A DNA stretch of 64,000 nt from Bradyrhizobium sp. in8p8 (GTDB taxonomy: Bacteria > Pseudomonadota > Alphaproteobacteria > Rhizobiales > Xanthobacteraceae): the NCBI RefSeq assembly GCF_000426845.1, contig NZ_AUGD01000003.1:372001-436000 (forward strand), given 5' to 3'. Under the pieces are notes generated by a model. That model saw only the letters and a program-made list of their open reading frames with translations. It had not been told where the DNA came from and made no database searches. This document shows, piece by piece, positions 1 through 64,000 of this stretch (position 1 is the first letter of the stretch; every line of letters begins with the position of its first letter). Both the position numbers and the translations under genes were made by a program.

Positions 1-969
1 CAGTCCGCGGGCGCCGTAGATGTGCAGCAGCGCGAGATCGTGTTGCTTGTCTTCAGCGAGTCTGTCGGCGCGGCCATGACCTGCGATCGTGATCGCAAGG
101 CAGCCATCGGCGACGAGGCGATCGGTGACGATCGCACCGTCGTCGCTGACGACGACGCCGGTCCCGTATTCCACCGTCTTGCGCGGCGGCGGTCCGGCCA
201 GCGGTCCCGACGGGAACGCATTGAACGCGCTCGACATCGCGATCACCACCGGCTCGACGACGTTCTCGGTCGCCTGGTCGTAGAGGATCGTCATGGTGCG
301 GACCTCGTCGCCCTTGAAGGTGCCGCGCACGTAGAATTTCTTCAGGCCCTGCAATCCCGAGAGCACGAAGAAGTCAGGCTTCACCACGGTGTAGTCGATC
401 TTGCGTCCGGACGGCTCCTTCTCCAGATCGGCGAGCTTCGCCGAGGTCGGGTTCACCTCCTTGCGGCGGCTGAGCAGCACCTGCACGGTTCCGGTCGGCG
501 AGGTCCATTTCGAGCCGTTGGCGTCGCTTGCCTGCTGCGGCACCAGCTTGGTGGGAATGCCGAGCCGCGCGCCGCTGGTCGGCTCCGTCACGATCTTCCA
601 GCCGACGCTCTCCTGCTTCTTGCGGGCCGCTTCGGCGAGCGCAGCGCGCTCCTGCGGATTGAGCGCGCCGGTCGGCTTGCCGCCCTTGGCCTTCTGGTAC
701 TCCTTGATGGCGTTGACCATGCGTTCGCTGACGTCTCCGGTAATCGCGCCGTTGTATCGGCCGGCCCAGGCGAGATCGGATTGGAGCGCCAGTCGCTCTG
801 CTTTTGACATGGCATCGGCGGTCGCCGAGGGCGTCTGCGTTGCGGGAGGCTGGATCGGCACGGTCTGGACCGTCTTCGGCTTGGTGCCGGGCACCTGTGG
901 CGCCGTCGTCTGGGCGTGTGCGCCGGTGGCGGCCGCAAACATCAAGGTTGCCGCAAGCATCGATCTCAT
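1..969 (-). CDS. Secreted peptidoglycan-binding / trypsin-like protein, 3' end cut by the window
   Basis: The frame stays open from an ATG at 969 to the left edge (323 residues seen), so the C-terminus is missing. Residues 1-20 form a signal peptide ending AHAQ. Residues about 58-115 resemble a PG_binding_1 repeat. From about residue 265 a trypsin/HtrA-like fold begins (GTGVVVSDDGAIVT), followed by DLALL, where the catalytic Asp region lies. The position expected for the catalytic His (TNNHVV in HtrA) reads TDRLVA, so the His appears to be Leu. The protein is probably periplasmic or envelope-bound. An in-frame ATG at 1017 would lengthen it, but it spoils the signal peptide. Whether the Ser is present lies outside the window. 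Confidence 0.75.
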   Translation of the reverse strand, partial: MRSMLAATLMFAAATGAHAQTTAPQVPGTKPKTVQTVPIQPPATQTPSATADAMSKAERLALQSDLAWAGRYNGAITGDVSERMVNAIKEYQKAKGGKPTGALNPQERAALAEAARKKQESVGWKIVTEPTSGARLGIPTKLVPQQASDANGSKWTSPTGTVQVLLSRRKEVNPTSAKLADLEKEPSGRKIDYTVVKPDFFVLSGLQGLKKFYVRGTFKGDEVRTMTILYDQATENVVEPVVIAMSSAFNAFPSGPLAGPPPRKTVEYGTGVVVSDDGAIVTDRLVADGCLAITIAGHGRADRLAEDKQHDLALLHIYGARGL

Positions 970-1125
970 GACAAATCCAACCAGCCCATTGAACGCAGTG
1001 CCATTGAAGCACATCTCGTTGGTCGCGAACAATGTTGGGGTGGTTCAGGTCCGAGGTCGAGCCGCGAACTCAGGCCGTCATCCTGAGGAGCGGGCGCGAT
1101 GGCTCGGTAGGAGAGACGTGCGACG

Positions 1126-1929
1126 ATGCTCAGCCCGGACGAACTCGAACGCTATGCCCGCCATATCGTCCTGCGCGATGTCGGCGGTCCCGGGCAGGCC
1201 GCGTTGAAGCGGGCCGCGGTGCTGGTGATCGGTGCCGGCGGGCTCGGCGCGCCCGCGCTGATGTATCTGGCCGCCGCCGGTATCGGCACGCTCGGCGTCG
1301 TCGATGACGACGTGGTGTCGCTGTCCAACCTTCAGCGCCAGGTGATCCACACCACGCCCGATATCGGCCGGCACAAGGTCGAGAGCGCCGCCGAGCGGAT
1401 ATCGGCCCTCAATCCGCATGTCCGCTTCGTCGGTCATGCCACCTGGCTCAACGCTGACAATGCACTCGGCCTGATCGGCGACTACGACCTCGTGCTCGAC
1501 GGCTCCGACAATTTCTCGACGCGATATCTCGTCTCCGACGCCTGCTTCTTCGCGAAGCGGCCGCTGATCACGGCGGCGCTCGGCACCTTCGACGGCTCGC
1601 TCACCACCATCCGTGCCCATGAGACGAACGAGCAGGGCGAGTTCAACCCGACCTATCGCTGCCTGTTTCCGGAACCGCCGCCGCCCGGCACGGTGCCGGC
1701 CTGTGCGGAGGCCGGGGTCATGGGCGCGCTCGCCGGCGTGCTCGGTTCGATGATGGCGCTGGAGGCGATCCGCGAGATCGTCGGCTTCGGCGACGGCCTC
1801 GTCGGCCGCCTCCTCATGATCGATGCGCGCGCAATGCGCTTCGAGACTCTGCGCTACGCCCGCGATCCCGCCAATCCCCTCAATGGCGACGGGCCCGTGA
1901 TCAGCGATCTCAGCGCCCATCGCACCTGA
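1126..1929 (+). CDS. moeB: MoeB/ThiF/HesA-family adenylyltransferase
   Basis: This 267-residue E1-like enzyme would adenylate the C-terminal Gly-Gly of a sulfur carrier such as MoaD or ThiS, for molybdopterin or thiamine synthesis in the cytosol. The nucleotide loop GAGGLGAP lies near residue 37. It is followed by SNLQRQVIH and DGSDNFSTRYL, the ATP/Mg-binding segment. A cysteine sits in VPACAEAGV. E. coli MoeB binds zinc through two CxxC pairs; here only one Cys remains (TYRCLFPE) and the C-terminal pair is absent, so the zinc site seems lost. There is no rhodanese domain. MoeB versus ThiF cannot be settled from sequence alone, because neither moaD nor thiS is adjacent. Confidence 0.88.
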   Translation: MLSPDELERYARHIVLRDVGGPGQAALKRAAVLVIGAGGLGAPALMYLAAAGIGTLGVVDDDVVSLSNLQRQVIHTTPDIGRHKVESAAERISALNPHVRFVGHATWLNADNALGLIGDYDLVLDGSDNFSTRYLVSDACFFAKRPLITAALGTFDGSLTTIRAHETNEQGEFNPTYRCLFPEPPPPGTVPACAEAGVMGALAGVLGSMMALEAIREIVGFGDGLVGRLLMIDARAMRFETLRYARDPANPLNGDGPVISDLSAHRT

Positions 1930-1945
1930 TCGGAGCCGCTACCTG

Positions 1946-2529
1946 GTGGCCGGCTTCTCGCTGTCGAGATGGGCCATCTGCTCGGCCACCACCCGCAGCG
2001 TCGCGCTGACCGAGGCGGGGAATTGCTGCTGTCGCGCGTGGCGCCAGCGCTGCGTGACGTGGGCGATGCGCTGGACCAGGTGCGGGGCCTGCGCGAGGTC
2101 GCTGCGGGCCGCCTGCGCATCAACGCACCGCCGCCGGCGGTCGATCTGGTGCTGGCGCCGATGGTCGGCCCGTTTCTCACCGCGCATCCACAGGTCGATC
2201 TCGACATCGTCTCCGAGAGCGGCTTCGTCGATATCGTCAGCGCCGGCTTTGACGCCGGTGTGCGCTATGGCGAGCACCTCGCGATCTCGACCAACATGAG
2301 CCTTGCGATGCGCGCCGCGCGCGACGGTGTCGGCATCTGGGCGACGCTCGACGGCTATGCCGACGAAGCGCTGAAGTCCGGCGCGCTCGTCAGCCTCATG
2401 GAAGATTAGTGCGAGCCGTTTCCCGGCTCCTTCCTCTATTATCCGAGCCGGCGCCAAACGCCGCCTGCGCTGCGCGCTTTCATCGATTTCGTCGCCGATT
2501 GGCGCAAGCGCGACAAGCGCGGGCAGTAG
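1946..2529 (+). pseudogene. Decayed LysR-family regulator
   Basis: The remains of a LysR protein run in two frames. TTRSVALTEAG, the end of the HTH domain, is in one frame. A one-base loss in the G-run at about 2017-2020 moves the rest (LLLSRVAPALRDVGDALDQ, then LRINAPPPAVDLVLAPMV) to another frame. After FDAGVRYGEHLA roughly 70 residues of the effector domain are missing. An in-frame TAG at 2407 stands where a Trp codon is likely, and homologous sequence continues past it (FLYYPSRRQTPPALRAF) to a second stop at 2527. Most of the HTH is also gone. At least four lesions make this a clear pseudogene. Confidence 0.85.
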
Positions 2530-2532
2530 AAC

Positions 2533-3534
2533 TCAGAGCATGCTCGGCAGCACGCGATCCGGCGGCTTGTGAGCGTCGAGGAAGGTGCGGATGTTGATGA
2601 TCACCTTCTCGCCCATCTCGACGCGGCCTTCGATCGTGGCGGAACCCATATGCGGCAACAGCGTCACCTTGCCGGCCTTGGCGAGCCGTACCAGCTTCGG
2701 GTTGACCGCGGGCTCGTGCTCGTAGACGTCGAGGCCTGCGCCGGCAATCTCGCCGCCCTCGATCAGCTTGATCAGCGTATCCTCGTCCGTCACCTCGCCA
2801 CGCGCGGTGTTGACGATGTAGGCATCTTTGCGGATCAGCTTCAGCCGCCGTGCCGACAGCAGGTGATAGGTTGCGGGCGTGTGCGGACAGTTCACCGAGA
2901 TGATGTCCATCCGCGCCAGCATCTGGTCGAGGCTCTCCCAGTAAGTCGCACCCAGCTCTTCGGCGATGACGGGCGCCACTGGGCGCCGATTGTGATAGTG
3001 GATCTGCAGGCCGAAGGCGCGGGCGCGACGCGCGACGGCCTGGCCGATGCGCCCCATGCCGATGATGCCGAGGCGCTTGCCGCCGATGCGGTGGCCGAGC
3101 ATCCAGGTCGGCGACCAGCCCGCCCAGGGTTTTCCTTCGGTCAGGATCGAGGCGCCCTCGATCATCCGCCTGGGCACCGCGAGGATCAGCGCCATGGTCA
3201 TGTCGGCGGTGTCTTCGGTCAGAACCTTCGGCGTGTTGGTGACGGTGATGCCGCGGGCATGGGCGGCTGCGACGTCGATATTGTCGACGCCGTTGCCGAA
3301 ATTGGCGATCAGCCGCAGCTTGCAGTCGGGCTGGTTCACGACCTCGGCGCTGATGTGATCGGTTACCGTCGGAACCAGCACGTCGGCGGTTCTCGCCGCT
3401 TCCGCGATCTGCTCGGCCGACATCGGCGTGTCCTCGAGATTGATCCGCGCGTCGAACAATTCGCGCATGCGCGTCTCGATCGAATCCGGCAGCTTGCGCG
3501 TCACCACGACGAGGGGCTTTTTCTTCACCGACAT
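2533..3534 (-). CDS. D-2-hydroxyacid dehydrogenase (glyoxylate/hydroxypyruvate reductase type)
   Basis: At 333 residues this is the usual size for the D-isomer-specific 2-hydroxyacid dehydrogenases, which reduce glyoxylate or hydroxypyruvate with NAD(P)H. The Rossmann loop GIIGMGRIGQAVARR and the catalytic set are all visible: Arg in NTARGEVTDE, Glu in GLDVYEHEP and His in LLPHMGSAT. The substrate loop NFGNGVDNID is typical of the GyaR/GhrB group. The stop codon lies 3 bp from the end of the decayed LysR gene on the other strand, so that LysR may once have been its neighbour regulator. The exact substrate is not determined by sequence. Confidence 0.88.
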   Translation of the reverse strand: MSVKKKPLVVVTRKLPDSIETRMRELFDARINLEDTPMSAEQIAEAARTADVLVPTVTDHISAEVVNQPDCKLRLIANFGNGVDNIDVAAAHARGITVTNTPKVLTEDTADMTMALILAVPRRMIEGASILTEGKPWAGWSPTWMLGHRIGGKRLGIIGMGRIGQAVARRARAFGLQIHYHNRRPVAPVIAEELGATYWESLDQMLARMDIISVNCPHTPATYHLLSARRLKLIRKDAYIVNTARGEVTDEDTLIKLIEGGEIAGAGLDVYEHEPAVNPKLVRLAKAGKVTLLPHMGSATIEGRVEMGEKVIINIRTFLDAHKPPDRVLPSML

Positions 3535-3857
3535 GTCCTGCTCTCATGAGGCGTCGCAGGCCGCCTCTGTCGCCAAAGGCCGGTCGTTGAGGCCTCATTA
3601 ACCCGGTTGTTCGACACTGCCCTTGCCGTGTCCGTCCCCGGCGTTTCCTCCAAGCTCTCCCGACATTTCCGGCCGGAAAATCGGGGCAAACTGGTTGTTC
3701 AAATGCCCGTCCTCTCTAGCAGAAGGCCGGGCCAAGACAAGAACCACGGGTCAAGGCTTCGGGAACACCCGCATGGGACGGGAGGGGCGGACGCAGCAGC
3801 GTTTTGGAATTGGGGTGAGGATCCGGTTCGTCCGGGTCTTCGACAGGAGACGGGTTG
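3535..3857. other. Divergent intergenic region, no gene seen
   Basis: These 323 bases separate the divergently transcribed dehydrogenase and SH3 genes. Short open frames on both strands lack a ribosome site or recognisable protein content. The promoters of both genes should lie here, but I could not fix convincing -35/-10 pairs. Confidence 0.5.
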
Positions 3858-4385
3858 ATGGCGTTGGGGCGGTTCTGTTCGGTGATGGCGCTTGTTTGCA
3901 CCTGGTTGAGCGCCTCGGTCAGCCCCTCGCATTCGGCGAAGGATACCCCGCAGACTGCCAGCGGCTTGCCGGTGCCGCGCTATGTCAGCCTCAAATCGGA
4001 CCACGTGAACGTCCGCGCCGGCCCAACCAAGGACAATGACGTCGCCTGGGTCTACACCCGCGCCGGCCTGCCGGTCGAAATTACCGCCGAGTTCGAGAAC
4101 TGGCGCCGGGTGCGCGATTCCGAGGGTGCCGAGGGCTGGGTCTATCACTCGCTATTGTCCGGCCGCCGCACCGCGGTCGTCACCATGAAGCACAAGGACG
4201 AGTTCGCCCCGATCTATGACCGGCCCGATCCCGACAGCGCGGTGGCTGCAAAGCTCCAGGCCGGCGTCGTCACGCAGGTGAAGAAGTGCGCTGCAAACTG
4301 GTGCCGCGTTATCGGAAACGGCTTTGACGGCTGGATTCAGCAGGAGCGCCTCTGGGGCGTCTATTCGGACGAGCAGGTGAATTGA
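3858..4385 (+). CDS. Secreted bacterial SH3-domain protein
   Basis: This 175-residue protein starts with a signal peptide (VMALVCTWLSASVSPSHSA). Two SH3-like (SH3b) repeats follow: residues about 41-105 (VNVRAGPTKDNDVAWVY ... GWVYHSLL) and about 115-170 (PIYDRPDPDSAVAAKL ... GWIQQERLWGVY). Such proteins bind peptidoglycan or other envelope targets in the periplasm. Two Cys in the second repeat (KKCAANWC) could form a disulfide. The ATG at 3858 is preferred to the TTG immediately before it. Confidence 0.85.
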   Translation: MALGRFCSVMALVCTWLSASVSPSHSAKDTPQTASGLPVPRYVSLKSDHVNVRAGPTKDNDVAWVYTRAGLPVEITAEFENWRRVRDSEGAEGWVYHSLLSGRRTAVVTMKHKDEFAPIYDRPDPDSAVAAKLQAGVVTQVKKCAANWCRVIGNGFDGWIQQERLWGVYSDEQVN

Positions 4386-4394
4386 CCCGAAGGG

Positions 4395-4495
4395 TCACCC
4401 AGAGCGATGCGAAGCATCGAATCAGGGACATCGAGATTCGGGTGCGGGAGTGCGCACCCTAGCTCGGCGCTGCACACCGCTCCGGGATGACGGTC
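4395..4495. repeat. Intergenic palindromic repeat, family C copy
   Basis: The sequence contains GCGATGCGAAGCATCGAAT, then GAGATTCGGGTGCGGGAGTG, GCGCACCC and CGGGATGACGG. It shares short blocks with the copies at 34236-34338 and 42749-42855. It lies between the 3' ends of the SH3 gene and irr, so it may act as a bidirectional 3' structure. The function is unknown. Confidence 0.6.
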
Positions 4496-4504
4496 CAAAA
4501 GACG

Positions 4505-4527
4505 ATGGCCGGGACGAGCCCGGCCAT
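4505..4527. repeat. Palindrome, family B (ATGGCCGGG/CCCGGCCAT)
   Basis: Perfect 9-base arms at 4505-4513 and 4519-4527 sit 30 bp after the irr stop. The same core occurs near 7220-7335, 52319-52416 and 58045-58075. It could serve as a 3' hairpin for irr. Confidence 0.65.
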
Positions 4528-4556
4528 GACGATCCCAGTTCGATCTTAAATGGATC

Positions 4557-5048
4557 TCAGCGCTTCTTGCGCAGTCGCACCACCATGTCGATCCGAGAGA
4601 TCTCGTAACCCTCGGGTACCTCAGGCATCTTGGATAGCACCAGGTGCGGATCCTCGATGTCGACCAGCTCGTGGCTGTTCTCAAGGTAGTAGTGGTGGTG
4701 GGTGGTGACGTTGGTGTCGAAATACGTCTTGGTGCCGTCGACACTGACCTGGCGGAGCAAGCCGGCATCGGTGAGCTGGTTCAGCGTGTTGTAGACGGTC
4801 GCCAGCGATACCGGAACCTTGGCCAGCGTCGCTTCCTCGTAGAGCATTTCAGCCGTGAGGTGCCGCGCCCCCTTGCCGAACAGCAGCCAGCCCAGCGCCA
4901 TCCTCTGGCGCGTCGGGCGGAGCCCAGCGGACTGGAGCATTTCGTTGACGTCGTGCCAGGGGCAGCCGGTCAGCGCCGGCTGGCGGCCGGACAAGGGGGC
5001 CGCGGCATGGACGTCGTCGTCGTGATGGGACGCGGTATTCTCGTTCAT
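4557..5048 (-). CDS. irr: Iron response regulator Irr (Fur superfamily)
   Basis: Taking the ATG at 5048 gives 163 residues, the length I recall for Bradyrhizobium Irr. The heme regulatory motif GCPWHD places Cys at residue 29, as in the known protein, where heme binding triggers its degradation when iron is sufficient. The second heme site is the His cluster in TTHHHYYLEN. The winged helix covers residues about 40-100 (LRPTRQRMALGWLL, VSLATVYNTLNQL). Irr represses heme synthesis and controls iron genes. A longer frame upstream to 5126 lacks sense as a start. The promoter carries a hexamer direct repeat resembling the Fur target of irr. Confidence 0.95.
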   Translation of the reverse strand: MNENTASHHDDDVHAAAPLSGRQPALTGCPWHDVNEMLQSAGLRPTRQRMALGWLLFGKGARHLTAEMLYEEATLAKVPVSLATVYNTLNQLTDAGLLRQVSVDGTKTYFDTNVTTHHHYYLENSHELVDIEDPHLVLSKMPEVPEGYEISRIDMVVRLRKKR

Positions 5049-5102
5049 TTCCAGATTTCGGGCACGCGTGAACAATATCTCTCTGTAACATAAGAACAGA
5101 AA

Positions 5103-5125
5103 GATGCAGATGCAAGTATCTCGCA
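5103..5125 (-). promoter_or_regulatory. Direct-repeat Fur-type operator of irr
   Basis: Read on the irr strand, the hexamers TGCGAG, TGCATC and TGCATC occur at 5125-5120, 5114-5109 and 5108-5103, 55-77 bp before the irr ATG. Three imperfect TGCATC-like hexamers are what I recall being described as the non-canonical Fur site of the Bradyrhizobium irr promoter. The identification rests on that recollection. Confidence 0.6.
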
Positions 5126-5392
5126 ACTAGAGAGGTTCTAATCAGGTCTGGAACCGCGTGGGGATCGCGTCATTTTACCTTCATGGACGCGCTTTGCTAC
5201 CCGAAATGGCCTGTGTTAGAGAGCCCGCGGTTCCGCTTACCCGACTCTGACGCAGCCGAGTATGAAGGCTGGGGTCATCCGGGGCTTGCGGGAGTTGCGC
5301 CTGACGGTGGCAGTTAGCGTTGCTCTTCGATCGAACGGGGCCCATTTCGCCAGGAAACGCCGCTCAATCGGCATTTGAACAGAGGCTCGTGA

Positions 5393-5914
5393 ATGCTGAA
5401 CAGGCGCAACGGTTATGAATACGAAGATCTGCTGGCCTGTGCCCGCGGCGAGATGTTTGGCCCGGGCAATGCCCAGCTGCCGCTGCCGCCGATGCTGATG
5501 TTCGACCGCATCACGGAAATCACCGACGATGGCGGCGAGTTCGGCAAGGGCCTCGTGCGCGCCGAGCTCGACGTAAAGCCCGACCTTTGGTTCTTTGCCT
5601 GCCATTTCAAGAACGACCCGGTGATGCCCGGCTGCCTCGGCCTCGACGCATTGTGGCAAATGGTCGGCTTCTATCTCGGCTGGGTCGGCGGCGAAGGCCG
5701 GGGCCGGGCGCTCGGCCTGAGCGAGCTGAAGTTCGGGGGACAGGTGCTGACCGAGGCTCGCAAGGTTGTGTACAACGTCGATATCAAACGCGTGATGCGT
5801 TCAAAGCTCGTGCTCGGTATCGCCGACGGGTGGCTTTCGGTCGACGGCCAGATTATTTATCGCGCCAAGGACCTGAAGGTCGGCCTGTTCAAGCAGGGCA
5901 CGAGCCTGGGCTGA
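5393..5914 (+). CDS. fabA: 3-hydroxydecanoyl-ACP dehydratase/isomerase
   Basis: FabA dehydrates 3-hydroxydecanoyl-ACP and isomerises trans-2- to cis-3-decenoyl-ACP, the step that introduces the double bond of unsaturated fatty acids. At 173 residues it matches the family. The catalytic His is in [17 protein letters not shown] and the Asp is the one in [23 protein letters not shown] and the C-terminal [12 protein letters not shown] are near identical to E. coli FabA as I recall it. fabB follows 53 bp downstream in the same direction, as in other FabA-FabB organisms. Confidence 0.97.
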
Positions 5915-5967
5915 GCGCATCACCACGAGACAACGAGCAAGAAGACAACGAGCAGGGCGAGGCTGTC

Positions 5968-7191
5968 ATGAGGCGGGTTGTGGTCACCGGAATGGGCATC
6001 GTCTCGTCCATCGGAAACAACACCCAGGAAGTGCTTGCGAGCCTTCACGAGGCGAAGTCTGGCATTTCGCGGGCTGAAAAATATGCCGAGCTCGGCTTCC
6101 GTTCGCAGGTGCAAGGTGAGCCGACGCTCGATCCTTCGACGGTTGTCGATCGCCGTGCAATGCGTTTCCTGGGCCAGGGTGCGGCGTGGAATCACATCGC
6201 GATGGAGCAGGCGATCCAGGACTCCGGCCTCTCGCCTGACGAAGTCTCCAACATCCGCACCGGCATCATCATGGGCTCCGGCGGTCCCTCGGCGCGCACC
6301 ATCGTCGAGGCTGCCGACATCACCCGCTCCAAGGGTCCGAAGCGCGTCGGCCCGTTTGCGGTGCCGAAGGCGATGTCCTCCACGGCCTCCGCGACGCTCG
6401 CGACCTGGTTCAAGATCAAGGGCGTGAACTATTCGATTTCCTCGGCCTGCGCGACGTCGAACCATTGCGTCGGCAACGCCTATGAGACGATCCAGATCGG
6501 CAAGCAGGACGTCATCTTCGCCGGCGGCTGCGAGGAACTGGACTGGACGCTCTCGGTGCTGTTCGACGCCATGGGTGCGATGTCCTCGAGGTACAACGAC
6601 ACGCCGGCCACGGCCTCGCGTCCCTACGACGTCAACCGCGACGGCTTCGTCATCGCCGGCGGCGCCGGCGTCCTGGTGCTGGAAGAGCTCGAACATGCCA
6701 AGGCGCGCGGCGCGCGCATTTACGGCGAGATCGTCGGCTATGGCGCGACCTCGGACGGCCACGACATGGTGGCGCCGTCGGGCGAAGGCGCCGAGCGCTG
6801 CATGCGCATGGCGATGTCGACGGTGAAGACCAAGGTCGACTACATCAATCCGCATGCGACCTCGACGCCGGCCGGCGATCCGCCGGAGATCGAGGCGATC
6901 CGGAAGGTGTTCGGCGTCGGCGAGAAGTGCCCGCCAATCTCGGCGACCAAGGCCCTGACCGGCCACTCGCTGGGCGCCACCGGCGTGCAGGAAGCGATTT
7001 ATTCCCTGCTGATGATGAACAACGGTTTCATCTGCGAGAGCGCGCACATCCAGGAGCTCGATCCCGTGTTCGCCGACATGCCGATCGTGCGCAAGCGCAT
7101 CGACAACGTCAAGATCGGCACCGTGCTGTCGAACTCCTTCGGCTTCGGCGGCACCAACGCCACGCTGGTGTTCAGCCGGCTGGACGTGTGA
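5968..7191 (+). CDS. fabB: Beta-ketoacyl-ACP synthase I
   Basis: FabB elongates the cis-3-decenoyl-ACP made by FabA. The 407-residue protein begins [18 protein letters not shown]. The thiolase-fold triad is visible: Cys in [14 protein letters not shown], His in [12 protein letters not shown] and His in [11 protein letters not shown]. The C-terminal motif [14 protein letters not shown] is intact. An upstream open frame overlapping fabA is only read-through; the ATG at 5968 gives the family start. Confidence 0.97.
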
Positions 7192-7219
7192 CGTCCTTGC
7201 GGACGCGCCGGTAGTTTTT

Positions 7220-7335
7220 CGTCATGGCCGGGCAAAAGCGCGAAGCGCGTCTTCGCGAATGATGTCCGGCCATCCACGTCTTTGCTATTGGTGCCGGAAG
7301 AACGTGGATGCCCGGGACGAGCCCGGGCATGACGG
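7220..7335. repeat. Compound intergenic palindrome, family B
   Basis: The fabB-fabI spacer holds a nested inverted repeat. ATGGCCGGG faces CCGGCCAT, CCACGTCTT faces AAGAACGTGG, and GATGCCCGGG faces CCCGGGCAT, ending GACGG. The same parts recur at 52319-52416. Because fabB and fabI run in the same direction, the element could shape the fabB mRNA end or fabI expression. Confidence 0.7.
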
Positions 7336-7356
7336 ACAGCGGAGAGTAATCGCGAC

Positions 7357-8157
7357 ATGGACGGATTGATGAAAGGCAAGCGCGGTCTGATCATGGGCAT
7401 CGCCAATGATCACTCGATCGCCTGGGGCATGGCGAGGACGTTGCATGCCCATGGCGCCGAGCTGGCCTTCACCTTTCAGGGCGAGGCTCTCGGCAAGCGC
7501 GTCAAGCCGCTGGCCGAGCAGCTCGGCGTCGATCTGGTTCTGCCTTGCGACGTCGAGGACATCGCCAGTGTCGATGCCACCTTCGCTGCGCTTCGCGAGA
7601 AATGGGGGCGCCTCGACTTCGTCATCCATGCGATCGGCTTTGCCGACAAGAACGAGCTCAAAGGCCGCTACGCGGACACCAGCCGCGAGAATTTTTCGCG
7701 CACGATGGTGATCTCCTGCTTCTCTTTTACGGAGGTGGCAAAACGCGCCGCCGAGCTGATGACGGAAGGCGGCAGCATGATCACGCTGACCTTCGGCGCG
7801 TCGGAGCGCGCGATGCCGAATTACAACGTGATGGGCGTGGCCAAGGCGGCGCTGGAAGCCTCGGTGCGCTACCTCGCTGCCGATTTCGGACCGCGCGGCA
7901 TCCGCGTCAACGCGATCTCCGCAGGCCCGATCCGGACGCTCGCGGGCTCCGGTATCGGCGAGGCGCGTGCGATGTTCGCCTTCATGCAGAAGCATTCGCC
8001 GCTCCGCCGTGGCGTTACGCTCGACGACCTCGGCGGCTCGGCGCTGTATCTGCTGTCGGACCTTTCCGGCGGCGTCACCGGCGAGATCCATTACGTGGAT
8101 TCCGGCTACAACATCGTCCTGATGCCGAGGCCGGACGATTTGAAGGCGTCGGAGTAG
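7357..8157 (+). CDS. fabI: Enoyl-ACP reductase (NADH), FabI type
   Basis: FabI reduces trans-2-enoyl-ACP in the last step of each fatty-acid elongation cycle. The 266-residue short-chain dehydrogenase has the FabI-type loop GIANDHSIAWGMA and the catalytic Tyr-x6-Lys (YNVMGVAK). It also has the downstream block VNAISAGPIRTLAGSGI. The second tyrosine found in E. coli FabI (SYLGAERA) is Phe here (TFGASERA), as in my memory of other rhizobial FabI proteins. It forms a locus with fabA and fabB, separated from fabB by a palindromic repeat. Confidence 0.95.
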   Translation: MDGLMKGKRGLIMGIANDHSIAWGMARTLHAHGAELAFTFQGEALGKRVKPLAEQLGVDLVLPCDVEDIASVDATFAALREKWGRLDFVIHAIGFADKNELKGRYADTSRENFSRTMVISCFSFTEVAKRAAELMTEGGSMITLTFGASERAMPNYNVMGVAKAALEASVRYLAADFGPRGIRVNAISAGPIRTLAGSGIGEARAMFAFMQKHSPLRRGVTLDDLGGSALYLLSDLSGGVTGEIHYVDSGYNIVLMPRPDDLKASE

Positions 8158-8344
8158 CGCGAACAGCGCCGAAAGGCGCACCCCTTCGAACCATCCCCAC
8201 CACGCGCTGGCAATGGTCAAACGCCGCGTCGTTTTCTCCCGCCCCACGATCATGGGGCTGACTCGGCGATAGAATCATGCATCCTGCTCCCAGATGGCGC
8301 AGCGGGGTCGTACCCTCTGCGGTTGGGGAGGAGTGATCGTTCCG

Positions 8345-10333
8345 ATGGTGCATGCGATGTGCCGCGCGAGCGCGCTGGCGTTCGTTGCCGGCGCGATGCT
8401 GCTCTGTGGAGGCTCTCGTGCCCTTGCCCAGTCGACGGTGTGGGATTCGACCCTTTCCAACACGAACTGGTATGTTCCGACTGCGCAACTGCTCGCCTAT
8501 GCTGCACCGAGAACCGGTTTTTCCAATCCCATCCCGATCGGCGACCAGACCCTGTGGTCGCTCGCGAGCGCGACCAACGGCTCCTTCACCGGCACGAGCG
8601 TGGCACAGCTCAAGATCGGGCCCGCGCTTCTGACCGACACGTCCACGATCCAAGGATTCGTAAACACCGCGGGCCAGATCACGATGCTGTTCACGCCGAC
8701 TTCCGGCGGCACAGTGACCGTGGGCCTCGGCCACATGCGGACGGTTGGCGGCGTGACCTCGATGGAGATGCAGATGATCACGGGCGACAGCGTGCTCGTG
8801 ACGCATTGGGCATACATGCTTCCTTACGATCCCGCGACCTTCACCCCGCCCGCTTCGCAGCCCGTTCCCGCCAACTCCGTGCCGCAATGGGAGTGGACGG
8901 CCGGAACGCCCTGGCGGATTTCCAGCAACTCCTTGTTCGGTACGTCGGCTCCCGGGCGTTTCGTCATCACCGACTACAAGAACGGATATTTCTGGGGGGC
9001 AGGCATCGCGCCGGCTGGGAGCAGCGCCGCCAATTTCACCCTGCTGGGCTCGGTGACGCCCGAGGGCAGCGTTCTCTTCAACACGCTCTCGCGCGGCACG
9101 CTCGCAAGTCTCTATGGCGCGGCCAGCGGCAATGCATCGGGCGCGCAGATGCTCGTCAGCACCTACGATCTATCGGGCAATCCGACCGGCGGCGTCGCCT
9201 ATCTCTCACTGGTGCGGCCCTACGCCGAAACGCTCCAGGCCCAGAATAGCCGCGTCGGCTGGGGCGCAGCCGACATGCTGTATCGCCTGTCTGCGACGCC
9301 GCTCGGCTGGACCGGCAGCATGGCGACCGGTTTCACCGCGCTCGACAATCTCGGCGGTTCCGGTCTCGTCAACGCGATCAACCAGACCCTGCCTGTTCTG
9401 ACGGGAGCTGCATCGCAGGCGACTTATGCCACGCAGCGCGCCTTCCAACAGGCGATGACGGGGCGATTGGATGATGTGTTCGGGCTGAATGGGGCCGCGA
9501 CACGCGAGCGGAACTTCTGGATGAAGCCGCTCGGCGGTGCCCTCCGGCAGGGCAGTGTCGATGGCGTCCCCGGCTATCACGCCTCCGGCGGCGGCATCGC
9601 CGTCGGTGCAGACGCGATGATCTCCGCGCGCGCGAGGCTCGGCGGCGTGTTCGCCTACTCGCATCAAAGCATCGCCGGAAGCGAGGATGCCGTTCCGAAC
9701 AGGCTGGCCGTAGATTCCTATCAGGCGGGGCTTTACGGCGCCTATGCTCTCGGTCGGGGCGTTCAGGTCGATGGCCAGCTCGATGGCGCGTTGAACGACA
9801 ATGGCGAGAGCCGGTCGCTCACCTTCATCAACGGCAAGGCCGGCGCCGGCTATCGATCGTATGGCGGTCACGCGGGCGTTGGCGTCCGCAAGCTGATGCC
9901 GATCAAGCCGGACCTGACGGTCGCGCCGTCGCTGCGGCTGGATTATGGGCAGCTTCGCTCGCCGGCCTATCAGGAGGGCGGCGCCGGCGGCTTCAGCCTC
10001 AACGTGGATTCGCAGATCTATCGTGAGCTGACGCTGACGGCAGGACTGAAGAGCGCCTACAGGGTCGCGAAGCAGGTGTATCTCACAGGCGATGTCGGCA
10101 TCGGTTACAACACGCTGAATCAGGGACTTCAGATCAAGTCGGCCTTTGCCGGCGGCGGCGAAGCGTTCGTCACCAACGGTCTTGCGTTGTCGCCCTGGAT
10201 CTACTCGACCGCGCTGGGCCTGGCCGCCGCCGACGGCAAAGGCCTTGATCTCGGCATCCGCTACGGCGTTGCGGCCACGTCTTCCGGGCTGCTCCAGCAG
10301 TCCGGGCTTGCAGTTCTCAAGATCAAGCTTTGA
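8345..10333 (+). CDS. Autotransporter-barrel outer membrane protein
   Basis: From the ATG at 8345 the protein has 662 residues. A signal peptide (ALAFVAGAMLLCGGSRALAQ) is followed by a passenger of about 390 residues rich in Gly, Thr and Ser, without the regular repeats of a long beta-helix. The last roughly 270 residues (from FWMKPLGGALRQG) look like an autotransporter beta-barrel, with alternating polar and hydrophobic strands ending GLAVLKIKL. It should sit in the outer membrane and display or release the passenger. I do not recognise the passenger. Starts at 8294 or 8357 are also possible; those at 8345 and 8357 both give a good signal peptide. Confidence 0.75.
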   Translation: MVHAMCRASALAFVAGAMLLCGGSRALAQSTVWDSTLSNTNWYVPTAQLLAYAAPRTGFSNPIPIGDQTLWSLASATNGSFTGTSVAQLKIGPALLTDTSTIQGFVNTAGQITMLFTPTSGGTVTVGLGHMRTVGGVTSMEMQMITGDSVLVTHWAYMLPYDPATFTPPASQPVPANSVPQWEWTAGTPWRISSNSLFGTSAPGRFVITDYKNGYFWGAGIAPAGSSAANFTLLGSVTPEGSVLFNTLSRGTLASLYGAASGNASGAQMLVSTYDLSGNPTGGVAYLSLVRPYAETLQAQNSRVGWGAADMLYRLSATPLGWTGSMATGFTALDNLGGSGLVNAINQTLPVLTGAASQATYATQRAFQQAMTGRLDDVFGLNGAATRERNFWMKPLGGALRQGSVDGVPGYHASGGGIAVGADAMISARARLGGVFAYSHQSIAGSEDAVPNRLAVDSYQAGLYGAYALGRGVQVDGQLDGALNDNGESRSLTFINGKAGAGYRSYGGHAGVGVRKLMPIKPDLTVAPSLRLDYGQLRSPAYQEGGAGGFSLNVDSQIYRELTLTAGLKSAYRVAKQVYLTGDVGIGYNTLNQGLQIKSAFAGGGEAFVTNGLALSPWIYSTALGLAAADGKGLDLGIRYGVAATSSGLLQQSGLAVLKIKL

Positions 10334-10343
10334 GCGCGTCGTC

Positions 10344-10940
10344 TCAACCGGCCGCGATCTTCTCCGCGCGCTGGAACGCCGGCCGCGCCATGCAGCGCGC
10401 GAGATAAGCGTCGAAGGCCGGCCGCGACGGCACCATCTTGAACAGGCGTACCGCAAAATTCAGGCCCGAGCCGATTGCGATGTCGGCTGCGGAGAATTCG
10501 TCGCCGAGAATCCACGGTCCCTTCTCGAGCGCGGCTTCCAGCACGTCGAACACCTGCGTCGCGCTGCCCCACGCCGCGGTCGAGGTCGGGATCTCGATCT
10601 TGGTGAAGATCTGGATGATCGCGGGCTCGATGCAGCCCGGTGAGAAGAACAGCCATTGCAGATAGCGCGCGCGGCGCGGATCGGTCACGGCAGGCGCCAG
10701 CTTGGTTTCGGGATAGCGGTCGGCGATGTAGGCGCAGATCGCCGCGGCTTCCCCGAGCGCGGCATCGCCGTCGGTCAGCGCCGGCACCTTCCCCATCGGA
10801 TTGATCTTGAGAAAGTCCGGCGCCTTCTGCGCTCCCGTCGAAATGTCGGTCAGCACGCGCTCGTAAGGCAGGCCGCTCTCCTCCATCAGCCAGAGCGTCG
10901 TGAACGAGCGCGAACGGGGCGACCAGTATAGCTTGATCAT
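10344..10940 (-). CDS. Glutathione S-transferase family protein
   Basis: This 198-residue protein starts MIKLYWSPRSRSFTTLWLMEE. The thioredoxin-fold N-domain ends with NPMGKVPALTDGD and GEAAAICAYIADRYP, the usual glutathione-site cis-Pro and Glu-Ala/Ser region. The helical C-domain has LGDEFSAADIAIG. The catalytic Ser or Tyr is likely Ser7 or Ser11. It runs behind oxyR on the same strand, 20 bp away, so it may be part of a peroxide or electrophile response. A longer frame into the spacer is less likely than the ATG at 10940. Confidence 0.85.
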   Translation of the reverse strand: MIKLYWSPRSRSFTTLWLMEESGLPYERVLTDISTGAQKAPDFLKINPMGKVPALTDGDAALGEAAAICAYIADRYPETKLAPAVTDPRRARYLQWLFFSPGCIEPAIIQIFTKIEIPTSTAAWGSATQVFDVLEAALEKGPWILGDEFSAADIAIGSGLNFAVRLFKMVPSRPAFDAYLARCMARPAFQRAEKIAAG

Positions 10941-10960
10941 GAGGTGTTTCCCTTGATCTG

Positions 10961-11887
10961 TTAACTTCGCGAGCTGCGCACGCTGTGACCAGCCCGAACC
11001 TTGCCGGCCGACAGGCACACCACCTCGGAGATCTGCAGCAGCTGCCGCGCCAGCGGACTGGTCTTGCGCCAGACCATGCCGATGGTGCGCGAGGGTTCTG
11101 GGTCGCGGAAGCGCGCCAGCGAGACCGAGGCCGATCGCGTCTCGACCGGCACCGCCATCTCCGGGATCAACGTGACGCCGATCCCGGCGCTGACCATCTG
11201 CACCAGCGTGGACAGCGAGTTCGCATCCAGCATCTCGCGCGGCGGCGCCGACTGCATGTTGCAGAAGGAGAGCGCCTGGTCGCGGAAGCAGTGCCCCTCC
11301 TCGAGCAGCAGAAGCCGCATCTCGCGCATCATCTCGCGTGACGGCGCCGGTGTGCCTTCATCCGCGCTTGGCCGCACCAGCAGGAATTTCTCCTCGAACA
11401 GGGCGACCTCGGTGAGCGAGGGCTCCGACACCGGCAGCGCCACGATGGCGGTGTCGAGGCGGCCCTCCACCAGCTCCTGGATCAGCCGCGGGGTCATCGT
11501 CTCGCGCACGCGGATGTCGAGCTCCGGGTGCATGCGCGTGAGATTCTTGGTGATGGTCGGCAGCAGATAGGGCGCGATGGTCGGGATCATGCCGATGCGC
11601 AGGCGGCCGGCGAAGCGGTCCTGCGAGGCGCGGGCGAAATCGCCGAGCTCGTCGACCGAGCGCAGAATGTCGCGGACGCGCTGGGCGAGCTCCTCGCCGA
11701 ACCGGGTCAGCGCCACCTGGCGCGCGCTGCGCTCCAGCAGCAGGCCGCCAAGGGTCTCCTCCAGCTCCTTGATCTGCATCGACAGGGCCGGCTGCGAGAT
11801 CGAGCAGGCCTCGGCCGCGCGGCCGAAGTGACCATGACGGGCCAGCGCATCGAAGTACCGGAGCTGGCGTAGCGTCACGTTGAGCAT
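10961..11887 (-). CDS. oxyR: Hydrogen-peroxide-sensing LysR regulator OxyR
   Basis: The 308-residue LysR protein has an N-terminal HTH (RAAEACSISQPALSMQIKELEE). Its effector domain contains the redox pair of OxyR with exact spacing, Cys-x8-Cys, in GHCFRDQALSFC. Peroxide forms a disulfide there and switches the protein to an activator. It diverges from katG over a 115-bp spacer that holds a palindrome, the standard arrangement for OxyR control of catalase-peroxidase and its own gene. Confidence 0.93.
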   Translation of the reverse strand: MLNVTLRQLRYFDALARHGHFGRAAEACSISQPALSMQIKELEETLGGLLLERSARQVALTRFGEELAQRVRDILRSVDELGDFARASQDRFAGRLRIGMIPTIAPYLLPTITKNLTRMHPELDIRVRETMTPRLIQELVEGRLDTAIVALPVSEPSLTEVALFEEKFLLVRPSADEGTPAPSREMMREMRLLLLEEGHCFRDQALSFCNMQSAPPREMLDANSLSTLVQMVSAGIGVTLIPEMAVPVETRSASVSLARFRDPEPSRTIGMVWRKTSPLARQLLQISEVVCLSAGKVRAGHSVRSSRS

Positions 11888-11906
11888 CAGAAAATCCTAT
11901 CGCAGC

Positions 11907-11933
11907 GATCACCAAAGTCAACTTTACCTGATC
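11907..11933. promoter_or_regulatory. Palindrome, probable OxyR operator between oxyR and katG
   Basis: An imperfect dyad is centred on CA at 11919-11920: GATC and ACC flank AAAGT-CA-ACTTT, followed by ACC and GATC. It lies 20-46 bp before the oxyR start and 70-96 bp before katG, a typical place for a LysR-family autoregulatory site. It does not show the full ATAG/CTAT pattern of the E. coli OxyR site. Confidence 0.5.
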
Positions 11934-11948
11934 GAACCTCGCGCTTAG

Positions 11949-14168
<2,220 letters not shown>

Positions 14169-14529
14169 GGCTCAGGTTCGCCTCTCCCATAGGGAGAGGT
14201 CGGTGAGCAGCGCCGGGTGAGGGGCTCCAATCTCTGGTGGGACCAAGCCCCTCACCCGATTTTCTTCTCGGATCGAGCTCTTCCCGCTGGGGAGCGGCGA
14301 AGAGCAGCGCGCCTGAAGGAACGAAGCGCCAAATGGACTTGTGCGCACGTCTGCGAAGATCAGATACACGCGTGACGCAGCGTGGCTGCAAGACGTGGGT
14401 GGCGTGTGGTGTACGATCGGCTTCTCCCCACATGGCCGGCGCGGGTTTGCTGCGGATCACGCATTCAATTGCCGGTCGGGCATCTCGAACCGATGTGCGC
14501 CGGCACGACCTTTGCCCAGCTTTCGGCCG
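14169..14529. other. Intergenic region between convergent katG and the molybdoenzyme gene
   Basis: These 361 bases hold no supported gene. The first about 150 bases are palindromic repeats (see 14181-14258). The rest, to 14529, shows nothing recognisable. It marks the left edge of the ptx locus. Confidence 0.6.
14181..14258. repeat. Palindromic repeat after katG (family D)
   Basis: There are two hairpins: CCTCTCCC/GGGAGAGG at 14181-14199, and perfect 13-base arms (CGGGTGAGGGGCT) at 14214-14226 and 14246-14258. The second could end katG transcripts. The composition resembles common rhizobial repeated palindromes. Confidence 0.7.
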
Positions 14530-17259
14530 TCAGCCTTCTGGCTCGGCGATGATCCGCGCGGCGCAATACTTGTACTCCGGCACCCGCGTGGTCGCGTCGA
14601 GTGCCGAATTCGTCAAGTCGTTGGCCGCGGCCTCGAAATAGGCGAATGGCATCCAGATCACGCCCGCCTGCAAGCCGGTGTCGAGGCGCGGCGCGACACT
14701 GACGCCACCCCGCCGGGTTACGACGCGGACACGTGCGGCATACTCAAGTCCAAGGGAGTCGAAGACGTCGGGTGCGACGTTGACGACCGGTTCCGGCGCG
14801 AGAGCGTCCAGCACTGGCGCGCGACGCGTCATCGAGCCCGTATGCCAGTGTTCAAGGAGCCGGCCGGTTACCAGGGTCAGTGGATAGTCCGCGTCCGGCT
14901 CTTCCGCAGGGCCTCGCCCCTGGAGCGCGACGAGACGGCCGCGCCCGCTTGGGGTCGGAAAGCGTTCGGCGAACAGGCTTCGAGCGTGCCCAAGCGGCAG
15001 CGCGATTGCCTTCTCGCGTTCCAGCATCGACCAGCTCGTGCCCGCCAGCATCGGTACTACGGCCGCCATTTCGTCGAACAGCTCGGAGAGACGATCGTGG
15101 CGCCATGGTGCACCGAGGTGCTTCGCCAGCGTGGAGGTGATCCACCAATCAGGACGTGCATCTCCGGGCGCTGGAACCGCGGGGGCAAGCAGTTGTACGA
15201 CCCTGTCGGTGTTGGTGACCGAGCCGCTCCGCTCGGCGAGCGCCGTGGCCGGCAAGATCACGTCTGCGAAGGCCGCCGTCTCGGTTGGGAAAATGTCCTG
15301 GACGACGAGATGGTCGAGCCGCGCCAGCGCCTCTCGGGTCCGTGTCAGATCGGGATTGGCCATGGCTGGATTGCCTCCGGCCACATAAAGCCCGCGAATC
15401 CTTCCGGCATGCGCGGCTTCCAGAATCTCGACCTGCGTGAGCCCCGGCGACGCCGGCAGATCAGCGCCCCACAATTTCGACAGCCTCGTCCGTGCCTGTG
15501 GATCGCCGACCGACGCATAGCCGGGAAATGACGACGGAATCAGGCCCGCGTCGCAAGATCCCTGAACGTTGTTCTGGCCCCGCAGCGGGTGTAGGCCGGA
15601 GCCGGGCTTGCCGACATGGCCGCAGATCAACGCCAGCGCGATAACGCAGCGGATGTTATCCGCACCGTGCACATGCTGCGACGCGCCCATGCCCCAGAAG
15701 CACATCGCGCGGTCGGCGGTCGCAAACAGACGTGCCGCCGCGGCAATCCGGCCGGCATCGACGCCGGTGAGCCGCTCGGCGAGGCTCGGCGTCATCCCGC
15801 GCACGCGCGCAGCGAGGTCATCGAAGCCGTGGATTCGGTCGCGGACGAAATCACGGTCGTAGAGCCCTTCTGCAATCACCACGTGGAGCATTGCAGACAA
15901 GAGCGCGACGTCTGAGCCCGGTCGGAGGGCGAGGAAATGAGTGGCGTGGCGCGCGAACGGCTGGTGATACGGATCGACCAGGATCAACTTGGTGCCGCGA
16001 TGCACGGCATTCTTCATGATGGTCGCGGCGACCGGATGGTTGACCTCCGGATTTGACCCGACCATCAGCGCGACATCGGCGTGTTCGATCTCCTCGATCG
16101 GTGCCGTCACCGCCGAATAACCGATCGCCTCGCCGAGTGGCGGCACGGACGCGCACAGGCGCGTGCAATGATCGATATGCTGCGTGCCGAGCACCGACCG
16201 CGCCATCTTTTGCAGAATATAGGCGTCCTCATTGGTGGTCTTGGCAGAGCCAAGCACGGCGAGTGCATCGGTGCCGTGCCGTTCGGCAACGGCTCTGAGC
16301 CCCGCCGCAGCGCGATCGAGCGCCTCATCCCACGAAGCCGGACGGAAGAATTCGGTCACCGCGGCGGGGCCGGGCACCGGCATCGCGCGCTTGGGTGCGT
16401 CGTCACGCCGGATCAGCGGCACTTTGAGACGATCGGGATGGTGCAGGAAGTCGAACCCGAAGCGTCCCTTGACGCATAGCCGCCCATGGTTGGCCGGACC
16501 GTCGGCGCCAGCCGCCTGCACGACGCGGTCACATGAAACCGTCAATTCCACGCGACAGCCGACGCTGCAGAACGGACAGATCGTGTCTGCCGTGGTCGCC
16601 GGCACCGACCTCGCGACGGCCGGCTCGGACGAGACCGTTGCCAGCGCGCCGGTCGGACAGACCTGGGCGCACTCCCCGCAGGCCACGCAGGAACTGGCGC
16701 TCAGAGACACGTCGGCATCGAACACGATCCGGGCGCCGTTCCCCCGGCCGCTCATCCCGATGACGCCGTTCACCTGAACATCCTGACATGCTGTGCGGCA
16801 CAGGCCGCAGCGGATGCAAGCGTCGAAGTCGACGACGATCGCTGGATGCGGCGGCACTGTCGGCTCGATCGCCGGCCGATGGCCAAAGCGCGTTGCGCCG
16901 ACACCAATCTGGGCGAGCGCCTCGGCGAGACGAGAGCCGGGCCGCAACGCACCCGCCCCTTGTTCAGACAGCGTCAGCTCCGCGACCACCCTGCGCGCCT
17001 GCAGCGCACGTTCGCTCGACGTGCGCACGACGAGACCTTCGGCGACCTCGCGGCGGCAGGCGGGCGCGAGCTTGTTCTCGCCTTCGATCTCGACCAGGCA
17101 GAAACGACAGGAGGCCTCGGCCTCATAGCCTTCGCGGCCACACACGCAGACGGACGGAATGATGATGCCACAGCGCCGCGCCGCCTCAAGCAAGCTTGTT
17201 CCAACGGAGGCGTCGACCATGTGATCGTCGATGCGCAGCATCACGGTTGGCTCAGTCAT
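14530..17259 (-). CDS. Formate-dehydrogenase-like molybdopterin oxidoreductase in a phosphite operon
   Basis: This 909-residue iron-sulfur molybdoenzyme (start ATG 17259) has an N-terminal [2Fe-2S] domain (C40, C51, C54, C68) and two [4Fe-4S] ferredoxin motifs (C148-C158, C191-C201). The Mo-domain [4Fe-4S] site is C228, C231, C235, C262, and the bis-MGD catalytic core follows. The FDH-type block LRGQNNVQGSCDAG is present. The Mo-ligand Cys is C369 in DHCTRLCASV. Formate dehydrogenases normally have His after this Cys; here it is Ala370. The gene starts 22 bp after ptxA and has no beta or gamma subunit, FdhD or cytochrome nearby. Formate dehydrogenase activity is possible. Because of the operon, I infer a role in phosphite or another reduced phosphorus compound. 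Confidence 0.8.
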   Translation of the reverse strand: MTEPTVMLRIDDHMVDASVGTSLLEAARRCGIIIPSVCVCGREGYEAEASCRFCLVEIEGENKLAPACRREVAEGLVVRTSSERALQARRVVAELTLSEQGAGALRPGSRLAEALAQIGVGATRFGHRPAIEPTVPPHPAIVVDFDACIRCGLCRTACQDVQVNGVIGMSGRGNGARIVFDADVSLSASSCVACGECAQVCPTGALATVSSEPAVARSVPATTADTICPFCSVGCRVELTVSCDRVVQAAGADGPANHGRLCVKGRFGFDFLHHPDRLKVPLIRRDDAPKRAMPVPGPAAVTEFFRPASWDEALDRAAAGLRAVAERHGTDALAVLGSAKTTNEDAYILQKMARSVLGTQHIDHCTRLCASVPPLGEAIGYSAVTAPIEEIEHADVALMVGSNPEVNHPVAATIMKNAVHRGTKLILVDPYHQPFARHATHFLALRPGSDVALLSAMLHVVIAEGLYDRDFVRDRIHGFDDLAARVRGMTPSLAERLTGVDAGRIAAAARLFATADRAMCFWGMGASQHVHGADNIRCVIALALICGHVGKPGSGLHPLRGQNNVQGSCDAGLIPSSFPGYASVGDPQARTRLSKLWGADLPASPGLTQVEILEAAHAGRIRGLYVAGGNPAMANPDLTRTREALARLDHLVVQDIFPTETAAFADVILPATALAERSGSVTNTDRVVQLLAPAVPAPGDARPDWWITSTLAKHLGAPWRHDRLSELFDEMAAVVPMLAGTSWSMLEREKAIALPLGHARSLFAERFPTPSGRGRLVALQGRGPAEEPDADYPLTLVTGRLLEHWHTGSMTRRAPVLDALAPEPVVNVAPDVFDSLGLEYAARVRVVTRRGGVSVAPRLDTGLQAGVIWMPFAYFEAAANDLTNSALDATTRVPEYKYCAARIIAEPEG

Positions 17260-17281
17260 GCCCAGGTATCCGCAGTCGGAA

Positions 17282-18076
17282 TCAATATGCGTAGAGCCGA
17301 TCGCGGACGTCACGTCCGAATTCGGAAGGCGGGCCATCGAAGAAAACCCGCCCCGCCTTGAGGGCAATGATGCGGTTGGCGTAGCGCACTGCCAGGTCGA
17401 CCTGGTGAAGGCTGCACAGCACCGTGATTCCATGCTCCATGGCACTGTGCTGCATGATCTGCAGCACGTTCTCGGCCGATTCCGGATCGAGACTGGAGAT
17501 CGGCTCATCGGCGAGGATGACGTCGCCTTGCTGGGCAAGCGCGCGCGCGAACGCCACCCGTTGCTGCTGGCCTCCCGACAGGCGCTCCGCACGCTGGTAA
17601 GCCTGGTCGAGCAGCCCGACACTGTCGAGACAGGCGAGCGCAAGCTGGCGATCCTCAGCGCTGAAGCGGCGGAGCAACGCCCGCCACAAAGGGGTGGACG
17701 CGAGCCGTGCGGCCAGCACATTGTCGATCGCCTTTAGCCGCTTCACCAGGTTGAATTGCTGGAATACGAAGCCGATCTGGCGGCGGAATTGAATAAGCTG
17801 CCGCCGCGTCAACGTCGTGACCTCGACACCGTCGATGAGAACATGCCCCGAATCGGGTTCGATCAGCCGCGTCAGGCAGCGGAACAGGGTCGACTTGCCG
17901 CAACCGCTCGGACCAAGCAGTACCACGAATTCTCCCTCGCCGACGTCGAAGCTCACCTGATCCAAGATCTGGCGCTCGCCGAAACGCTTACATACGCTGT
18001 CGACGCGGATCGCTCGACGTACCGGTGCGATCGCGACCGGTCTCGCCGAAGCGTCGACCTTCACCAGGGTATTCAT
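17282..18076 (-). CDS. ptxA: Phosphite/phosphonate ABC transporter ATPase (PtxA/PhnC)
   Basis: This 264-residue ATPase has Walker A GPSGCGKST, Q-loop FVFQQFNLV, signature LSGGQQQRVAFARAL and Walker B VILADEP. It closely follows the PhnC family (FRCLTRLIEPDSGHVLIDG, SLDPESAENVLQIM). It powers uptake through the permease whose stop codon lies 12 bp upstream. The assignment to phosphite rather than phosphonate comes from PtxD and the absence of any C-P lyase genes. Confidence 0.88.
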   Translation of the reverse strand: MNTLVKVDASARPVAIAPVRRAIRVDSVCKRFGERQILDQVSFDVGEGEFVVLLGPSGCGKSTLFRCLTRLIEPDSGHVLIDGVEVTTLTRRQLIQFRRQIGFVFQQFNLVKRLKAIDNVLAARLASTPLWRALLRRFSAEDRQLALACLDSVGLLDQAYQRAERLSGGQQQRVAFARALAQQGDVILADEPISSLDPESAENVLQIMQHSAMEHGITVLCSLHQVDLAVRYANRIIALKAGRVFFDGPPSEFGRDVRDRLYAY

Positions 18077-18088
18077 GATGCAGCCTCC

Positions 18089-18958
18089 TCAGGCTTGTTC
18101 GACGCGACGGGCGACCGGCAGCGGCCGGGCGCGGGCACTCTCGGGACTGAGCACCATGCGGCGCAGCCAGCCACTCAGGGTGTCGATGGCAACCACCATA
18201 ATCAGGATCACACCGAGAACCGTGAGCAGCTTCGGGAAATCGAGGAGATCGATCGAGTCTTTCAGGGTCTGGCCGATACCGCCGGCGCCAACGATGCCGA
18301 GCACCGTCGAGGCGCGGACGTTGAATTCCCAGATGTAGAGGATCACCGCGACGATGTTCGGAAACACGTCGGGAAGGAGCGCATATCGGAACGTCTTGAC
18401 CGGTCCAGCGCCCGTGAGCTTGATGGCCTCGATCGGTCCGGGATCAGCGGGCTCGATGACTTCGGTCAGCAGCTTGCCTAGCGCACCCGTCATATTGAAC
18501 GCGATGGCGAGGACGCCGGTGAACGGACCGAAACCCACGGCAGCGACAAAGATCAAGGCGAATACCAGGATTTCGGTGCCACGGAGCAGCGAAAACACGG
18601 CGCGAACCGCGCGGTAGACGACAGGATGCGGTGTCGTGTTGCGGGCCGCGAGCGGCGCAAGCGCGCCGGCCACGACCAATGCCAAGACCGTTCCGACGGT
18701 CGCCATCGCAAGCGTCTGGAATGCATCACGCAGAATGCGGTCGATCTCGCTGAAGTCGGGAGGAAACATCTGGCCGAACCAGCCGGCAACCTTCGGCAGG
18801 CCGGTGATCAGCCTTGTGATATCGATGTCGACCGACATGAACGTCGCCGCGAGAAAGACAAGGAGCAACGTGAAACCCGCGGCGCGCGCCAAGCGCGATA
18901 CGACGAACGGCGACGGGTGCGGCTCGATATATCGCCGGCCCGCCGTGTAGGAGGTCAT
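18089..18958 (-). CDS. ptxC: Phosphite/phosphonate ABC transporter permease (PtxC/PhnE)
   Basis: From the ATG at 18958 (preceded by GTGAGG) the protein is 289 residues with about six membrane segments, the first being AAGFTLLLVFLAATFM. The PhnE-type EAA loop reads EAIKLTGAGPVKTFRYALLP, followed by the family's conserved RASTVLGIVGAGGIG. An open frame extending upstream to 19114 would overlap the binding-protein gene and is not used. It would form the inner-membrane channel with the adjacent ATPase and binding protein. Confidence 0.88.
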   Translation of the reverse strand: MTSYTAGRRYIEPHPSPFVVSRLARAAGFTLLLVFLAATFMSVDIDITRLITGLPKVAGWFGQMFPPDFSEIDRILRDAFQTLAMATVGTVLALVVAGALAPLAARNTTPHPVVYRAVRAVFSLLRGTEILVFALIFVAAVGFGPFTGVLAIAFNMTGALGKLLTEVIEPADPGPIEAIKLTGAGPVKTFRYALLPDVFPNIVAVILYIWEFNVRASTVLGIVGAGGIGQTLKDSIDLLDFPKLLTVLGVILIMVVAIDTLSGWLRRMVLSPESARARPLPVARRVEQA

Positions 18959-19025
18959 CCTCACGGCTCTACTCCGATTGTGGTGGACAAAGGCGGGGCA
19001 CGCGAAGGCGTGCCCCGCGCATGGA

Positions 19026-19943
<918 letters not shown>

Positions 19944-19965
19944 TCATCCGTGAGCGGCGAAGAGG

Positions 19966-20000
19966 ATTAATTAGCAAAGTCGATGACAAGAGAATGACAT
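19966..20000 (-). promoter_or_regulatory. Pho box and -10 element of the ptxBCA operon
   Basis: On the operon strand, ATGTCAT at 20000-19994 and TTGTCAT at 19989-19983 are separated by exactly four bases. This is the layout of the PhoB box (two CTGTCAT heptamers 4 bp apart). Nine bases further, TAATTA at 19973-19968 fits a -10 element, so the box stands in for the -35. I infer PhoB activation under phosphate starvation. Confidence 0.75.
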
Positions 20001-20125
20001 TTGAAATAATAATACATGGCCTTGACGACCAAGACTGACGAATGATACGCGGGCCACAACTCTTGTGCGCCTATTAGCATCCCGCAACACGCGACGTGTG
20101 AAAAATCAGGAGCGAGACATGACCT

Positions 20126-20160
20126 ATGTATTGCGAATTTGATAAATTTTCATAATACAT
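20126..20160 (+). promoter_or_regulatory. Nested palindrome upstream of ptxD, probable PtxE operator
   Basis: ATGTATT (20126-20132) faces AATACAT (20154-20160). Inside, AATTT and AAATT flank GAT (20136-20148). A third AATACAT is at 20011-20017. A -35/-10 pair TTGCGA (20131-20136) and TAATAC (20153-20158) with 16-bp spacing overlaps the dyad. Such AT-rich dyads are typical LysR targets, and ptxE is the adjacent LysR gene. Confidence 0.5.
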
Positions 20161-20192
20161 CTTTGATTTCAAACCTTGGGCAAAAAGTCGCC

Positions 20193-21230
20193 ATGCACGC
20201 GCCTTCTCCGATCCGCACCGTCCTGATCACCGGAATGGTTCACGATGACACCCGCAATCTGCTGGCGTCGAGATTCGATCTGATCTGCAACGACCGGCCT
20301 GAGCCATGGACCCGTCAGGAGATCAGCGCCCGGCTGCGATCGGCCGACGCCATGCTGGCCTTCATGACCGACACGATCGATGCCGAATTGCTCGATGCCG
20401 CGCCGAACCTGAGGATCGTGGCCGGCGCGCTGAAGGGATTCGATAATTTCGATGTCGAGGCCTGCACACGATGCGGCGTCTGGCTGGCGATCGTCCCCAA
20501 TCACCTGACCGCGCCGAGTGCGGAGCTTGCCGTCGGCCTCGCCATCGGTCTCGTCCGCAAAGTCGCCGCGGGCGACCGGCTGATCCGAACCGGACATTTC
20601 TCCGGCTGGCGGCCGATCTTGTACGGCGGCACGCTCACCGGCGCGACCATCGGAATCGTGGGCATGGGGCTGGTCGGCCGCGCAATAGCGCAGCGCTTGT
20701 CAGGATTTGATGCAACAATCCTCTACGCTGACGCGACGCCTCTGACGGTCACGGAAGAACGAAGGCTCGGCTGCACTTTTGCTCCGCTCGACGTCATGGT
20801 CAGTCGCTCCGACATCGTGATGCTTGCATTGCCTCTGACGCCGGCCACGCATCATCTGATCGATACGTCCCGTCTCGCCACCTTCAAGCGCGGCGCTTAT
20901 CTGGTGAATATTGCGCGCGGGTCTCTCGTTTGCGAGCGGGACGTCGCAGAGGCGCTGAAGACAGGCACGCTCGGAGGCTACGCGGCGGACGTCTTCGAGC
21001 TTGAGGACTGGGCGATCCCGGACCGGCCGCGCGAGATCGACCCCGCGCTGCTAGGGCTGACGGACCTCACTTTGTTCACGCCGCACCTTGGTTCGGCGGT
21101 AGCCGATGTGCGTCGCGCCATCGAGTTAGAGGCCGCGCTCAACATCATCGAACTCGCCGACGGCAGAACGCCGCGCGGCGCCATCAATCGTCCGGCGAGG
21201 CGAGAGTTCACGATGGTGGAGCCATGCTAA
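20193..21230 (+). CDS. ptxD: Phosphite dehydrogenase (NAD)
   Basis: PtxD oxidises phosphite to phosphate with NAD. The 345-residue protein matches Pseudomonas stutzeri PtxD as I recall it through long blocks (GALKGFDNFDVEACT, GGYAADVFELEDWA). Its active-site residues are all present: M58, K81, W139, Y144, R242, E271 and H298 (PtxD M53, K76, W134, Y139, R237, E266, H292). The Rossmann loop is GIVGMGLVG and D180 after the second strand suggests NAD preference. The ATG at 20193 is preferred to 20139. It overlaps ptxE by 7 bp and diverges from the transporter operon. Confidence 0.92.
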   Translation: MHAPSPIRTVLITGMVHDDTRNLLASRFDLICNDRPEPWTRQEISARLRSADAMLAFMTDTIDAELLDAAPNLRIVAGALKGFDNFDVEACTRCGVWLAIVPNHLTAPSAELAVGLAIGLVRKVAAGDRLIRTGHFSGWRPILYGGTLTGATIGIVGMGLVGRAIAQRLSGFDATILYADATPLTVTEERRLGCTFAPLDVMVSRSDIVMLALPLTPATHHLIDTSRLATFKRGAYLVNIARGSLVCERDVAEALKTGTLGGYAADVFELEDWAIPDRPREIDPALLGLTDLTLFTPHLGSAVADVRRAIELEAALNIIELADGRTPRGAINRPARREFTMVEPC

Positions 21231-22096
21231 ACCTTTCCCAGGTCCAATCGTTCCTTGCGGTCGTCGACGAGGGCAGCTTCCAGACCGCGGCAGAACGGCT
21301 CGACTATTCGCAGCCGACGATCTCGTTGCAGGTCCGCAAGCTTGAAGAATTCCTTGGCGTGCAGCTGATCGCACGCAACAAATCGCGCTCGATTCTAACC
21401 CGCGATGGCGAGATGTTCCTGCCGCATGCGCGGGCACTCGTCGCTTCAGCAGGCCGCGCACGCGATCGCCTGCGGCAACGGCGGTTCACCGTGGCCGCGA
21501 GCAGCAACATCGGCGTGTATCTGGCCCCGCGCCTGCTGACCGGATTCAACACGGTACACGCCGACGATGCCGAGATTGCACTGAAGATCGGCACCAATCG
21601 AGAGACCATCGATTCGCTGCTTAGCGGCGAGGCAGACGTGGCGTTGACTGAATGGTCGGAGCCGCACGGCAACGTGCGTTGGCACGCCTGGCGACGCGAG
21701 AAGCTCGTCGTTATTGTCAGTCCCGATCATCCGCTCGCGAGCGAACGTCGGGTGCCAAGGCAGAGACTGCTGGACTTTCCAATGCTGGGCGGAGAGACCG
21801 GTACCGGCACAGGTCGGATCATCCGCGACTTCCTCGGAAAGGACGTCGACCGACTGATGAAGGGGATGCAGCTCGGTAGCACCGCTGCCGTCAAGGAGGC
21901 CGTGAAGGCCAACCTCGGCATTTCGATCGTCCTCGCCTATTCCGTCTCCGAGGATGTCGCGTTCGGCTCGCTCGTCAGCATCGAGCTCGAGGATGCCGAA
22001 TTCTACAAGAGTCTGCAGGTAGGTCTACAGGCGGAAGTTCCCGGGACATCGCTCGCGCATGCCTTCGTCGCCTTCCTGTCGAGCCAGACGACATGA
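21224..22096 (+). CDS. ptxE: LysR-family regulator next to ptxD (PtxE-like)
   Basis: This 290-residue LysR protein has its HTH at residues about 18-42 (FQTAAERLDYSQPTISLQVRKLEEF) and a periplasmic-binding-protein-like effector domain. Its start overlaps the ptxD stop by 7 bp, so the two are translated together. The known ptxABCDE locus also ends in a LysR gene, ptxE. It probably senses phosphite, or the state of its metabolism, and acts at the palindrome before ptxD; that is inference. Confidence 0.85.
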   Translation: MLNLSQVQSFLAVVDEGSFQTAAERLDYSQPTISLQVRKLEEFLGVQLIARNKSRSILTRDGEMFLPHARALVASAGRARDRLRQRRFTVAASSNIGVYLAPRLLTGFNTVHADDAEIALKIGTNRETIDSLLSGEADVALTEWSEPHGNVRWHAWRREKLVVIVSPDHPLASERRVPRQRLLDFPMLGGETGTGTGRIIRDFLGKDVDRLMKGMQLGSTAAVKEAVKANLGISIVLAYSVSEDVAFGSLVSIELEDAEFYKSLQVGLQAEVPGTSLAHAFVAFLSSQTT

Positions 22097-22175
22097 TCAT
22101 TGTGTGCCCCATCCGGCGCCCTCGGCCGCCGAGGCCAGGTCGCACCCATGCGAAGGCGCTGCTCCTGCAATCCCC

Positions 22176-22319
22176 ATGGCGGCCGCCATCGAGCCTGTCA
22201 TCGACCATCTCAAGGCCGAGGACCGCATGGTCGCAAACTACCTCTGGTTCAAGCACGGCGATGCCGACAACGCCGAGCCTGCCAATCTCTTCGTCCGGCC
22301 GCTGCTCAATCCGAGCTGA
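22176..22319 (+). pseudogene. Remnant of an IS5-family transposase C-terminus
   Basis: The frame AAIEPVIDHLKAEDRMVANYL resembles the end of IS5/IS1106-type transposases (IEPVIGHLKAEHRMGRNYL). It is followed by GDADNAEPA, where GDxxNAVLAAAGYN is expected, and then diverges to a stop. Only about 48 codons remain and no terminal inverted repeats are visible. It sits between ptxE and the pnp terminator and suggests past insertion at the right edge of the ptx locus. Confidence 0.65.
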
Positions 22320-22350
22320 AAGCAGGAATCCTCACGGTCGACAAATGAAA

Positions 22351-22374
22351 AGGGCGGCCCCTCGGCCGCCCTTG
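22351..22374 (-). terminator. Rho-independent terminator of the nusA-pnp operon
   Basis: AAGGGCGGCC and its perfect complement GGCCGCCCTT enclose a 4-base loop. On the pnp strand the stem is followed by a T-rich TTCATTT, 21 bp past the pnp stop codon. Confidence 0.85.
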
Positions 22375-22394
22375 GTGTTCAGATGTTCCGAGAG

Positions 22395-24557
<2,163 letters not shown>

Positions 24558-24934
24558 AGAGGTCTTCTTTCATGGGTTCTCGAAAGAAGGGACGCTTCGA
24601 AAAACAAAAACCATGCGCAAGATTGCGGGACGCTGATCGGAGCGGATGATCAGCGTCCTGCGATCCTGCCATGGTTTTTGGATTTCGGATGGCGTCCATC
24701 CTTTCGGGTCATACGGGCGCCTTGCCCGTTGTGCCCAGCCGCCGGATTGCTGCTGGACTGTCAGTCGGCACGAACGCGAGCACCGAACCGCGGTGTTCGC
24801 TCTTCATGCCCGGATGCAGATCCGTCAACGGATCGCATCCGACGCGCACGCAGCTTCGATCAAAAAACCTTTAAGGAAGCGCTTTCGTTCGAAACCACAC
24901 GCGAAAACGCGCGCCAGTGGCGCGCGCATAAACA
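24558..24934. other. rpsO-pnp spacer (pnp leader), no gene
   Basis: The 377-base gap contains no supported coding sequence. It holds the long hairpin at 24606-24679. The rest probably carries the rpsO 3' end and a pnp promoter, which I could not place. Confidence 0.6.
24606..24679 (-). promoter_or_regulatory. Long hairpin in the pnp leader (possible RNase III site)
   Basis: The arms 24606-24638 and 24648-24679 pair over about 32 positions with a few mismatches around a 9-base loop. Both ends carry AAAAACCATG/CATGGTTTTT. In E. coli, PNPase autoregulation depends on RNase III cleaving a leader stem-loop at the same place between rpsO and pnp. A long near-perfect stem here suggests the same use. 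Confidence 0.7.
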
Positions 24935-25204
24935 TTAACGGCGAATATTGTGCTTTTCGAGCAGCGCCTTGTACCGCGCCTCGTCCTTCTTCTTGAGGTA
25001 GTCGAGGAGCGAGCGGCGGGTGGAGACCAGCTTCAAGAGCCCGCGACGCGAATGGTTGTCCTTCACGTGGGTCTTGAAATGATTGGTGAGGTTGTTGATG
25101 CGTTCCGAAAGGATCGCGACCTGAACCTCGGGCGAGCCGGTGTCGCCGGCCTTGGTGGCATTCGTCTTGATGACTTCCGCTTTGCGTTCTGCGGCAATCG
25201 ACAT
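24935..25204 (-). CDS. rpsO: 30S ribosomal protein S15
   Basis: The 89-residue protein ([18 protein letters not shown] ... [19 protein letters not shown]-type core) matches S15 in length and sequence, including [20 protein letters not shown] and the 16S-binding segment [19 protein letters not shown]. It binds the central domain of 16S rRNA. It starts 2 bp after the truB stop codon, so it is part of the nusA operon and is likely co-transcribed with pnp. Confidence 0.98.
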
Positions 25205-25206
25205 CG

Positions 25207-26325
25207 TCAGTTTCTCTCGTTGCGACCGGCACTGGCAGTCAGGCCGGTCAGGTTGAACACACGCTTGGGGATGATTTCGCCATTGCCAACTTCAGCAAGC
25301 GCCAAAAGACGGCCTGCCACCGTGACATAGACTGTGCCGCTACAAGTGGGCGCATCCCGTCCGCGCAACAAAACGGCCTGACCCCGATGGAGCCTTGCCG
25401 CATCAGCCCGAGTGACGGCCAGTGCCGGGATGTCGTCCAGCGCGGTCTCAACGGGCAAAAGCGCGTCGGCGAGGCTGCCCTCGCCGGACGCGGCTCTATC
25501 GCACAAAGCCTCCAACTGATCCAGCGGAATCATGTCGTTTTCGCCAAATGGGCCGACCAGGGTGCGCCGCAGCGCGCAAATATGGCCGAAAGTGCCGAGA
25601 ATTCGGCCCATGTCGCGGGCCAGCGCCCGCACATAGGTGCCCTTGCCGCATTCGGCCTCGAACACGGCACGGTCGTTATCCGGTTGATCCACAAGGGTTA
25701 AGTGGTGAATCTCGACCGGACGGGGGGCCAGTTCCACGACCTCGCCGTCGCGGGCAAGGTCATAGGCCCGCTCGCCCTGCACCTTGATTGCGGAATAGCG
25801 CGGCGGGATCTGCTCGATCACCCCGGTGAAGCGGGGCAGGAGGGCGAGAATCGCCTCCCGGGTCGGACGCTGGTCGGAGGTCGCGGTCACCCGGCCCTCG
25901 ATGTCGTCGGTATCGCGCTCCTCGCCCCAGCAGACGGTGAACTGGTAGCGCTTGCGGCCGTCCATGACGAAGGGAACGGTCTTGGTGGCTTCCCCGAGGG
26001 CGATCGGCAACCCGCCCGAGGCGAGCGGATCGAGCGTGCCGGCATGGCCGGCGCGCTTGGCGTTGAACAGGCGCTTGAGCACGGCAACGGCCTGCGTCGA
26101 CGTCATGCCGATCGGCTTGTCGAGCACGACCCAGCCATGGACGTCGCGGCGGTCGCGGCGAACCTGGTTGCCCTTCTGCTGCTTGGCGCGTGGATCGTTG
26201 TTGACGCGGCGCGGCTCCTGAGGCGGCCGCGCGTTGCTTCCCGAATCCGCGAAATCATTCGTCTGCACATCGCGCTGATCGGCCTCGTTGCTGTCGATCG
26301 TGCCGTGAGCGGGGTCCATCGTCAT
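25207..26325 (-). CDS. truB: tRNA pseudouridine(55) synthase
   Basis: TruB makes pseudouridine 55 in the T-loop of tRNAs. The catalytic Asp is in [14 protein letters not shown], and [17 protein letters not shown] marks the start of the family core. The 372-residue protein has an unusual polar, Arg/Asn/Gln-rich N-terminal extension of about 63 residues. Its ATG overlaps the rbfA stop by 4 bp, which supports that start. A C-terminal PUA-like part ends near the rpsO start. Confidence 0.95.
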
Positions 26326-26756
26326 TGCTCTTCTTCCCGATCCGAAGCCGGATTCTGTTCCAGGTCCTTCTGCACCGCAGGTGTTCGCAAAAGCTTCTCG
26401 ATCCGTTCCGCTTCGTCGAATCGTTCGTCGACGCGGAAGCGAATGTCAGGTGCAAATTTCAGGTTAACGCGTCGCGCGACTTCGCCACGCAGGAACTTCT
26501 TGTTGCGCTCGAGCGCAGCGATCACGATCTCGGTGTCGCGGCCGCCGAGCGGCATCACGTAGACCGTCGCGAGCTTCAGGTCGGGCGACATCCGCACCTC
26601 CGGCACGGTGATGATGTGACCTTCGAGATCCGCATCATGCACGTTGCCTTGCGCCAGAATATCGGCCATCGCGTGGCGAACCTGCTCGCCCACGCGCAAC
26701 TGACGTTGCGAGCCTCCGCCGGCTGCGGAACTCTTCTTCTGATGATGGCGTGGCAT
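26322..26756 (-). CDS. rbfA: Ribosome-binding factor A
   Basis: RbfA helps mature 16S rRNA in the small subunit. The 144-residue KH-like protein contains [35 protein letters not shown] and [17 protein letters not shown]. The basic start ([17 protein letters not shown]) and acidic tail are common in alphaproteobacteria. It lies between infB and truB in the conserved operon order. Confidence 0.96.
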
Positions 26757-26832
26757 TCTCGAAAATCACCTCGTCATGCCCGTGCCTGGAGCGCGGGCAT
26801 CGTCATTTGTCCTGTTGAAACGAAGAGGGGTG

Positions 26833-26856
26833 GATGGCCGGAATAATCCGGCCATC
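26833..26856. terminator. Perfect hairpin after infB
   Basis: GATGGCCGGA and TCCGGCCATC form a perfect 10-bp stem with loop ATAA, 54 bp past the infB stop. No T-run follows on the infB strand, so it may be an mRNA-stabilising or partial-termination structure rather than a full terminator. The arms share the ATGGCCGG core of family B repeats. Confidence 0.55.
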
Positions 26857-26910
26857 GCACTCCCGCAATTTCAGTTCAAAAAGGTCCGAACGCTTCGGTA
26901 AGATTTGGAC

Positions 26911-29595
26911 TTACAGGGAGCGCTGGATCGTCTCCACGCGATAACACTCGATCACGTCACCGGCACGCATGTCGTGATAGTTTTCGAAGGCCATGCCGCA
27001 TTCCTGACCGGACTGGACTTCCTTCACTTCGTCCTTGAAGCGCTTGAGCGTCGACAGCTTGCCTTCGTGCACCACAACGTTGTCGCGGATCAGGCGCACA
27101 TTGGCGCCGCGTTCCACAGTGCCGTCGGTGACGCGGCAGCCGGCGACCTTGCCGACCTTGGAGATGTTGAAGATCTCCAGGATCTCGGCATTGCCCAGCA
27201 TGGTTTCGCGCAAGGTCGGCGCGAGCAGGCCGCTCATCGCCTTCTTCACGTCGTCCACGAGGTCGTAGATGATGTTGTAGTAGCGGATCTCGATGCCGTT
27301 GCGCTTGGCGGCCGCAGCGGCCTCCTTGTTGGCACGGACCGAGAAGCCGATGATCGCGGCGTTGAAGCCTTCGGCCAGCGTCACGTCGGATTCCGAGATG
27401 CCGCCGACGCCGGCATGCAGAATACGGGCCGCCACTTCGTCGGTACCGAGCTTCTCCAGCGAGCCGAGGATCGCTTCCAGCGAGCCCTGCACGTCGGCCT
27501 TGACGATCAGCGGGAATTCCTTGCGGCCCGCCGTCTTCAATTGCGACATCATCTGCTCGAGCGAGCCGCGCATGCCCGAGATCGAGGCCGCCGCGTTCTC
27601 ACGCTTCTGGTGCGCACGGTAGCTGGTGACCTGACGGGCGCGGGCTTCGTTCTCGACCACCGCGAGACGATCGCCGGCCTCGGGCGGACCGTTGAAGCCG
27701 AGCACTTCGACCGGCACCGAGGGGCCGGCCTCCTGCACCGTCTCGCCCTGATCCGAGATCAGCGCGCGCACACGGCCCATTTCGGCGCCGGCGACGATGA
27801 TGTCTCCGACGCGAAGGGTGCCGCGCTGCACCAGCACGGTCGCGACCGGACCACGGCCGCGGTCGAGCTTGGCCTCGATCACGGTGCCTTCGGCCGGACG
27901 CTGCGAATTGGTCTTCAGGTCTAGGATTTCGGCCTGGAGGGCGATCATCTCGAGCAGCTTGTCGAGATTGGTCTTGTTCTTGGCGGATACCTCGACGTCG
28001 ACGACCTCGCCGCCGAAGGACTCCACCTGCACCTCATGCTGGAGCAGCTCGGTGCGCACGCGCTCGGGCTTGGCATCGGGCTTGTCGATCTTGTTGATGG
28101 CCACGATGATCGGCACCCGCGCCGCCTTGGCGTGGTTGATGGCCTCGACCGTCTGCGGCATCACGCCGTCATCCGCCGCGACCACGAGCACGACGATGTC
28201 GGTGACCTTGGCGCCGCGGGCGCGCATCGCGGTGAACGCGGCGTGGCCGGGCGTATCGATGAAGGTGATCTTCTTGCCGCTTTCGGGCGACACCACCTGG
28301 TAGGCGCCGATGTGCTGGGTGATGCCGCCGGCCTCGCCGGAGACGACATTGGCGTGGCGGAGCGCATCGAGCAGCGACGTCTTGCCGTGGTCGACGTGAC
28401 CCATCACGGTCACGACGGGCGAACGCGTCTCGGTGTCGGTGGAATCGTCAACGGTGTCGAACAGGCCTTCCTCGACGTCCGACGCGGCAACGCGCTTGAC
28501 GGTGTGGCCGAGCTCCTCGGCGATCAGCTGCGCGGTGTCGGCGTCGATCACGTCGGTGATCTTGTGCATCGCGCCCTGCTTCATCAGCATGCGGATGACG
28601 TCGACCGCGCGCTCGGACATGCGGTTGGCGAGTTCCTGGATGGTGATCGCTTCCGGGATCGTCACTTCGCGGATCAGCTTCTCCTTCGGCTCGTTCGAGG
28701 CGTGGCCCTTCAGGCGCTGCGTGCGGCGGCGGAACGACGCGATCGACCGCTCGCGGACCTCGTCGGCATTGAGCGCCGTGACGACCGTCAGGCGACCGCG
28801 CTCTTTCTGCGGGCCGGGCTTGTGGGTGGTCTTGGGGGCTGCCGCAGGACGCGCGGCGCCGCCGGGACCGCGACGGATCTGGCGCGGACCGTCGTCCTCG
28901 TCAGGGCCGGCCGCAATTGCGGGAGCGCGCCCTGCAGGGCCCGCCGGCCGCTGCGGGGTCGTTGTCGGACGTGCAGTGGTGGTCGCCGCAGGTCGCGCCG
29001 TGCTCGGCGCGGAACGCGGAGCGCTGGTCGCCGGAGCTGCCGTTGCCGGGCGCGCGACAGCAGGCTGCTCGCCTTCCCCAAAGCGCTTCTTGGCCTCGGT
29101 CTCGGCCTTCCGCTTGGCCTCGTCCTCATGGCGATGGCGCTCTTCCTCGGCCTTGCGACGGGCTTCGGCGGCCTCGCGCTCGGCACGTTCGGCGGCCTCG
29201 CGGACAGCGCGGCGCTGGGCCTCTTCCTCGGCCTGGCGGCGCTCCTCGACTTCACGCAGCTTGGCGTCCGCCAGCGCGCTGGCGCGGGCCGACCGCTCGT
29301 CCTCTGTGAGCGTGCGGAGCACCACGCCGGAACCGGCGTTGCGGGGCGGAGCAGCTTTCGGAGCGGGACGCGGCGCCGCAGCGGGAGCAGCCGGCGCGGG
29401 CTTCGCGACCTCGGCAGCCTGCGGCTCGGGAGTGCCGTCGATCCGGCGCTTGCCGCGCTTCTCGACCACGACCTGCTTGCTGCGGCCATGGCTGAAGCTT
29501 TGGCGCACAGTGCCCGTTTCGACGCGCGGCTTGAGCGATAGCGTCTTGCTCGGAACGCTCAGCTTCTTGTCGCCAGGGGTCTTGGTATCAACCAT
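26911..29595 (-). CDS. infB: Translation initiation factor IF-2
   Basis: IF-2 is the GTPase that brings initiator tRNA to the ribosome. The 894-residue protein has a long N-terminal region rich in Ala, Pro, Glu and Lys with a coiled-coil stretch ([21 protein letters not shown]). The IF2_N motif ([20 protein letters not shown]) and the GTPase domain follow. The GTPase motifs are G1 [12 protein letters not shown]3 DTPGHAAF and G4 NKID. The C-terminal C1/C2 domains end VETIQRSL. It lies 69 bp after ylxR in the operon. Confidence 0.98.
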
Positions 29596-29664
29596 TCAGC
29601 AGTCCTAATCCTGATTTGTCAGTGTTGTGCGTTGCCGCACCGTCCAATCGGGTCGTCGTGTCTC

Positions 29665-30348
29665 TCAGAAATCCTGGCCGGGCTTTTCGGCAGTCTTGTC
29701 ATCGTCCGCCATCCGGTATCGGACCAGCATCTGGCTACGTGACAGGAATGACTTGCTCGCCGGGCCCGCGAGCAGCGCAGCATGTATCACATTTGACCGG
29801 GTCAGTGCCAAATCCAATTCTATCGATTTCAGTACGGTGATGACGGGAATCTGCGGCTTGGCACCGCCATTTCCGGCATTTTGACGCGCCAGCATGTCCA
29901 ATTTGCGGATTCCGTCCGCGGCCCCGTCGCTGGCGTGGATCAGGACCTCGACCGTACCTTCCCGAAGGGCGCTCTCGACCTTGCCGAAACCGGTCAAGAC
30001 CTGACGCGCCTTGGCGGCGATCCCAAGCGCTTCCATCACGCTCCGAACCAAGAGCGCCTCGATATCGGTGGAAAGCGTCTGAGGGGGGCGCAGCTCGCGC
30101 TTGAAGGTCTTGCTAAATTGGTGACGCCGCACGGCTTCCGCAACCACCTGGCGCGAGGCGGTGAGCCACATGCCCCGTCCCGGCAGCTTGCGCTTGAGGT
30201 CGGGAACCACCTCGCCCTGCGGCGAGACGACGAAGCGGATCAGCTCGTCGATCGGCCGAACCTCCCGGCTGACCGCGCACATCCGCATGGTCGCGGACCT
30301 TTCGGTCCGCGGCCCATGGTCGAGTTCGCTGTCAGTGCTGGCGAGCAT
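29665..30348 (-). CDS. ylxR: YlxR (DUF448) and L7Ae-like RNA-binding protein
   Basis: The 227-residue protein has an N-terminal YlxR domain with the family motif RMCAVSREVRPIDELIRFV and LPGRGMWLTASRQVV. An L7Ae/YbxF-like domain follows (residues about 90-180), seen in FGKVESALREGTVEVLIHASDGAADG. The two-domain form is common in alphaproteobacteria as I recall. It probably binds RNA or RNase P components; its exact role is unsettled. It sits between nusA and infB. Confidence 0.9.
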   Translation of the reverse strand: MLASTDSELDHGPRTERSATMRMCAVSREVRPIDELIRFVVSPQGEVVPDLKRKLPGRGMWLTASRQVVAEAVRRHQFSKTFKRELRPPQTLSTDIEALLVRSVMEALGIAAKARQVLTGFGKVESALREGTVEVLIHASDGAADGIRKLDMLARQNAGNGGAKPQIPVITVLKSIELDLALTRSNVIHAALLAGPASKSFLSRSQMLVRYRMADDDKTAEKPGQDF

Positions 30349-30425
30349 CCGGGCGACATCCTCCTTGGCCTTCTAAATCGCGCGTTCTTTACGCAAAGCC
30401 GCTCTCCACGCGTGCCGAACGCGCG

Positions 30426-32033
<1,608 letters not shown>

Positions 32034-32035
32034 GG

Positions 32036-32815
<780 letters not shown>

Positions 32816-32900
32816 TTAAGGCTCGTTTACGTTTCAAGCCCGCTTCGGAACTCTCCCGACAGTGTCGGGCCGCATCTCTCGCCAAGCCGCTTCAGGTAAC

Positions 32901-32930
32901 AAAAAAGAGCGGGTCCTTGCGGGCCCACTC
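32901..32930 (-). terminator. Terminator-like hairpin in the rimP leader
   Basis: On the minus strand, GAGTGGGCCC, loop GCAA and GGACCCGCTC are followed by six Ts; the stem has one mismatch. It lies 110 bp before rimP and only about 30-60 bases after the predicted start of transcription. It may therefore attenuate the operon or end a small RNA. Confidence 0.7.
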
Positions 32931-32967
32931 TCACTACGCGGATCGTATGAGAAGATGAATTAGCGCT

Positions 32968-32996
32968 GATATAGCGCTTTCCGCACCCCCGGACAA
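32968..32996 (-). promoter_or_regulatory. Candidate sigma-70 promoter of the rimP-nusA operon
   Basis: On the minus strand, TTGTCC (32996-32991) and TATATC (32973-32968) are spaced 17 bp apart, close to the sigma-70 consensus. A start near 32960 would give a leader that runs through the hairpin at 32901-32930. Confidence 0.5.
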
Positions 32997-33026
32997 GGCC
33001 CATTGCAGCGGGAATGGGGCCTTTTT
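32995..33026 (+). terminator. Plus-strand hairpin with T-run
   Basis: AAGGCCCATT pairs with AATGGGGCCTT (one extra G), followed by TTTTT. No plus-strand gene lies upstream. It may stop antisense transcription or be a chance structure; it overlaps the -35 of the minus-strand promoter. Confidence 0.45.
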
Positions 33027-33142
33027 GCGCGGCCGCGGACCCCGCGCAACGCTTCCTTCATCAAGCAAGCCTAGATTTCTGGATTGTGGGGCGGCTTGAA
33101 CCAAGGCGCACCCGCGGCGTGCCCCGTTCGAGTTGCGTTTTC

Positions 33143-34225
33143 ATGACCGTTGCCACGTCGCTCATCCCAGGACTGGACGATATTGTCAGGCGCGGCGATC
33201 CGCGGCGACGCGGCGAGATCGCGCGCGCTGTCGCACAGTTGTTTCTCCAGGATGCGGAGAAGCTCCGCCCCGAATTGGTCGCCCTCTTCGACAATGTTCT
33301 GATCGATCTCGTTCCGCATGCCGAGCTGGCCTCGCGCGTCGATCTCGCCGAGCGCTTCTCACGCCTCAACAACGCGCCACCGCACCTCGTCAACCAGCTC
33401 GCGCGGGAAAACGAGATTTCCGTGGCGGGTCCCGTGCTGCGCCGCTCGCCTGTGCTCGACGATGCGGCCCTGGTCGAGATCGCGCGTTTGAAGGGCCAGG
33501 GCCATCTCCTGGCCATGACGGAACGTCCCGCCTTGTCGCCCGTCGTCACCGACGTGCTGGTCGAGCGCGGCGATCGCGACGTGGTGCGCCGTGCCGCAAG
33601 CAATGCCGGTGCCGCGTTCTCGCCAAGCAGCTATTCCGAGCTGATCAAGCGCGCCGCGCAGGACGGTGTGTTGACGCTCAAGATCGGCCAGCGCAACGAC
33701 CTTTCCGGCGAGCACCTGAAGCAGCTGCTCGACGGCACGCTCGACGTCATCCGCCGCCGCCTCTCCAGCGTGGTCAACCCCGCGCGCCAAGCCGAAATCA
33801 AGCGCGCGATGGCGGCGATCGAGGAGGCTGCCCGGCCGCCGGGACCGCGCCGTGATTACTCGGCAGCACAGCGCACCGTGCTGGCGCTGTACCGCGAAGG
33901 CCATCTTGGCGAGAGCGCGTTGCTTGGCTTCGCCAAGGCGAACAAATACGAGGAATCGATCGCCGCTCTCTCGGCCATGTCCGGCGTTCGCCTCTCGGTG
34001 CTCGACCGCCTGATCGCGGGCGATCGCTACGATCCGATCTTGATCTTGGGCCGCGTGCTGAATCTCGGCTGGCCCACGGTGCGCGCGCTGATCCGGCTCT
34101 GGTATGGCCCGCAACGCGCGCCCGCCGACGCCGACATCGAGACCGCGCGCGTGAACTTCACGCGACTGATGCCGACGACCGCCGAGCGCGTCGTGCATTT
34201 CTGGCGCAACCGGCAGACGATCTGA
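33143..34225 (+). CDS. DUF2336 domain protein
   Basis: The 360-residue protein from the ATG at 33143 is mostly helical with repeated motifs such as DLVPHAELASRVDLAERFSRL and GPVLRRSPVLDDAALVEIA. These are typical of DUF2336, a family widespread in alphaproteobacteria with HEAT-like repeats. No signal peptide or membrane segment is seen, so it is cytosolic. No function is known to me. It faces away from rimP and is convergent with trmB. Confidence 0.8.
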   Translation: MTVATSLIPGLDDIVRRGDPRRRGEIARAVAQLFLQDAEKLRPELVALFDNVLIDLVPHAELASRVDLAERFSRLNNAPPHLVNQLARENEISVAGPVLRRSPVLDDAALVEIARLKGQGHLLAMTERPALSPVVTDVLVERGDRDVVRRAASNAGAAFSPSSYSELIKRAAQDGVLTLKIGQRNDLSGEHLKQLLDGTLDVIRRRLSSVVNPARQAEIKRAMAAIEEAARPPGPRRDYSAAQRTVLALYREGHLGESALLGFAKANKYEESIAALSAMSGVRLSVLDRLIAGDRYDPILILGRVLNLGWPTVRALIRLWYGPQRAPADADIETARVNFTRLMPTTAERVVHFWRNRQTI

Positions 34226-34235
34226 ATCTCTCGCT

Positions 34236-34338
34236 TGTCGTTTCGGGGCGATCCGCAGCATCGAACCATGGTGCGCACTTGCGCACCTGAGAAGCTCGAG
34301 ATTCCGGTTCGCGCTTTCGCGCGTTCCGAACGACAATC
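34236..34338. repeat. Intergenic palindromic repeat, family C copy
   Basis: It lies between the converging ends of the DUF2336 gene and trmB. It contains GTTTCGGGGCGATCCGCAGC, GGTGCGCACTTGCGCACCTG and GAGATTCCGGTTCGCGC. The last two blocks pair internally and match the copies near 4395 and 42749. Confidence 0.6.
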
Positions 34339-35047
34339 ATATCCGCCTGAACCGCAAATAAGCCGCCTTGCGTCCTTCTCGCGCGGCCTTCCGTCCGTAG
34401 CGTGTCATGGTGTAGCCCGGCCATGGCTGCCGGAAATCGTCGGCGCGTTCGGCAAGCCACACGAAGTCCTGCGAGCGTGCAAGATGCGACAGCGTCCAGG
34501 CGCAGTAATCGTCGATGTCGCAGACGAAGCGAAATTCGCCGCCAGGCTTCAGCACGCGCGCCATCGCGGCGATGGTCCTGTCCTGGACGAAGCGCCGCTT
34601 CCAGTGCCGCCGCTTCGGCCAGGGATCGGGATGGATCAGGTCGATCCGCGACAGCGCCCCCTTCGGCAACCAGGCCAAGAGCTCTGCGGCATCGCCCGCG
34701 AACAGGCGGATGTTGCCGATGTTGGCGGCCTCGATCTGCGCGAGGATCTTCGCCATGCCGTTGACATAGGGCTCGCAGCCGATGAAGCCGGTCGTGGGGA
34801 AGTTCTGCGCCTCGGCAGCAAGATGCTCGCCTCCGCCGAAGCCGATCTCGAGCCGTACGTCGTCGGCTGCGGGAGCGAAGATCGCGCGGGCATCCACCGG
34901 CGCCTCGCCGTTGATGTCGAGCGCGAGATGCGGCAGCAGATGGTCGATCAGCTCGGCCTGATGCTGCCGGAGCTTGTGACCCTTGCGGCGCCCGAAGAAG
35001 GCGCGCTCGCTGTCGTCGCGACCGGGATCTGATTTGCGTTCGCTCAT
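34337..35047 (-). CDS. trmB: tRNA (guanine-N7)-methyltransferase
   Basis: TrmB methylates G46 in the tRNA variable loop using S-adenosylmethionine. The 236-residue protein has the SAM loop LEIGFGGGEHL and the substrate motif IHPDPWPKRRHWKRRFVQ, with TGFIGCEPYVNG between them. Its start overlaps the M20 peptidase stop by 4 bp, so translation is coupled. Confidence 0.96.
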   Translation of the reverse strand: MSERKSDPGRDDSERAFFGRRKGHKLRQHQAELIDHLLPHLALDINGEAPVDARAIFAPAADDVRLEIGFGGGEHLAAEAQNFPTTGFIGCEPYVNGMAKILAQIEAANIGNIRLFAGDAAELLAWLPKGALSRIDLIHPDPWPKRRHWKRRFVQDRTIAAMARVLKPGGEFRFVCDIDDYCAWTLSHLARSQDFVWLAERADDFRQPWPGYTMTRYGRKAAREGRKAAYLRFRRI

Positions 35048-36171
35048 CGCAGGGTCTGATACAGCCGATGGAGCAGCCGCGCGCGTGGCGCGAGCGACGA
35101 GACGTAGAGCTGCTCGAAATGAGTGTGTGCGCCCTTGCCGTCGACGCCGAGCCCGTCGAGCGTCGCGGTGTGCGCGGCGGTGAAATTGCCATCCGAGCCG
35201 CCGCCGGTATGGGTGTCGATCAGCTCGAATCCGATCTCCCTGGCGAGCAACCTCGCATGTTCGTACAGGGAGGCCCCCGCGTTGCTCTTCTCGTAGGGCG
35301 GACGATTGAGCCCGCCGGCGACCCTGACGGTGACGCCGTCGGTCTTCGCTGTCAGGGCGAGAATCCTGTCGACGTACTCGTCCGCGTCCTTCAGGCTCAC
35401 GACGCGCAGATCGACTTCGGCGTAAGCCTCTTCCGGCGTGACGTTGGGGCGCGTGCCCCCGCGCACGAGGCCGACATTGACTGTGACGCCGCGCGCGGGA
35501 TCATTCATTCCTTCAAGCGCCAGGATGACGTGGCCGAGCTCGCGGACGGCGCTGCGGCCGTCTTCGGGCCGGGAGCCGGCATGCGCGGGCACACCCTTGA
35601 TGTGCACCTGGAAGCGACCAACGCCCTTGCGTCCGGTGACGATCTTGCCGCCGTCGCGTGCCGGCTCGGTCACCAGCACATATTTGGCCTTGCGCCCTTC
35701 CTTCTCAATCAGCGCACGTGACGTCGGGCTGCCGATCTCCTCGTCGGAGGTGAACAGGTGCGTGATGCCGAGCGGCGAGCGATCGCCGGTGGCGCAGAGC
35801 GCGCCAAAGGCATGATGGGCGATGTAGGCGCCGCCCTTCATGTCGTAGATGCCGGGTCCAAACGCGACGTCGCCTTCGACCTTGAACGGCAGGCGCTCGA
35901 TGAATCCGACGGGATGAACGGTATCGAGGTGGCTCAGCACCAGGATGCCTGGCCGGTCCTGACCCCAATTCGTGCGCGCCACAAGATGATCGCCGCAGCC
36001 AGCCACGCCGGCGACGCGCTCGAGGGTGACGGGCAGGCCGCGGTATTGCTCCGCGACCAAGGAGACCAGCTCGTTGACTTGCTCAGGTGATTCCGTCGGC
36101 GTCTCGATCTCCACCCAGCGGCGGATGCCGTCGAGAATGGTTTGGGAATCGAACCAATTGGAGCTGGTCAT
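35044..36171 (-). CDS. M20-family metallopeptidase (carboxypeptidase G2-like)
   Basis: The 375-residue zinc peptidase has the metal ligands and catalytic acid in order: LSHLDTVHP, GPGIYDMKGGAY, SDEEIGS and the C-terminal GKGAHTHFEQ. The dimerisation domain shows GVPAHAGSRPEDGRSA. It resembles carboxypeptidase G2 and related glutamyl or amino-acyl hydrolases. No signal peptide is seen, so it is probably cytosolic. It occupies the place between the XRE regulator and trmB where metK is usual in related genomes as I recall. The true substrate is unknown. Confidence 0.87.
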   Translation of the reverse strand: MTSSNWFDSQTILDGIRRWVEIETPTESPEQVNELVSLVAEQYRGLPVTLERVAGVAGCGDHLVARTNWGQDRPGILVLSHLDTVHPVGFIERLPFKVEGDVAFGPGIYDMKGGAYIAHHAFGALCATGDRSPLGITHLFTSDEEIGSPTSRALIEKEGRKAKYVLVTEPARDGGKIVTGRKGVGRFQVHIKGVPAHAGSRPEDGRSAVRELGHVILALEGMNDPARGVTVNVGLVRGGTRPNVTPEEAYAEVDLRVVSLKDADEYVDRILALTAKTDGVTVRVAGGLNRPPYEKSNAGASLYEHARLLAREIGFELIDTHTGGGSDGNFTAAHTATLDGLGVDGKGAHTHFEQLYVSSLAPRARLLHRLYQTLR

Positions 36172-36268
36172 GGATGCATCTGTGCCTTTGAATCGCATCA
36201 TCGAAGCGGAGGTGCATCAATGCGCGGTCGCAAATGACGACATAGGCCAGATTTGACGCAGTCTCAAA

Positions 36269-36285
36269 TCGCGCTTGAGACGGCC
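36269..36285 (-). terminator. Hairpin between the XRE gene and the M20 gene
   Basis: GTCTCAA and TTTGAGAC form a short stem just past the XRE stop codon. It has no T-run. It may partly separate the regulator from the downstream peptidase. Confidence 0.4.
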
Positions 36286-36287
36286 CT

Positions 36288-36701
36288 TCAGCGCTTGTCG
36301 GGACCTTCGCGGGCCGCGATCTGCTCGACGAGATCGACGATCGAGCGGCGCATCTTCGAATCGGTGATTCGCGTGAACGCCTTGGTCAAGGCGAGCCCTT
36401 CGGAGGTCGCGAGAAAGTCCGAGACGTAAGAGGGCGAGGCGCCTTCGCTGAAGCCTTCCGGACCCGGCACGCCGCTCGGGCCGCCCTCGAACAGGAATGA
36501 GACCGGCACCTGGAGAATTTCGGCGATCTGCTGGATTCGGCTCGCGCCGACCCGGTTCGTGCCCTTCTCGTATTTCTGAATCTGCTGGAAAGTCAGGCCC
36601 AAAGCTTCACCGAGCTTTTCCTGACTCATGCCCAACATGATGCGGCGCATGCGCACGCGACTGCCGACATATTTGTCAACAGGGTTGGGCGCTTTTGACA
36701 T
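36288..36701 (-). CDS. XRE-family helix-turn-helix regulator
   Basis: The 137-residue protein has a Cro/C1-type HTH at residues about 15-70 (RMRRIMLGMSQEKLGEALG, TFQQIQKYEKGTNRVGASR). A C-terminal helical region follows (ALTKAFTRITDSKMRRSIVDLVEQI). The same small regulator is conserved beside lnt in many Rhizobiales. Its target is not known to me. Confidence 0.9.
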   Translation of the reverse strand: MSKAPNPVDKYVGSRVRMRRIMLGMSQEKLGEALGLTFQQIQKYEKGTNRVGASRIQQIAEILQVPVSFLFEGGPSGVPGPEGFSEGASPSYVSDFLATSEGLALTKAFTRITDSKMRRSIVDLVEQIAAREGPDKR

Positions 36702-36922
36702 TTCCTCAGCCCTCCAAACATCACCCTCGGCGCAATCATCGCGAATGCCTCGGGTGCAGCATCGTCAAAATCAAACCCTGTTATTGGGAAACATTGCGGA
36801 GAAATTTAGCAATGCCCACTGTCTTTTGCAGCGGGTGCAGAATGAGGAGGCCATGTGCAGTCTGTCAACCGTGAGACTACGGTTGTCAAAGGATTCTGGC
36901 CGCGAGCGCGGACATGGCGCGA

Positions 36923-38536
36923 TCAGGTGTGCCGCTTGGCGACGCGCCGCCGGACCGCCACAATCACTGCGAGCGCAACGAGCATGGCTGCAGGCGCATC
37001 GCCGACGCGCGCATAGACGGTCGGCGGCAGTGCGGCCGGCAGGTTTGCATCCAAGATGCCTTCGATGCCGAGACCGAGGCTGGCGATGGTGCGCCCGACC
37101 GGATCAATCACCGCGGAGATGCCGGTGTTGGCGGAGCGCACGAGCGGCAAACCAAGCTCGATCGCGCGCATCCGCGATTGCTCGAGATGCTGATAAGGAC
37201 CGGTCGAAATGCCGAACCACCCGTCATTGGTGAGGTTCACGATCCAGCCCGGACGTTCGTTGCGCCCTGCCACCTCGCCGGGAAAGATCGCTTCGTAACA
37301 AATCAACGGCAGCGCAGGCGGCGCGCCGGCGACCGGCAACGCATGCCGCACGGTGCCGGGAATGAAGCCGCCGCGCACACGCGTCAGCTGCTCGAAACCG
37401 AGCTTCTCCATCAATGCCTGATATGGGAGAAATTCACCGAACGGTACCAAATGCAGCTTGTCGTACACTGCGAGCACACTGCCGTCGTGATCGATCACGT
37501 AGATCGAGTTGTAGGCGCGCGTGATCGGCGTGCCGCGCGGCAGGTCGGGCGCGCGGACCGAGCCCGTGATCAGCACGGTGCCCTTGGGCAGGAGGTCGGC
37601 GATCTGCGCCATCGCGCCGGCTTCGCGGGTCAGGAAGAACGGAAAGGCGGATTCCGGCCAGATCAGGATGGTGGCATCGCGCACGCCGGTCGATTGCGGG
37701 CCGGAGGCGCGGTCCGACAGCGCAAGGTATTTCTTCATCACCTCCGCCTTGGCGGCGTAGTTGAATTTGGCGTCCTGCTGCAGGTTCGGCTGCATCAGGC
37801 GCAGCTTGGCGCCTGAGACCATCGCGGTCGGATGGAGCGACAGGCGGATTGCGCCGAAGATGCTCATGACGATCAGAAGTGCGACGGCGGCGCTTGGCAC
37901 GCGCCATTGCGGGCGGCGGTCGGGCGTGCGGTCGATCAGCGTCGCCGGGCTTGCGAAGATCGCGACGGTCAGGAACGTCATGCCCCATAGGCCGATCAGC
38001 GACGCCGTCTGTGCCAGCGGCAGCGGCTCGGACAGCGCGTAGCCGAACGTGTTCCAGGGAAAGCCGGTCAGCGCATGACCGCGCAGCCACTCGCTGATGG
38101 TGAGGCTCGCGGCGAGCGCCAGCACACGCGTGGCGTTCTTGGTCCAGAGCAGGCGCGCCAGTGCAAAGCCGATGGCCGTGAAGATGGACAGATAGGCAGG
38201 CAGGCCGAGCACAGCGAACGGCGTCAGCCAGGCGAACACATCGGCGTCGACGAAGAAGGCATAGCCGATCCAGTAGAGGCCGGGGACGAAATAGCCCAGC
38301 CCGAACCAGTAGCCGGTCAATGCGGCGGCGGGGACGCCGCCATGTCGGCCGGCCCCGGCGCCGTCGATCAGCCAGACCATTACCGGGAAGGTGATGAACA
38401 GCACCGGGAAGAGGTTGAACGGCGCCAGCGCCAGCACCGACAGCGCCCCCGCCGCCATGGCGATCACCGCGCGCTTCCATCCCCAGGTGAGGATGATGGC
38501 AAGCGCGATCTGCCGGAGTCGCTGCAATGGACTCAC
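36923..38536 (-). CDS. lnt: Apolipoprotein N-acyltransferase
   Basis: Lnt adds the third acyl chain to lipoproteins in the inner membrane. The 537-residue protein has about seven membrane segments in the N-half and a nitrilase domain. The catalytic Glu (WPESAFPFFL), Lys (YDKLHLVPFGEFLPY) and Cys (ALPLICYEAIFPGEV) are all visible. Its start overlaps the corC stop by 4 bp. Confidence 0.96.
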   Translation of the reverse strand: MSPLQRLRQIALAIILTWGWKRAVIAMAAGALSVLALAPFNLFPVLFITFPVMVWLIDGAGAGRHGGVPAAALTGYWFGLGYFVPGLYWIGYAFFVDADVFAWLTPFAVLGLPAYLSIFTAIGFALARLLWTKNATRVLALAASLTISEWLRGHALTGFPWNTFGYALSEPLPLAQTASLIGLWGMTFLTVAIFASPATLIDRTPDRRPQWRVPSAAVALLIVMSIFGAIRLSLHPTAMVSGAKLRLMQPNLQQDAKFNYAAKAEVMKKYLALSDRASGPQSTGVRDATILIWPESAFPFFLTREAGAMAQIADLLPKGTVLITGSVRAPDLPRGTPITRAYNSIYVIDHDGSVLAVYDKLHLVPFGEFLPYQALMEKLGFEQLTRVRGGFIPGTVRHALPVAGAPPALPLICYEAIFPGEVAGRNERPGWIVNLTNDGWFGISTGPYQHLEQSRMRAIELGLPLVRSANTGISAVIDPVGRTIASLGLGIEGILDANLPAALPPTVYARVGDAPAAMLVALAVIVAVRRRVAKRHT

Positions 38537-39648
38537 TGTTGGCTGGTCCCGTCGCTCGGCGACGTGGGCGTTTCGCCCGCCGGCGGCTGACCTGCGTCGG
38601 GGGCCGCCTCGCGGCGGCTTCTCTCGCGCTGGGCGCGCGGCGCGGGGCGCTCCTTCCGCGTCGAGATACGCAGCCGCTTGACCCGGCGCGGATCGGCGTC
38701 GAGCACCTCGACCTCGTAGGTGCCGGGGCCCGAGATCACCTCGCCGCGCACCGGCAGGCGCCCCACGAAGCTGACCAGATAGCCGCCCAGCGTCTCCACC
38801 TCCTCGCCGGCCTCGCCGGTTAGGAAGTCTTCGCCGATCACCGAGCGGACATCGTCGAGGCGGGCGCGGGCGTCGGCGATGAAGGCGTTGTCGGGCAGGC
38901 GCACGATCGAGGGTGGCTCGTCGCTGTCGTGCTCGTCGTCGATCTCGCCGACGATCTGCTCGACGATGTCCTCGATCGAGACCAGCCCGTCGCTGCCGCC
39001 ATACTCGTCGACCACCAGCGCCAGATGGATGCGCGTGGCCTGCATCTGCGCGAGCAGGTCAATAGCCCGCATCGAGGGCGGCACGTAGAGCAGCTTGCGG
39101 ATGATACGCGCTTCATGAAGCGGCAGCGCGAGATCGACGGCACGCAGGTCGAGCCCTGCCGGCAGCGGCTTCTTGCGCTTGGTCTTGGTGACTTCCGACA
39201 CCCGGGCGCGCGCGGTCATGAAGGCGAGCAGGTCGCGGATATGGACGATGCCGACGGGATCGTCGAGCGTCTCGTTGTAGACCACGAGGCGGGAGTGGCC
39301 GGCGCTCTCGAAGCGGTCCATCAACTCGCCGAGCGGGATGTCTTGCTTCACTGCGACGATGTCAGCGCGGTGCACCATGACATCGGCGATGCGGCGCTCA
39401 TGCAGGCCGAGAATGTTGCGCAGCATGGTGCGCTCGACGGCCGAGAAGCCGGTGTCGTCGGGCCTCGTTGCGTCGAGCACGACCTTGAGGTCGTCGCGGA
39501 CCGATCCCGCCTTCCAGCCGAACAGCGTCCGGATGGCGCGCAGCAGCCAGCCGTCCGCCGTCGGACGCATCACCTCGCCTTGTGTCACCACGACCGGCAA
39601 ATTGGCCGTGTTGCGCGGGTTGTCCTGGATTGGATCGGAATCCGGCAT
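38533..39648 (-). CDS. corC: CBS-domain CorC/HlyC-type transporter-associated protein
   Basis: The 371-residue protein has two CBS domains (MVHRADIVAVKQDIPLGELM ... and MQATRIHLALVVDEYGGSDG) followed by a CorC_HlyC domain. The DEYGG motif is characteristic. It is thought to act in Mg or Co efflux or in membrane integrity. No DUF21 membrane domain is present, so it is cytosolic. A basic tail of about 30 residues is seen. Its ATG at 39648 lies 1 bp after the ybeY stop. Confidence 0.9.
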   Translation of the reverse strand: MPDSDPIQDNPRNTANLPVVVTQGEVMRPTADGWLLRAIRTLFGWKAGSVRDDLKVVLDATRPDDTGFSAVERTMLRNILGLHERRIADVMVHRADIVAVKQDIPLGELMDRFESAGHSRLVVYNETLDDPVGIVHIRDLLAFMTARARVSEVTKTKRKKPLPAGLDLRAVDLALPLHEARIIRKLLYVPPSMRAIDLLAQMQATRIHLALVVDEYGGSDGLVSIEDIVEQIVGEIDDEHDSDEPPSIVRLPDNAFIADARARLDDVRSVIGEDFLTGEAGEEVETLGGYLVSFVGRLPVRGEVISGPGTYEVEVLDADPRRVKRLRISTRKERPAPRAQRERSRREAAPDAGQPPAGETPTSPSDGTSQQ

Positions 39649-39649
39649 A

Positions 39650-40159
39650 TCAGTGTGTCCCCGCGCGGTCTGCATAGGGATCAGGGATGCCGAGATGCGC
39701 CAGGATCTGCGTTTCCAGCGCTTCCATCTCCTCGGCGTCGTCGTCGTTCTCGTGATCGTAGCCGATCAGGTGCAGGAAGCCGTGCACGGCGAGATGGCTC
39801 AGATGGTGATCGAACGGCTTGTGTTCCTCGTCCGCCTCGCGCCGCATGGTCTCATAGGCGATCGCGATGTCGCCGAGCATGCGCGGCGCATCGCCCGGCT
39901 TCCGGTCGCCCTCCTGCTGAAGCGCGGGGAACGACAGCACGTTGGTCGGCTTGTCGATGCCGCGCCAGTTGCTGTTGAGGGTGCGGATGCCGGCATCATC
40001 GGTCAGCATCACAGCCACTTCCGCATCGGCAACGTCCTCGTGAATGCTCTCGGCGGCAGCGGCCACCGCTCGCTGGATCACGGCTTCGGAATCGGGCTCG
40101 CGCTGCCAGCAATCGGCGACGACGAGGACCTCGGTCATGGGAAGATTGGGATGGGACAT
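39650..40159 (-). CDS. ybeY: Endoribonuclease YbeY
   Basis: YbeY is a zinc-dependent RNase for 16S rRNA maturation and ribosome quality control. The 169-residue protein carries the metal motif HLAVHGFLHLIGYDHEND. It lies between phoH and corC, the conserved order phoH-ybeY-corC-lnt. Confidence 0.96.
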   Translation of the reverse strand: MSHPNLPMTEVLVVADCWQREPDSEAVIQRAVAAAAESIHEDVADAEVAVMLTDDAGIRTLNSNWRGIDKPTNVLSFPALQQEGDRKPGDAPRMLGDIAIAYETMRREADEEHKPFDHHLSHLAVHGFLHLIGYDHENDDDAEEMEALETQILAHLGIPDPYADRAGTH

Positions 40160-40218
40160 TGTGTTGTCTGGGACGAGGGGCGCCGTGGTCGCGACCTCTG
40201 GAGTCCGGTGTTGCCTCG

Positions 40219-41274
40219 TCAGGATTGACCGGTGGTCGGCCGCTGCGGCGGCCCTTCGTAGGCGGCGACAATCCGCGCCACGAGTTCGTGGCGGATCACG
40301 TCCTCGGCCCTGAAATGAACCTGAGCAATGCCTTCGACGCCGTTCAGAAGACGCGTTGCCTCCGCCAGACCCGAGGTCTGGCCGTTCGGCAGGTCGATCT
40401 GCGAGGGATCGCCGGTCACGATCATGCGGCTGTTCTCGCCGAGACGCGTCAGGAACATCTTCATCTGCATCGATGTGGTGTTCTGGGCTTCGTCCAGGAT
40501 GATGGCGGCATTGGTGAGGGTGCGGCCGCGCATGAAGGCGAGCGGCGCGATCTCGATCTCGCCGGTCTGGAGCGCACGCTCGACGATACGCGCGTCCATG
40601 AGGTCGTACAGCGCATCGTAGATCGGCCGCAGATAGGGGTCGACCTTCTCGCGGAGATCGCCGGGCAGGAAGCCGAGCCGCTCGCCGGCTTCCACTGCCG
40701 GACGCGACAGGATGATACGGTCGACCTCCTTGCGCTCGAACAGCTGCGCGGCGTGGGCGACGGCGAGCCAGGTCTTGCCGGTGCCGGCCGGGCCGACGCC
40801 GAACACCAGCTCGTGCCGCTTCAGCGCACGGATGTAAGAGTCCTGCGCGGCCGTGCGCGCGCGAACGGGGCGCTTGCGCAGATTGATGCTGTCGAACGCC
40901 GATTTGGCGGACTTGGCGTCGAACTCGAACAGCGAGCCCTGGGCGATCACGGCGCGGATCGCGCCCTCGACCTCGCCCTGGTCGAGATCCTGTCCCTTCG
41001 CCGCCTGCGCATAGAGCATCTCCAGCACGCGGCGCGCGGCGTCGCAGCCGTCGCGGCTGCCGCCGATGGTGATGTGGTTGCCCTTGGAATCGACGACGAC
41101 GCCGAGCCGCCGCTCGATCTGCGCGAGGTGCTGGCCGTAGGGGCCGACCAGCGCGGAAGCGGCGCGGTTGTCGTCGAAGTCGATGACGACCTGGGTCTCG
41201 GGCGGAACTTGCATGTCGCGATCAAATTTGCGGCTGGGAGCGAACGAAGACGAATCCGATGCGCTTTTTGGCAA
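40219..41274 (-). CDS. phoH: PhoH-like ATPase
   Basis: The protein has a short N-domain and a PhoH ATPase domain with Walker A GPAGTGKTWLAVA and Walker B IILDEAQNTT. PhoH proteins in this cluster are linked to RNA metabolism with YbeY. No ATG fits the start. I chose the TTG at 41274 (351 residues), just past the miaB stop and 10 bases after GGAG. A GTG at 41322 would overlap miaB by 44 bp, and an ATG at 41214 would cut the N-domain. Confidence 0.9.
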   Translation of the reverse strand: MPKSASDSSSFAPSRKFDRDMQVPPETQVVIDFDDNRAASALVGPYGQHLAQIERRLGVVVDSKGNHITIGGSRDGCDAARRVLEMLYAQAAKGQDLDQGEVEGAIRAVIAQGSLFEFDAKSAKSAFDSINLRKRPVRARTAAQDSYIRALKRHELVFGVGPAGTGKTWLAVAHAAQLFERKEVDRIILSRPAVEAGERLGFLPGDLREKVDPYLRPIYDALYDLMDARIVERALQTGEIEIAPLAFMRGRTLTNAAIILDEAQNTTSMQMKMFLTRLGENSRMIVTGDPSQIDLPNGQTSGLAEATRLLNGVEGIAQVHFRAEDVIRHELVARIVAAYEGPPQRPTTGQS

Positions 41275-41278
41275 GGGT

Positions 41279-42673
41279 TCAGGCTCCAGTGGCTTGCGAT
41301 AAAGCGTGCTCGCGCGCGCCACGCGGCGTCACGAGTTCGCCGAGAAAACTGTAGCGCTCGAGGCGGTCGATGCGCACCGGCAGGATTTGTCCGATGATGT
41401 CGGGCGAAGCCATCACATGCGCCGGCTGGAGGTAGGCGGTGCGGCCGACGATCTGGCCCTCCTTGCGGGCCGGACGCTCGAACAGCACGTCGACCGTCGA
41501 GCCGATCGCAGCCTTGTTGAAGGCCGATTGCTGGCTGTCGATCAGTTCCTGGAGCCGCTCCAATCGCTGGTCCATCTCGGCGGGGGATACCGTCTCCTGC
41601 ATGTCCGCCGCCGGCGTTCCCGGCCGGGCGGAGTATTTGAACGAATAGGCTGCAGCGTAGCCGATTTGCGCGACGAGTGCGAGGGTGGCGAGAAAATCTT
41701 GCTCGCTCTCGCCGGGGAAGCCGACGATAAAATCTGATGAAAAAGCAATGTCTTGGCGTGCAGCACGGAAACGGTCGACGACGCGCCGGTAATCATCGGC
41801 GGTATGTTTCCGGTTCATGGCGGCCAGTATGCGGTCCGAGCCCGATTGCACCGGCAGGTGCACGAACGGCATCAGGGCATCGAGATCGCGATGGGCTGCG
41901 ATGAGGCTGTCGTCGACGTCGCGCGGATGGCTGGTCGAATAGCGCAGCCGCGCGATGCCGGGAATGGCCGCCAGATGTTCGAGCAGCCGGCCGAGCGACC
42001 AGGTTTTCCCGTCCGGACCCTCGCCGTGATAGGCGTTGACGTTCTGCCCGATCAGCGTGAGCTCGCGCACGCCGTTGTCGGCAAGACGCTTCACGTCATT
42101 GACGATTTTCGCCACGGGACGCGACACCTCGGCGCCGCGCGTATAGGGAACGACGCAGAAGGTGCAGAACTTATCACAGCCTTCCTGCACCGTGACGAAG
42201 GCGGAAATCCCGCGCGCGCGGATGGCGTCTGGCTTGGGCTGGGCCAGGAAGCCGAACTTGTCTGCCGCAGGGAATTCGGTCTCGATCGCACGGCCTTCAC
42301 TGCCGGCGCGTTTCAACAGCTCCGGCAGATGATGATAGCTCTGTGGCCCGACCACGACGTCGACCACCGGCGCGCGGCGTACGATCTCCTCGCCCTCGGC
42401 CTGCGCCACGCAGCCCGCGACGGCGATCTGCATCGCGCGGCCCGCGCGCGCGGCTTCGTCCTTGGCGACGCGCAACCGGCCGAGCTCGGAATAGACCTTT
42501 TCCGAGGCCTTCTCCCGAATGTGGCAGGTATTGAGGATGACGAGGTCGGCATCCTCCGCGCTCGCCGTCTCCACGAATCCTTCCGGCGCCAGCGTATCCA
42601 CCATGCGCTGCGCATCGTAGACGTTCATCTGGCAGCCATATGATTTGATGTGCAGCTTGCGCGGCGGCGTCAT
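41279..42673 (-). CDS. miaB: tRNA 2-methylthio-N6-isopentenyladenosine synthase
   Basis: MiaB adds a methylthio group at A37 of tRNA. The 464-residue protein has the UPF0004 domain ([14 protein letters not shown]) with its three Cys, the radical-SAM motif CDKFCTFC and a C-terminal TRAM domain. Its order fur-HAD-miaB-phoH-ybeY matches the family cluster apart from the HAD gene. Confidence 0.97.
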
Positions 42674-42748
42674 GGAACCTGAAATGGCGGTGGAAGACGG
42701 CCCTCAGATATAGGCTGCAGGGGGGAAAATCCAGCGAATGGAGGCATT

Positions 42749-42855
42749 TGGATCGTGATCCGGGGTGCGCGCAGTCGCGAGCCCGGAATCTCGCGCCAAA
42801 ACCTCTGGATTCCGGGTTCACGCGCTCCGCGCGTGCCCCGGAGTGACACAAAGAG
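42749..42855. repeat. Intergenic palindromic repeat, family C copy
   Basis: Between miaB and the HAD gene, GGTGCGCGCAGTCGCGAGCC, GGATTCCGGGTTCACGCGC and GCCCCGGAGTGACA form a paired structure like that at 34236. It sits in the run of co-directional genes and might process or weaken the transcript. Confidence 0.6.
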
Positions 42856-42860
42856 CGGAA

Positions 42861-43544
42861 TTAGCCCGCCAGGGCCTTCGCTCCCGCACGCCGGACCAGC
42901 TCCGGCAGCTGATGCATGTCGGCAAAAATCAGGTCGGCGCCAGCCTCGCGCAGCGTTTCGGCATAACCGGGCCGGCAATGGCTGCCCCCGTAGAAGCCGA
43001 ACACCGTCATGCCCGCGGCCCGGGCGCCGGCGATGCCGGCCAGGCTGTCCTCGATCACGACGCAGCGCTCGGGCGCCACGCCCATTTCGCTCGCCGCCAG
43101 CAGAAACAGGTCCGGCGCCGGCTTGCCGTTCTTCACCTGCGAGGCCGAGAAGATGTTCGGCGCCAGGCGCTCGTAGAGACCGGTACTTCCCAGGCTCACG
43201 CGCATACGCTGGTGCGAGCCGCTCGAGGCGACGCAGACAGCTTGCGTAACGACATCGAGCACGTCGCGAATGCCGCGGATCGCTTCGAGGTCGGCCTCGA
43301 ACGAGCGGAACAGCTCGTCCTGAAGATCGCCGTGATAGGCCTCGGGCAGCTTGCGGCCGAGCTCGGTCTCGATCTCGAGATTGGCCTGCCGCGTCGAGCG
43401 TCCCAGGAATCGTTCGAACACCTGCTCCGAGGTGATCGGATAGCCGTGCCGCGTCAGCACGTCGGCATGCGCGCGACAGGAGATCACCTCGCTGTCCACG
43501 AGTACGCCGTCGCAATCGAAGATGATGAGGTCTATCGGCACCAA
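42861..43544 (-). CDS. HAD-superfamily phosphatase (beta-phosphoglucomutase-like)
   Basis: The 227-residue protein begins with the HAD nucleophile motif IFDCDGVLVDSE. It has a helical cap of the subclass I type, then VASSGSHQRM (motif II), KNGKPAPDLF (motif III) and VIEDSLAGIAGARAAGM (motif IV). It starts 1 bp after the fur stop, so it is co-translated with that regulator. The substrate is a small phosphorylated compound that I cannot name. Confidence 0.88.
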   Translation of the reverse strand: MVPIDLIIFDCDGVLVDSEVISCRAHADVLTRHGYPITSEQVFERFLGRSTRQANLEIETELGRKLPEAYHGDLQDELFRSFEADLEAIRGIRDVLDVVTQAVCVASSGSHQRMRVSLGSTGLYERLAPNIFSASQVKNGKPAPDLFLLAASEMGVAPERCVVIEDSLAGIAGARAAGMTVFGFYGGSHCRPGYAETLREAGADLIFADMHQLPELVRRAGAKALAG

Positions 43545-43545
43545 A

Positions 43546-44001
43546 TCAGGACGTCGGCTTGTCGTCGTCGAGCGGGACGCAATAAAGCTCGAGCCGGTGA
43601 TCGACCAGCTTGTAGCCGAGCTTGCGGGCGATTTCCGCCTGAAGCTTCTCGATCTCCTCGGAGGTGAACTCGATCACCTTGCCGTCGCGCAGATTGATGA
43701 GGTGGTCGTGGTGACTGTCGCGCATCTGCTCGTAACGCGCGCGGCCCTCGCGAAAATCGTGGCGTTCGATGATGCCGGCATCCTCGAACAGCTTCACGGT
43801 GCGATACACGGTCGAGATCGATATCTTGTCGTCAACGGCGACGCAGCGGCGGTACAATTCCTCGACATCCGGATGGTCGGCAGCCTCCGCGAGCACGCGG
43901 GCAATGACCCGGCGCTGCTCGGTCATGCGCATGCCCGTGGCAGCGCAGCGCGCCTCGATATCGGACGCTTTGGATGTGGAGGAGGGTTTCAATGCGGTCA
44001 T
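43546..44001 (-). CDS. fur: Fur-family transcriptional regulator (Fur/Mur)
   Basis: The 151-residue protein from the ATG at 44001 has the winged helix (MTEQRRVIARVLAEA, ISISTVYRTVKLFEDAGII). Metal ligands are in RDSHHDHLINLRDGKVIEF and the C-terminal KLVDHRLELY. In rhizobia the homologue at this locus answers to iron or manganese (Fur/Mur). It lacks the CxxC structural zinc sites of classical Fur, as expected for Mur. It could act on the hexamer repeat before irr in this window. Confidence 0.88.
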   Translation of the reverse strand: MTALKPSSTSKASDIEARCAATGMRMTEQRRVIARVLAEAADHPDVEELYRRCVAVDDKISISTVYRTVKLFEDAGIIERHDFREGRARYEQMRDSHHDHLINLRDGKVIEFTSEEIEKLQAEIARKLGYKLVDHRLELYCVPLDDDKPTS

Positions 44002-44041
44002 AGGTTTGTCTGCCTGGCGGAGGCGTTTTCTGCCACCAATG

Positions 44042-44527
44042 TTACGACAAGTCACGCCGCATCAGAAGGGCGTTCAATTGTTCCCCGTTCGGCTGCTTAT
44101 AGTAGCGTTCGCGGCGTCCGACCACCGTGAATCCGGCCCGCTCGTAGAGCCGCCGCGCCGGCTGGTTATTTTCCTCGACCTCGAGAAATATTGTGCGAAT
44201 GCCGCGTCCGGCGAGATGGCCGAGATGGGTCATCAACAGCGTGCGGGAGAGGCCGCGGCCGCGATAAGCCGCGTCGACCGCGATCGAGAGAATCTCCGCT
44301 TCGTCCGCGCCGACCCGCGACACCGCAAAGCCGATCGTCTTTCCGCCCAGACGCAAGCGATGCACCAGCGTGTTGCGCTCGCCGATCATGCTCTCGAACT
44401 CGCCTTCGCCCCAGCCGCGCGCGAAGGACGCGCCGTGCAGCTGCGCGAGCCGCGCGGCATCGCGCAAGGTCGCAGGCTCGACGACGGCGCTGCCGCCGCG
44501 CCACCATTCGGACAGCCATCCCATCAT
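44042..44527 (-). CDS. rimI: Ribosomal-protein-alanine N-acetyltransferase RimI
   Basis: The 161-residue GNAT enzyme acetylates the N-terminus of S18. The acetyl-CoA motif is AYRGRGLSRTLL and the substrate region FLEVEENNQPARRLYERAGF is typical of RimI. Its start overlaps the tsaB stop by 4 bp. Confidence 0.93.
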   Translation of the reverse strand: MMGWLSEWWRGGSAVVEPATLRDAARLAQLHGASFARGWGEGEFESMIGERNTLVHRLRLGGKTIGFAVSRVGADEAEILSIAVDAAYRGRGLSRTLLMTHLGHLAGRGIRTIFLEVEENNQPARRLYERAGFTVVGRRERYYKQPNGEQLNALLMRRDLS

Positions 44528-45219
44528 GAGGTCGCGGCTTGTGCTGCGAGGTGCTTCTGCGCCGCCGGCTTTGCGTCCGGCGCCTTCAGATAGAACGGCC
44601 GCGCCGGGGTGGTGTCGGGATTGGCAGCTGCACCAAGCCAGGCGATCCAGCCGATGTCGGGCGCAGGTTGCGCGTCGACCGCGACAGGCTGCGGTCCATC
44701 CTTGGGCCAGCGATCGGCGAGGATGCTTGCGGCATTGCCGACCAGATGCGGCGCGCCGAATTGCGAGGCGGCGATCGCCTCGTCGATCGAGGCGACACCC
44801 GGTCGCACCAGCTGGCTGCCGTCCCCGGCCACAATCTGGAAATAGACATGGTCGTGCCGCGCATCGATTGCGGAGAGCACGGGCGCCGACTTGTTCTGGC
44901 TGACGATGGCCGCGGCATAGGCCGACAGTGTCGTCAATCCCACCGCGGGCTTGCCGGAGGCAAGCGCCAGTCCGCGTGCGGCCGAGATGCCGACGCGCAA
45001 TCCGGTGAAGCTGCCGGGCCCGGTGGTGACGGCGATGCGGTCGAGCGCGGTGAAGCCGAGCTCGGCCGATTGCATCACCCGCGCGATCAGCGGCATCAGG
45101 GCTTCGGCATGGCCGCGCTTCATCGGCAGCGATTCATGCGCGCGCAGCTCGGCCGTTTCGGTGTCGAGCACGGCGGCTGCGCAGGCGTCGAGCGCAGTAT
45201 CGATGGCGAGGATCAGCAT
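44524..45219 (-). CDS. tsaB: tRNA threonylcarbamoyladenosine synthesis protein TsaB
   Basis: TsaB partners TsaD and TsaE in making t6A37 of tRNA. The 231-residue ASKHA-fold protein begins MLILAIDTALDACAAAVLD. It contains HAEALMPLIARVM and GPGSFTGLRVGISAARGLAL, the family signatures. It begins the minus-strand block tsaB-rimI-fur. Confidence 0.96.
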   Translation of the reverse strand: MLILAIDTALDACAAAVLDTETAELRAHESLPMKRGHAEALMPLIARVMQSAELGFTALDRIAVTTGPGSFTGLRVGISAARGLALASGKPAVGLTTLSAYAAAIVSQNKSAPVLSAIDARHDHVYFQIVAGDGSQLVRPGVASIDEAIAASQFGAPHLVGNAASILADRWPKDGPQPVAVDAQPAPDIGWIAWLGAAANPDTTPARPFYLKAPDAKPAAQKHLAAQAATS

Positions 45220-45223
45220 GAAA

Positions 45224-45301
45224 AAGCGAATGGCGGGTGGCGAATAGCGGACAGTCTAGCCGATCCGAGTTCCATTCGCCATTCGCTTGCTCGCCATTCG
45301 C
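45224..45301. repeat. Short repeated motif (GCGAATGGCG) between nifU-like gene and tsaB
   Basis: GCGAATGGCG, GGCGAATAGCGG, ATTCGCCATTCGC and CGCCATTCGCG form overlapping direct and inverted copies. They allow several alternative hairpins just upstream of tsaB. The function is unknown. Confidence 0.5.
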
Positions 45302-45308
45302 GCTCCAA

Positions 45309-45878
45309 TCACATCGGCCGGACTTCGACCACGTCCGGAACGAAGTGTTTCAGCAAGTTCTGGATGCCGTGCTGGAGCGTGGCCGTCGACGACGGGCAGC
45401 CGGCGCAAGAACCCTTCATGTTGAGATAGACGATGCCGTCCTTGAAGCCGCGGAAGGTGATGTCGCCGCCGTCATTGGCGACCGCCGGCCGCACCCGGGT
45501 CTCGATCAGGTCCTTGATCATGTCGACCGTCTCGGCGTCGGCCTCATCGAAGAACTCGTCCTCGTCGTCGAGATCGGCATCGCCTTGCGCTGTGCCGTCG
45601 GCAAGCAGCGGCGCGCCCGACATATAGTGCTCCATGATGGCACCCAGGATCGCGGGCTTGAGCTGCTGCCATTCACCGTTCGCCTTGGTCACGGTGATGA
45701 AATCCGATCCGTAGAACACGCCGGTGACGCCGGGCACGTCGAACAGCTTTTCAGCCAGCGGCGAGCGCGCGGCTGATTCGCGGCTCGAAAACTCCATCGG
45801 GTTGCCGTCGACCACGACGCGGCCGGGAATGAACTTCAGCGTGGCGGGATTGGGAGTGGCTTCGGTTTGAATGAACAT
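45309..45878 (-). CDS. NifU-like iron-sulfur cluster scaffold (Nfu)
   Basis: The 189-residue protein (ATG at 45878) has an N-terminal Nfu_N domain (MFIQTEATPNPATLKFIPG). A C-terminal NifU domain carries the cluster-binding CxxC in GSCAGCPSS. It delivers [4Fe-4S] clusters to target enzymes. It lies next to tsaB as in other Rhizobiales, and iron-sulfur enzymes such as MiaB are encoded nearby. Confidence 0.94.
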   Translation of the reverse strand: MFIQTEATPNPATLKFIPGRVVVDGNPMEFSSRESAARSPLAEKLFDVPGVTGVFYGSDFITVTKANGEWQQLKPAILGAIMEHYMSGAPLLADGTAQGDADLDDEDEFFDEADAETVDMIKDLIETRVRPAVANDGGDITFRGFKDGIVYLNMKGSCAGCPSSTATLQHGIQNLLKHFVPDVVEVRPM

Positions 45879-46008
45879 GGCTTTCTCCAGACGTCGCCGG
45901 TTCAAGGCCGGCGCGTACCTATCCACTAGCAGATGGCGAGGGGGAACGCACGATCAAGGGGCAGGGCGAGCATTTCAAAGCCAGATCAGAGGCTTAGGCA
46001 CTAGATTG

Positions 46009-46040
46009 CCCTTCCCTGGATGGGGCCCTCCAGGGAAGGG
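46009..46040. terminator. Perfect 12-bp hairpin after usp
   Basis: CCCTTCCCTGGA and TCCAGGGAAGGG pair perfectly around an 8-base loop, 15 bp after the usp stop. There is no T-run, but the position suits a 3' stabiliser or terminator. Confidence 0.6.
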
Positions 46041-46054
46041 TAGGAGGCACCGCG

Positions 46055-46549
46055 CTACGACAGCAGATCCACGCTCTGGTCGCTCAGCGCCCCCGAGATG
46101 ATCGTCACCGGTATTGGAAAGGTTCCGACCGCCTGCGCGAGCATCGCGACCAGCGGTCCCGGCCCTTCCGGGCCGGGATTGGCGGCAAGCACCAGCATGG
46201 CGATATCGGGATCCTCGTCGATCACCGCGAGCAGCTGTTCCATCGGCGCGCCCTCCCGGATCACCCGCTCCGGGGTGATTGCGGCGATGCCATTGGCCCT
46301 GCCGGCGGCGCGGTCGAGTGCGGCTTCGGCGGCCTCCTGCGCTTCCGCGCGCATGATGTCGGCAACGCCAAGCCATTCCTGGCTCTGCTGTTCGGGCTCG
46401 ATGATGCGAAGCATCACCACGCCGCCCCCGGCCCGAATCGCCCAGCGGCTGGCGTAATACACCGCGCGATCCCATTCGGCGGTGTCATCGACGATGACGA
46501 GGCATTTGGGCTTGTGGCCCGACTCGTAGCAAAGTCGCTTGCTGGTCAT
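46055..46549 (-). CDS. Universal stress protein (UspA family)
   Basis: The 164-residue protein has one Usp domain, starting CLVIVDDTAEWDRAVYYASR and ending VTIISGALSD. The usual ATP-binding G-2x-G-9x-G(S/T) motif is degenerate (AANPGPEGPGP). It may be of the non-ATP-binding type. The ATG at 46549 is preferred to the frame start at 46588. It lies 90 bp after trpS. Confidence 0.88.
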   Translation of the reverse strand: MTSKRLCYESGHKPKCLVIVDDTAEWDRAVYYASRWAIRAGGGVVMLRIIEPEQQSQEWLGVADIMRAEAQEAAEAALDRAAGRANGIAAITPERVIREGAPMEQLLAVIDEDPDIAMLVLAANPGPEGPGPLVAMLAQAVGTFPIPVTIISGALSDQSVDLLS

Positions 46550-46639
46550 GCATGTCCCAGAATGTGCACGGCCGGCATGCTGCCACACTCGCCTTCGCTT
46601 TGGGAGAGGGGGCGCCGGCCGGCGTCACGAGAGCGAAGG

Positions 46640-47692
46640 TCAGCGCCGGCGGATGAAGCCGACGATGTCCTTCGAGAGCTTCATGGTCTCGTCGGCGATG
46701 GCGCGGGCACGGTCGGAGCCGTCGTTCAGGATCGCGTCGATATGGCCGGGGTCGGCGACGAGGCGCTTCATCTCACCGGCGATCGGCGCGAGCTTGGTGA
46801 CGCACAGCTCCGCCAGCGCGTTCTTGAAGCTCGAGAACTGGCCGCCGCCGAAATCGCGCAGCACATCGGCTTTGGAGCGGCCGGAGAGCGCGGCGAAAAT
46901 GCCGACGAGGTTGTCGGCCTCGGGGCGGGCTTCCAGGCCCTTTTCCTCGGTCGGCAACGGTTCCGGATCGGTCTTCGCCTTGCGGATCTTCTGCGCGATG
47001 GTGTCGGCATCGTCGGTGAGGTTGATGCGCGAATTGTCGGAGGCATCCGACTTCGACATCTTCTTGGTGCCGTCCCGCAAGCTCATCACGCGCGTCGCCG
47101 GTCCCGTGATCAGGGGCTCGGGCAGCGGGAAGAACAGGCCGTCACTGGCGCCCTGGGCACGAATGGAATCGCCGAAATCGTTGTTGAACTTCTGCGCGAT
47201 GTCGCGCGAAAGCTCGAGATGCTGCTTCTGGTCCTCACCGACCGGCACGTGAGTGGCGCGGTACAGCAGGATGTCGGCCGCCATCAGCACGGGATAGTCG
47301 AACAACCCGACCGACGCGTTCTCGCGGTCCTTGCCGGCCTTCTCCTTGAACTGGGTCATGCGGCCGAGCCAGCCCATGCGCGCGACGCAGTTGAAGATCC
47401 AGGCGAGCTCGGCATGGCCCGAGACCTGACTCTGGTTGAACACGATGTGCTTCTTCGGATCGATGCCGGCAGCGATGAACGCAGCCGTGACCTCGCGGGT
47501 GTTGCGCGTGAGCTCGGCCGGTCCGCCCCAGACGTCGACGCCCTGCGTGATCGCGTGCATGTCGACGACGCAATAGATGCAGTTGTGGGTTTCCTGCATC
47601 TTCACGAAGTTGACGATCGCGCCGAGATAATTGCCGAGGTGCAGATTGCCTGTCGGCTGGACGCCCGAAAAGACCCGTTCAACGAATGGCAT
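46640..47692 (-). CDS. trpS: Tryptophanyl-tRNA synthetase
   Basis: The 350-residue class I enzyme has the HIGH-type motif [13 protein letters not shown] and the KMSKS motif [10 protein letters not shown]. It charges tRNA-Trp. The ATG at 47692 gives the family start [15 protein letters not shown]; a longer frame to 47731 adds unrelated residues. It follows murJ on the same strand, as in other alphaproteobacteria. Confidence 0.97.
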
Positions 47693-47775
47693 GGTCAGCC
47701 TTCCCATAGGTATTCGCGCCGTCGTTTCCAACAGCGGCGCTGCCCCGTCAAGGGTATTTCGCCGGGCCTCGTGGT

Positions 47776-49308
47776 TTAGCGGGGCCGTTTCAACGCGCCG
47801 ACCGCCTCATGCCAGGAGGTGACGCCGAGGATCCGCAGGAGCAGGCCATAGACGGCGATCCCCGCCGCGATCTGCGCACCCAGCGCGACGAACTTGATGA
47901 AGCCTTGGCTCTCGGCAGGCACCAGACCTGTGGTCAGCCAGAGCAGGCCGCCCATCGCGATCGCGGCCAGCGCGATCCGCGGCAGCCGCGTGCGGGCGCT
48001 CGCATCGACCGCGAAGCCGAACTCGCTCGTGCCCTTGCGGAGCAGCGCGAGCGCGCTGCTCCAGGCGCCGGCCGCGATGCTTGCGGCGATCCCGCTCGCG
48101 CCGAAGACATGGCCGAGCAGAAGCGCGAGCACGACCGTCACCACGAAGCCCTGGGCCGTGGCCAGCAGCGGCGCCATCGTGTCGCTGCGGGCATAGAACG
48201 CCGGCGACAGCGCCTTGATCAGCACATGCGCCGGCAGGCCGAGCGCCAGCCAAATCAGGGCGTTCGCCGTCGCCGCGCTGTCCTGTGCGCCGAAAGCGCC
48301 ATGCTCGAACAACAGCCGCACGATCGGCTCGGCCAGTACGATCAGGCCGAGGGTCGCCGGCAGCGTCAGCCCGGTCGCAAGCTCCAGCGCGCGCGATTCG
48401 GCGTGCGCCACCGCGTCGCGATCTCCGCTGCGCACGGCACGCGTCAGCTCCGGCACCAGCACCGTTCCCATGGCGACGCCGACGATACCGAGCGGCAGCT
48501 CGATCAGCCGGTTGGCGAAATAGAGCCAGGACACCGCGGAGGGCGTCGCCGAGGCGATGATCGCGCCTGCGACCATCAGCCATTGCGGGCCCGAGCTTGC
48601 CAGCATGCCGGGGATGGCCTTGGCGAAGAAGCCGCGCATCTCCTTGTCGAAGCTGGCGCGCAGCGGCGTCGCAAGACGCGCGCTTCGCTGCGACAGCAGC
48701 ATCAGAAGCTGCAGCAGGCCGGCGATGCCGACGCTGGCCGCCAGGATCCACGCGGCGAAGCTTGCATCTGCGCGGTCCAGCAGCAGCACTGCGATCGCGG
48801 CGATCAGCGCGATGTTGAACAGCAGCGGCGAGAACGCGGTGAGGGCAAAGCGCCCTTGCGCATTGAGCAGTCCCATCAGCACCGTGACCGGACCGGCAAA
48901 GGCAAGGTAGGGCAGCATCAGCCGCGCATTCGCGACGGCGAGATCGAGCGTGCCGCTGCCGAGGAATCCCGGCGCGATCACCGTGATGACCAGAGGCATC
49001 AGAAGTGCGATGACGATCGAGATCGCGATCAGGGCCGCGCTGACCGTGCCGAGCACGCGCCCCGCGAATGCCGCGGCAGCCCGCTGCCCGTCATGGTCGC
49101 GGATACGGAGCCAGGCCGGGATCAGCGCCGCGTTCAGCGCGCCTTCGCTGAGAAGCCGCCGGACCACGTTGACGAGCTGAAACGCCGCCAGAAACGCGTC
49201 CGCCACGGCGCCGGTCCCGAGCAGCGCCGCAATCAGGGAATCGCGGGCAAAACCCAGCAGCCGCGAGGCCAATGTTCCCGTCGAGACGGTCAGGAAGGAG
49301 CGGATCAT
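47776..49308 (-). CDS. murJ: Lipid II flippase MurJ
   Basis: The 510-residue membrane protein begins [25 protein letters not shown], typical of MurJ, and shows about 14 hydrophobic segments. It moves lipid II across the inner membrane for peptidoglycan synthesis. Conserved Arg residues ([21 protein letters not shown]) are present. Confidence 0.96.
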
Positions 49309-49432
49309 TGCCGTCGAGAATACCGTTGCTTGCTCGTGCCGGCCCGATCGTGATAGGCCGCGAGCCGGATTTCAGGCGCACAGGAAGCGGATTTTCGCGG
49401 GTATCGCAATCCGCCAAACAGGATCAAGGTGA

Positions 49433-50434
49433 ATGGCTGACGTGAAATACGACGTTCTCGGCATCGGCAACGCGCTGTTCGACGTGCTGGTCAGGACCGA
49501 CGAGGCCTTTCTGGCCAAGCATGGCATGACCAAGGGCAGCATGTCCCTGATCGACGAGGCGCGCGCGGCCGCCATCTACAAGGACATGGGGCCGGCCACG
49601 GAAGTCTCGGGCGGCTCGGCCGCCAACACCATCGTCGGCATCGGCAGCCTGGGGGCACGCGCCGCCTATGTCGGCAAGGTCAAGGACGACCAGATCGGCA
49701 AGCTCTATGTCCATGACATCCGCGCCGCCGGCGTCGCCTTCGACACGCCCGCTGCCAAGGATGGCCCCGCCACCGGCTGCTCCTACATCCTGGTCACCGG
49801 CGACGGTGAGCGCACCATGAACACCTATCTCGGCGCGGCGCAGGATCTGTCGCCCGCCGACATCGACCCGGCCGAGATCGCGGCAGCCGGCATCGTCTAT
49901 CTGGAGGGCTATCTCTGGGACCCCAAGAACGCCAAGGACGCCTTCGTCAAGGCGGCCAAGATCGCCCATGACGCCAAGCGCAAGGTGGCGCTCACGCTCT
50001 CGGATTCCTTCTGTGTCGACCGCTATCGCGACGAATTTCTCTCCTTGATGCGCAACGGCACCGTCGACATCGTCTTCGCCAACGAGTCCGAGCTGCACTC
50101 GCTCTACATGACCTCGGATTTCGACACCGCGCTGAAGCAGCTGCGCAACGACGTCAATCTCGGCGTCGTCACCCGCAGCGAGAAGGGCTGCATGGTGGTG
50201 TCGGTGGAAGACGCGGTTGCCGCGCCCGCATTCCCGGTCGACAAGGTGGTCGACACGACCGGCGCCGGCGATCTCTTCGCTGCAGGATTCCTGTATGGTT
50301 TGGCGCGCAATCTTGCCTACAAGCAGTGCGGCGAGCTCGGTGCGCTTGCGGCTGCCGAAGTAATCCAGCACATCGGCGCGCGGCCGCAAGTGTCGCTGAA
50401 GGAGCTGGCGGAGCAGCGTGGGCTGACGGCGTAA
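49433..50434 (+). CDS. PfkB-family (adenosine) kinase
   Basis: The 333-residue protein has both PfkB signatures, GGSAANTIVGIGSLG near residue 60 and DTTGAGDLFAAGFLYG with the catalytic Asp near residue 280. The start KYDVLGIGNALFDVLV suits the adenosine/ribokinase branch. It likely phosphorylates adenosine to AMP. The gene diverges from murJ over 124 bp. Confidence 0.88.
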   Translation: MADVKYDVLGIGNALFDVLVRTDEAFLAKHGMTKGSMSLIDEARAAAIYKDMGPATEVSGGSAANTIVGIGSLGARAAYVGKVKDDQIGKLYVHDIRAAGVAFDTPAAKDGPATGCSYILVTGDGERTMNTYLGAAQDLSPADIDPAEIAAAGIVYLEGYLWDPKNAKDAFVKAAKIAHDAKRKVALTLSDSFCVDRYRDEFLSLMRNGTVDIVFANESELHSLYMTSDFDTALKQLRNDVNLGVVTRSEKGCMVVSVEDAVAAPAFPVDKVVDTTGAGDLFAAGFLYGLARNLAYKQCGELGALAAAEVIQHIGARPQVSLKELAEQRGLTA

Positions 50435-50493
50435 GGCTCTCGCCACTCTTTCCGTCATTTCGAGCCAACGGGTCCGCGCGAAGCGCGGCCCGA

Positions 50494-50568
50494 TGACGGG
50501 CTCAGCGAAGCAATCCAGTCTGTCTCAGCGCAAAGACTCTGGATTGCTTCGCTAGGCTCGCAATGACG
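50494..50568. repeat. Intergenic inverted repeat, family A
   Basis: AGCGAAGCAATCCAG (50504-50518) faces its perfect complement at 50539-50553, flanked by CGATGACGGG and CGCAATGACGG. It lies between converging genes. A second copy is at 55922-55997. Confidence 0.8.
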
Positions 50569-50575
50569 GTGTAGC

Positions 50576-52282
50576 TCACGCCGTCTTCGCCGCCTTCAAT
50601 CCCAGTCGCTGCTCCACCGCATCCCGCATCACGAACTTCTGGATCTTTCCCGTCACTGTCATCGGAAACTCGTCGACGAACTCCACGTAGCGAGGGATCT
50701 TGTTGTGGGCGATCTGGCCGTCGCAGAAGGCGCGGACCTCCTCGGCCGTCAGCGTTTCGCCCGGCCTGACGCGGATCCATGCGCAGAGCTCCTCGCCGTA
50801 GCGGGTGTCCGCGACGCCGAAAATCTGCACGTCCTGGATCTTGGGGTGACGGTACAGAAACTCCTCGATCTCGCGCGGGTAGAGGTTCTCGCCGCCGCGG
50901 ATCACCAGATCCTTGATGCGTCCAACGATGTTGCAATAGCCCTCGTCGTCGATGGTGGCGAGGTCGCCGGTGTGCATCCAGCCATGGGCATCGAGCACAT
51001 CGGCCGTCTTTTCCTTCTCTTCCCAATAGCCCAGCATGACGCTGTAGCCGCGCGTGCAGAGCTCGCCGCGTTCGCCGCGCTTGACGATCTTTCCCTCGAG
51101 ATCGACGATCTTGACCTCCACATGCGGATGGATTCTTCCGACCGTGGAGACGCGGCGCTCCAGCGGGTCGTCCACTGCGCTCTGGAAGCTGACGGGACTG
51201 GTCTCGGTCATGCCATAGGCTATCGTGACCTCGCGCATGTTCATCTCGGTGTTGACCCGCTTCATGACCTCGATCGGGCAGGGCGCGCCGGCCATGATAC
51301 CGGTGCGCAGCGATTTCAGATCGAAGTTCTTGAACTCGGGGTGATCGAGTTCGGCGATGAACATGGTCGGCACGCCGTACAGCGCGGTGCATTTCTCCTG
51401 CTCGACCACGCGCAGCGTCGCGAGCGGATCAAAGCCCTCGCCCGGATAGACCATGGCGGCGCCGAGCGTGACGGAGGCCAGGTTGCCCATCACCATGCCG
51501 AAGCAATGATAGAGCGGCACCGGAATGCAGATGCGGTCCTGCTCCGTCAGGCGCATCGCTCGTCCCGTGAAGTAGCCGTTGTTGAGGATGTTGTGGTGGG
51601 TCAGCGTGACGCCTTTCGGCGAACCCGTGGTGCCGCTGGTGAACTGGATGTTGACAGGGTCGTCGAACTGCAGCGCGGCGCCGAGCGCGGCAAGCTGCTG
51701 ACGATGCTCCGCTCCGCTCATGCGTGCGACGTTGTCGAAGGGGATCGTGCCTGGGGCCGCCGGGCCGCCGATCTGGATCACCATCCGCAAAGCCGGCAAC
51801 CGCGCTGCCTGCAAATGTCCAGGTTTCGCCCGCGCCAGCTCCGGAAGCAGCGTGTTGAGCATCTCCATGTAATTGCTGGTCTTGAACGCGGTGGCGGTGA
51901 CGATCGCCGCGCAGCCGACCTTCTTGAGGGCGAATTCCAGCTCGCTGAGCCGGTAGGCGGGGTTGATCGTCACCAGGATCAGGCCGGCTTTGGCGGCGGC
52001 GAACTGGGTCAGCGTCCATTCCGGCCGGTTCAGCGACCATATGCCGATCCGCTCCCCCCGTTCGAGCCCGAGCGCGAGAAAGCCCGCGGCGAGCGCGTCG
52101 ACCCGCTCGGCGAACTCTTTCCAGGTCCATCTGACGCCGTGGCTGGGCGAGACGAGCGCCTCGCGATCGCCCCAGCGCCGCACCGCATGGTCCAGGCTTC
52201 GACCGATCGTCTCGCCGAGCAGTGGCGTGTCCGAGATACCGCAGACGTAGCTGTCCGCCTTGTCAGCCAAATTGTCAGCCAA
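50576..52282 (-). CDS. Acyl-CoA synthetase (AMP-binding, FadD-like)
   Basis: The 568-residue enzyme activates a carboxylic acid as its CoA thioester. It has the ATP loop [30 protein letters not shown] and the C-domain hinge [17 protein letters not shown], with the catalytic Lys in TVTGKIQKF. It belongs to the medium-chain/ACSF2-like group. The start is TTG at 52282, preceded by GAGAGGA; no upstream ATG exists. The substrate is probably a fatty acid. Confidence 0.9.
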
Positions 52283-52318
52283 GTCGAAATCCTCTCGTCA
52301 AAATACCCAGCATGGTCT

Positions 52319-52416
52319 TTCAGTCGCCATGCCCGGGCTTGACCCGGGCATCCACGTCTTTGGCGCCTGCGGCTGCACGTGGACGGCCCGGACAACAAGC
52401 CCGGCCATGACGGGTG
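52319..52416. repeat. Compound intergenic palindrome, family B
   Basis: GCCATGCCCGGGCTTGACC, CCGGGCATCCACGTCTTTGG and GCACGTGGACGGCCCGG, then AAGCCCGGCCATGACGG, give the same nested pairing as the copy between fabB and fabI, in the gap between two minus-strand genes. Confidence 0.7.
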
Positions 52417-52432
52417 ATGAGAGTCGCGCCCC

Positions 52433-53629
52433 TTAGGCCGCCTTCTGCCCGCTCCCGGCAGCATCGAGCCCGGCATAGACACCGCGCTCGAATCCCGCGA
52501 ACGCCTCCAGGCATTTCGCATCGGCGAACGGCAGAAGCTGCATCAGGATCACGCCGGTGACGTCGCGTGCAGGATCGATCCAGTAATAGGTGTTGGCGAG
52601 CCCCGCCCAGGCGAGGCTGCCGGCGCTACGGCCCTCGGCGGTCTTGGCGGTGTTGATCATGAAGCTGAGGCCCCACTTCTTCACCTGCTCCGGATACAGA
52701 TCGACGTCGTTGGTGTACATCGGGGCGGCCGTCGTCATCTTGCCCATGGCGAGATCGCCGATGTGGTTCTGCCCCATCATTGCGACGGTCTCGGCCTTCA
52801 ACACCTGGTTGCCGTTGCCGCGGCCCTTGTTCAGGATCATCTGGGTAAACCTGATGTAGTCCGCTGCCGTCGAATAGAGGCCGCCGCCACCCATGTGGAA
52901 TTCCGGCTCCTGCTCGAGCTCGAACGGGATGGCGGCCAGCTGGCCGTCCTCGCCGCGCGCGTGCATGCCGACCAGGCGCTTGCGCATGTCGTCGGTGATC
53001 TTGAACGCCGTGTTGCTCATGCCGAGAGGGTTGAACAGATTGTCGCGCAGATAGGCGTCCAATCGCTTGCCGCTGGTAGCCTCCACGGCCTTGCCGACGA
53101 AATCGATGTTGGTGCCATATTCCCAGCGCGTGCCGGGGTCGGTCATGATCGGGGTCTTCAGCGCCGCGTTCTGGCAGGTGGTGATGGCGGGAATGCCGTT
53201 CTTGTCCAGATAGACCGCGAGATCGCCGTTCCACATATTGTAGCAGAAGCCGGCAGTGTGGGTCATGAGCTGGCGCAGCGTGATCGGGCCCTTGGCGGGG
53301 CGCAGCTTTGCCTCTCCATTGGCGTCGAAACCTTCGAGCACCTGCGGATTGGCGAGATCGGGCAATACATCGCCGATCGGCGCATCCAGCGACAGCTTGC
53401 CCTGCTCGACCAGCTGCATCGCGCCCGCCGTGGTCACCGCCTTCGTCATCGAGGCGATCCAGAACACGCTGTCGTCGGTCATCGCATCCGGCCTGGACAG
53501 GTCGCGCTTGCCGAACGCGCCCTGATACAGCACGTCGTTGCCGCTCGCGGCGATGGCGACGACGCCCGGAATCTCCTTGGTCTCGCTCTTCTGACGCAGA
53601 ATCTCGTCGATGTCAGCTTTGCTTTGCAT
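52433..53629 (-). CDS. Serine hydrolase, beta-lactamase/EstB family
   Basis: The 398-residue protein has the class C type SxxK motif (IASMTKAVT) with Ser near residue 80. A Tyr follows in RWEYGTNIDFVG, where YxN is usual. There is no signal peptide, so it is probably a cytosolic esterase or lactonase rather than a beta-lactamase. Family blocks include PITLRQLMTHTAGFCYNMWN and GMSNTAFKITDDMRKRL. The substrate is unknown. Confidence 0.87.
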   Translation of the reverse strand: MQSKADIDEILRQKSETKEIPGVVAIAASGNDVLYQGAFGKRDLSRPDAMTDDSVFWIASMTKAVTTAGAMQLVEQGKLSLDAPIGDVLPDLANPQVLEGFDANGEAKLRPAKGPITLRQLMTHTAGFCYNMWNGDLAVYLDKNGIPAITTCQNAALKTPIMTDPGTRWEYGTNIDFVGKAVEATSGKRLDAYLRDNLFNPLGMSNTAFKITDDMRKRLVGMHARGEDGQLAAIPFELEQEPEFHMGGGGLYSTAADYIRFTQMILNKGRGNGNQVLKAETVAMMGQNHIGDLAMGKMTTAAPMYTNDVDLYPEQVKKWGLSFMINTAKTAEGRSAGSLAWAGLANTYYWIDPARDVTGVILMQLLPFADAKCLEAFAGFERGVYAGLDAAGSGQKAA

Positions 53630-53979
53630 GGCGTTTCCTCAGGTTTGATTATTGTTGGAAGCAGCCGATTGTCCTCCCGGATAGCCGGCGCGGCAAGCGC
53701 ATCTATGTACCTGAACCGGTCGCGATGTCGTGACTTGACGGTCTTGATCTAGCGCAGGACGACAACGCGGCTGAGCGCCTACGCTCTTTCACAATCTGCG
53801 GTGGATCGACGTGCCTCGCCCTCACCTTGGACGGGCTTCAGGCCGATATGCTTCGTGGTTTTCGAACCCTTGAAACATTTCGTGAGCTGCCGCGTTCAGC
53901 ACCCGGTCCCGATCGAGGGGCCGATAAGACTTGATGCAAATGTTGCCGGCCGTGTGGATGGGCGGCGAGGGGGCCTCGG
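53630..53979. other. Intergenic region, nothing recognised
   Basis: These 350 bases between the serine hydrolase start and the small gene at 53980 contain only short frames without family resemblance. Promoters for the divergent genes should be here. Confidence 0.5.
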
Positions 53980-54300
53980 ATGATTTCGACCTGGAGCGAA
54001 TGGAAGCGCTATCCCCGTCCGGGACGCGGCGAGAACCTGGAGGCGCCGATTTCGCCGGGGATCTATGAGGTGCGCGTCGCCGGCACCGGCGCACTCTACT
54101 CGTTCGGGGCGGTGGACAATCTGGCGCAGGCGCTGTCGCTGTTGCCGGTCGGCTCGAAGTCATGGTTCGGCCGCCGCGACACCTCTCATGTTCCCGATCT
54201 CGAATACCGGACCTGCGCGACCTCCTCGAAGGCCGACGCCAAGGCCGCGGCCGAGCGGATGATCGGCCGTCGCGAGACCTATATGAGCGGCGCGGCCTGA
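53980..54300 (+). CDS. Small hypothetical protein with GIY-YIG-like pattern
   Basis: The 106-residue protein has GIYEVRVAGTGALYSFG at residues about 27-43. This recalls the GIY...YIG core of GIY-YIG nucleases, with YSFG in place of YIG. The later part (WFGRRDTSHVPDLEYRTC, then AAAERMIGRR) has the strand and helix order of that fold and a Glu in the helix. The usual catalytic Arg helix is unclear (DNLAQALSLLP), so it may be inactive. No partner gene is evident; the gene at 54410 is an ordinary dehydrogenase. The family link is tentative. Confidence 0.6.
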   Translation: MISTWSEWKRYPRPGRGENLEAPISPGIYEVRVAGTGALYSFGAVDNLAQALSLLPVGSKSWFGRRDTSHVPDLEYRTCATSSKADAKAAAERMIGRRETYMSGAA

Positions 54301-54409
54301 GGCCGCTGCCAGTTTAGCTGCCACCTGACGTGCGTTTGCGGGGCGGTGCATTGCGCGCCGTCTGTCTCTATATTGCGGCCGATCCGATCGCCGCCAGGGA
54401 GAAACGCCA

Positions 54410-55903
54410 ATGACCCAGACCGCCGCCGCTCGCGCTCCGCAAGCCACCTCCAATCTGCGCGACCGGCTGAAGGACCCGTCGCTCCTGAAGGAGGCCTGTT
54501 ATATCGACGGCGCCTGGGTCGGCACGCCGGTATTCGCCGTCAACAATCCCGCGACCGGCGTGGAGCTGGCAAAAGTCCCGCAGCTTGGCGCGGACGACAC
54601 GACCAAGGCGGTCGAAGCGGCCGAGCGCGCCTTTCCGGGCTGGGCCAAGCACACGGCAAAGCAGCGCTCCAACATCCTGCGCAAATGGTTCGAGCTGATC
54701 ATCGCCAACCGCGAGGACCTCGCGCTGATCCTCACCTCCGAACAGGGCAAGCCGCTTACCGAGGCTCTGGGCGAGGTCGATATCGGCGCCGCCTACATCG
54801 AGTTCTTTGCCGAGGAAGCCCGCCGCGTCTATGGTGAGACCATCCCGACGCAGCGGCCCGATGCGCGCCTGCTCGCGATCAAGCAGCCGATCGGCGTCTG
54901 CGGCGCCATCACGCCCTGGAATTTCCCGAACTCGATGATCACGCGAAAGGTCTCGCCGGCGCTGGCCGCCGGCTGCACCGTGGTGCTGAAGCCCGCCAAT
55001 GAGACGCCGCTGTCGGCGCTGGCGCTCGCCGTGCTCGCCGAGAAGGCGGGCATTCCCAAGGGCGTGCTCAACATCATCACGGGTGACGCACCGCCGATCG
55101 GCAAGGTGCTGTGTGAGCATCCGGCCGTGCGCTTCGTCGGCTTCACCGGCTCGACCGCCGTCGGCAAGATCCTCTACCAGCAGGCCGCCGTCGGCGTGAA
55201 GCGGCTCGGCCTCGAGCTCGGCGGCAACGCACCGTTCGTGGTGTTCGACGACGCCGACATTGACGCTGCGGTCGAAGGCGCGATCGTCTCGAAATACCGC
55301 AACATGGGCCAGACCTGCGTTTGCGCCAACCGCCTCTATGCCCAGGACAAGATCTACGACGAGTTCGTGCAGAAGCTGTCGAAGAAGGTCGCGGCGATGA
55401 AGATCGGCGACGGCACCGAGAGCGGCGTCACGCAAGGACCCTTGATCAACATGAAGGCGGTCGACAAGGTCGAGCGCCACATCGCCGATGCCGTCAAGCG
55501 CGGTGCCAAGGTCGTCACCGGCGGCAAGCGCAGCGAGCTCGGCCGCTCCTTCTTCGAGCCGACCGTGCTGGCCGACGTCAAGCCGGATTCGCTGGTGTCG
55601 CAGGAGGAGACCTTTGGCCCGCTTGCCCCGGTGATCCGCTTCAAGGACGAGGCAGACGTCATCGCGATGTGCAACGCCTCGCCATTCGGCCTGGCCTCGT
55701 ACTTCTACTCCCGCGATCTGGGCCGCGTCTGGCGCGTCGCCGAAGCGCTGGAATCGGGCATGGTCGGCGTCAACACCGGCCTCATCACCACGGAAGTCGC
55801 CCCCTTCGGCGGCGTCAAGGAAAGCGGCCTGGGGCGCGAAGGCTCGCGTCACGGCATGGAAGAATATCTCGAGATCAAATACGTGATGATGGCGGGGGTG
55901 TGA
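54410..55903 (+). CDS. gabD: NAD(P)-dependent succinate-semialdehyde dehydrogenase
   Basis: The 497-residue aldehyde dehydrogenase oxidises succinate semialdehyde to succinate in 4-aminobutyrate breakdown. It has ITPWNFPNSMITRK, the general base Glu in LELGGNAPFVVFDDAD and the nucleophile Cys in GQTCVCANR. TTEVAPFGGVKESGLGREG is typical of GabD. A neighbouring aminotransferase gene (gabT) is not present. Confidence 0.93.
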   Translation: MTQTAAARAPQATSNLRDRLKDPSLLKEACYIDGAWVGTPVFAVNNPATGVELAKVPQLGADDTTKAVEAAERAFPGWAKHTAKQRSNILRKWFELIIANREDLALILTSEQGKPLTEALGEVDIGAAYIEFFAEEARRVYGETIPTQRPDARLLAIKQPIGVCGAITPWNFPNSMITRKVSPALAAGCTVVLKPANETPLSALALAVLAEKAGIPKGVLNIITGDAPPIGKVLCEHPAVRFVGFTGSTAVGKILYQQAAVGVKRLGLELGGNAPFVVFDDADIDAAVEGAIVSKYRNMGQTCVCANRLYAQDKIYDEFVQKLSKKVAAMKIGDGTESGVTQGPLINMKAVDKVERHIADAVKRGAKVVTGGKRSELGRSFFEPTVLADVKPDSLVSQEETFGPLAPVIRFKDEADVIAMCNASPFGLASYFYSRDLGRVWRVAEALESGMVGVNTGLITTEVAPFGGVKESGLGREGSRHGMEEYLEIKYVMMAGV

Positions 55904-55921
55904 GGCACCATTATCTCTCCA

Positions 55922-55997
55922 CGTCATTGCGAAGCGAAGCAATCCAGACGATCTCCGCGGAGGGACTCTGGATTGCTTCGCGACGCTCGCAATGACG
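55922..55997. repeat. Intergenic inverted repeat, family A
   Basis: Outer arms CGTCATTGCGA/TCGCAATGACG (55922-55932 and 55987-55997) and inner 14-base arms around AAGCAATCCAGA (55935-55948 and 55967-55980) are perfect. The element lies between the converging gabD and purC, like its partner at 50494-50568. Confidence 0.85.
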
Positions 55998-56019
55998 GAG
56001 CGAGACGCGACAGTCGAGG

Positions 56020-56934
56020 CTAAATCTTCAACTCCGTTCCCGTCACGCGCCGGTACGCTTCCAGATATCGCTTGCTGGTCGCTTCGACGACGCTCGCCGG
56101 CAATGGTGGCGGCGGGGCGTCGCCGTTCCAGCGGCCGGCGCGGCGCTCGGCGTCGAGATAGTCGCGCAATGGCTGCTTGTCGAAGCTCGCCTGCGGCTGG
56201 CCGGGCTTGTAGGTGTCGACCGCCCAGAAGCGCGAGGAATCCGGCGTCATCACCTCGTCGATCAGAATGATGCGGTCGTCCCTGTCGCGGCCGAACTCGA
56301 ACTTTGTATCCGCGATGATGATGCCCTGTTCGCGCGCCAGCTCCTCGCCGAGCGTGTAGATCGCGCGCGTCATGCTTTCCAGCGTATAGGCGACCTCGTC
56401 GCCGACCACTTCGCGCATCTTCGCGATCGTGATGTTCTCGTCATGGCCACTCTCGGCCTTGGTGGCGGGGCTGAAGATCGCAGGCTCCAGCTTCTCGCTC
56501 TCGACAAGCCCGGCCTTCAGCTTCTCGCCGGCGAGCGTGCCGCTGGCGGCATATTCCTTCCAGGCGGAGCCCGAGAGATAACCGCGGATCACGCATTCGA
56601 TCGGAAACACGGTGGTGCGCTTGCACAGCATGGCGCGGCCGAGGATCTCGGCGCGGTGCGGCTTCAGTGCCGGCACGGCCGCAATGATCTCGTCGGTGTC
56701 CGCGCTGATCATGTGATGCGGCACCACGCCTTCGAGCTCATTGAACCACCACGCGCTGATTTGCGTCAGCACCGCGCCCTTCATCGGAATGGTTTCGCCC
56801 ATCACCACATCGAAAGCGCTGATGCGGTCGGTGGTGACGAGCAGCAGGCGCTCATCGTCGACGGCATAGATATCGCGCACCTTGCCGCGTCCGATCTTGG
56901 GAAGCGGCAGGTCGCTGGAGAGCATGGTGGTCAT
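56020..56934 (-). CDS. purC: Phosphoribosylaminoimidazole-succinocarboxamide synthase
   Basis: PurC makes SAICAR in purine synthesis. The 304-residue protein starts [21 protein letters not shown]. It contains the family blocks [32 protein letters not shown] and [16 protein letters not shown]. The length fits the longer PurC type. A TTG two codons upstream is also in frame, but the ATG is preferred. Confidence 0.97.
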
Positions 56935-57007
56935 GGGCAAGGCTTTCGCAGGCTTTCAGGCAGGCATCCGGCCGTGCCTGATGGCATTGGCCGGAGACCG
57001 GATTAGC

Positions 57008-57925
57008 CTATTCCGGCAGCGGAATGAACTCATGTTCCTGCGGAACTGGCGCGAAACGGCCGGTTTTCCAGTCCTGCTTGGCTTGCTCGATCCGCTCCTT
57101 GCTGGATGAAACGAAATTCCACCAGACATGGCGTGGACCTTCCAGCGCATCGCCGCCAAGAAACATCATCCGGGTCGCCTTGAGCGCCTTCACCGTAATG
57201 CGGTCGCCGGGGCGGAAAATGAGGAGCCGCGGCCCTTCATAGCGCTCGTTCGCGATCTCGACCTCGCCGTCGACGACATAAATCGCGCGCTCCTCGTGAT
57301 CGGGATCGAGCGGCACGCTCGCGCCGGCGAGGGCAGTCACCTCGGCGTAGAACCAGGGCGACACCATCGATACGGGCGAGGTGATGCCGAACGAGGATCC
57401 CGCGATCACGCGCGCGGTGAAATCGCGTTCGGTGATCATCGGCAGGTCGCCCGCCCCGTAGTGTTGGAACGACGGCGCGATTTCTTCCGATCCGGCCGGC
57501 AGCGCGATCCAGCTTTGCAGGCCCAGCATCTTCTGGCCCGAGGCACGCTGTGCATCCGGCGTGCGCTCGGAATGGGCGATGCCGCGGCCGGCCGTCATCA
57601 GGTTCATCGCCCCCGGCGCGATCTCCTGGACGTTGCCTTCGCTGTCGCGATGCATGATCGCGCCGTCGAACAGATAGGTGACGGTGGCGAGCCCGATATG
57701 CGGATGCGGCCGCACGTCCATGCCTTTTCCGGAGACGAACTGCACCGGTCCGAAATGGTCGAAGAAGATGAAGGGCCCGACCATCTGCCGCTTGCCGTGC
57801 GGCAGCGCCCGGCGCACCGCGAAGCCGTCGCCGAGATCGCGCGTCCGCGGCACGATGACGAGATCGAGCGCATCGCAGGACATGGGATCGCCGAGCACGG
57901 GATCGTTCGAGGGCTGCCAGCTCAT
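57008..57925 (-). CDS. Pirin-family cupin protein
   Basis: The 305-residue bicupin (ATG at 57925) has the pirin motif VRPHPHIGLATVTYLFDG with the metal-binding His residues, then AGRGIAHSERTP. The C-terminal cupin follows (LDPDHEERAIYVVDGEVEIA). Bacterial pirins can act as quercetinase-like dioxygenases or as metabolic regulators; the function here is unresolved. The open frame upstream to 58066 is read-through. Confidence 0.9.
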   Translation of the reverse strand: MSWQPSNDPVLGDPMSCDALDLVIVPRTRDLGDGFAVRRALPHGKRQMVGPFIFFDHFGPVQFVSGKGMDVRPHPHIGLATVTYLFDGAIMHRDSEGNVQEIAPGAMNLMTAGRGIAHSERTPDAQRASGQKMLGLQSWIALPAGSEEIAPSFQHYGAGDLPMITERDFTARVIAGSSFGITSPVSMVSPWFYAEVTALAGASVPLDPDHEERAIYVVDGEVEIANERYEGPRLLIFRPGDRITVKALKATRMMFLGGDALEGPRHVWWNFVSSSKERIEQAKQDWKTGRFAPVPQEHEFIPLPE

Positions 57926-58102
57926 GGGGGACTCCTTGTGTATTTCGCGAGCCTGATTGTAGCAGGATACCATGCCGCAGTCGCGGCAAAGCCCGACCTC
58001 ATGCGCTTGTGACTTGGGAATGTTCGATATGTCGCAGCGGTCGCCATGCCGGGACAAGCCGGTCATGCATGGCGCAGCATACGGGCAGCGGCAAACGGAT
58101 GG

Positions 58103-59473
58103 TTACTGACGTCCCAGCTCGGTCGCCTGCGCCACGCGGTCGAAGCGCTCCAGCGTCATGATCGCGTCCGCGAATTTCTCCGCCCGCGCGTTCAGCACGG
58201 GGCGGGCCAGCGTCAGGAATTTCTGCTGCATGGCCTGCGCGTCCGGGAACGAGGTCGGCTCGCCGGAGGGATCGGCATAGAGCCGCTCATGCACGCCGTC
58301 GTCGGTGGTGATGCTGACGCGCGCCCCGAACGGGTGGGTGCGGCCGATCTCGAGCCGGTCGTCCTGCACCACGTCGAACTTGTCCGCGAGCGCGTCGATC
58401 GCGGCATCGCCAAGCCGGTTGTAGTCGTCCCAGCCGAACGAGCCCTGGTCAAGCGCGAGCGCGCCGGTGAAGAACATCGAGAACTGGCCGCCCACGATCG
58501 AGCGCGGATGGCGCTTGGTCGCGGCATCTCCGGTGAGCGTGATGCCGTTGCGGTGCAAGCCGATCTCGACTCGCTTGACTTGGTCGGGAGTCAGATTGTG
58601 CTCGCGCCGCATGGCGATCAGGGCGTCGATCGCGGCATGAGTGTAGCGGCAGCTCGGATAGGGTTTCACGCCGATCTTCATCGTCTCGTAGGTCTTGCCA
58701 AGCTCGGCGACCGCTTTGTCCGGATGCGCGTCGTCGGTGTAGCCGGCGAGCAGGCCGTGCTTGCCCTCGATCGATTCGGTCGCGCCGACGAAATCGTTGC
58801 GGGCGAGCGTCGCGGCGATCACGCCGTTCATCGCGGCCGCGCCGACCTGGTAGCGCTTGTTCCAGGCGCCGTTGACCAGGAATTGCAGCGAACCCGCGGC
58901 CTGGCTGCCGGACACGCCGAAGGCCGCGATCAGCTGCTTCTCGCTGAGGCCAAACAGTTTTCCGGCCGCTGCGGCAGCGCCATAGGTGCCAGCCGTCGCG
59001 GTCGGATGGAAGCCGCGTGCATAATGCGAGGTCGGATCGAGTGCGTTGCCGAGGCGGCAGCAGACCTCATAGCCCGCGACGATCGCCGTCAGCACGTCGC
59101 GGCCGGACGCGCCGACCATCTCGCCGACGGCGAAGGCCGCAGGAACCACCGGGGCGCTCGGATGCAGCGAGGAATCGGCGTGCGTGTCGTCGAAATCCAG
59201 GGAATGCCCCAGCGCGCCGTTGAGCAGGGCCGCGACTGCCGGAGTCCAGGTCTTGGTATCGCCGAACACGGTGGATTCGCCCTTGGTGTCGAGCGCGAGC
59301 GCCTCCAGCATCTTCAGCATCGACGGGGTCGATTCCGCCTCGCGCCTTGCCCGGATCGCGCTGCCGAGAAAGTCGAGCGTCAGCACTTTGGCGCGCTCCA
59401 GCACCTCTGCCGGAATATCCTGGTACTTCAGATTGGAGACATAGGCTGCGAGCGTTGCGGTTTCAAAGGCCAT
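58103..59473 (-). CDS. MmgE/PrpD-family protein
   Basis: The 456-residue protein belongs to the 2-methylcitrate dehydratase / aconitate decarboxylase / iminodisuccinate epimerase fold. Visible family blocks are LNGALGHSLDFDDTHADSSLHPSAPVVPA (shown in part: SLDFDDTHADSSLHPSA) and VKPYPSCRYTHAAIDAL. Without prpB or prpC nearby the substrate cannot be named; methylcitrate is only one possibility. Confidence 0.88.
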   Translation of the reverse strand: MAFETATLAAYVSNLKYQDIPAEVLERAKVLTLDFLGSAIRARREAESTPSMLKMLEALALDTKGESTVFGDTKTWTPAVAALLNGALGHSLDFDDTHADSSLHPSAPVVPAAFAVGEMVGASGRDVLTAIVAGYEVCCRLGNALDPTSHYARGFHPTATAGTYGAAAAAGKLFGLSEKQLIAAFGVSGSQAAGSLQFLVNGAWNKRYQVGAAAMNGVIAATLARNDFVGATESIEGKHGLLAGYTDDAHPDKAVAELGKTYETMKIGVKPYPSCRYTHAAIDALIAMRREHNLTPDQVKRVEIGLHRNGITLTGDAATKRHPRSIVGGQFSMFFTGALALDQGSFGWDDYNRLGDAAIDALADKFDVVQDDRLEIGRTHPFGARVSITTDDGVHERLYADPSGEPTSFPDAQAMQQKFLTLARPVLNARAEKFADAIMTLERFDRVAQATELGRQ

Positions 59474-59590
59474 CGTGTTTCCTCGTTTTGGCCGGCAAGT
59501 TAGGCGGGCTCATTTCGCCTTTCAAGCGGCCTTGCGGCCGCGGGCATCAGCTATGCTCCTGGCAGCTTCGACCGGATCGGGACGTTGACG

Positions 59591-60703
59591 ATGGCACTCG
59601 CAGGACAGCTGTTCGACAGGATCCGGGCGCGAAGGACGCAGCTGGGGCTCGCGATCCGGGTCACGGTGGCGGCGACCGCCGCCTACGCGATCGCCACCGC
59701 GCTGCACCTCTTGCTGCCGCTCTGGGCGGTGCTGACCTCGCTGATCGTGACGCAGATGAGTGTCGGCCGCTCGCTCAAGGCGACGCGCGACTACATGCTG
59801 GGCACGATCGGCGGCGCCGTTTACGGCGGTGCCATCGCGATCCTGATACCCTATTCCAGCGAAGCGGGCCTGTTGGGGCTCCTGGTCCTCTCGGTCGCCC
59901 CGCTTGCGTTCATCGCCGCGATCAATCCGAGCCTCAGTGCCGCCACGGTGACCGCGGTGATCGTGCTGCTGGTTCCGACCATGCACCATTCCGATCCCCT
60001 GGCCTCGGCGATCGATCGGGTGAGTGAGGTCGCGGTCGGGGCGGTCACGGGATTGCTGGTGTCCTTCCTGGTGCTGCCCTCGCGCGCGGTGCGGCAGATC
60101 CGCGCCAGCGCGGCCAAGCTGCTTGAATTGATCGCCGACGCTTTCACCGAGCTGCTTGCGGGCCTGACGCGCGGCCGTGACAACGATGCGCTGCACCGGA
60201 TTCAGGACGGGATCGGCACTGCGATGGTCGATCTCAACGCGATCGGCTCCGAAGCCGAGCGCGAGCGCGCCGCGCATCTGTCGAGCGGCCCGGACACCGG
60301 CCCCTTGCTGCGCACGATCCTGCGGCTGCGCCATGACGTCGTGATGATCGGCCGGGCCACGGTGGTGCCGCTGCCGATCGAGGTGCAGACGCGGCTGGCC
60401 GGCCCGTTGACGGAGGTCTCGACGGTGATCGCCCGTTTCCTGCGTTCGGCCGCCTCGGCCTTGCGCGAAGGCGCAGGCGCGCCGCCGATCCATCCGGTCC
60501 ACGTCGCGCTCCAGCACTACGCCGAAGCGGTCGCGTCCGTGCGGCAGGACGGCCTGATTCGCGGCTATCCAGGCGACACCGCCGAGCGCTTCTTCGCACT
60601 CGGTTTCTCCCTGGAGCAGATGCACCAGAATCTGTGCGATCTCGATCGTGTCGTCGGCGAATGGTCAGAGGCGGCGAGCAAGTCCGCGCGCATTGCAGAC
60701 TGA
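59591..60703 (+). CDS. FUSC-family inner membrane protein
   Basis: The 370-residue protein has an N-terminal membrane domain of about five or six segments (LAIRVTVAATAAYAIATAL, GLLGLLVLSVAPLAFIAAI). A soluble helical C-domain rich in Arg and Glu follows. This is the arrangement of the FUSC/aromatic acid exporter group. It probably exports small organic acids. The ATG at 59591 is preferred to a TTG six bases before; GGGAC lies upstream. Confidence 0.85.
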   Translation: MALAGQLFDRIRARRTQLGLAIRVTVAATAAYAIATALHLLLPLWAVLTSLIVTQMSVGRSLKATRDYMLGTIGGAVYGGAIAILIPYSSEAGLLGLLVLSVAPLAFIAAINPSLSAATVTAVIVLLVPTMHHSDPLASAIDRVSEVAVGAVTGLLVSFLVLPSRAVRQIRASAAKLLELIADAFTELLAGLTRGRDNDALHRIQDGIGTAMVDLNAIGSEAERERAAHLSSGPDTGPLLRTILRLRHDVVMIGRATVVPLPIEVQTRLAGPLTEVSTVIARFLRSAASALREGAGAPPIHPVHVALQHYAEAVASVRQDGLIRGYPGDTAERFFALGFSLEQMHQNLCDLDRVVGEWSEAASKSARIAD

Positions 60704-60709
60704 ATGGTG

Positions 60710-62020
60710 TTACAGATCGAAGAACGCGAGCTGCGTCGCATCGCGCCGCTCTATGCCCTCGGTCAGCGCGTTCAATGCGGCATCGAAGCTTGGCTGAGGT
60801 TGCTCCAGTTCCCACGCCCCGTCATGGTCCCATTGAAAACACTGACCATAGCGCGTTCCGGGCTCGACATGGAGGAGGAGACAACGGCTGAGCTGCGATG
60901 GTTCCGCAATCGGCACCAGGTGCTTTAGCGACACGCCGTATTGCTTGCGAAAATGGGCGCAGGCTTCCTCGAGCACTTCCTCGGAATAGGCGATGAAATC
61001 GAGCAGGCTTCGATGCTGCGTGGCAAGCTCATCCGGTCCATAGAAGCGAAGCTCGGAGGAGGACTCGGGCAGCCGCACCAGCAGCTCCGTCTCGCCGCGG
61101 GTCAGCAGGAAGTCGCGATAATCATCGGGCAGTCTGACTCCGAGGGCCCGCTGCGCCGCACTCACATCGGCTTCGCTCGCTGGCGTGCCGGGCCTCCAGC
61201 GCCAGCTCCTGGCCGATCCCGCCTTGCGCCGGCTTTCGTACTCAGCATAGCCGGGAAACGCAATGATGTCCTCGTAGCCGCCGAAGCGCGACCATTGATA
61301 GGCATCGTCTAAGGCTTCTTCCCGCCGCTCGGGGAAATATCCGCAGACAATCTCCGCGCGCTTGAGGATGTGTTCATGGTTCGGGGCGGTCCTGCACAGG
61401 TGCTCGGCGGTCTTCAGCGCCGCATCTGCATCGTCGGCATAGAGATAGGCGTCGCACAGCAGCTCGAGAATGCGCTCCTCGAGGTCGTTCTCGGAGATGG
61501 ACCACGCATAGTGCGGCTGTCCGGATGCGCGCCGCGCGCGGATTTCATTGTGTGCCTGTTCAGCAAGGCGCACCGCCCCGGCCGGGTCGTCTCCGGCAGC
61601 GTAATCGCGGCGTGCGGCGTGCCAGAGATACAGCGGCTCGTGCTCGGCCGGCGTGCCCTTGAGCAGGTCGAGTTGCTTTGCCTGCTCCGCGAGTGGGCCG
61701 CTGAGCGCCAGCATCATCAGCTCGTCGAGTCCTTTTTGCCAGTCCGGCTTTGCCTGCGGATCGGGCAGGAGATTGCGCAACGTATAACGCGTGTGGTGGG
61801 TCTCGACGTAACCGTGCGCTACCAGTTCGGCGGCATGGCGACGGAAGGCTGCGGCGGCCTCGGCAATGTCCGGAAATTCCTCGCGCAGATATTGATCCGA
61901 TCCGGGTTCGTCGTCCCGGTTCATGCGGATGCCGATCACCATGGGCTCGCTGCCCGGGATCAGCATCAGCTCGCGATCGTCGTCGCCCGGTGCGCGATGG
62001 AAGAATTTTGCCAGATGCAT
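60710..62020 (-). CDS. SMI1/KNR4-domain protein with N-terminal WGR-like region
   Basis: The 436-residue protein ends with an SMI1/KNR4 domain (SEADVSAAQRALGVRLPDDYRDFLL). The first about 100 residues (AEAAAAFRRHAAELVAHGYVE) recall WGR domains found in DNA-linked proteins. A middle helical part (residues about 110-250) looks TPR-like. SMI1/KNR4 proteins often act as immunity or regulatory factors. No toxin gene is adjacent, and it is convergent with the FUSC gene. The function is not known. Confidence 0.75.
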   Translation of the reverse strand: MHLAKFFHRAPGDDDRELMLIPGSEPMVIGIRMNRDDEPGSDQYLREEFPDIAEAAAAFRRHAAELVAHGYVETHHTRYTLRNLLPDPQAKPDWQKGLDELMMLALSGPLAEQAKQLDLLKGTPAEHEPLYLWHAARRDYAAGDDPAGAVRLAEQAHNEIRARRASGQPHYAWSISENDLEERILELLCDAYLYADDADAALKTAEHLCRTAPNHEHILKRAEIVCGYFPERREEALDDAYQWSRFGGYEDIIAFPGYAEYESRRKAGSARSWRWRPGTPASEADVSAAQRALGVRLPDDYRDFLLTRGETELLVRLPESSSELRFYGPDELATQHRSLLDFIAYSEEVLEEACAHFRKQYGVSLKHLVPIAEPSQLSRCLLLHVEPGTRYGQCFQWDHDGAWELEQPQPSFDAALNALTEGIERRDATQLAFFDL

Positions 62021-62105
62021 GCGACCTCCGGACGCGCCGCCGGTATTGGTGCGGGGCGCCTCGTCTCAGTCGTCGGCTCGAAGACTTGGGTTCAGGTCGG
62101 CGGTC

Positions 62106-62756
62106 TTACCGCCGCGTCAGGCCCTTGCTCTGCATGCGCCAGACCAGGAGATCGACGCGGTCCTGGCCGAAGAACGGCTCGTTCTCGAATACGAAGGTCG
62201 GCACGCCCCAATGGCCTGACGCCGCGTGGTCCGTCTCGTTCTCAGCGATCACCTGCTCGTAGCGATCCGGGTCGGCTGTGATCGCCGCATCCATTGCAGC
62301 GAGATCGAAGCCGGCTTTCTCGGCCGCCCGCGCGAGATGATCGCCTTCGTTCCATCCGGCGACCGAGCCGTCCCAAAGCACGCGGGCGATCGCGCAGGTG
62401 AATGCGAGCGAGCGGCCTTCGAGCTGCGCCATGGCACCCAGCCGCGTCAGGCGGTGGATGTAGGGCTGCTCGGCCGCGACCTCCAGCGTCGTCATGTCCT
62501 GCACGATCGGATCGGGTCGCGGAAAACGGAACGGGATGCCCTCGTATTCCGCCACGCGGATGGAATCGCGAACGACGTAGCGCGCAAACTGCGGGTTGGC
62601 CTTCTTGAAGAAGCCGGGCACGCGCACCGCGAGCGGATAGACCGGCCGCAGGTTCACGGTCAGATCGTAGTCTTCGACGAGTTTTTGCGTCTTGGGCAGC
62701 GCCAGATAGCTGTAGGGGCTGCGGAAGGAGAAGAAGAGGTCGACGGCGAGGGTCAT
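62106..62756 (-). CDS. 2-hydroxychromene-2-carboxylate isomerase/DsbA-like oxidoreductase
   Basis: The 216-residue thioredoxin-fold protein begins AVDLFFSFRSPYSYLALPKT, with the SPYSYL motif of the kappa-GST-like HCCA isomerases. Ser or Pro replaces the CxxC Cys pair of true DsbA. It ends GHWGVPTFVFENEPFFGQDRVD, the usual cis-Pro region. It probably uses glutathione on an aromatic or chlorinated substrate. Its start overlaps the DUF2867 stop by 4 bp. Confidence 0.87.
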   Translation of the reverse strand: MTLAVDLFFSFRSPYSYLALPKTQKLVEDYDLTVNLRPVYPLAVRVPGFFKKANPQFARYVVRDSIRVAEYEGIPFRFPRPDPIVQDMTTLEVAAEQPYIHRLTRLGAMAQLEGRSLAFTCAIARVLWDGSVAGWNEGDHLARAAEKAGFDLAAMDAAITADPDRYEQVIAENETDHAASGHWGVPTFVFENEPFFGQDRVDLLVWRMQSKGLTRR

Positions 62757-63241
62757 CGTGCTGGCTCCACAATCCGCCCCATCATGCTGCGGACCACGAG
62801 CTTGTGGAAGGGCATGATCAGCATGAGATAGGTGCGGCCGAGCAGATTGTGCGTGCGCACCAGCGTGGTTGACGTCACCTCGCGGTCCGCCGCCGGGCCT
62901 GCGACATCGGCCACGATGCGAAAATCGAGATGGTAGTCGTTGAAACCAGCGACCAGCCGTTCGGGCGTTTCGCTGAGCACCGGAAACAGGCCGATCAACC
63001 CGTGCGGCGCCGGAGCGCCTTCGCCCGATGTCCTCAGTCCGAACGGTTTCACCAGAATGTTGCGCAGGCGCAGCAGCGCGTCGGTCCAGCGCGGCCCGTG
63101 GAGCACCATCCTGGTGCAGGCTTCGCGGGCATCGAGCGCCGCCGCGCCGATCTCCACGCGAAACGCGTCGATGAACTGCGCGCCTGCCAGCACCGTTTCG
63201 ACATCGACATTGGGAGTGATTTCGCGAACTGTCCCGTTCAT
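62753..63241 (-). CDS. DUF2867-like protein
   Basis: The 162-residue protein from the ATG at 63241 (MNGTVREITPNVDVE) has DAFRVEIG, GLIGLFPVLSETPERLVAG and LLGRTYLMLIMPFHKLVVRSMM. These fit DUF2867, a family sharing the START-like fold. It is co-translated with the flanking genes by 4-bp overlaps at both ends, so the three form an operon. No function is known to me. Confidence 0.75.
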   Translation of the reverse strand: MNGTVREITPNVDVETVLAGAQFIDAFRVEIGAAALDAREACTRMVLHGPRWTDALLRLRNILVKPFGLRTSGEGAPAPHGLIGLFPVLSETPERLVAGFNDYHLDFRIVADVAGPAADREVTSTTLVRTHNLLGRTYLMLIMPFHKLVVRSMMGRIVEPAR

Positions 63242-64000
63242 GCCGCCAATCTGCGCGCGAGCATCCGGAAGCGCAAGATCAGGAGACCGGCATAGACGAA
63301 CGTACCGACCGAGAATCCGATCCAGACACCGATCGCGCCCAACCTTGTGTGGAACGCCAGCACCCAGCCGATCGGAAAGGCGACGCACCAATAGCCGATC
63401 GCCGCGAACAGCAATGTCATCCTGGTGTCGTTGATGCCGCGCAGCGCGCCGCCCATGATGGTCTGGAGGCCGTCGGCGATGAAGAAGCTGGCGCCGACCA
63501 GCAGCAGAGTCCCGGTCAGTTCGACCGTCGCCGCGCTTTCGGCGCCGCCGCCGAAAAACAGCCGGCCGAGCTGGTAGCGGCCGATGATGATGGCGATGGT
63601 CAGCGCTGAGACCAGCGCGAGGCCGAGCACGGCAGCGACCAGCCCCGCGCGCTTCACTGCCGCCGGATCATTGCGGCCGAAGGCATGGCCAACCCGCACC
63701 GTCGCTGCCATGCCGATGCCGAGCGGCACCATGAACAGCACCGCCGTGACCTGGAGCGCGATCTGGTGCGCGGCAATCGCAGTGGTCGAGATCAATCCCA
63801 TCAGCAGCGCCGCCGAGGAGAACAGGCCGTATTCCAGCAGCAGCGAGAACGAGATCGGCGCGCCGATCGCAATGAGCTGGCGCATCAAGGGCCAGTCGAT
63901 CCGCCACAGGCGCGCGAGCGGATGGTAATCCGCAAACGGCTCGCGCAGCGCCGCGATCGCGAGCGCGGCGAGGAAGGTGCCGAGATTGACCAGCGTGGTC
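63238..64000 (-). CDS. MATE-family efflux pump, 5' end cut by the window
   Basis: The frame is open to the right edge (253 residues seen), and the N-terminal half is missing. Hydrophobic segments include PISFSLLLEYGLFSSAALLM and AVLFMVPLGIGMAATVRVG, which are typical of NorM-type multidrug/Na or H antiporters (MATE). The sequence joined across the M at 63888 (RIDWPLMRQLIAIG) shows that this is not the true start. It is the first of a three-gene overlapping operon. Confidence 0.9.
   Translation of the reverse strand, partial: TTLVNLGTFLAALAIAALREPFADYHPLARLWRIDWPLMRQLIAIGAPISFSLLLEYGLFSSAALLMGLISTTAIAAHQIALQVTAVLFMVPLGIGMAATVRVGHAFGRNDPAAVKRAGLVAAVLGLALVSALTIAIIIGRYQLGRLFFGGGAESAATVELTGTLLLVGASFFIADGLQTIMGGALRGINDTRMTLLFAAIGYWCVAFPIGWVLAFHTRLGAIGVWIGFSVGTFVYAGLLILRFRMLARRLAA

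Follow-up and report, generated by a model that had tools for sequence, protein, structure and literature searches.

We find that a gene for a formate dehydrogenase (FDH)-like catalytic (alpha) subunit in Bradyrhizobium sp. in8p8 lies directly behind genes for a hypophosphite-type transporter, and that on balance it probably encodes the catalytic subunit of a molybdenum- or tungsten-dependent hypophosphite dehydrogenase that is akin to the NAD-linked FDHs of the Methylorubrum type and acts in the pathway ahead of the phosphite dehydrogenase PtxD. This reading comes from sequence comparisons across the window (the whole stretch of 64,000 nucleotides analysed here) and related genomes. A preliminary description of this DNA had proposed that an FDH-like enzyme was recruited to reduced phosphorus; the core of that idea gains support from the linkage of the gene to HtxB-like transporter genes in six of six distinct loci, but the transporter is of the htx type and not, as had been supposed, of the phosphite type.

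The FDH-like gene (14530..17259, minus strand, running from 17259 down to 14530) appears in the list of open reading frames of the window as a frame of 909 codons, in agreement with the 909-residue protein of the preliminary description; the 22-bp gap reported there is also present, the preceding ATPase gene ending at 17282. A domain search divided the protein into an N-terminal part with 2Fe-2S and 4Fe-4S clusters, a molybdopterin domain and a C-terminal dinucleotide domain. Its score against the NCBIfam FDH-alpha model, 679 bits, is just above the cut-off of 666, and its nearest solved structures, matched at 948 bits over nearly the full length, are those of a tungsten formate dehydrogenase alpha subunit (7vw6/7e5z). 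A structure predicted from a seven-row alignment was too poor to draw on, with a mean pLDDT of 56 and residues 364-386 below 50. The genome also contains, besides the FDH-like gene on contig C3, a genuine His-bearing FDH (L084) on contig C13. Comparison of the window with BTAi1, a second genome of the genus that carries the gene as an intact frame of 909 codons, shows purifying selection on the gene (dN 0.12, dS 0.94, dN/dS about 0.12).

A species-wide scan with six exact peptides, in which each of 84,980 species was represented by a single genome, returned 114 relatives, the best 80 of which were examined. PtxB- and PtxC-like neighbours were found for five of these 80, exactly the five that are at least 59% identical to the window protein, some of the flanks being short. 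Two of the five, from BTAi1 (L003) and from an Afipia bin (L004), are the same DNA, and because L004 matches BTAi1 at 99.98% identity across 10.7 kb it was not counted as distinct. A further member, G1061 (54% identity), was located in Roseibium family genomes by the enzyme sequence alone; its locus has the predicted layout, genes for HtxB, permease, ATPase, beta and alpha and, running divergently from these, ptxD and a LysR gene, and its alpha subunit has the His-less motif described below. The six distinct clade loci are those of the window, BTAi1, Roseibium aestuarii (L005), a Bradyrhizobium bin (L014), a Beijerinckiaceae bin (L035) and G1061, and all six of these members adjoin HtxB-like transporter genes, rather than being scattered with no link to such genes.

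At strict thresholds, near relatives of the enzyme proved rare among whole genomes, being found in 3 of 265 genomes of the genus, in 2 of 397 of the order (the window genome and one with His), in 7 of 385 of the class (the window genome and six with His), in 2 of 87 of the family of the Roseibium genome and in 2 of 204 of the family of L035 (L035 itself and one with His). HtxB-like genes are present in 4 of 265 genomes of the genus (the three enzyme carriers plus G020, with a protein of 44% identity) and, in the class, in 4 of 372 (the window genome and three at 43-45% identity). Plasmid records contained no relative of the enzyme at 60% identity or above (234 matches, the best at 52%), and the three plasmid matches checked for the motif all had His. 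In two quick trees, both built without the motif columns and both to be read with a long-branch warning, the clade forms one side of a branch with an SH-aLRT of 100, beside the Methylorubrum-type rows.

What sets the clade apart is its active site. The metal ligand Cys369 and the block LRGQNNVQG, both named in the preliminary description, are present, and C369 is kept in seven of seven clade rows. The His that directly follows the ligand in FDHs (RcFDH His387) is indeed missing, as had been claimed, but not through a single replacement by Ala370: a two-residue deletion, which changes the loop from CHASSVAAL to C--ASVPPL, removes the His column. In the alignment this column is a gap in all seven clade rows (six distinct) and His in 62 of the 62 other FDH-family rows. 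From the metal-binding Cys onward the motif of the clade is C-[AS]-S-[VI]-P-P-L, against CHASSVAAL, or close to it, in the Methylorubrum-type rows; 23 columns separate five clade rows from 41 Methylorubrum-type rows, and two of the 23 are the deleted columns. R560 is present in all seven clade rows and in all 62 others, and since the spacing from R560 to V565 equals that from Arg587 to Val592 in RcFDH, as given in the consulted part of PMC7171172, it can be read as the counterpart of the catalytic Arg587. R537, the Arg of a DN-x-R motif, was ruled out as the catalytic Arg, being not conserved in distant rows. The 16 cluster cysteines checked, which we attribute to the 2Fe-2S and 4Fe-4S clusters typical of the family, are kept in every clade row. 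In nine distant FDH-family rows elsewhere in the alignment (L039-L044, L049, L050, L055, L072) the metal-ligand position is occupied by an in-frame stop, which is probably selenocysteine.

Upstream of the alpha gene, on the same strand, lie genes for a PhnC/HtxD-type ABC transporter ATPase (17282..18076; TIGR02315, 308 bits, cut-off 266), a PhnE/HtxC-type permease (18089..18958; TIGR01097, 273 bits, cut-off 217), which could also start further upstream, at a GTG at 19114, and HtxB, a hypophosphite-type binding protein (19026..19913). The letters HtxD and HtxC for the ATPase and the permease are ones that we presume. Divergent from htxB, on the plus strand, are ptxD (20193..21230), whose product scores 359 bits to 6ih2, compared with at most 195 bits for non-PtxD 2-hydroxyacid dehydrogenases among the matches listed, and a gene for a LysR-type regulator (21224..22096) that is PtxE-like by position and has a homologue beside ptxD in L005, L014 and G1061. 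In the window and in these three loci, four of the six, ptxD is beside the enzyme. The earlier assignment of the five other genes to ptxABCDE is thus borne out by similarity for ptxD and the LysR gene and fails for the binding protein, which scores 426 bits to HtxB (5me4) and 81 to PtxB (5o2j). Directly downstream of the operon, at 10961-14168 of the window, are katG, for a catalase-peroxidase, and a divergent gene for an OxyR-like regulator.

The evidence for Pho control of the operon is weak. A Pho-box-like site on the minus strand (19983..20000), 69 bp before htxB, has two mismatches to what we take to be the consensus. It is the only site in the window with two mismatches or fewer, yet 17 of 100 shuffles of the window contain one; when the 279-bp intergenic stretch was shuffled instead, 1000 times, no such site arose. 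A similar site is present in L005, and those in L014, L035 and G1061 are no better than in shuffles.

The type of the binding protein bears directly on the substrate. According to the portion of PMC5700983 consulted, the HtxB pocket features W52, N128, F158 and an R178-D206 ion pair, and HtxB binds hypophosphite with a Kd of 0.56 uM and phosphite with one above 10 mM. The window protein keeps W52, N128, F158, R178 and D206, the positions having been placed by counting on the alignment to HtxB, and the same five residues are found in BTAi1, L005, L014 and G1061 (438 bits to HtxB and 86 to PtxB, with residues read off the printed sequence). The binding protein of L035 scores 255 bits to HtxB and 78 to PtxB, has S and H at two pocket positions, and perhaps belongs to the 'hybrid' class of which PMC5700983 speaks in the same portion. 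Phosphite, the main substrate in our starting idea, was demoted when the binding protein turned out to be of the HtxB type, and since the transporter is htx-type rather than phosphite-type, hypophosphite is favoured among the substrates that the preliminary description had listed. In the examined stretches around six more HtxB-like genes (L121, L147, L148 and L158-L160; 42-50% identity), HtxA, the FDH-like enzyme and PtxD all lacked a match, so a distant HtxB-like gene alone is not a sign of hypophosphite use. The HtxB-like proteins of L121 and L158 (about 42-47% identity) lie near radical-SAM- or metallophosphoesterase-type genes, the L121 neighbours being taken from annotation and those of L158 judged from N-terminal sequence alone.

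The distribution of the dioxygenase HtxA indicates what the FDH-like gene may stand in for. The best HtxA matches in the window and L014 genomes are at 26% identity, that in the window genome (E 3e-9) being at the general PhyH-like level, and the Roseibium aestuarii genome has none at E 0.001; these three genomes would therefore otherwise lack a known enzyme for step one, the oxidation of hypophosphite, though ptxD is present. Among seven loci with the strict HtxB pocket, five have the FDH-like gene and two, the plasmids L117 and L118, have HtxA in the operon, just before htxB, with ptxD and the LysR gene after the transporter. (The HtxA of these plasmid operons is annotated as phytanoyl-CoA dioxygenase family, and its name is given by position.) An Acinetobacter plasmid carries an eighth locus, also with HtxA, whose binding protein is cut by the record start and was left unscored.

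Two loci fit this pattern less simply, HtxA being present in both BTAi1 and L035, so that it is not always replaced by the FDH-like enzyme. In BTAi1, HtxA and an HtxB-like set that goes with it lie some 11 kb away from the enzyme; ptxD was not found in that genome (best match about 30%). L035 has an HtxA homologue about 1.5 kb from alpha and no ptxD at the locus. Both loci can be read in two ways: either an O2-dependent and an O2-independent enzyme share step one, or HtxA carries out step one and the FDH-like enzyme step two. We prefer the former, since under the latter no enzyme for step one would be known in the window, L014 and Roseibium genomes. The argument that the enzyme must replace PtxD in BTAi1, where ptxD is missing, is weakened by the state of the locus, which looks partly broken: the htxB beside the enzyme is 5'-truncated, with about 60 residues missing, sulfonate-type transporter genes adjoin, and a gene for an IS66 transposase lies close by. 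Besides the HtxB-type locus, a separate one with PtxB-type residues and ptxD exists in each of the L035 and L014 genomes (L145 and L146, respectively). A gene for a MobA/MobL-type mobilisation protein lies downstream of the HtxA homologue, at L035 13708-16704 (L144:10709-13705), and the L035 copy may therefore be on a mobile element.

These loci are also where an oxidation of phosphite to phosphate by the FDH-like enzyme, as a metal-dependent counterpart of PtxD or as the catalyst of both steps, finds its support, and we consider it unlikely. A step-two role is allowed by BTAi1 and by the L035 locus, and HtxB type does not exclude phosphite as a substrate, since E. coli with HtxBCDE grew on 1 mM phosphite, according to the text consulted of PMC5700983. 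However, the L035 genome has ptxD elsewhere, the BTAi1 locus is the one that looks damaged, and in four of the six loci ptxD already adjoins the enzyme; step one would then be without a known enzyme in three of those genomes (G1061 was checked over 26 kb only).

As the preliminary description stated, no gene for a beta subunit or for FdhD was found near the FDH-like gene in the window. FdhD matches in its own genome are on contigs C2 and C13, the window being on C3, and beta matches are on C13, beside the ordinary His-bearing FDH and comprising the nearest homologue, with a further homologue on C10. In L005, L014, L035 and G1061 (four of the six loci) a NuoF-type beta gene directly precedes alpha, the arrangement of an NAD-linked FDH complex; the window and BTAi1 lack it. 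There is little likelihood that the protein is a hypophosphite-tolerant formate dehydrogenase, made together with the importer to keep formate oxidation going. The pass with the FDH-alpha model agrees with that idea, as do excerpts reporting that hypophosphite inhibits the formate-producing PflB (PMC12571268) and that the H387M variant of RcFDH is active (PMC9804402), from which it follows that loss of the His need not abolish formate oxidation. Against it, the clade has lost the His kept in the 62 other rows, and the consulted part of PMC7171172 gives His and Arg to all FDHs; the genome of the window has a genuine His-bearing FDH elsewhere; and the linkage is to import genes, for which a step-one enzyme would then be missing. 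That the window-strain alpha is a non-functional remnant left after loss of beta is very improbable, for although no beta lies beside alpha in the window or BTAi1 and the BTAi1 htxB is truncated, the two 909-codon frames are intact with a dN/dS near 0.12, all checked cluster cysteines are kept and the rest of the window operon is intact.

For a hypophosphite dehydrogenase we propose the following course. HtxB, the permease and the ATPase would import hypophosphite, as homology and the pocket residues suggest; a bis-MGD metal centre on Cys369 would take a hydride from the P-H bond, Arg560 would hold the oxyanion, and the short His-less Cys loop may reshape the pocket for a tetrahedral substrate. 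Electrons would travel along the Fe-S chain to NAD+ through the NuoF-type beta where it is encoded, and through some other partner in the window strain, and PtxD, judged by its similarity, would convert the phosphite product to phosphate. The FDH-like enzyme would in this way stand in for HtxA. With the hypophosphite/phosphite couple at -740 mV, the value given in the excerpts of PMC5700983, reduction of NAD+ would be strongly downhill. In the parts consulted, PMC12571268 treats hypophosphite as a well-established analogue of formate, and PMC11066067 ascribes to HtxA an activity on formate of comparable rate, which makes an FDH a plausible starting point. A broader proposition, in which our confidence is evenly divided, is that a Mo/W bis-MGD clade exchanged the C-H of formate for the P-H of hypophosphite as the bond it oxidises, with its second-sphere His deleted, and takes the place of HtxA, in an O2-independent and NAD-reducing manner, in alphaproteobacterial htx-type operons.

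The locus can be compared with three known systems. Like the alpha subunit of the Methylorubrum-type NAD-linked W/Mo FDH (7vw6, 7e5z), the protein has full-length similarity, the cluster cysteines, the Cys ligand and the Arg in RGQNNVQG, and in four of the six clade loci it shares the NuoF-type beta directly before alpha; unlike that enzyme, the clade is without the catalytic His and one neighbour, has PP in the following loop and adjoins hypophosphite import genes, and the window locus is without beta. With the htxA-htxBCD-ptxD-LysR operon of L117 and L118 the window shares an HtxB with the same five residues, the permease, the ATPase, ptxD and LysR, but it has the FDH-like gene instead of HtxA, and ptxD and LysR are divergent rather than in line. 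The ptxABCDE phosphite operon likewise has ptxD, a LysR gene and a homologous ABC transporter, whereas the binding protein of the window is HtxB-type and not PtxB. The gene product is an FDH-family protein that lacks the His of its family and that, in a known kind of operon, appears to replace the usual enzyme. In the open-access literature searched, no molybdenum or FDH-like enzyme was named for hypophosphite; an earlier claim may be contained in a thesis on Xanthobacter flavus WM2814, a strain in which a second hypophosphite pathway was reportedly suspected. The thesis (Wilson, a PhD thesis of 2006) is among the works on hypophosphite use cited in the consulted portion of PMC5700983.

If our reading is right, the clade would provide a molybdenum or tungsten enzyme with phosphorus(I) as its substrate, and a route for hypophosphite independent of both O2 and 2-oxoglutarate, a point of relevance to the use of phosphorus under anaerobic conditions. 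The FDH-like enzyme could also help to explain genomes with htxB and without htxA: a 2024 survey, in the part of it consulted, lists htxB in four genomes and htxA in two of them (PMC11066067). For FDHs the clade is a natural His-deletion variant with which the role of that residue may be probed, and the motif C-[AS]-S-[VI]-P-P-L near htxB offers a simple genetic marker.
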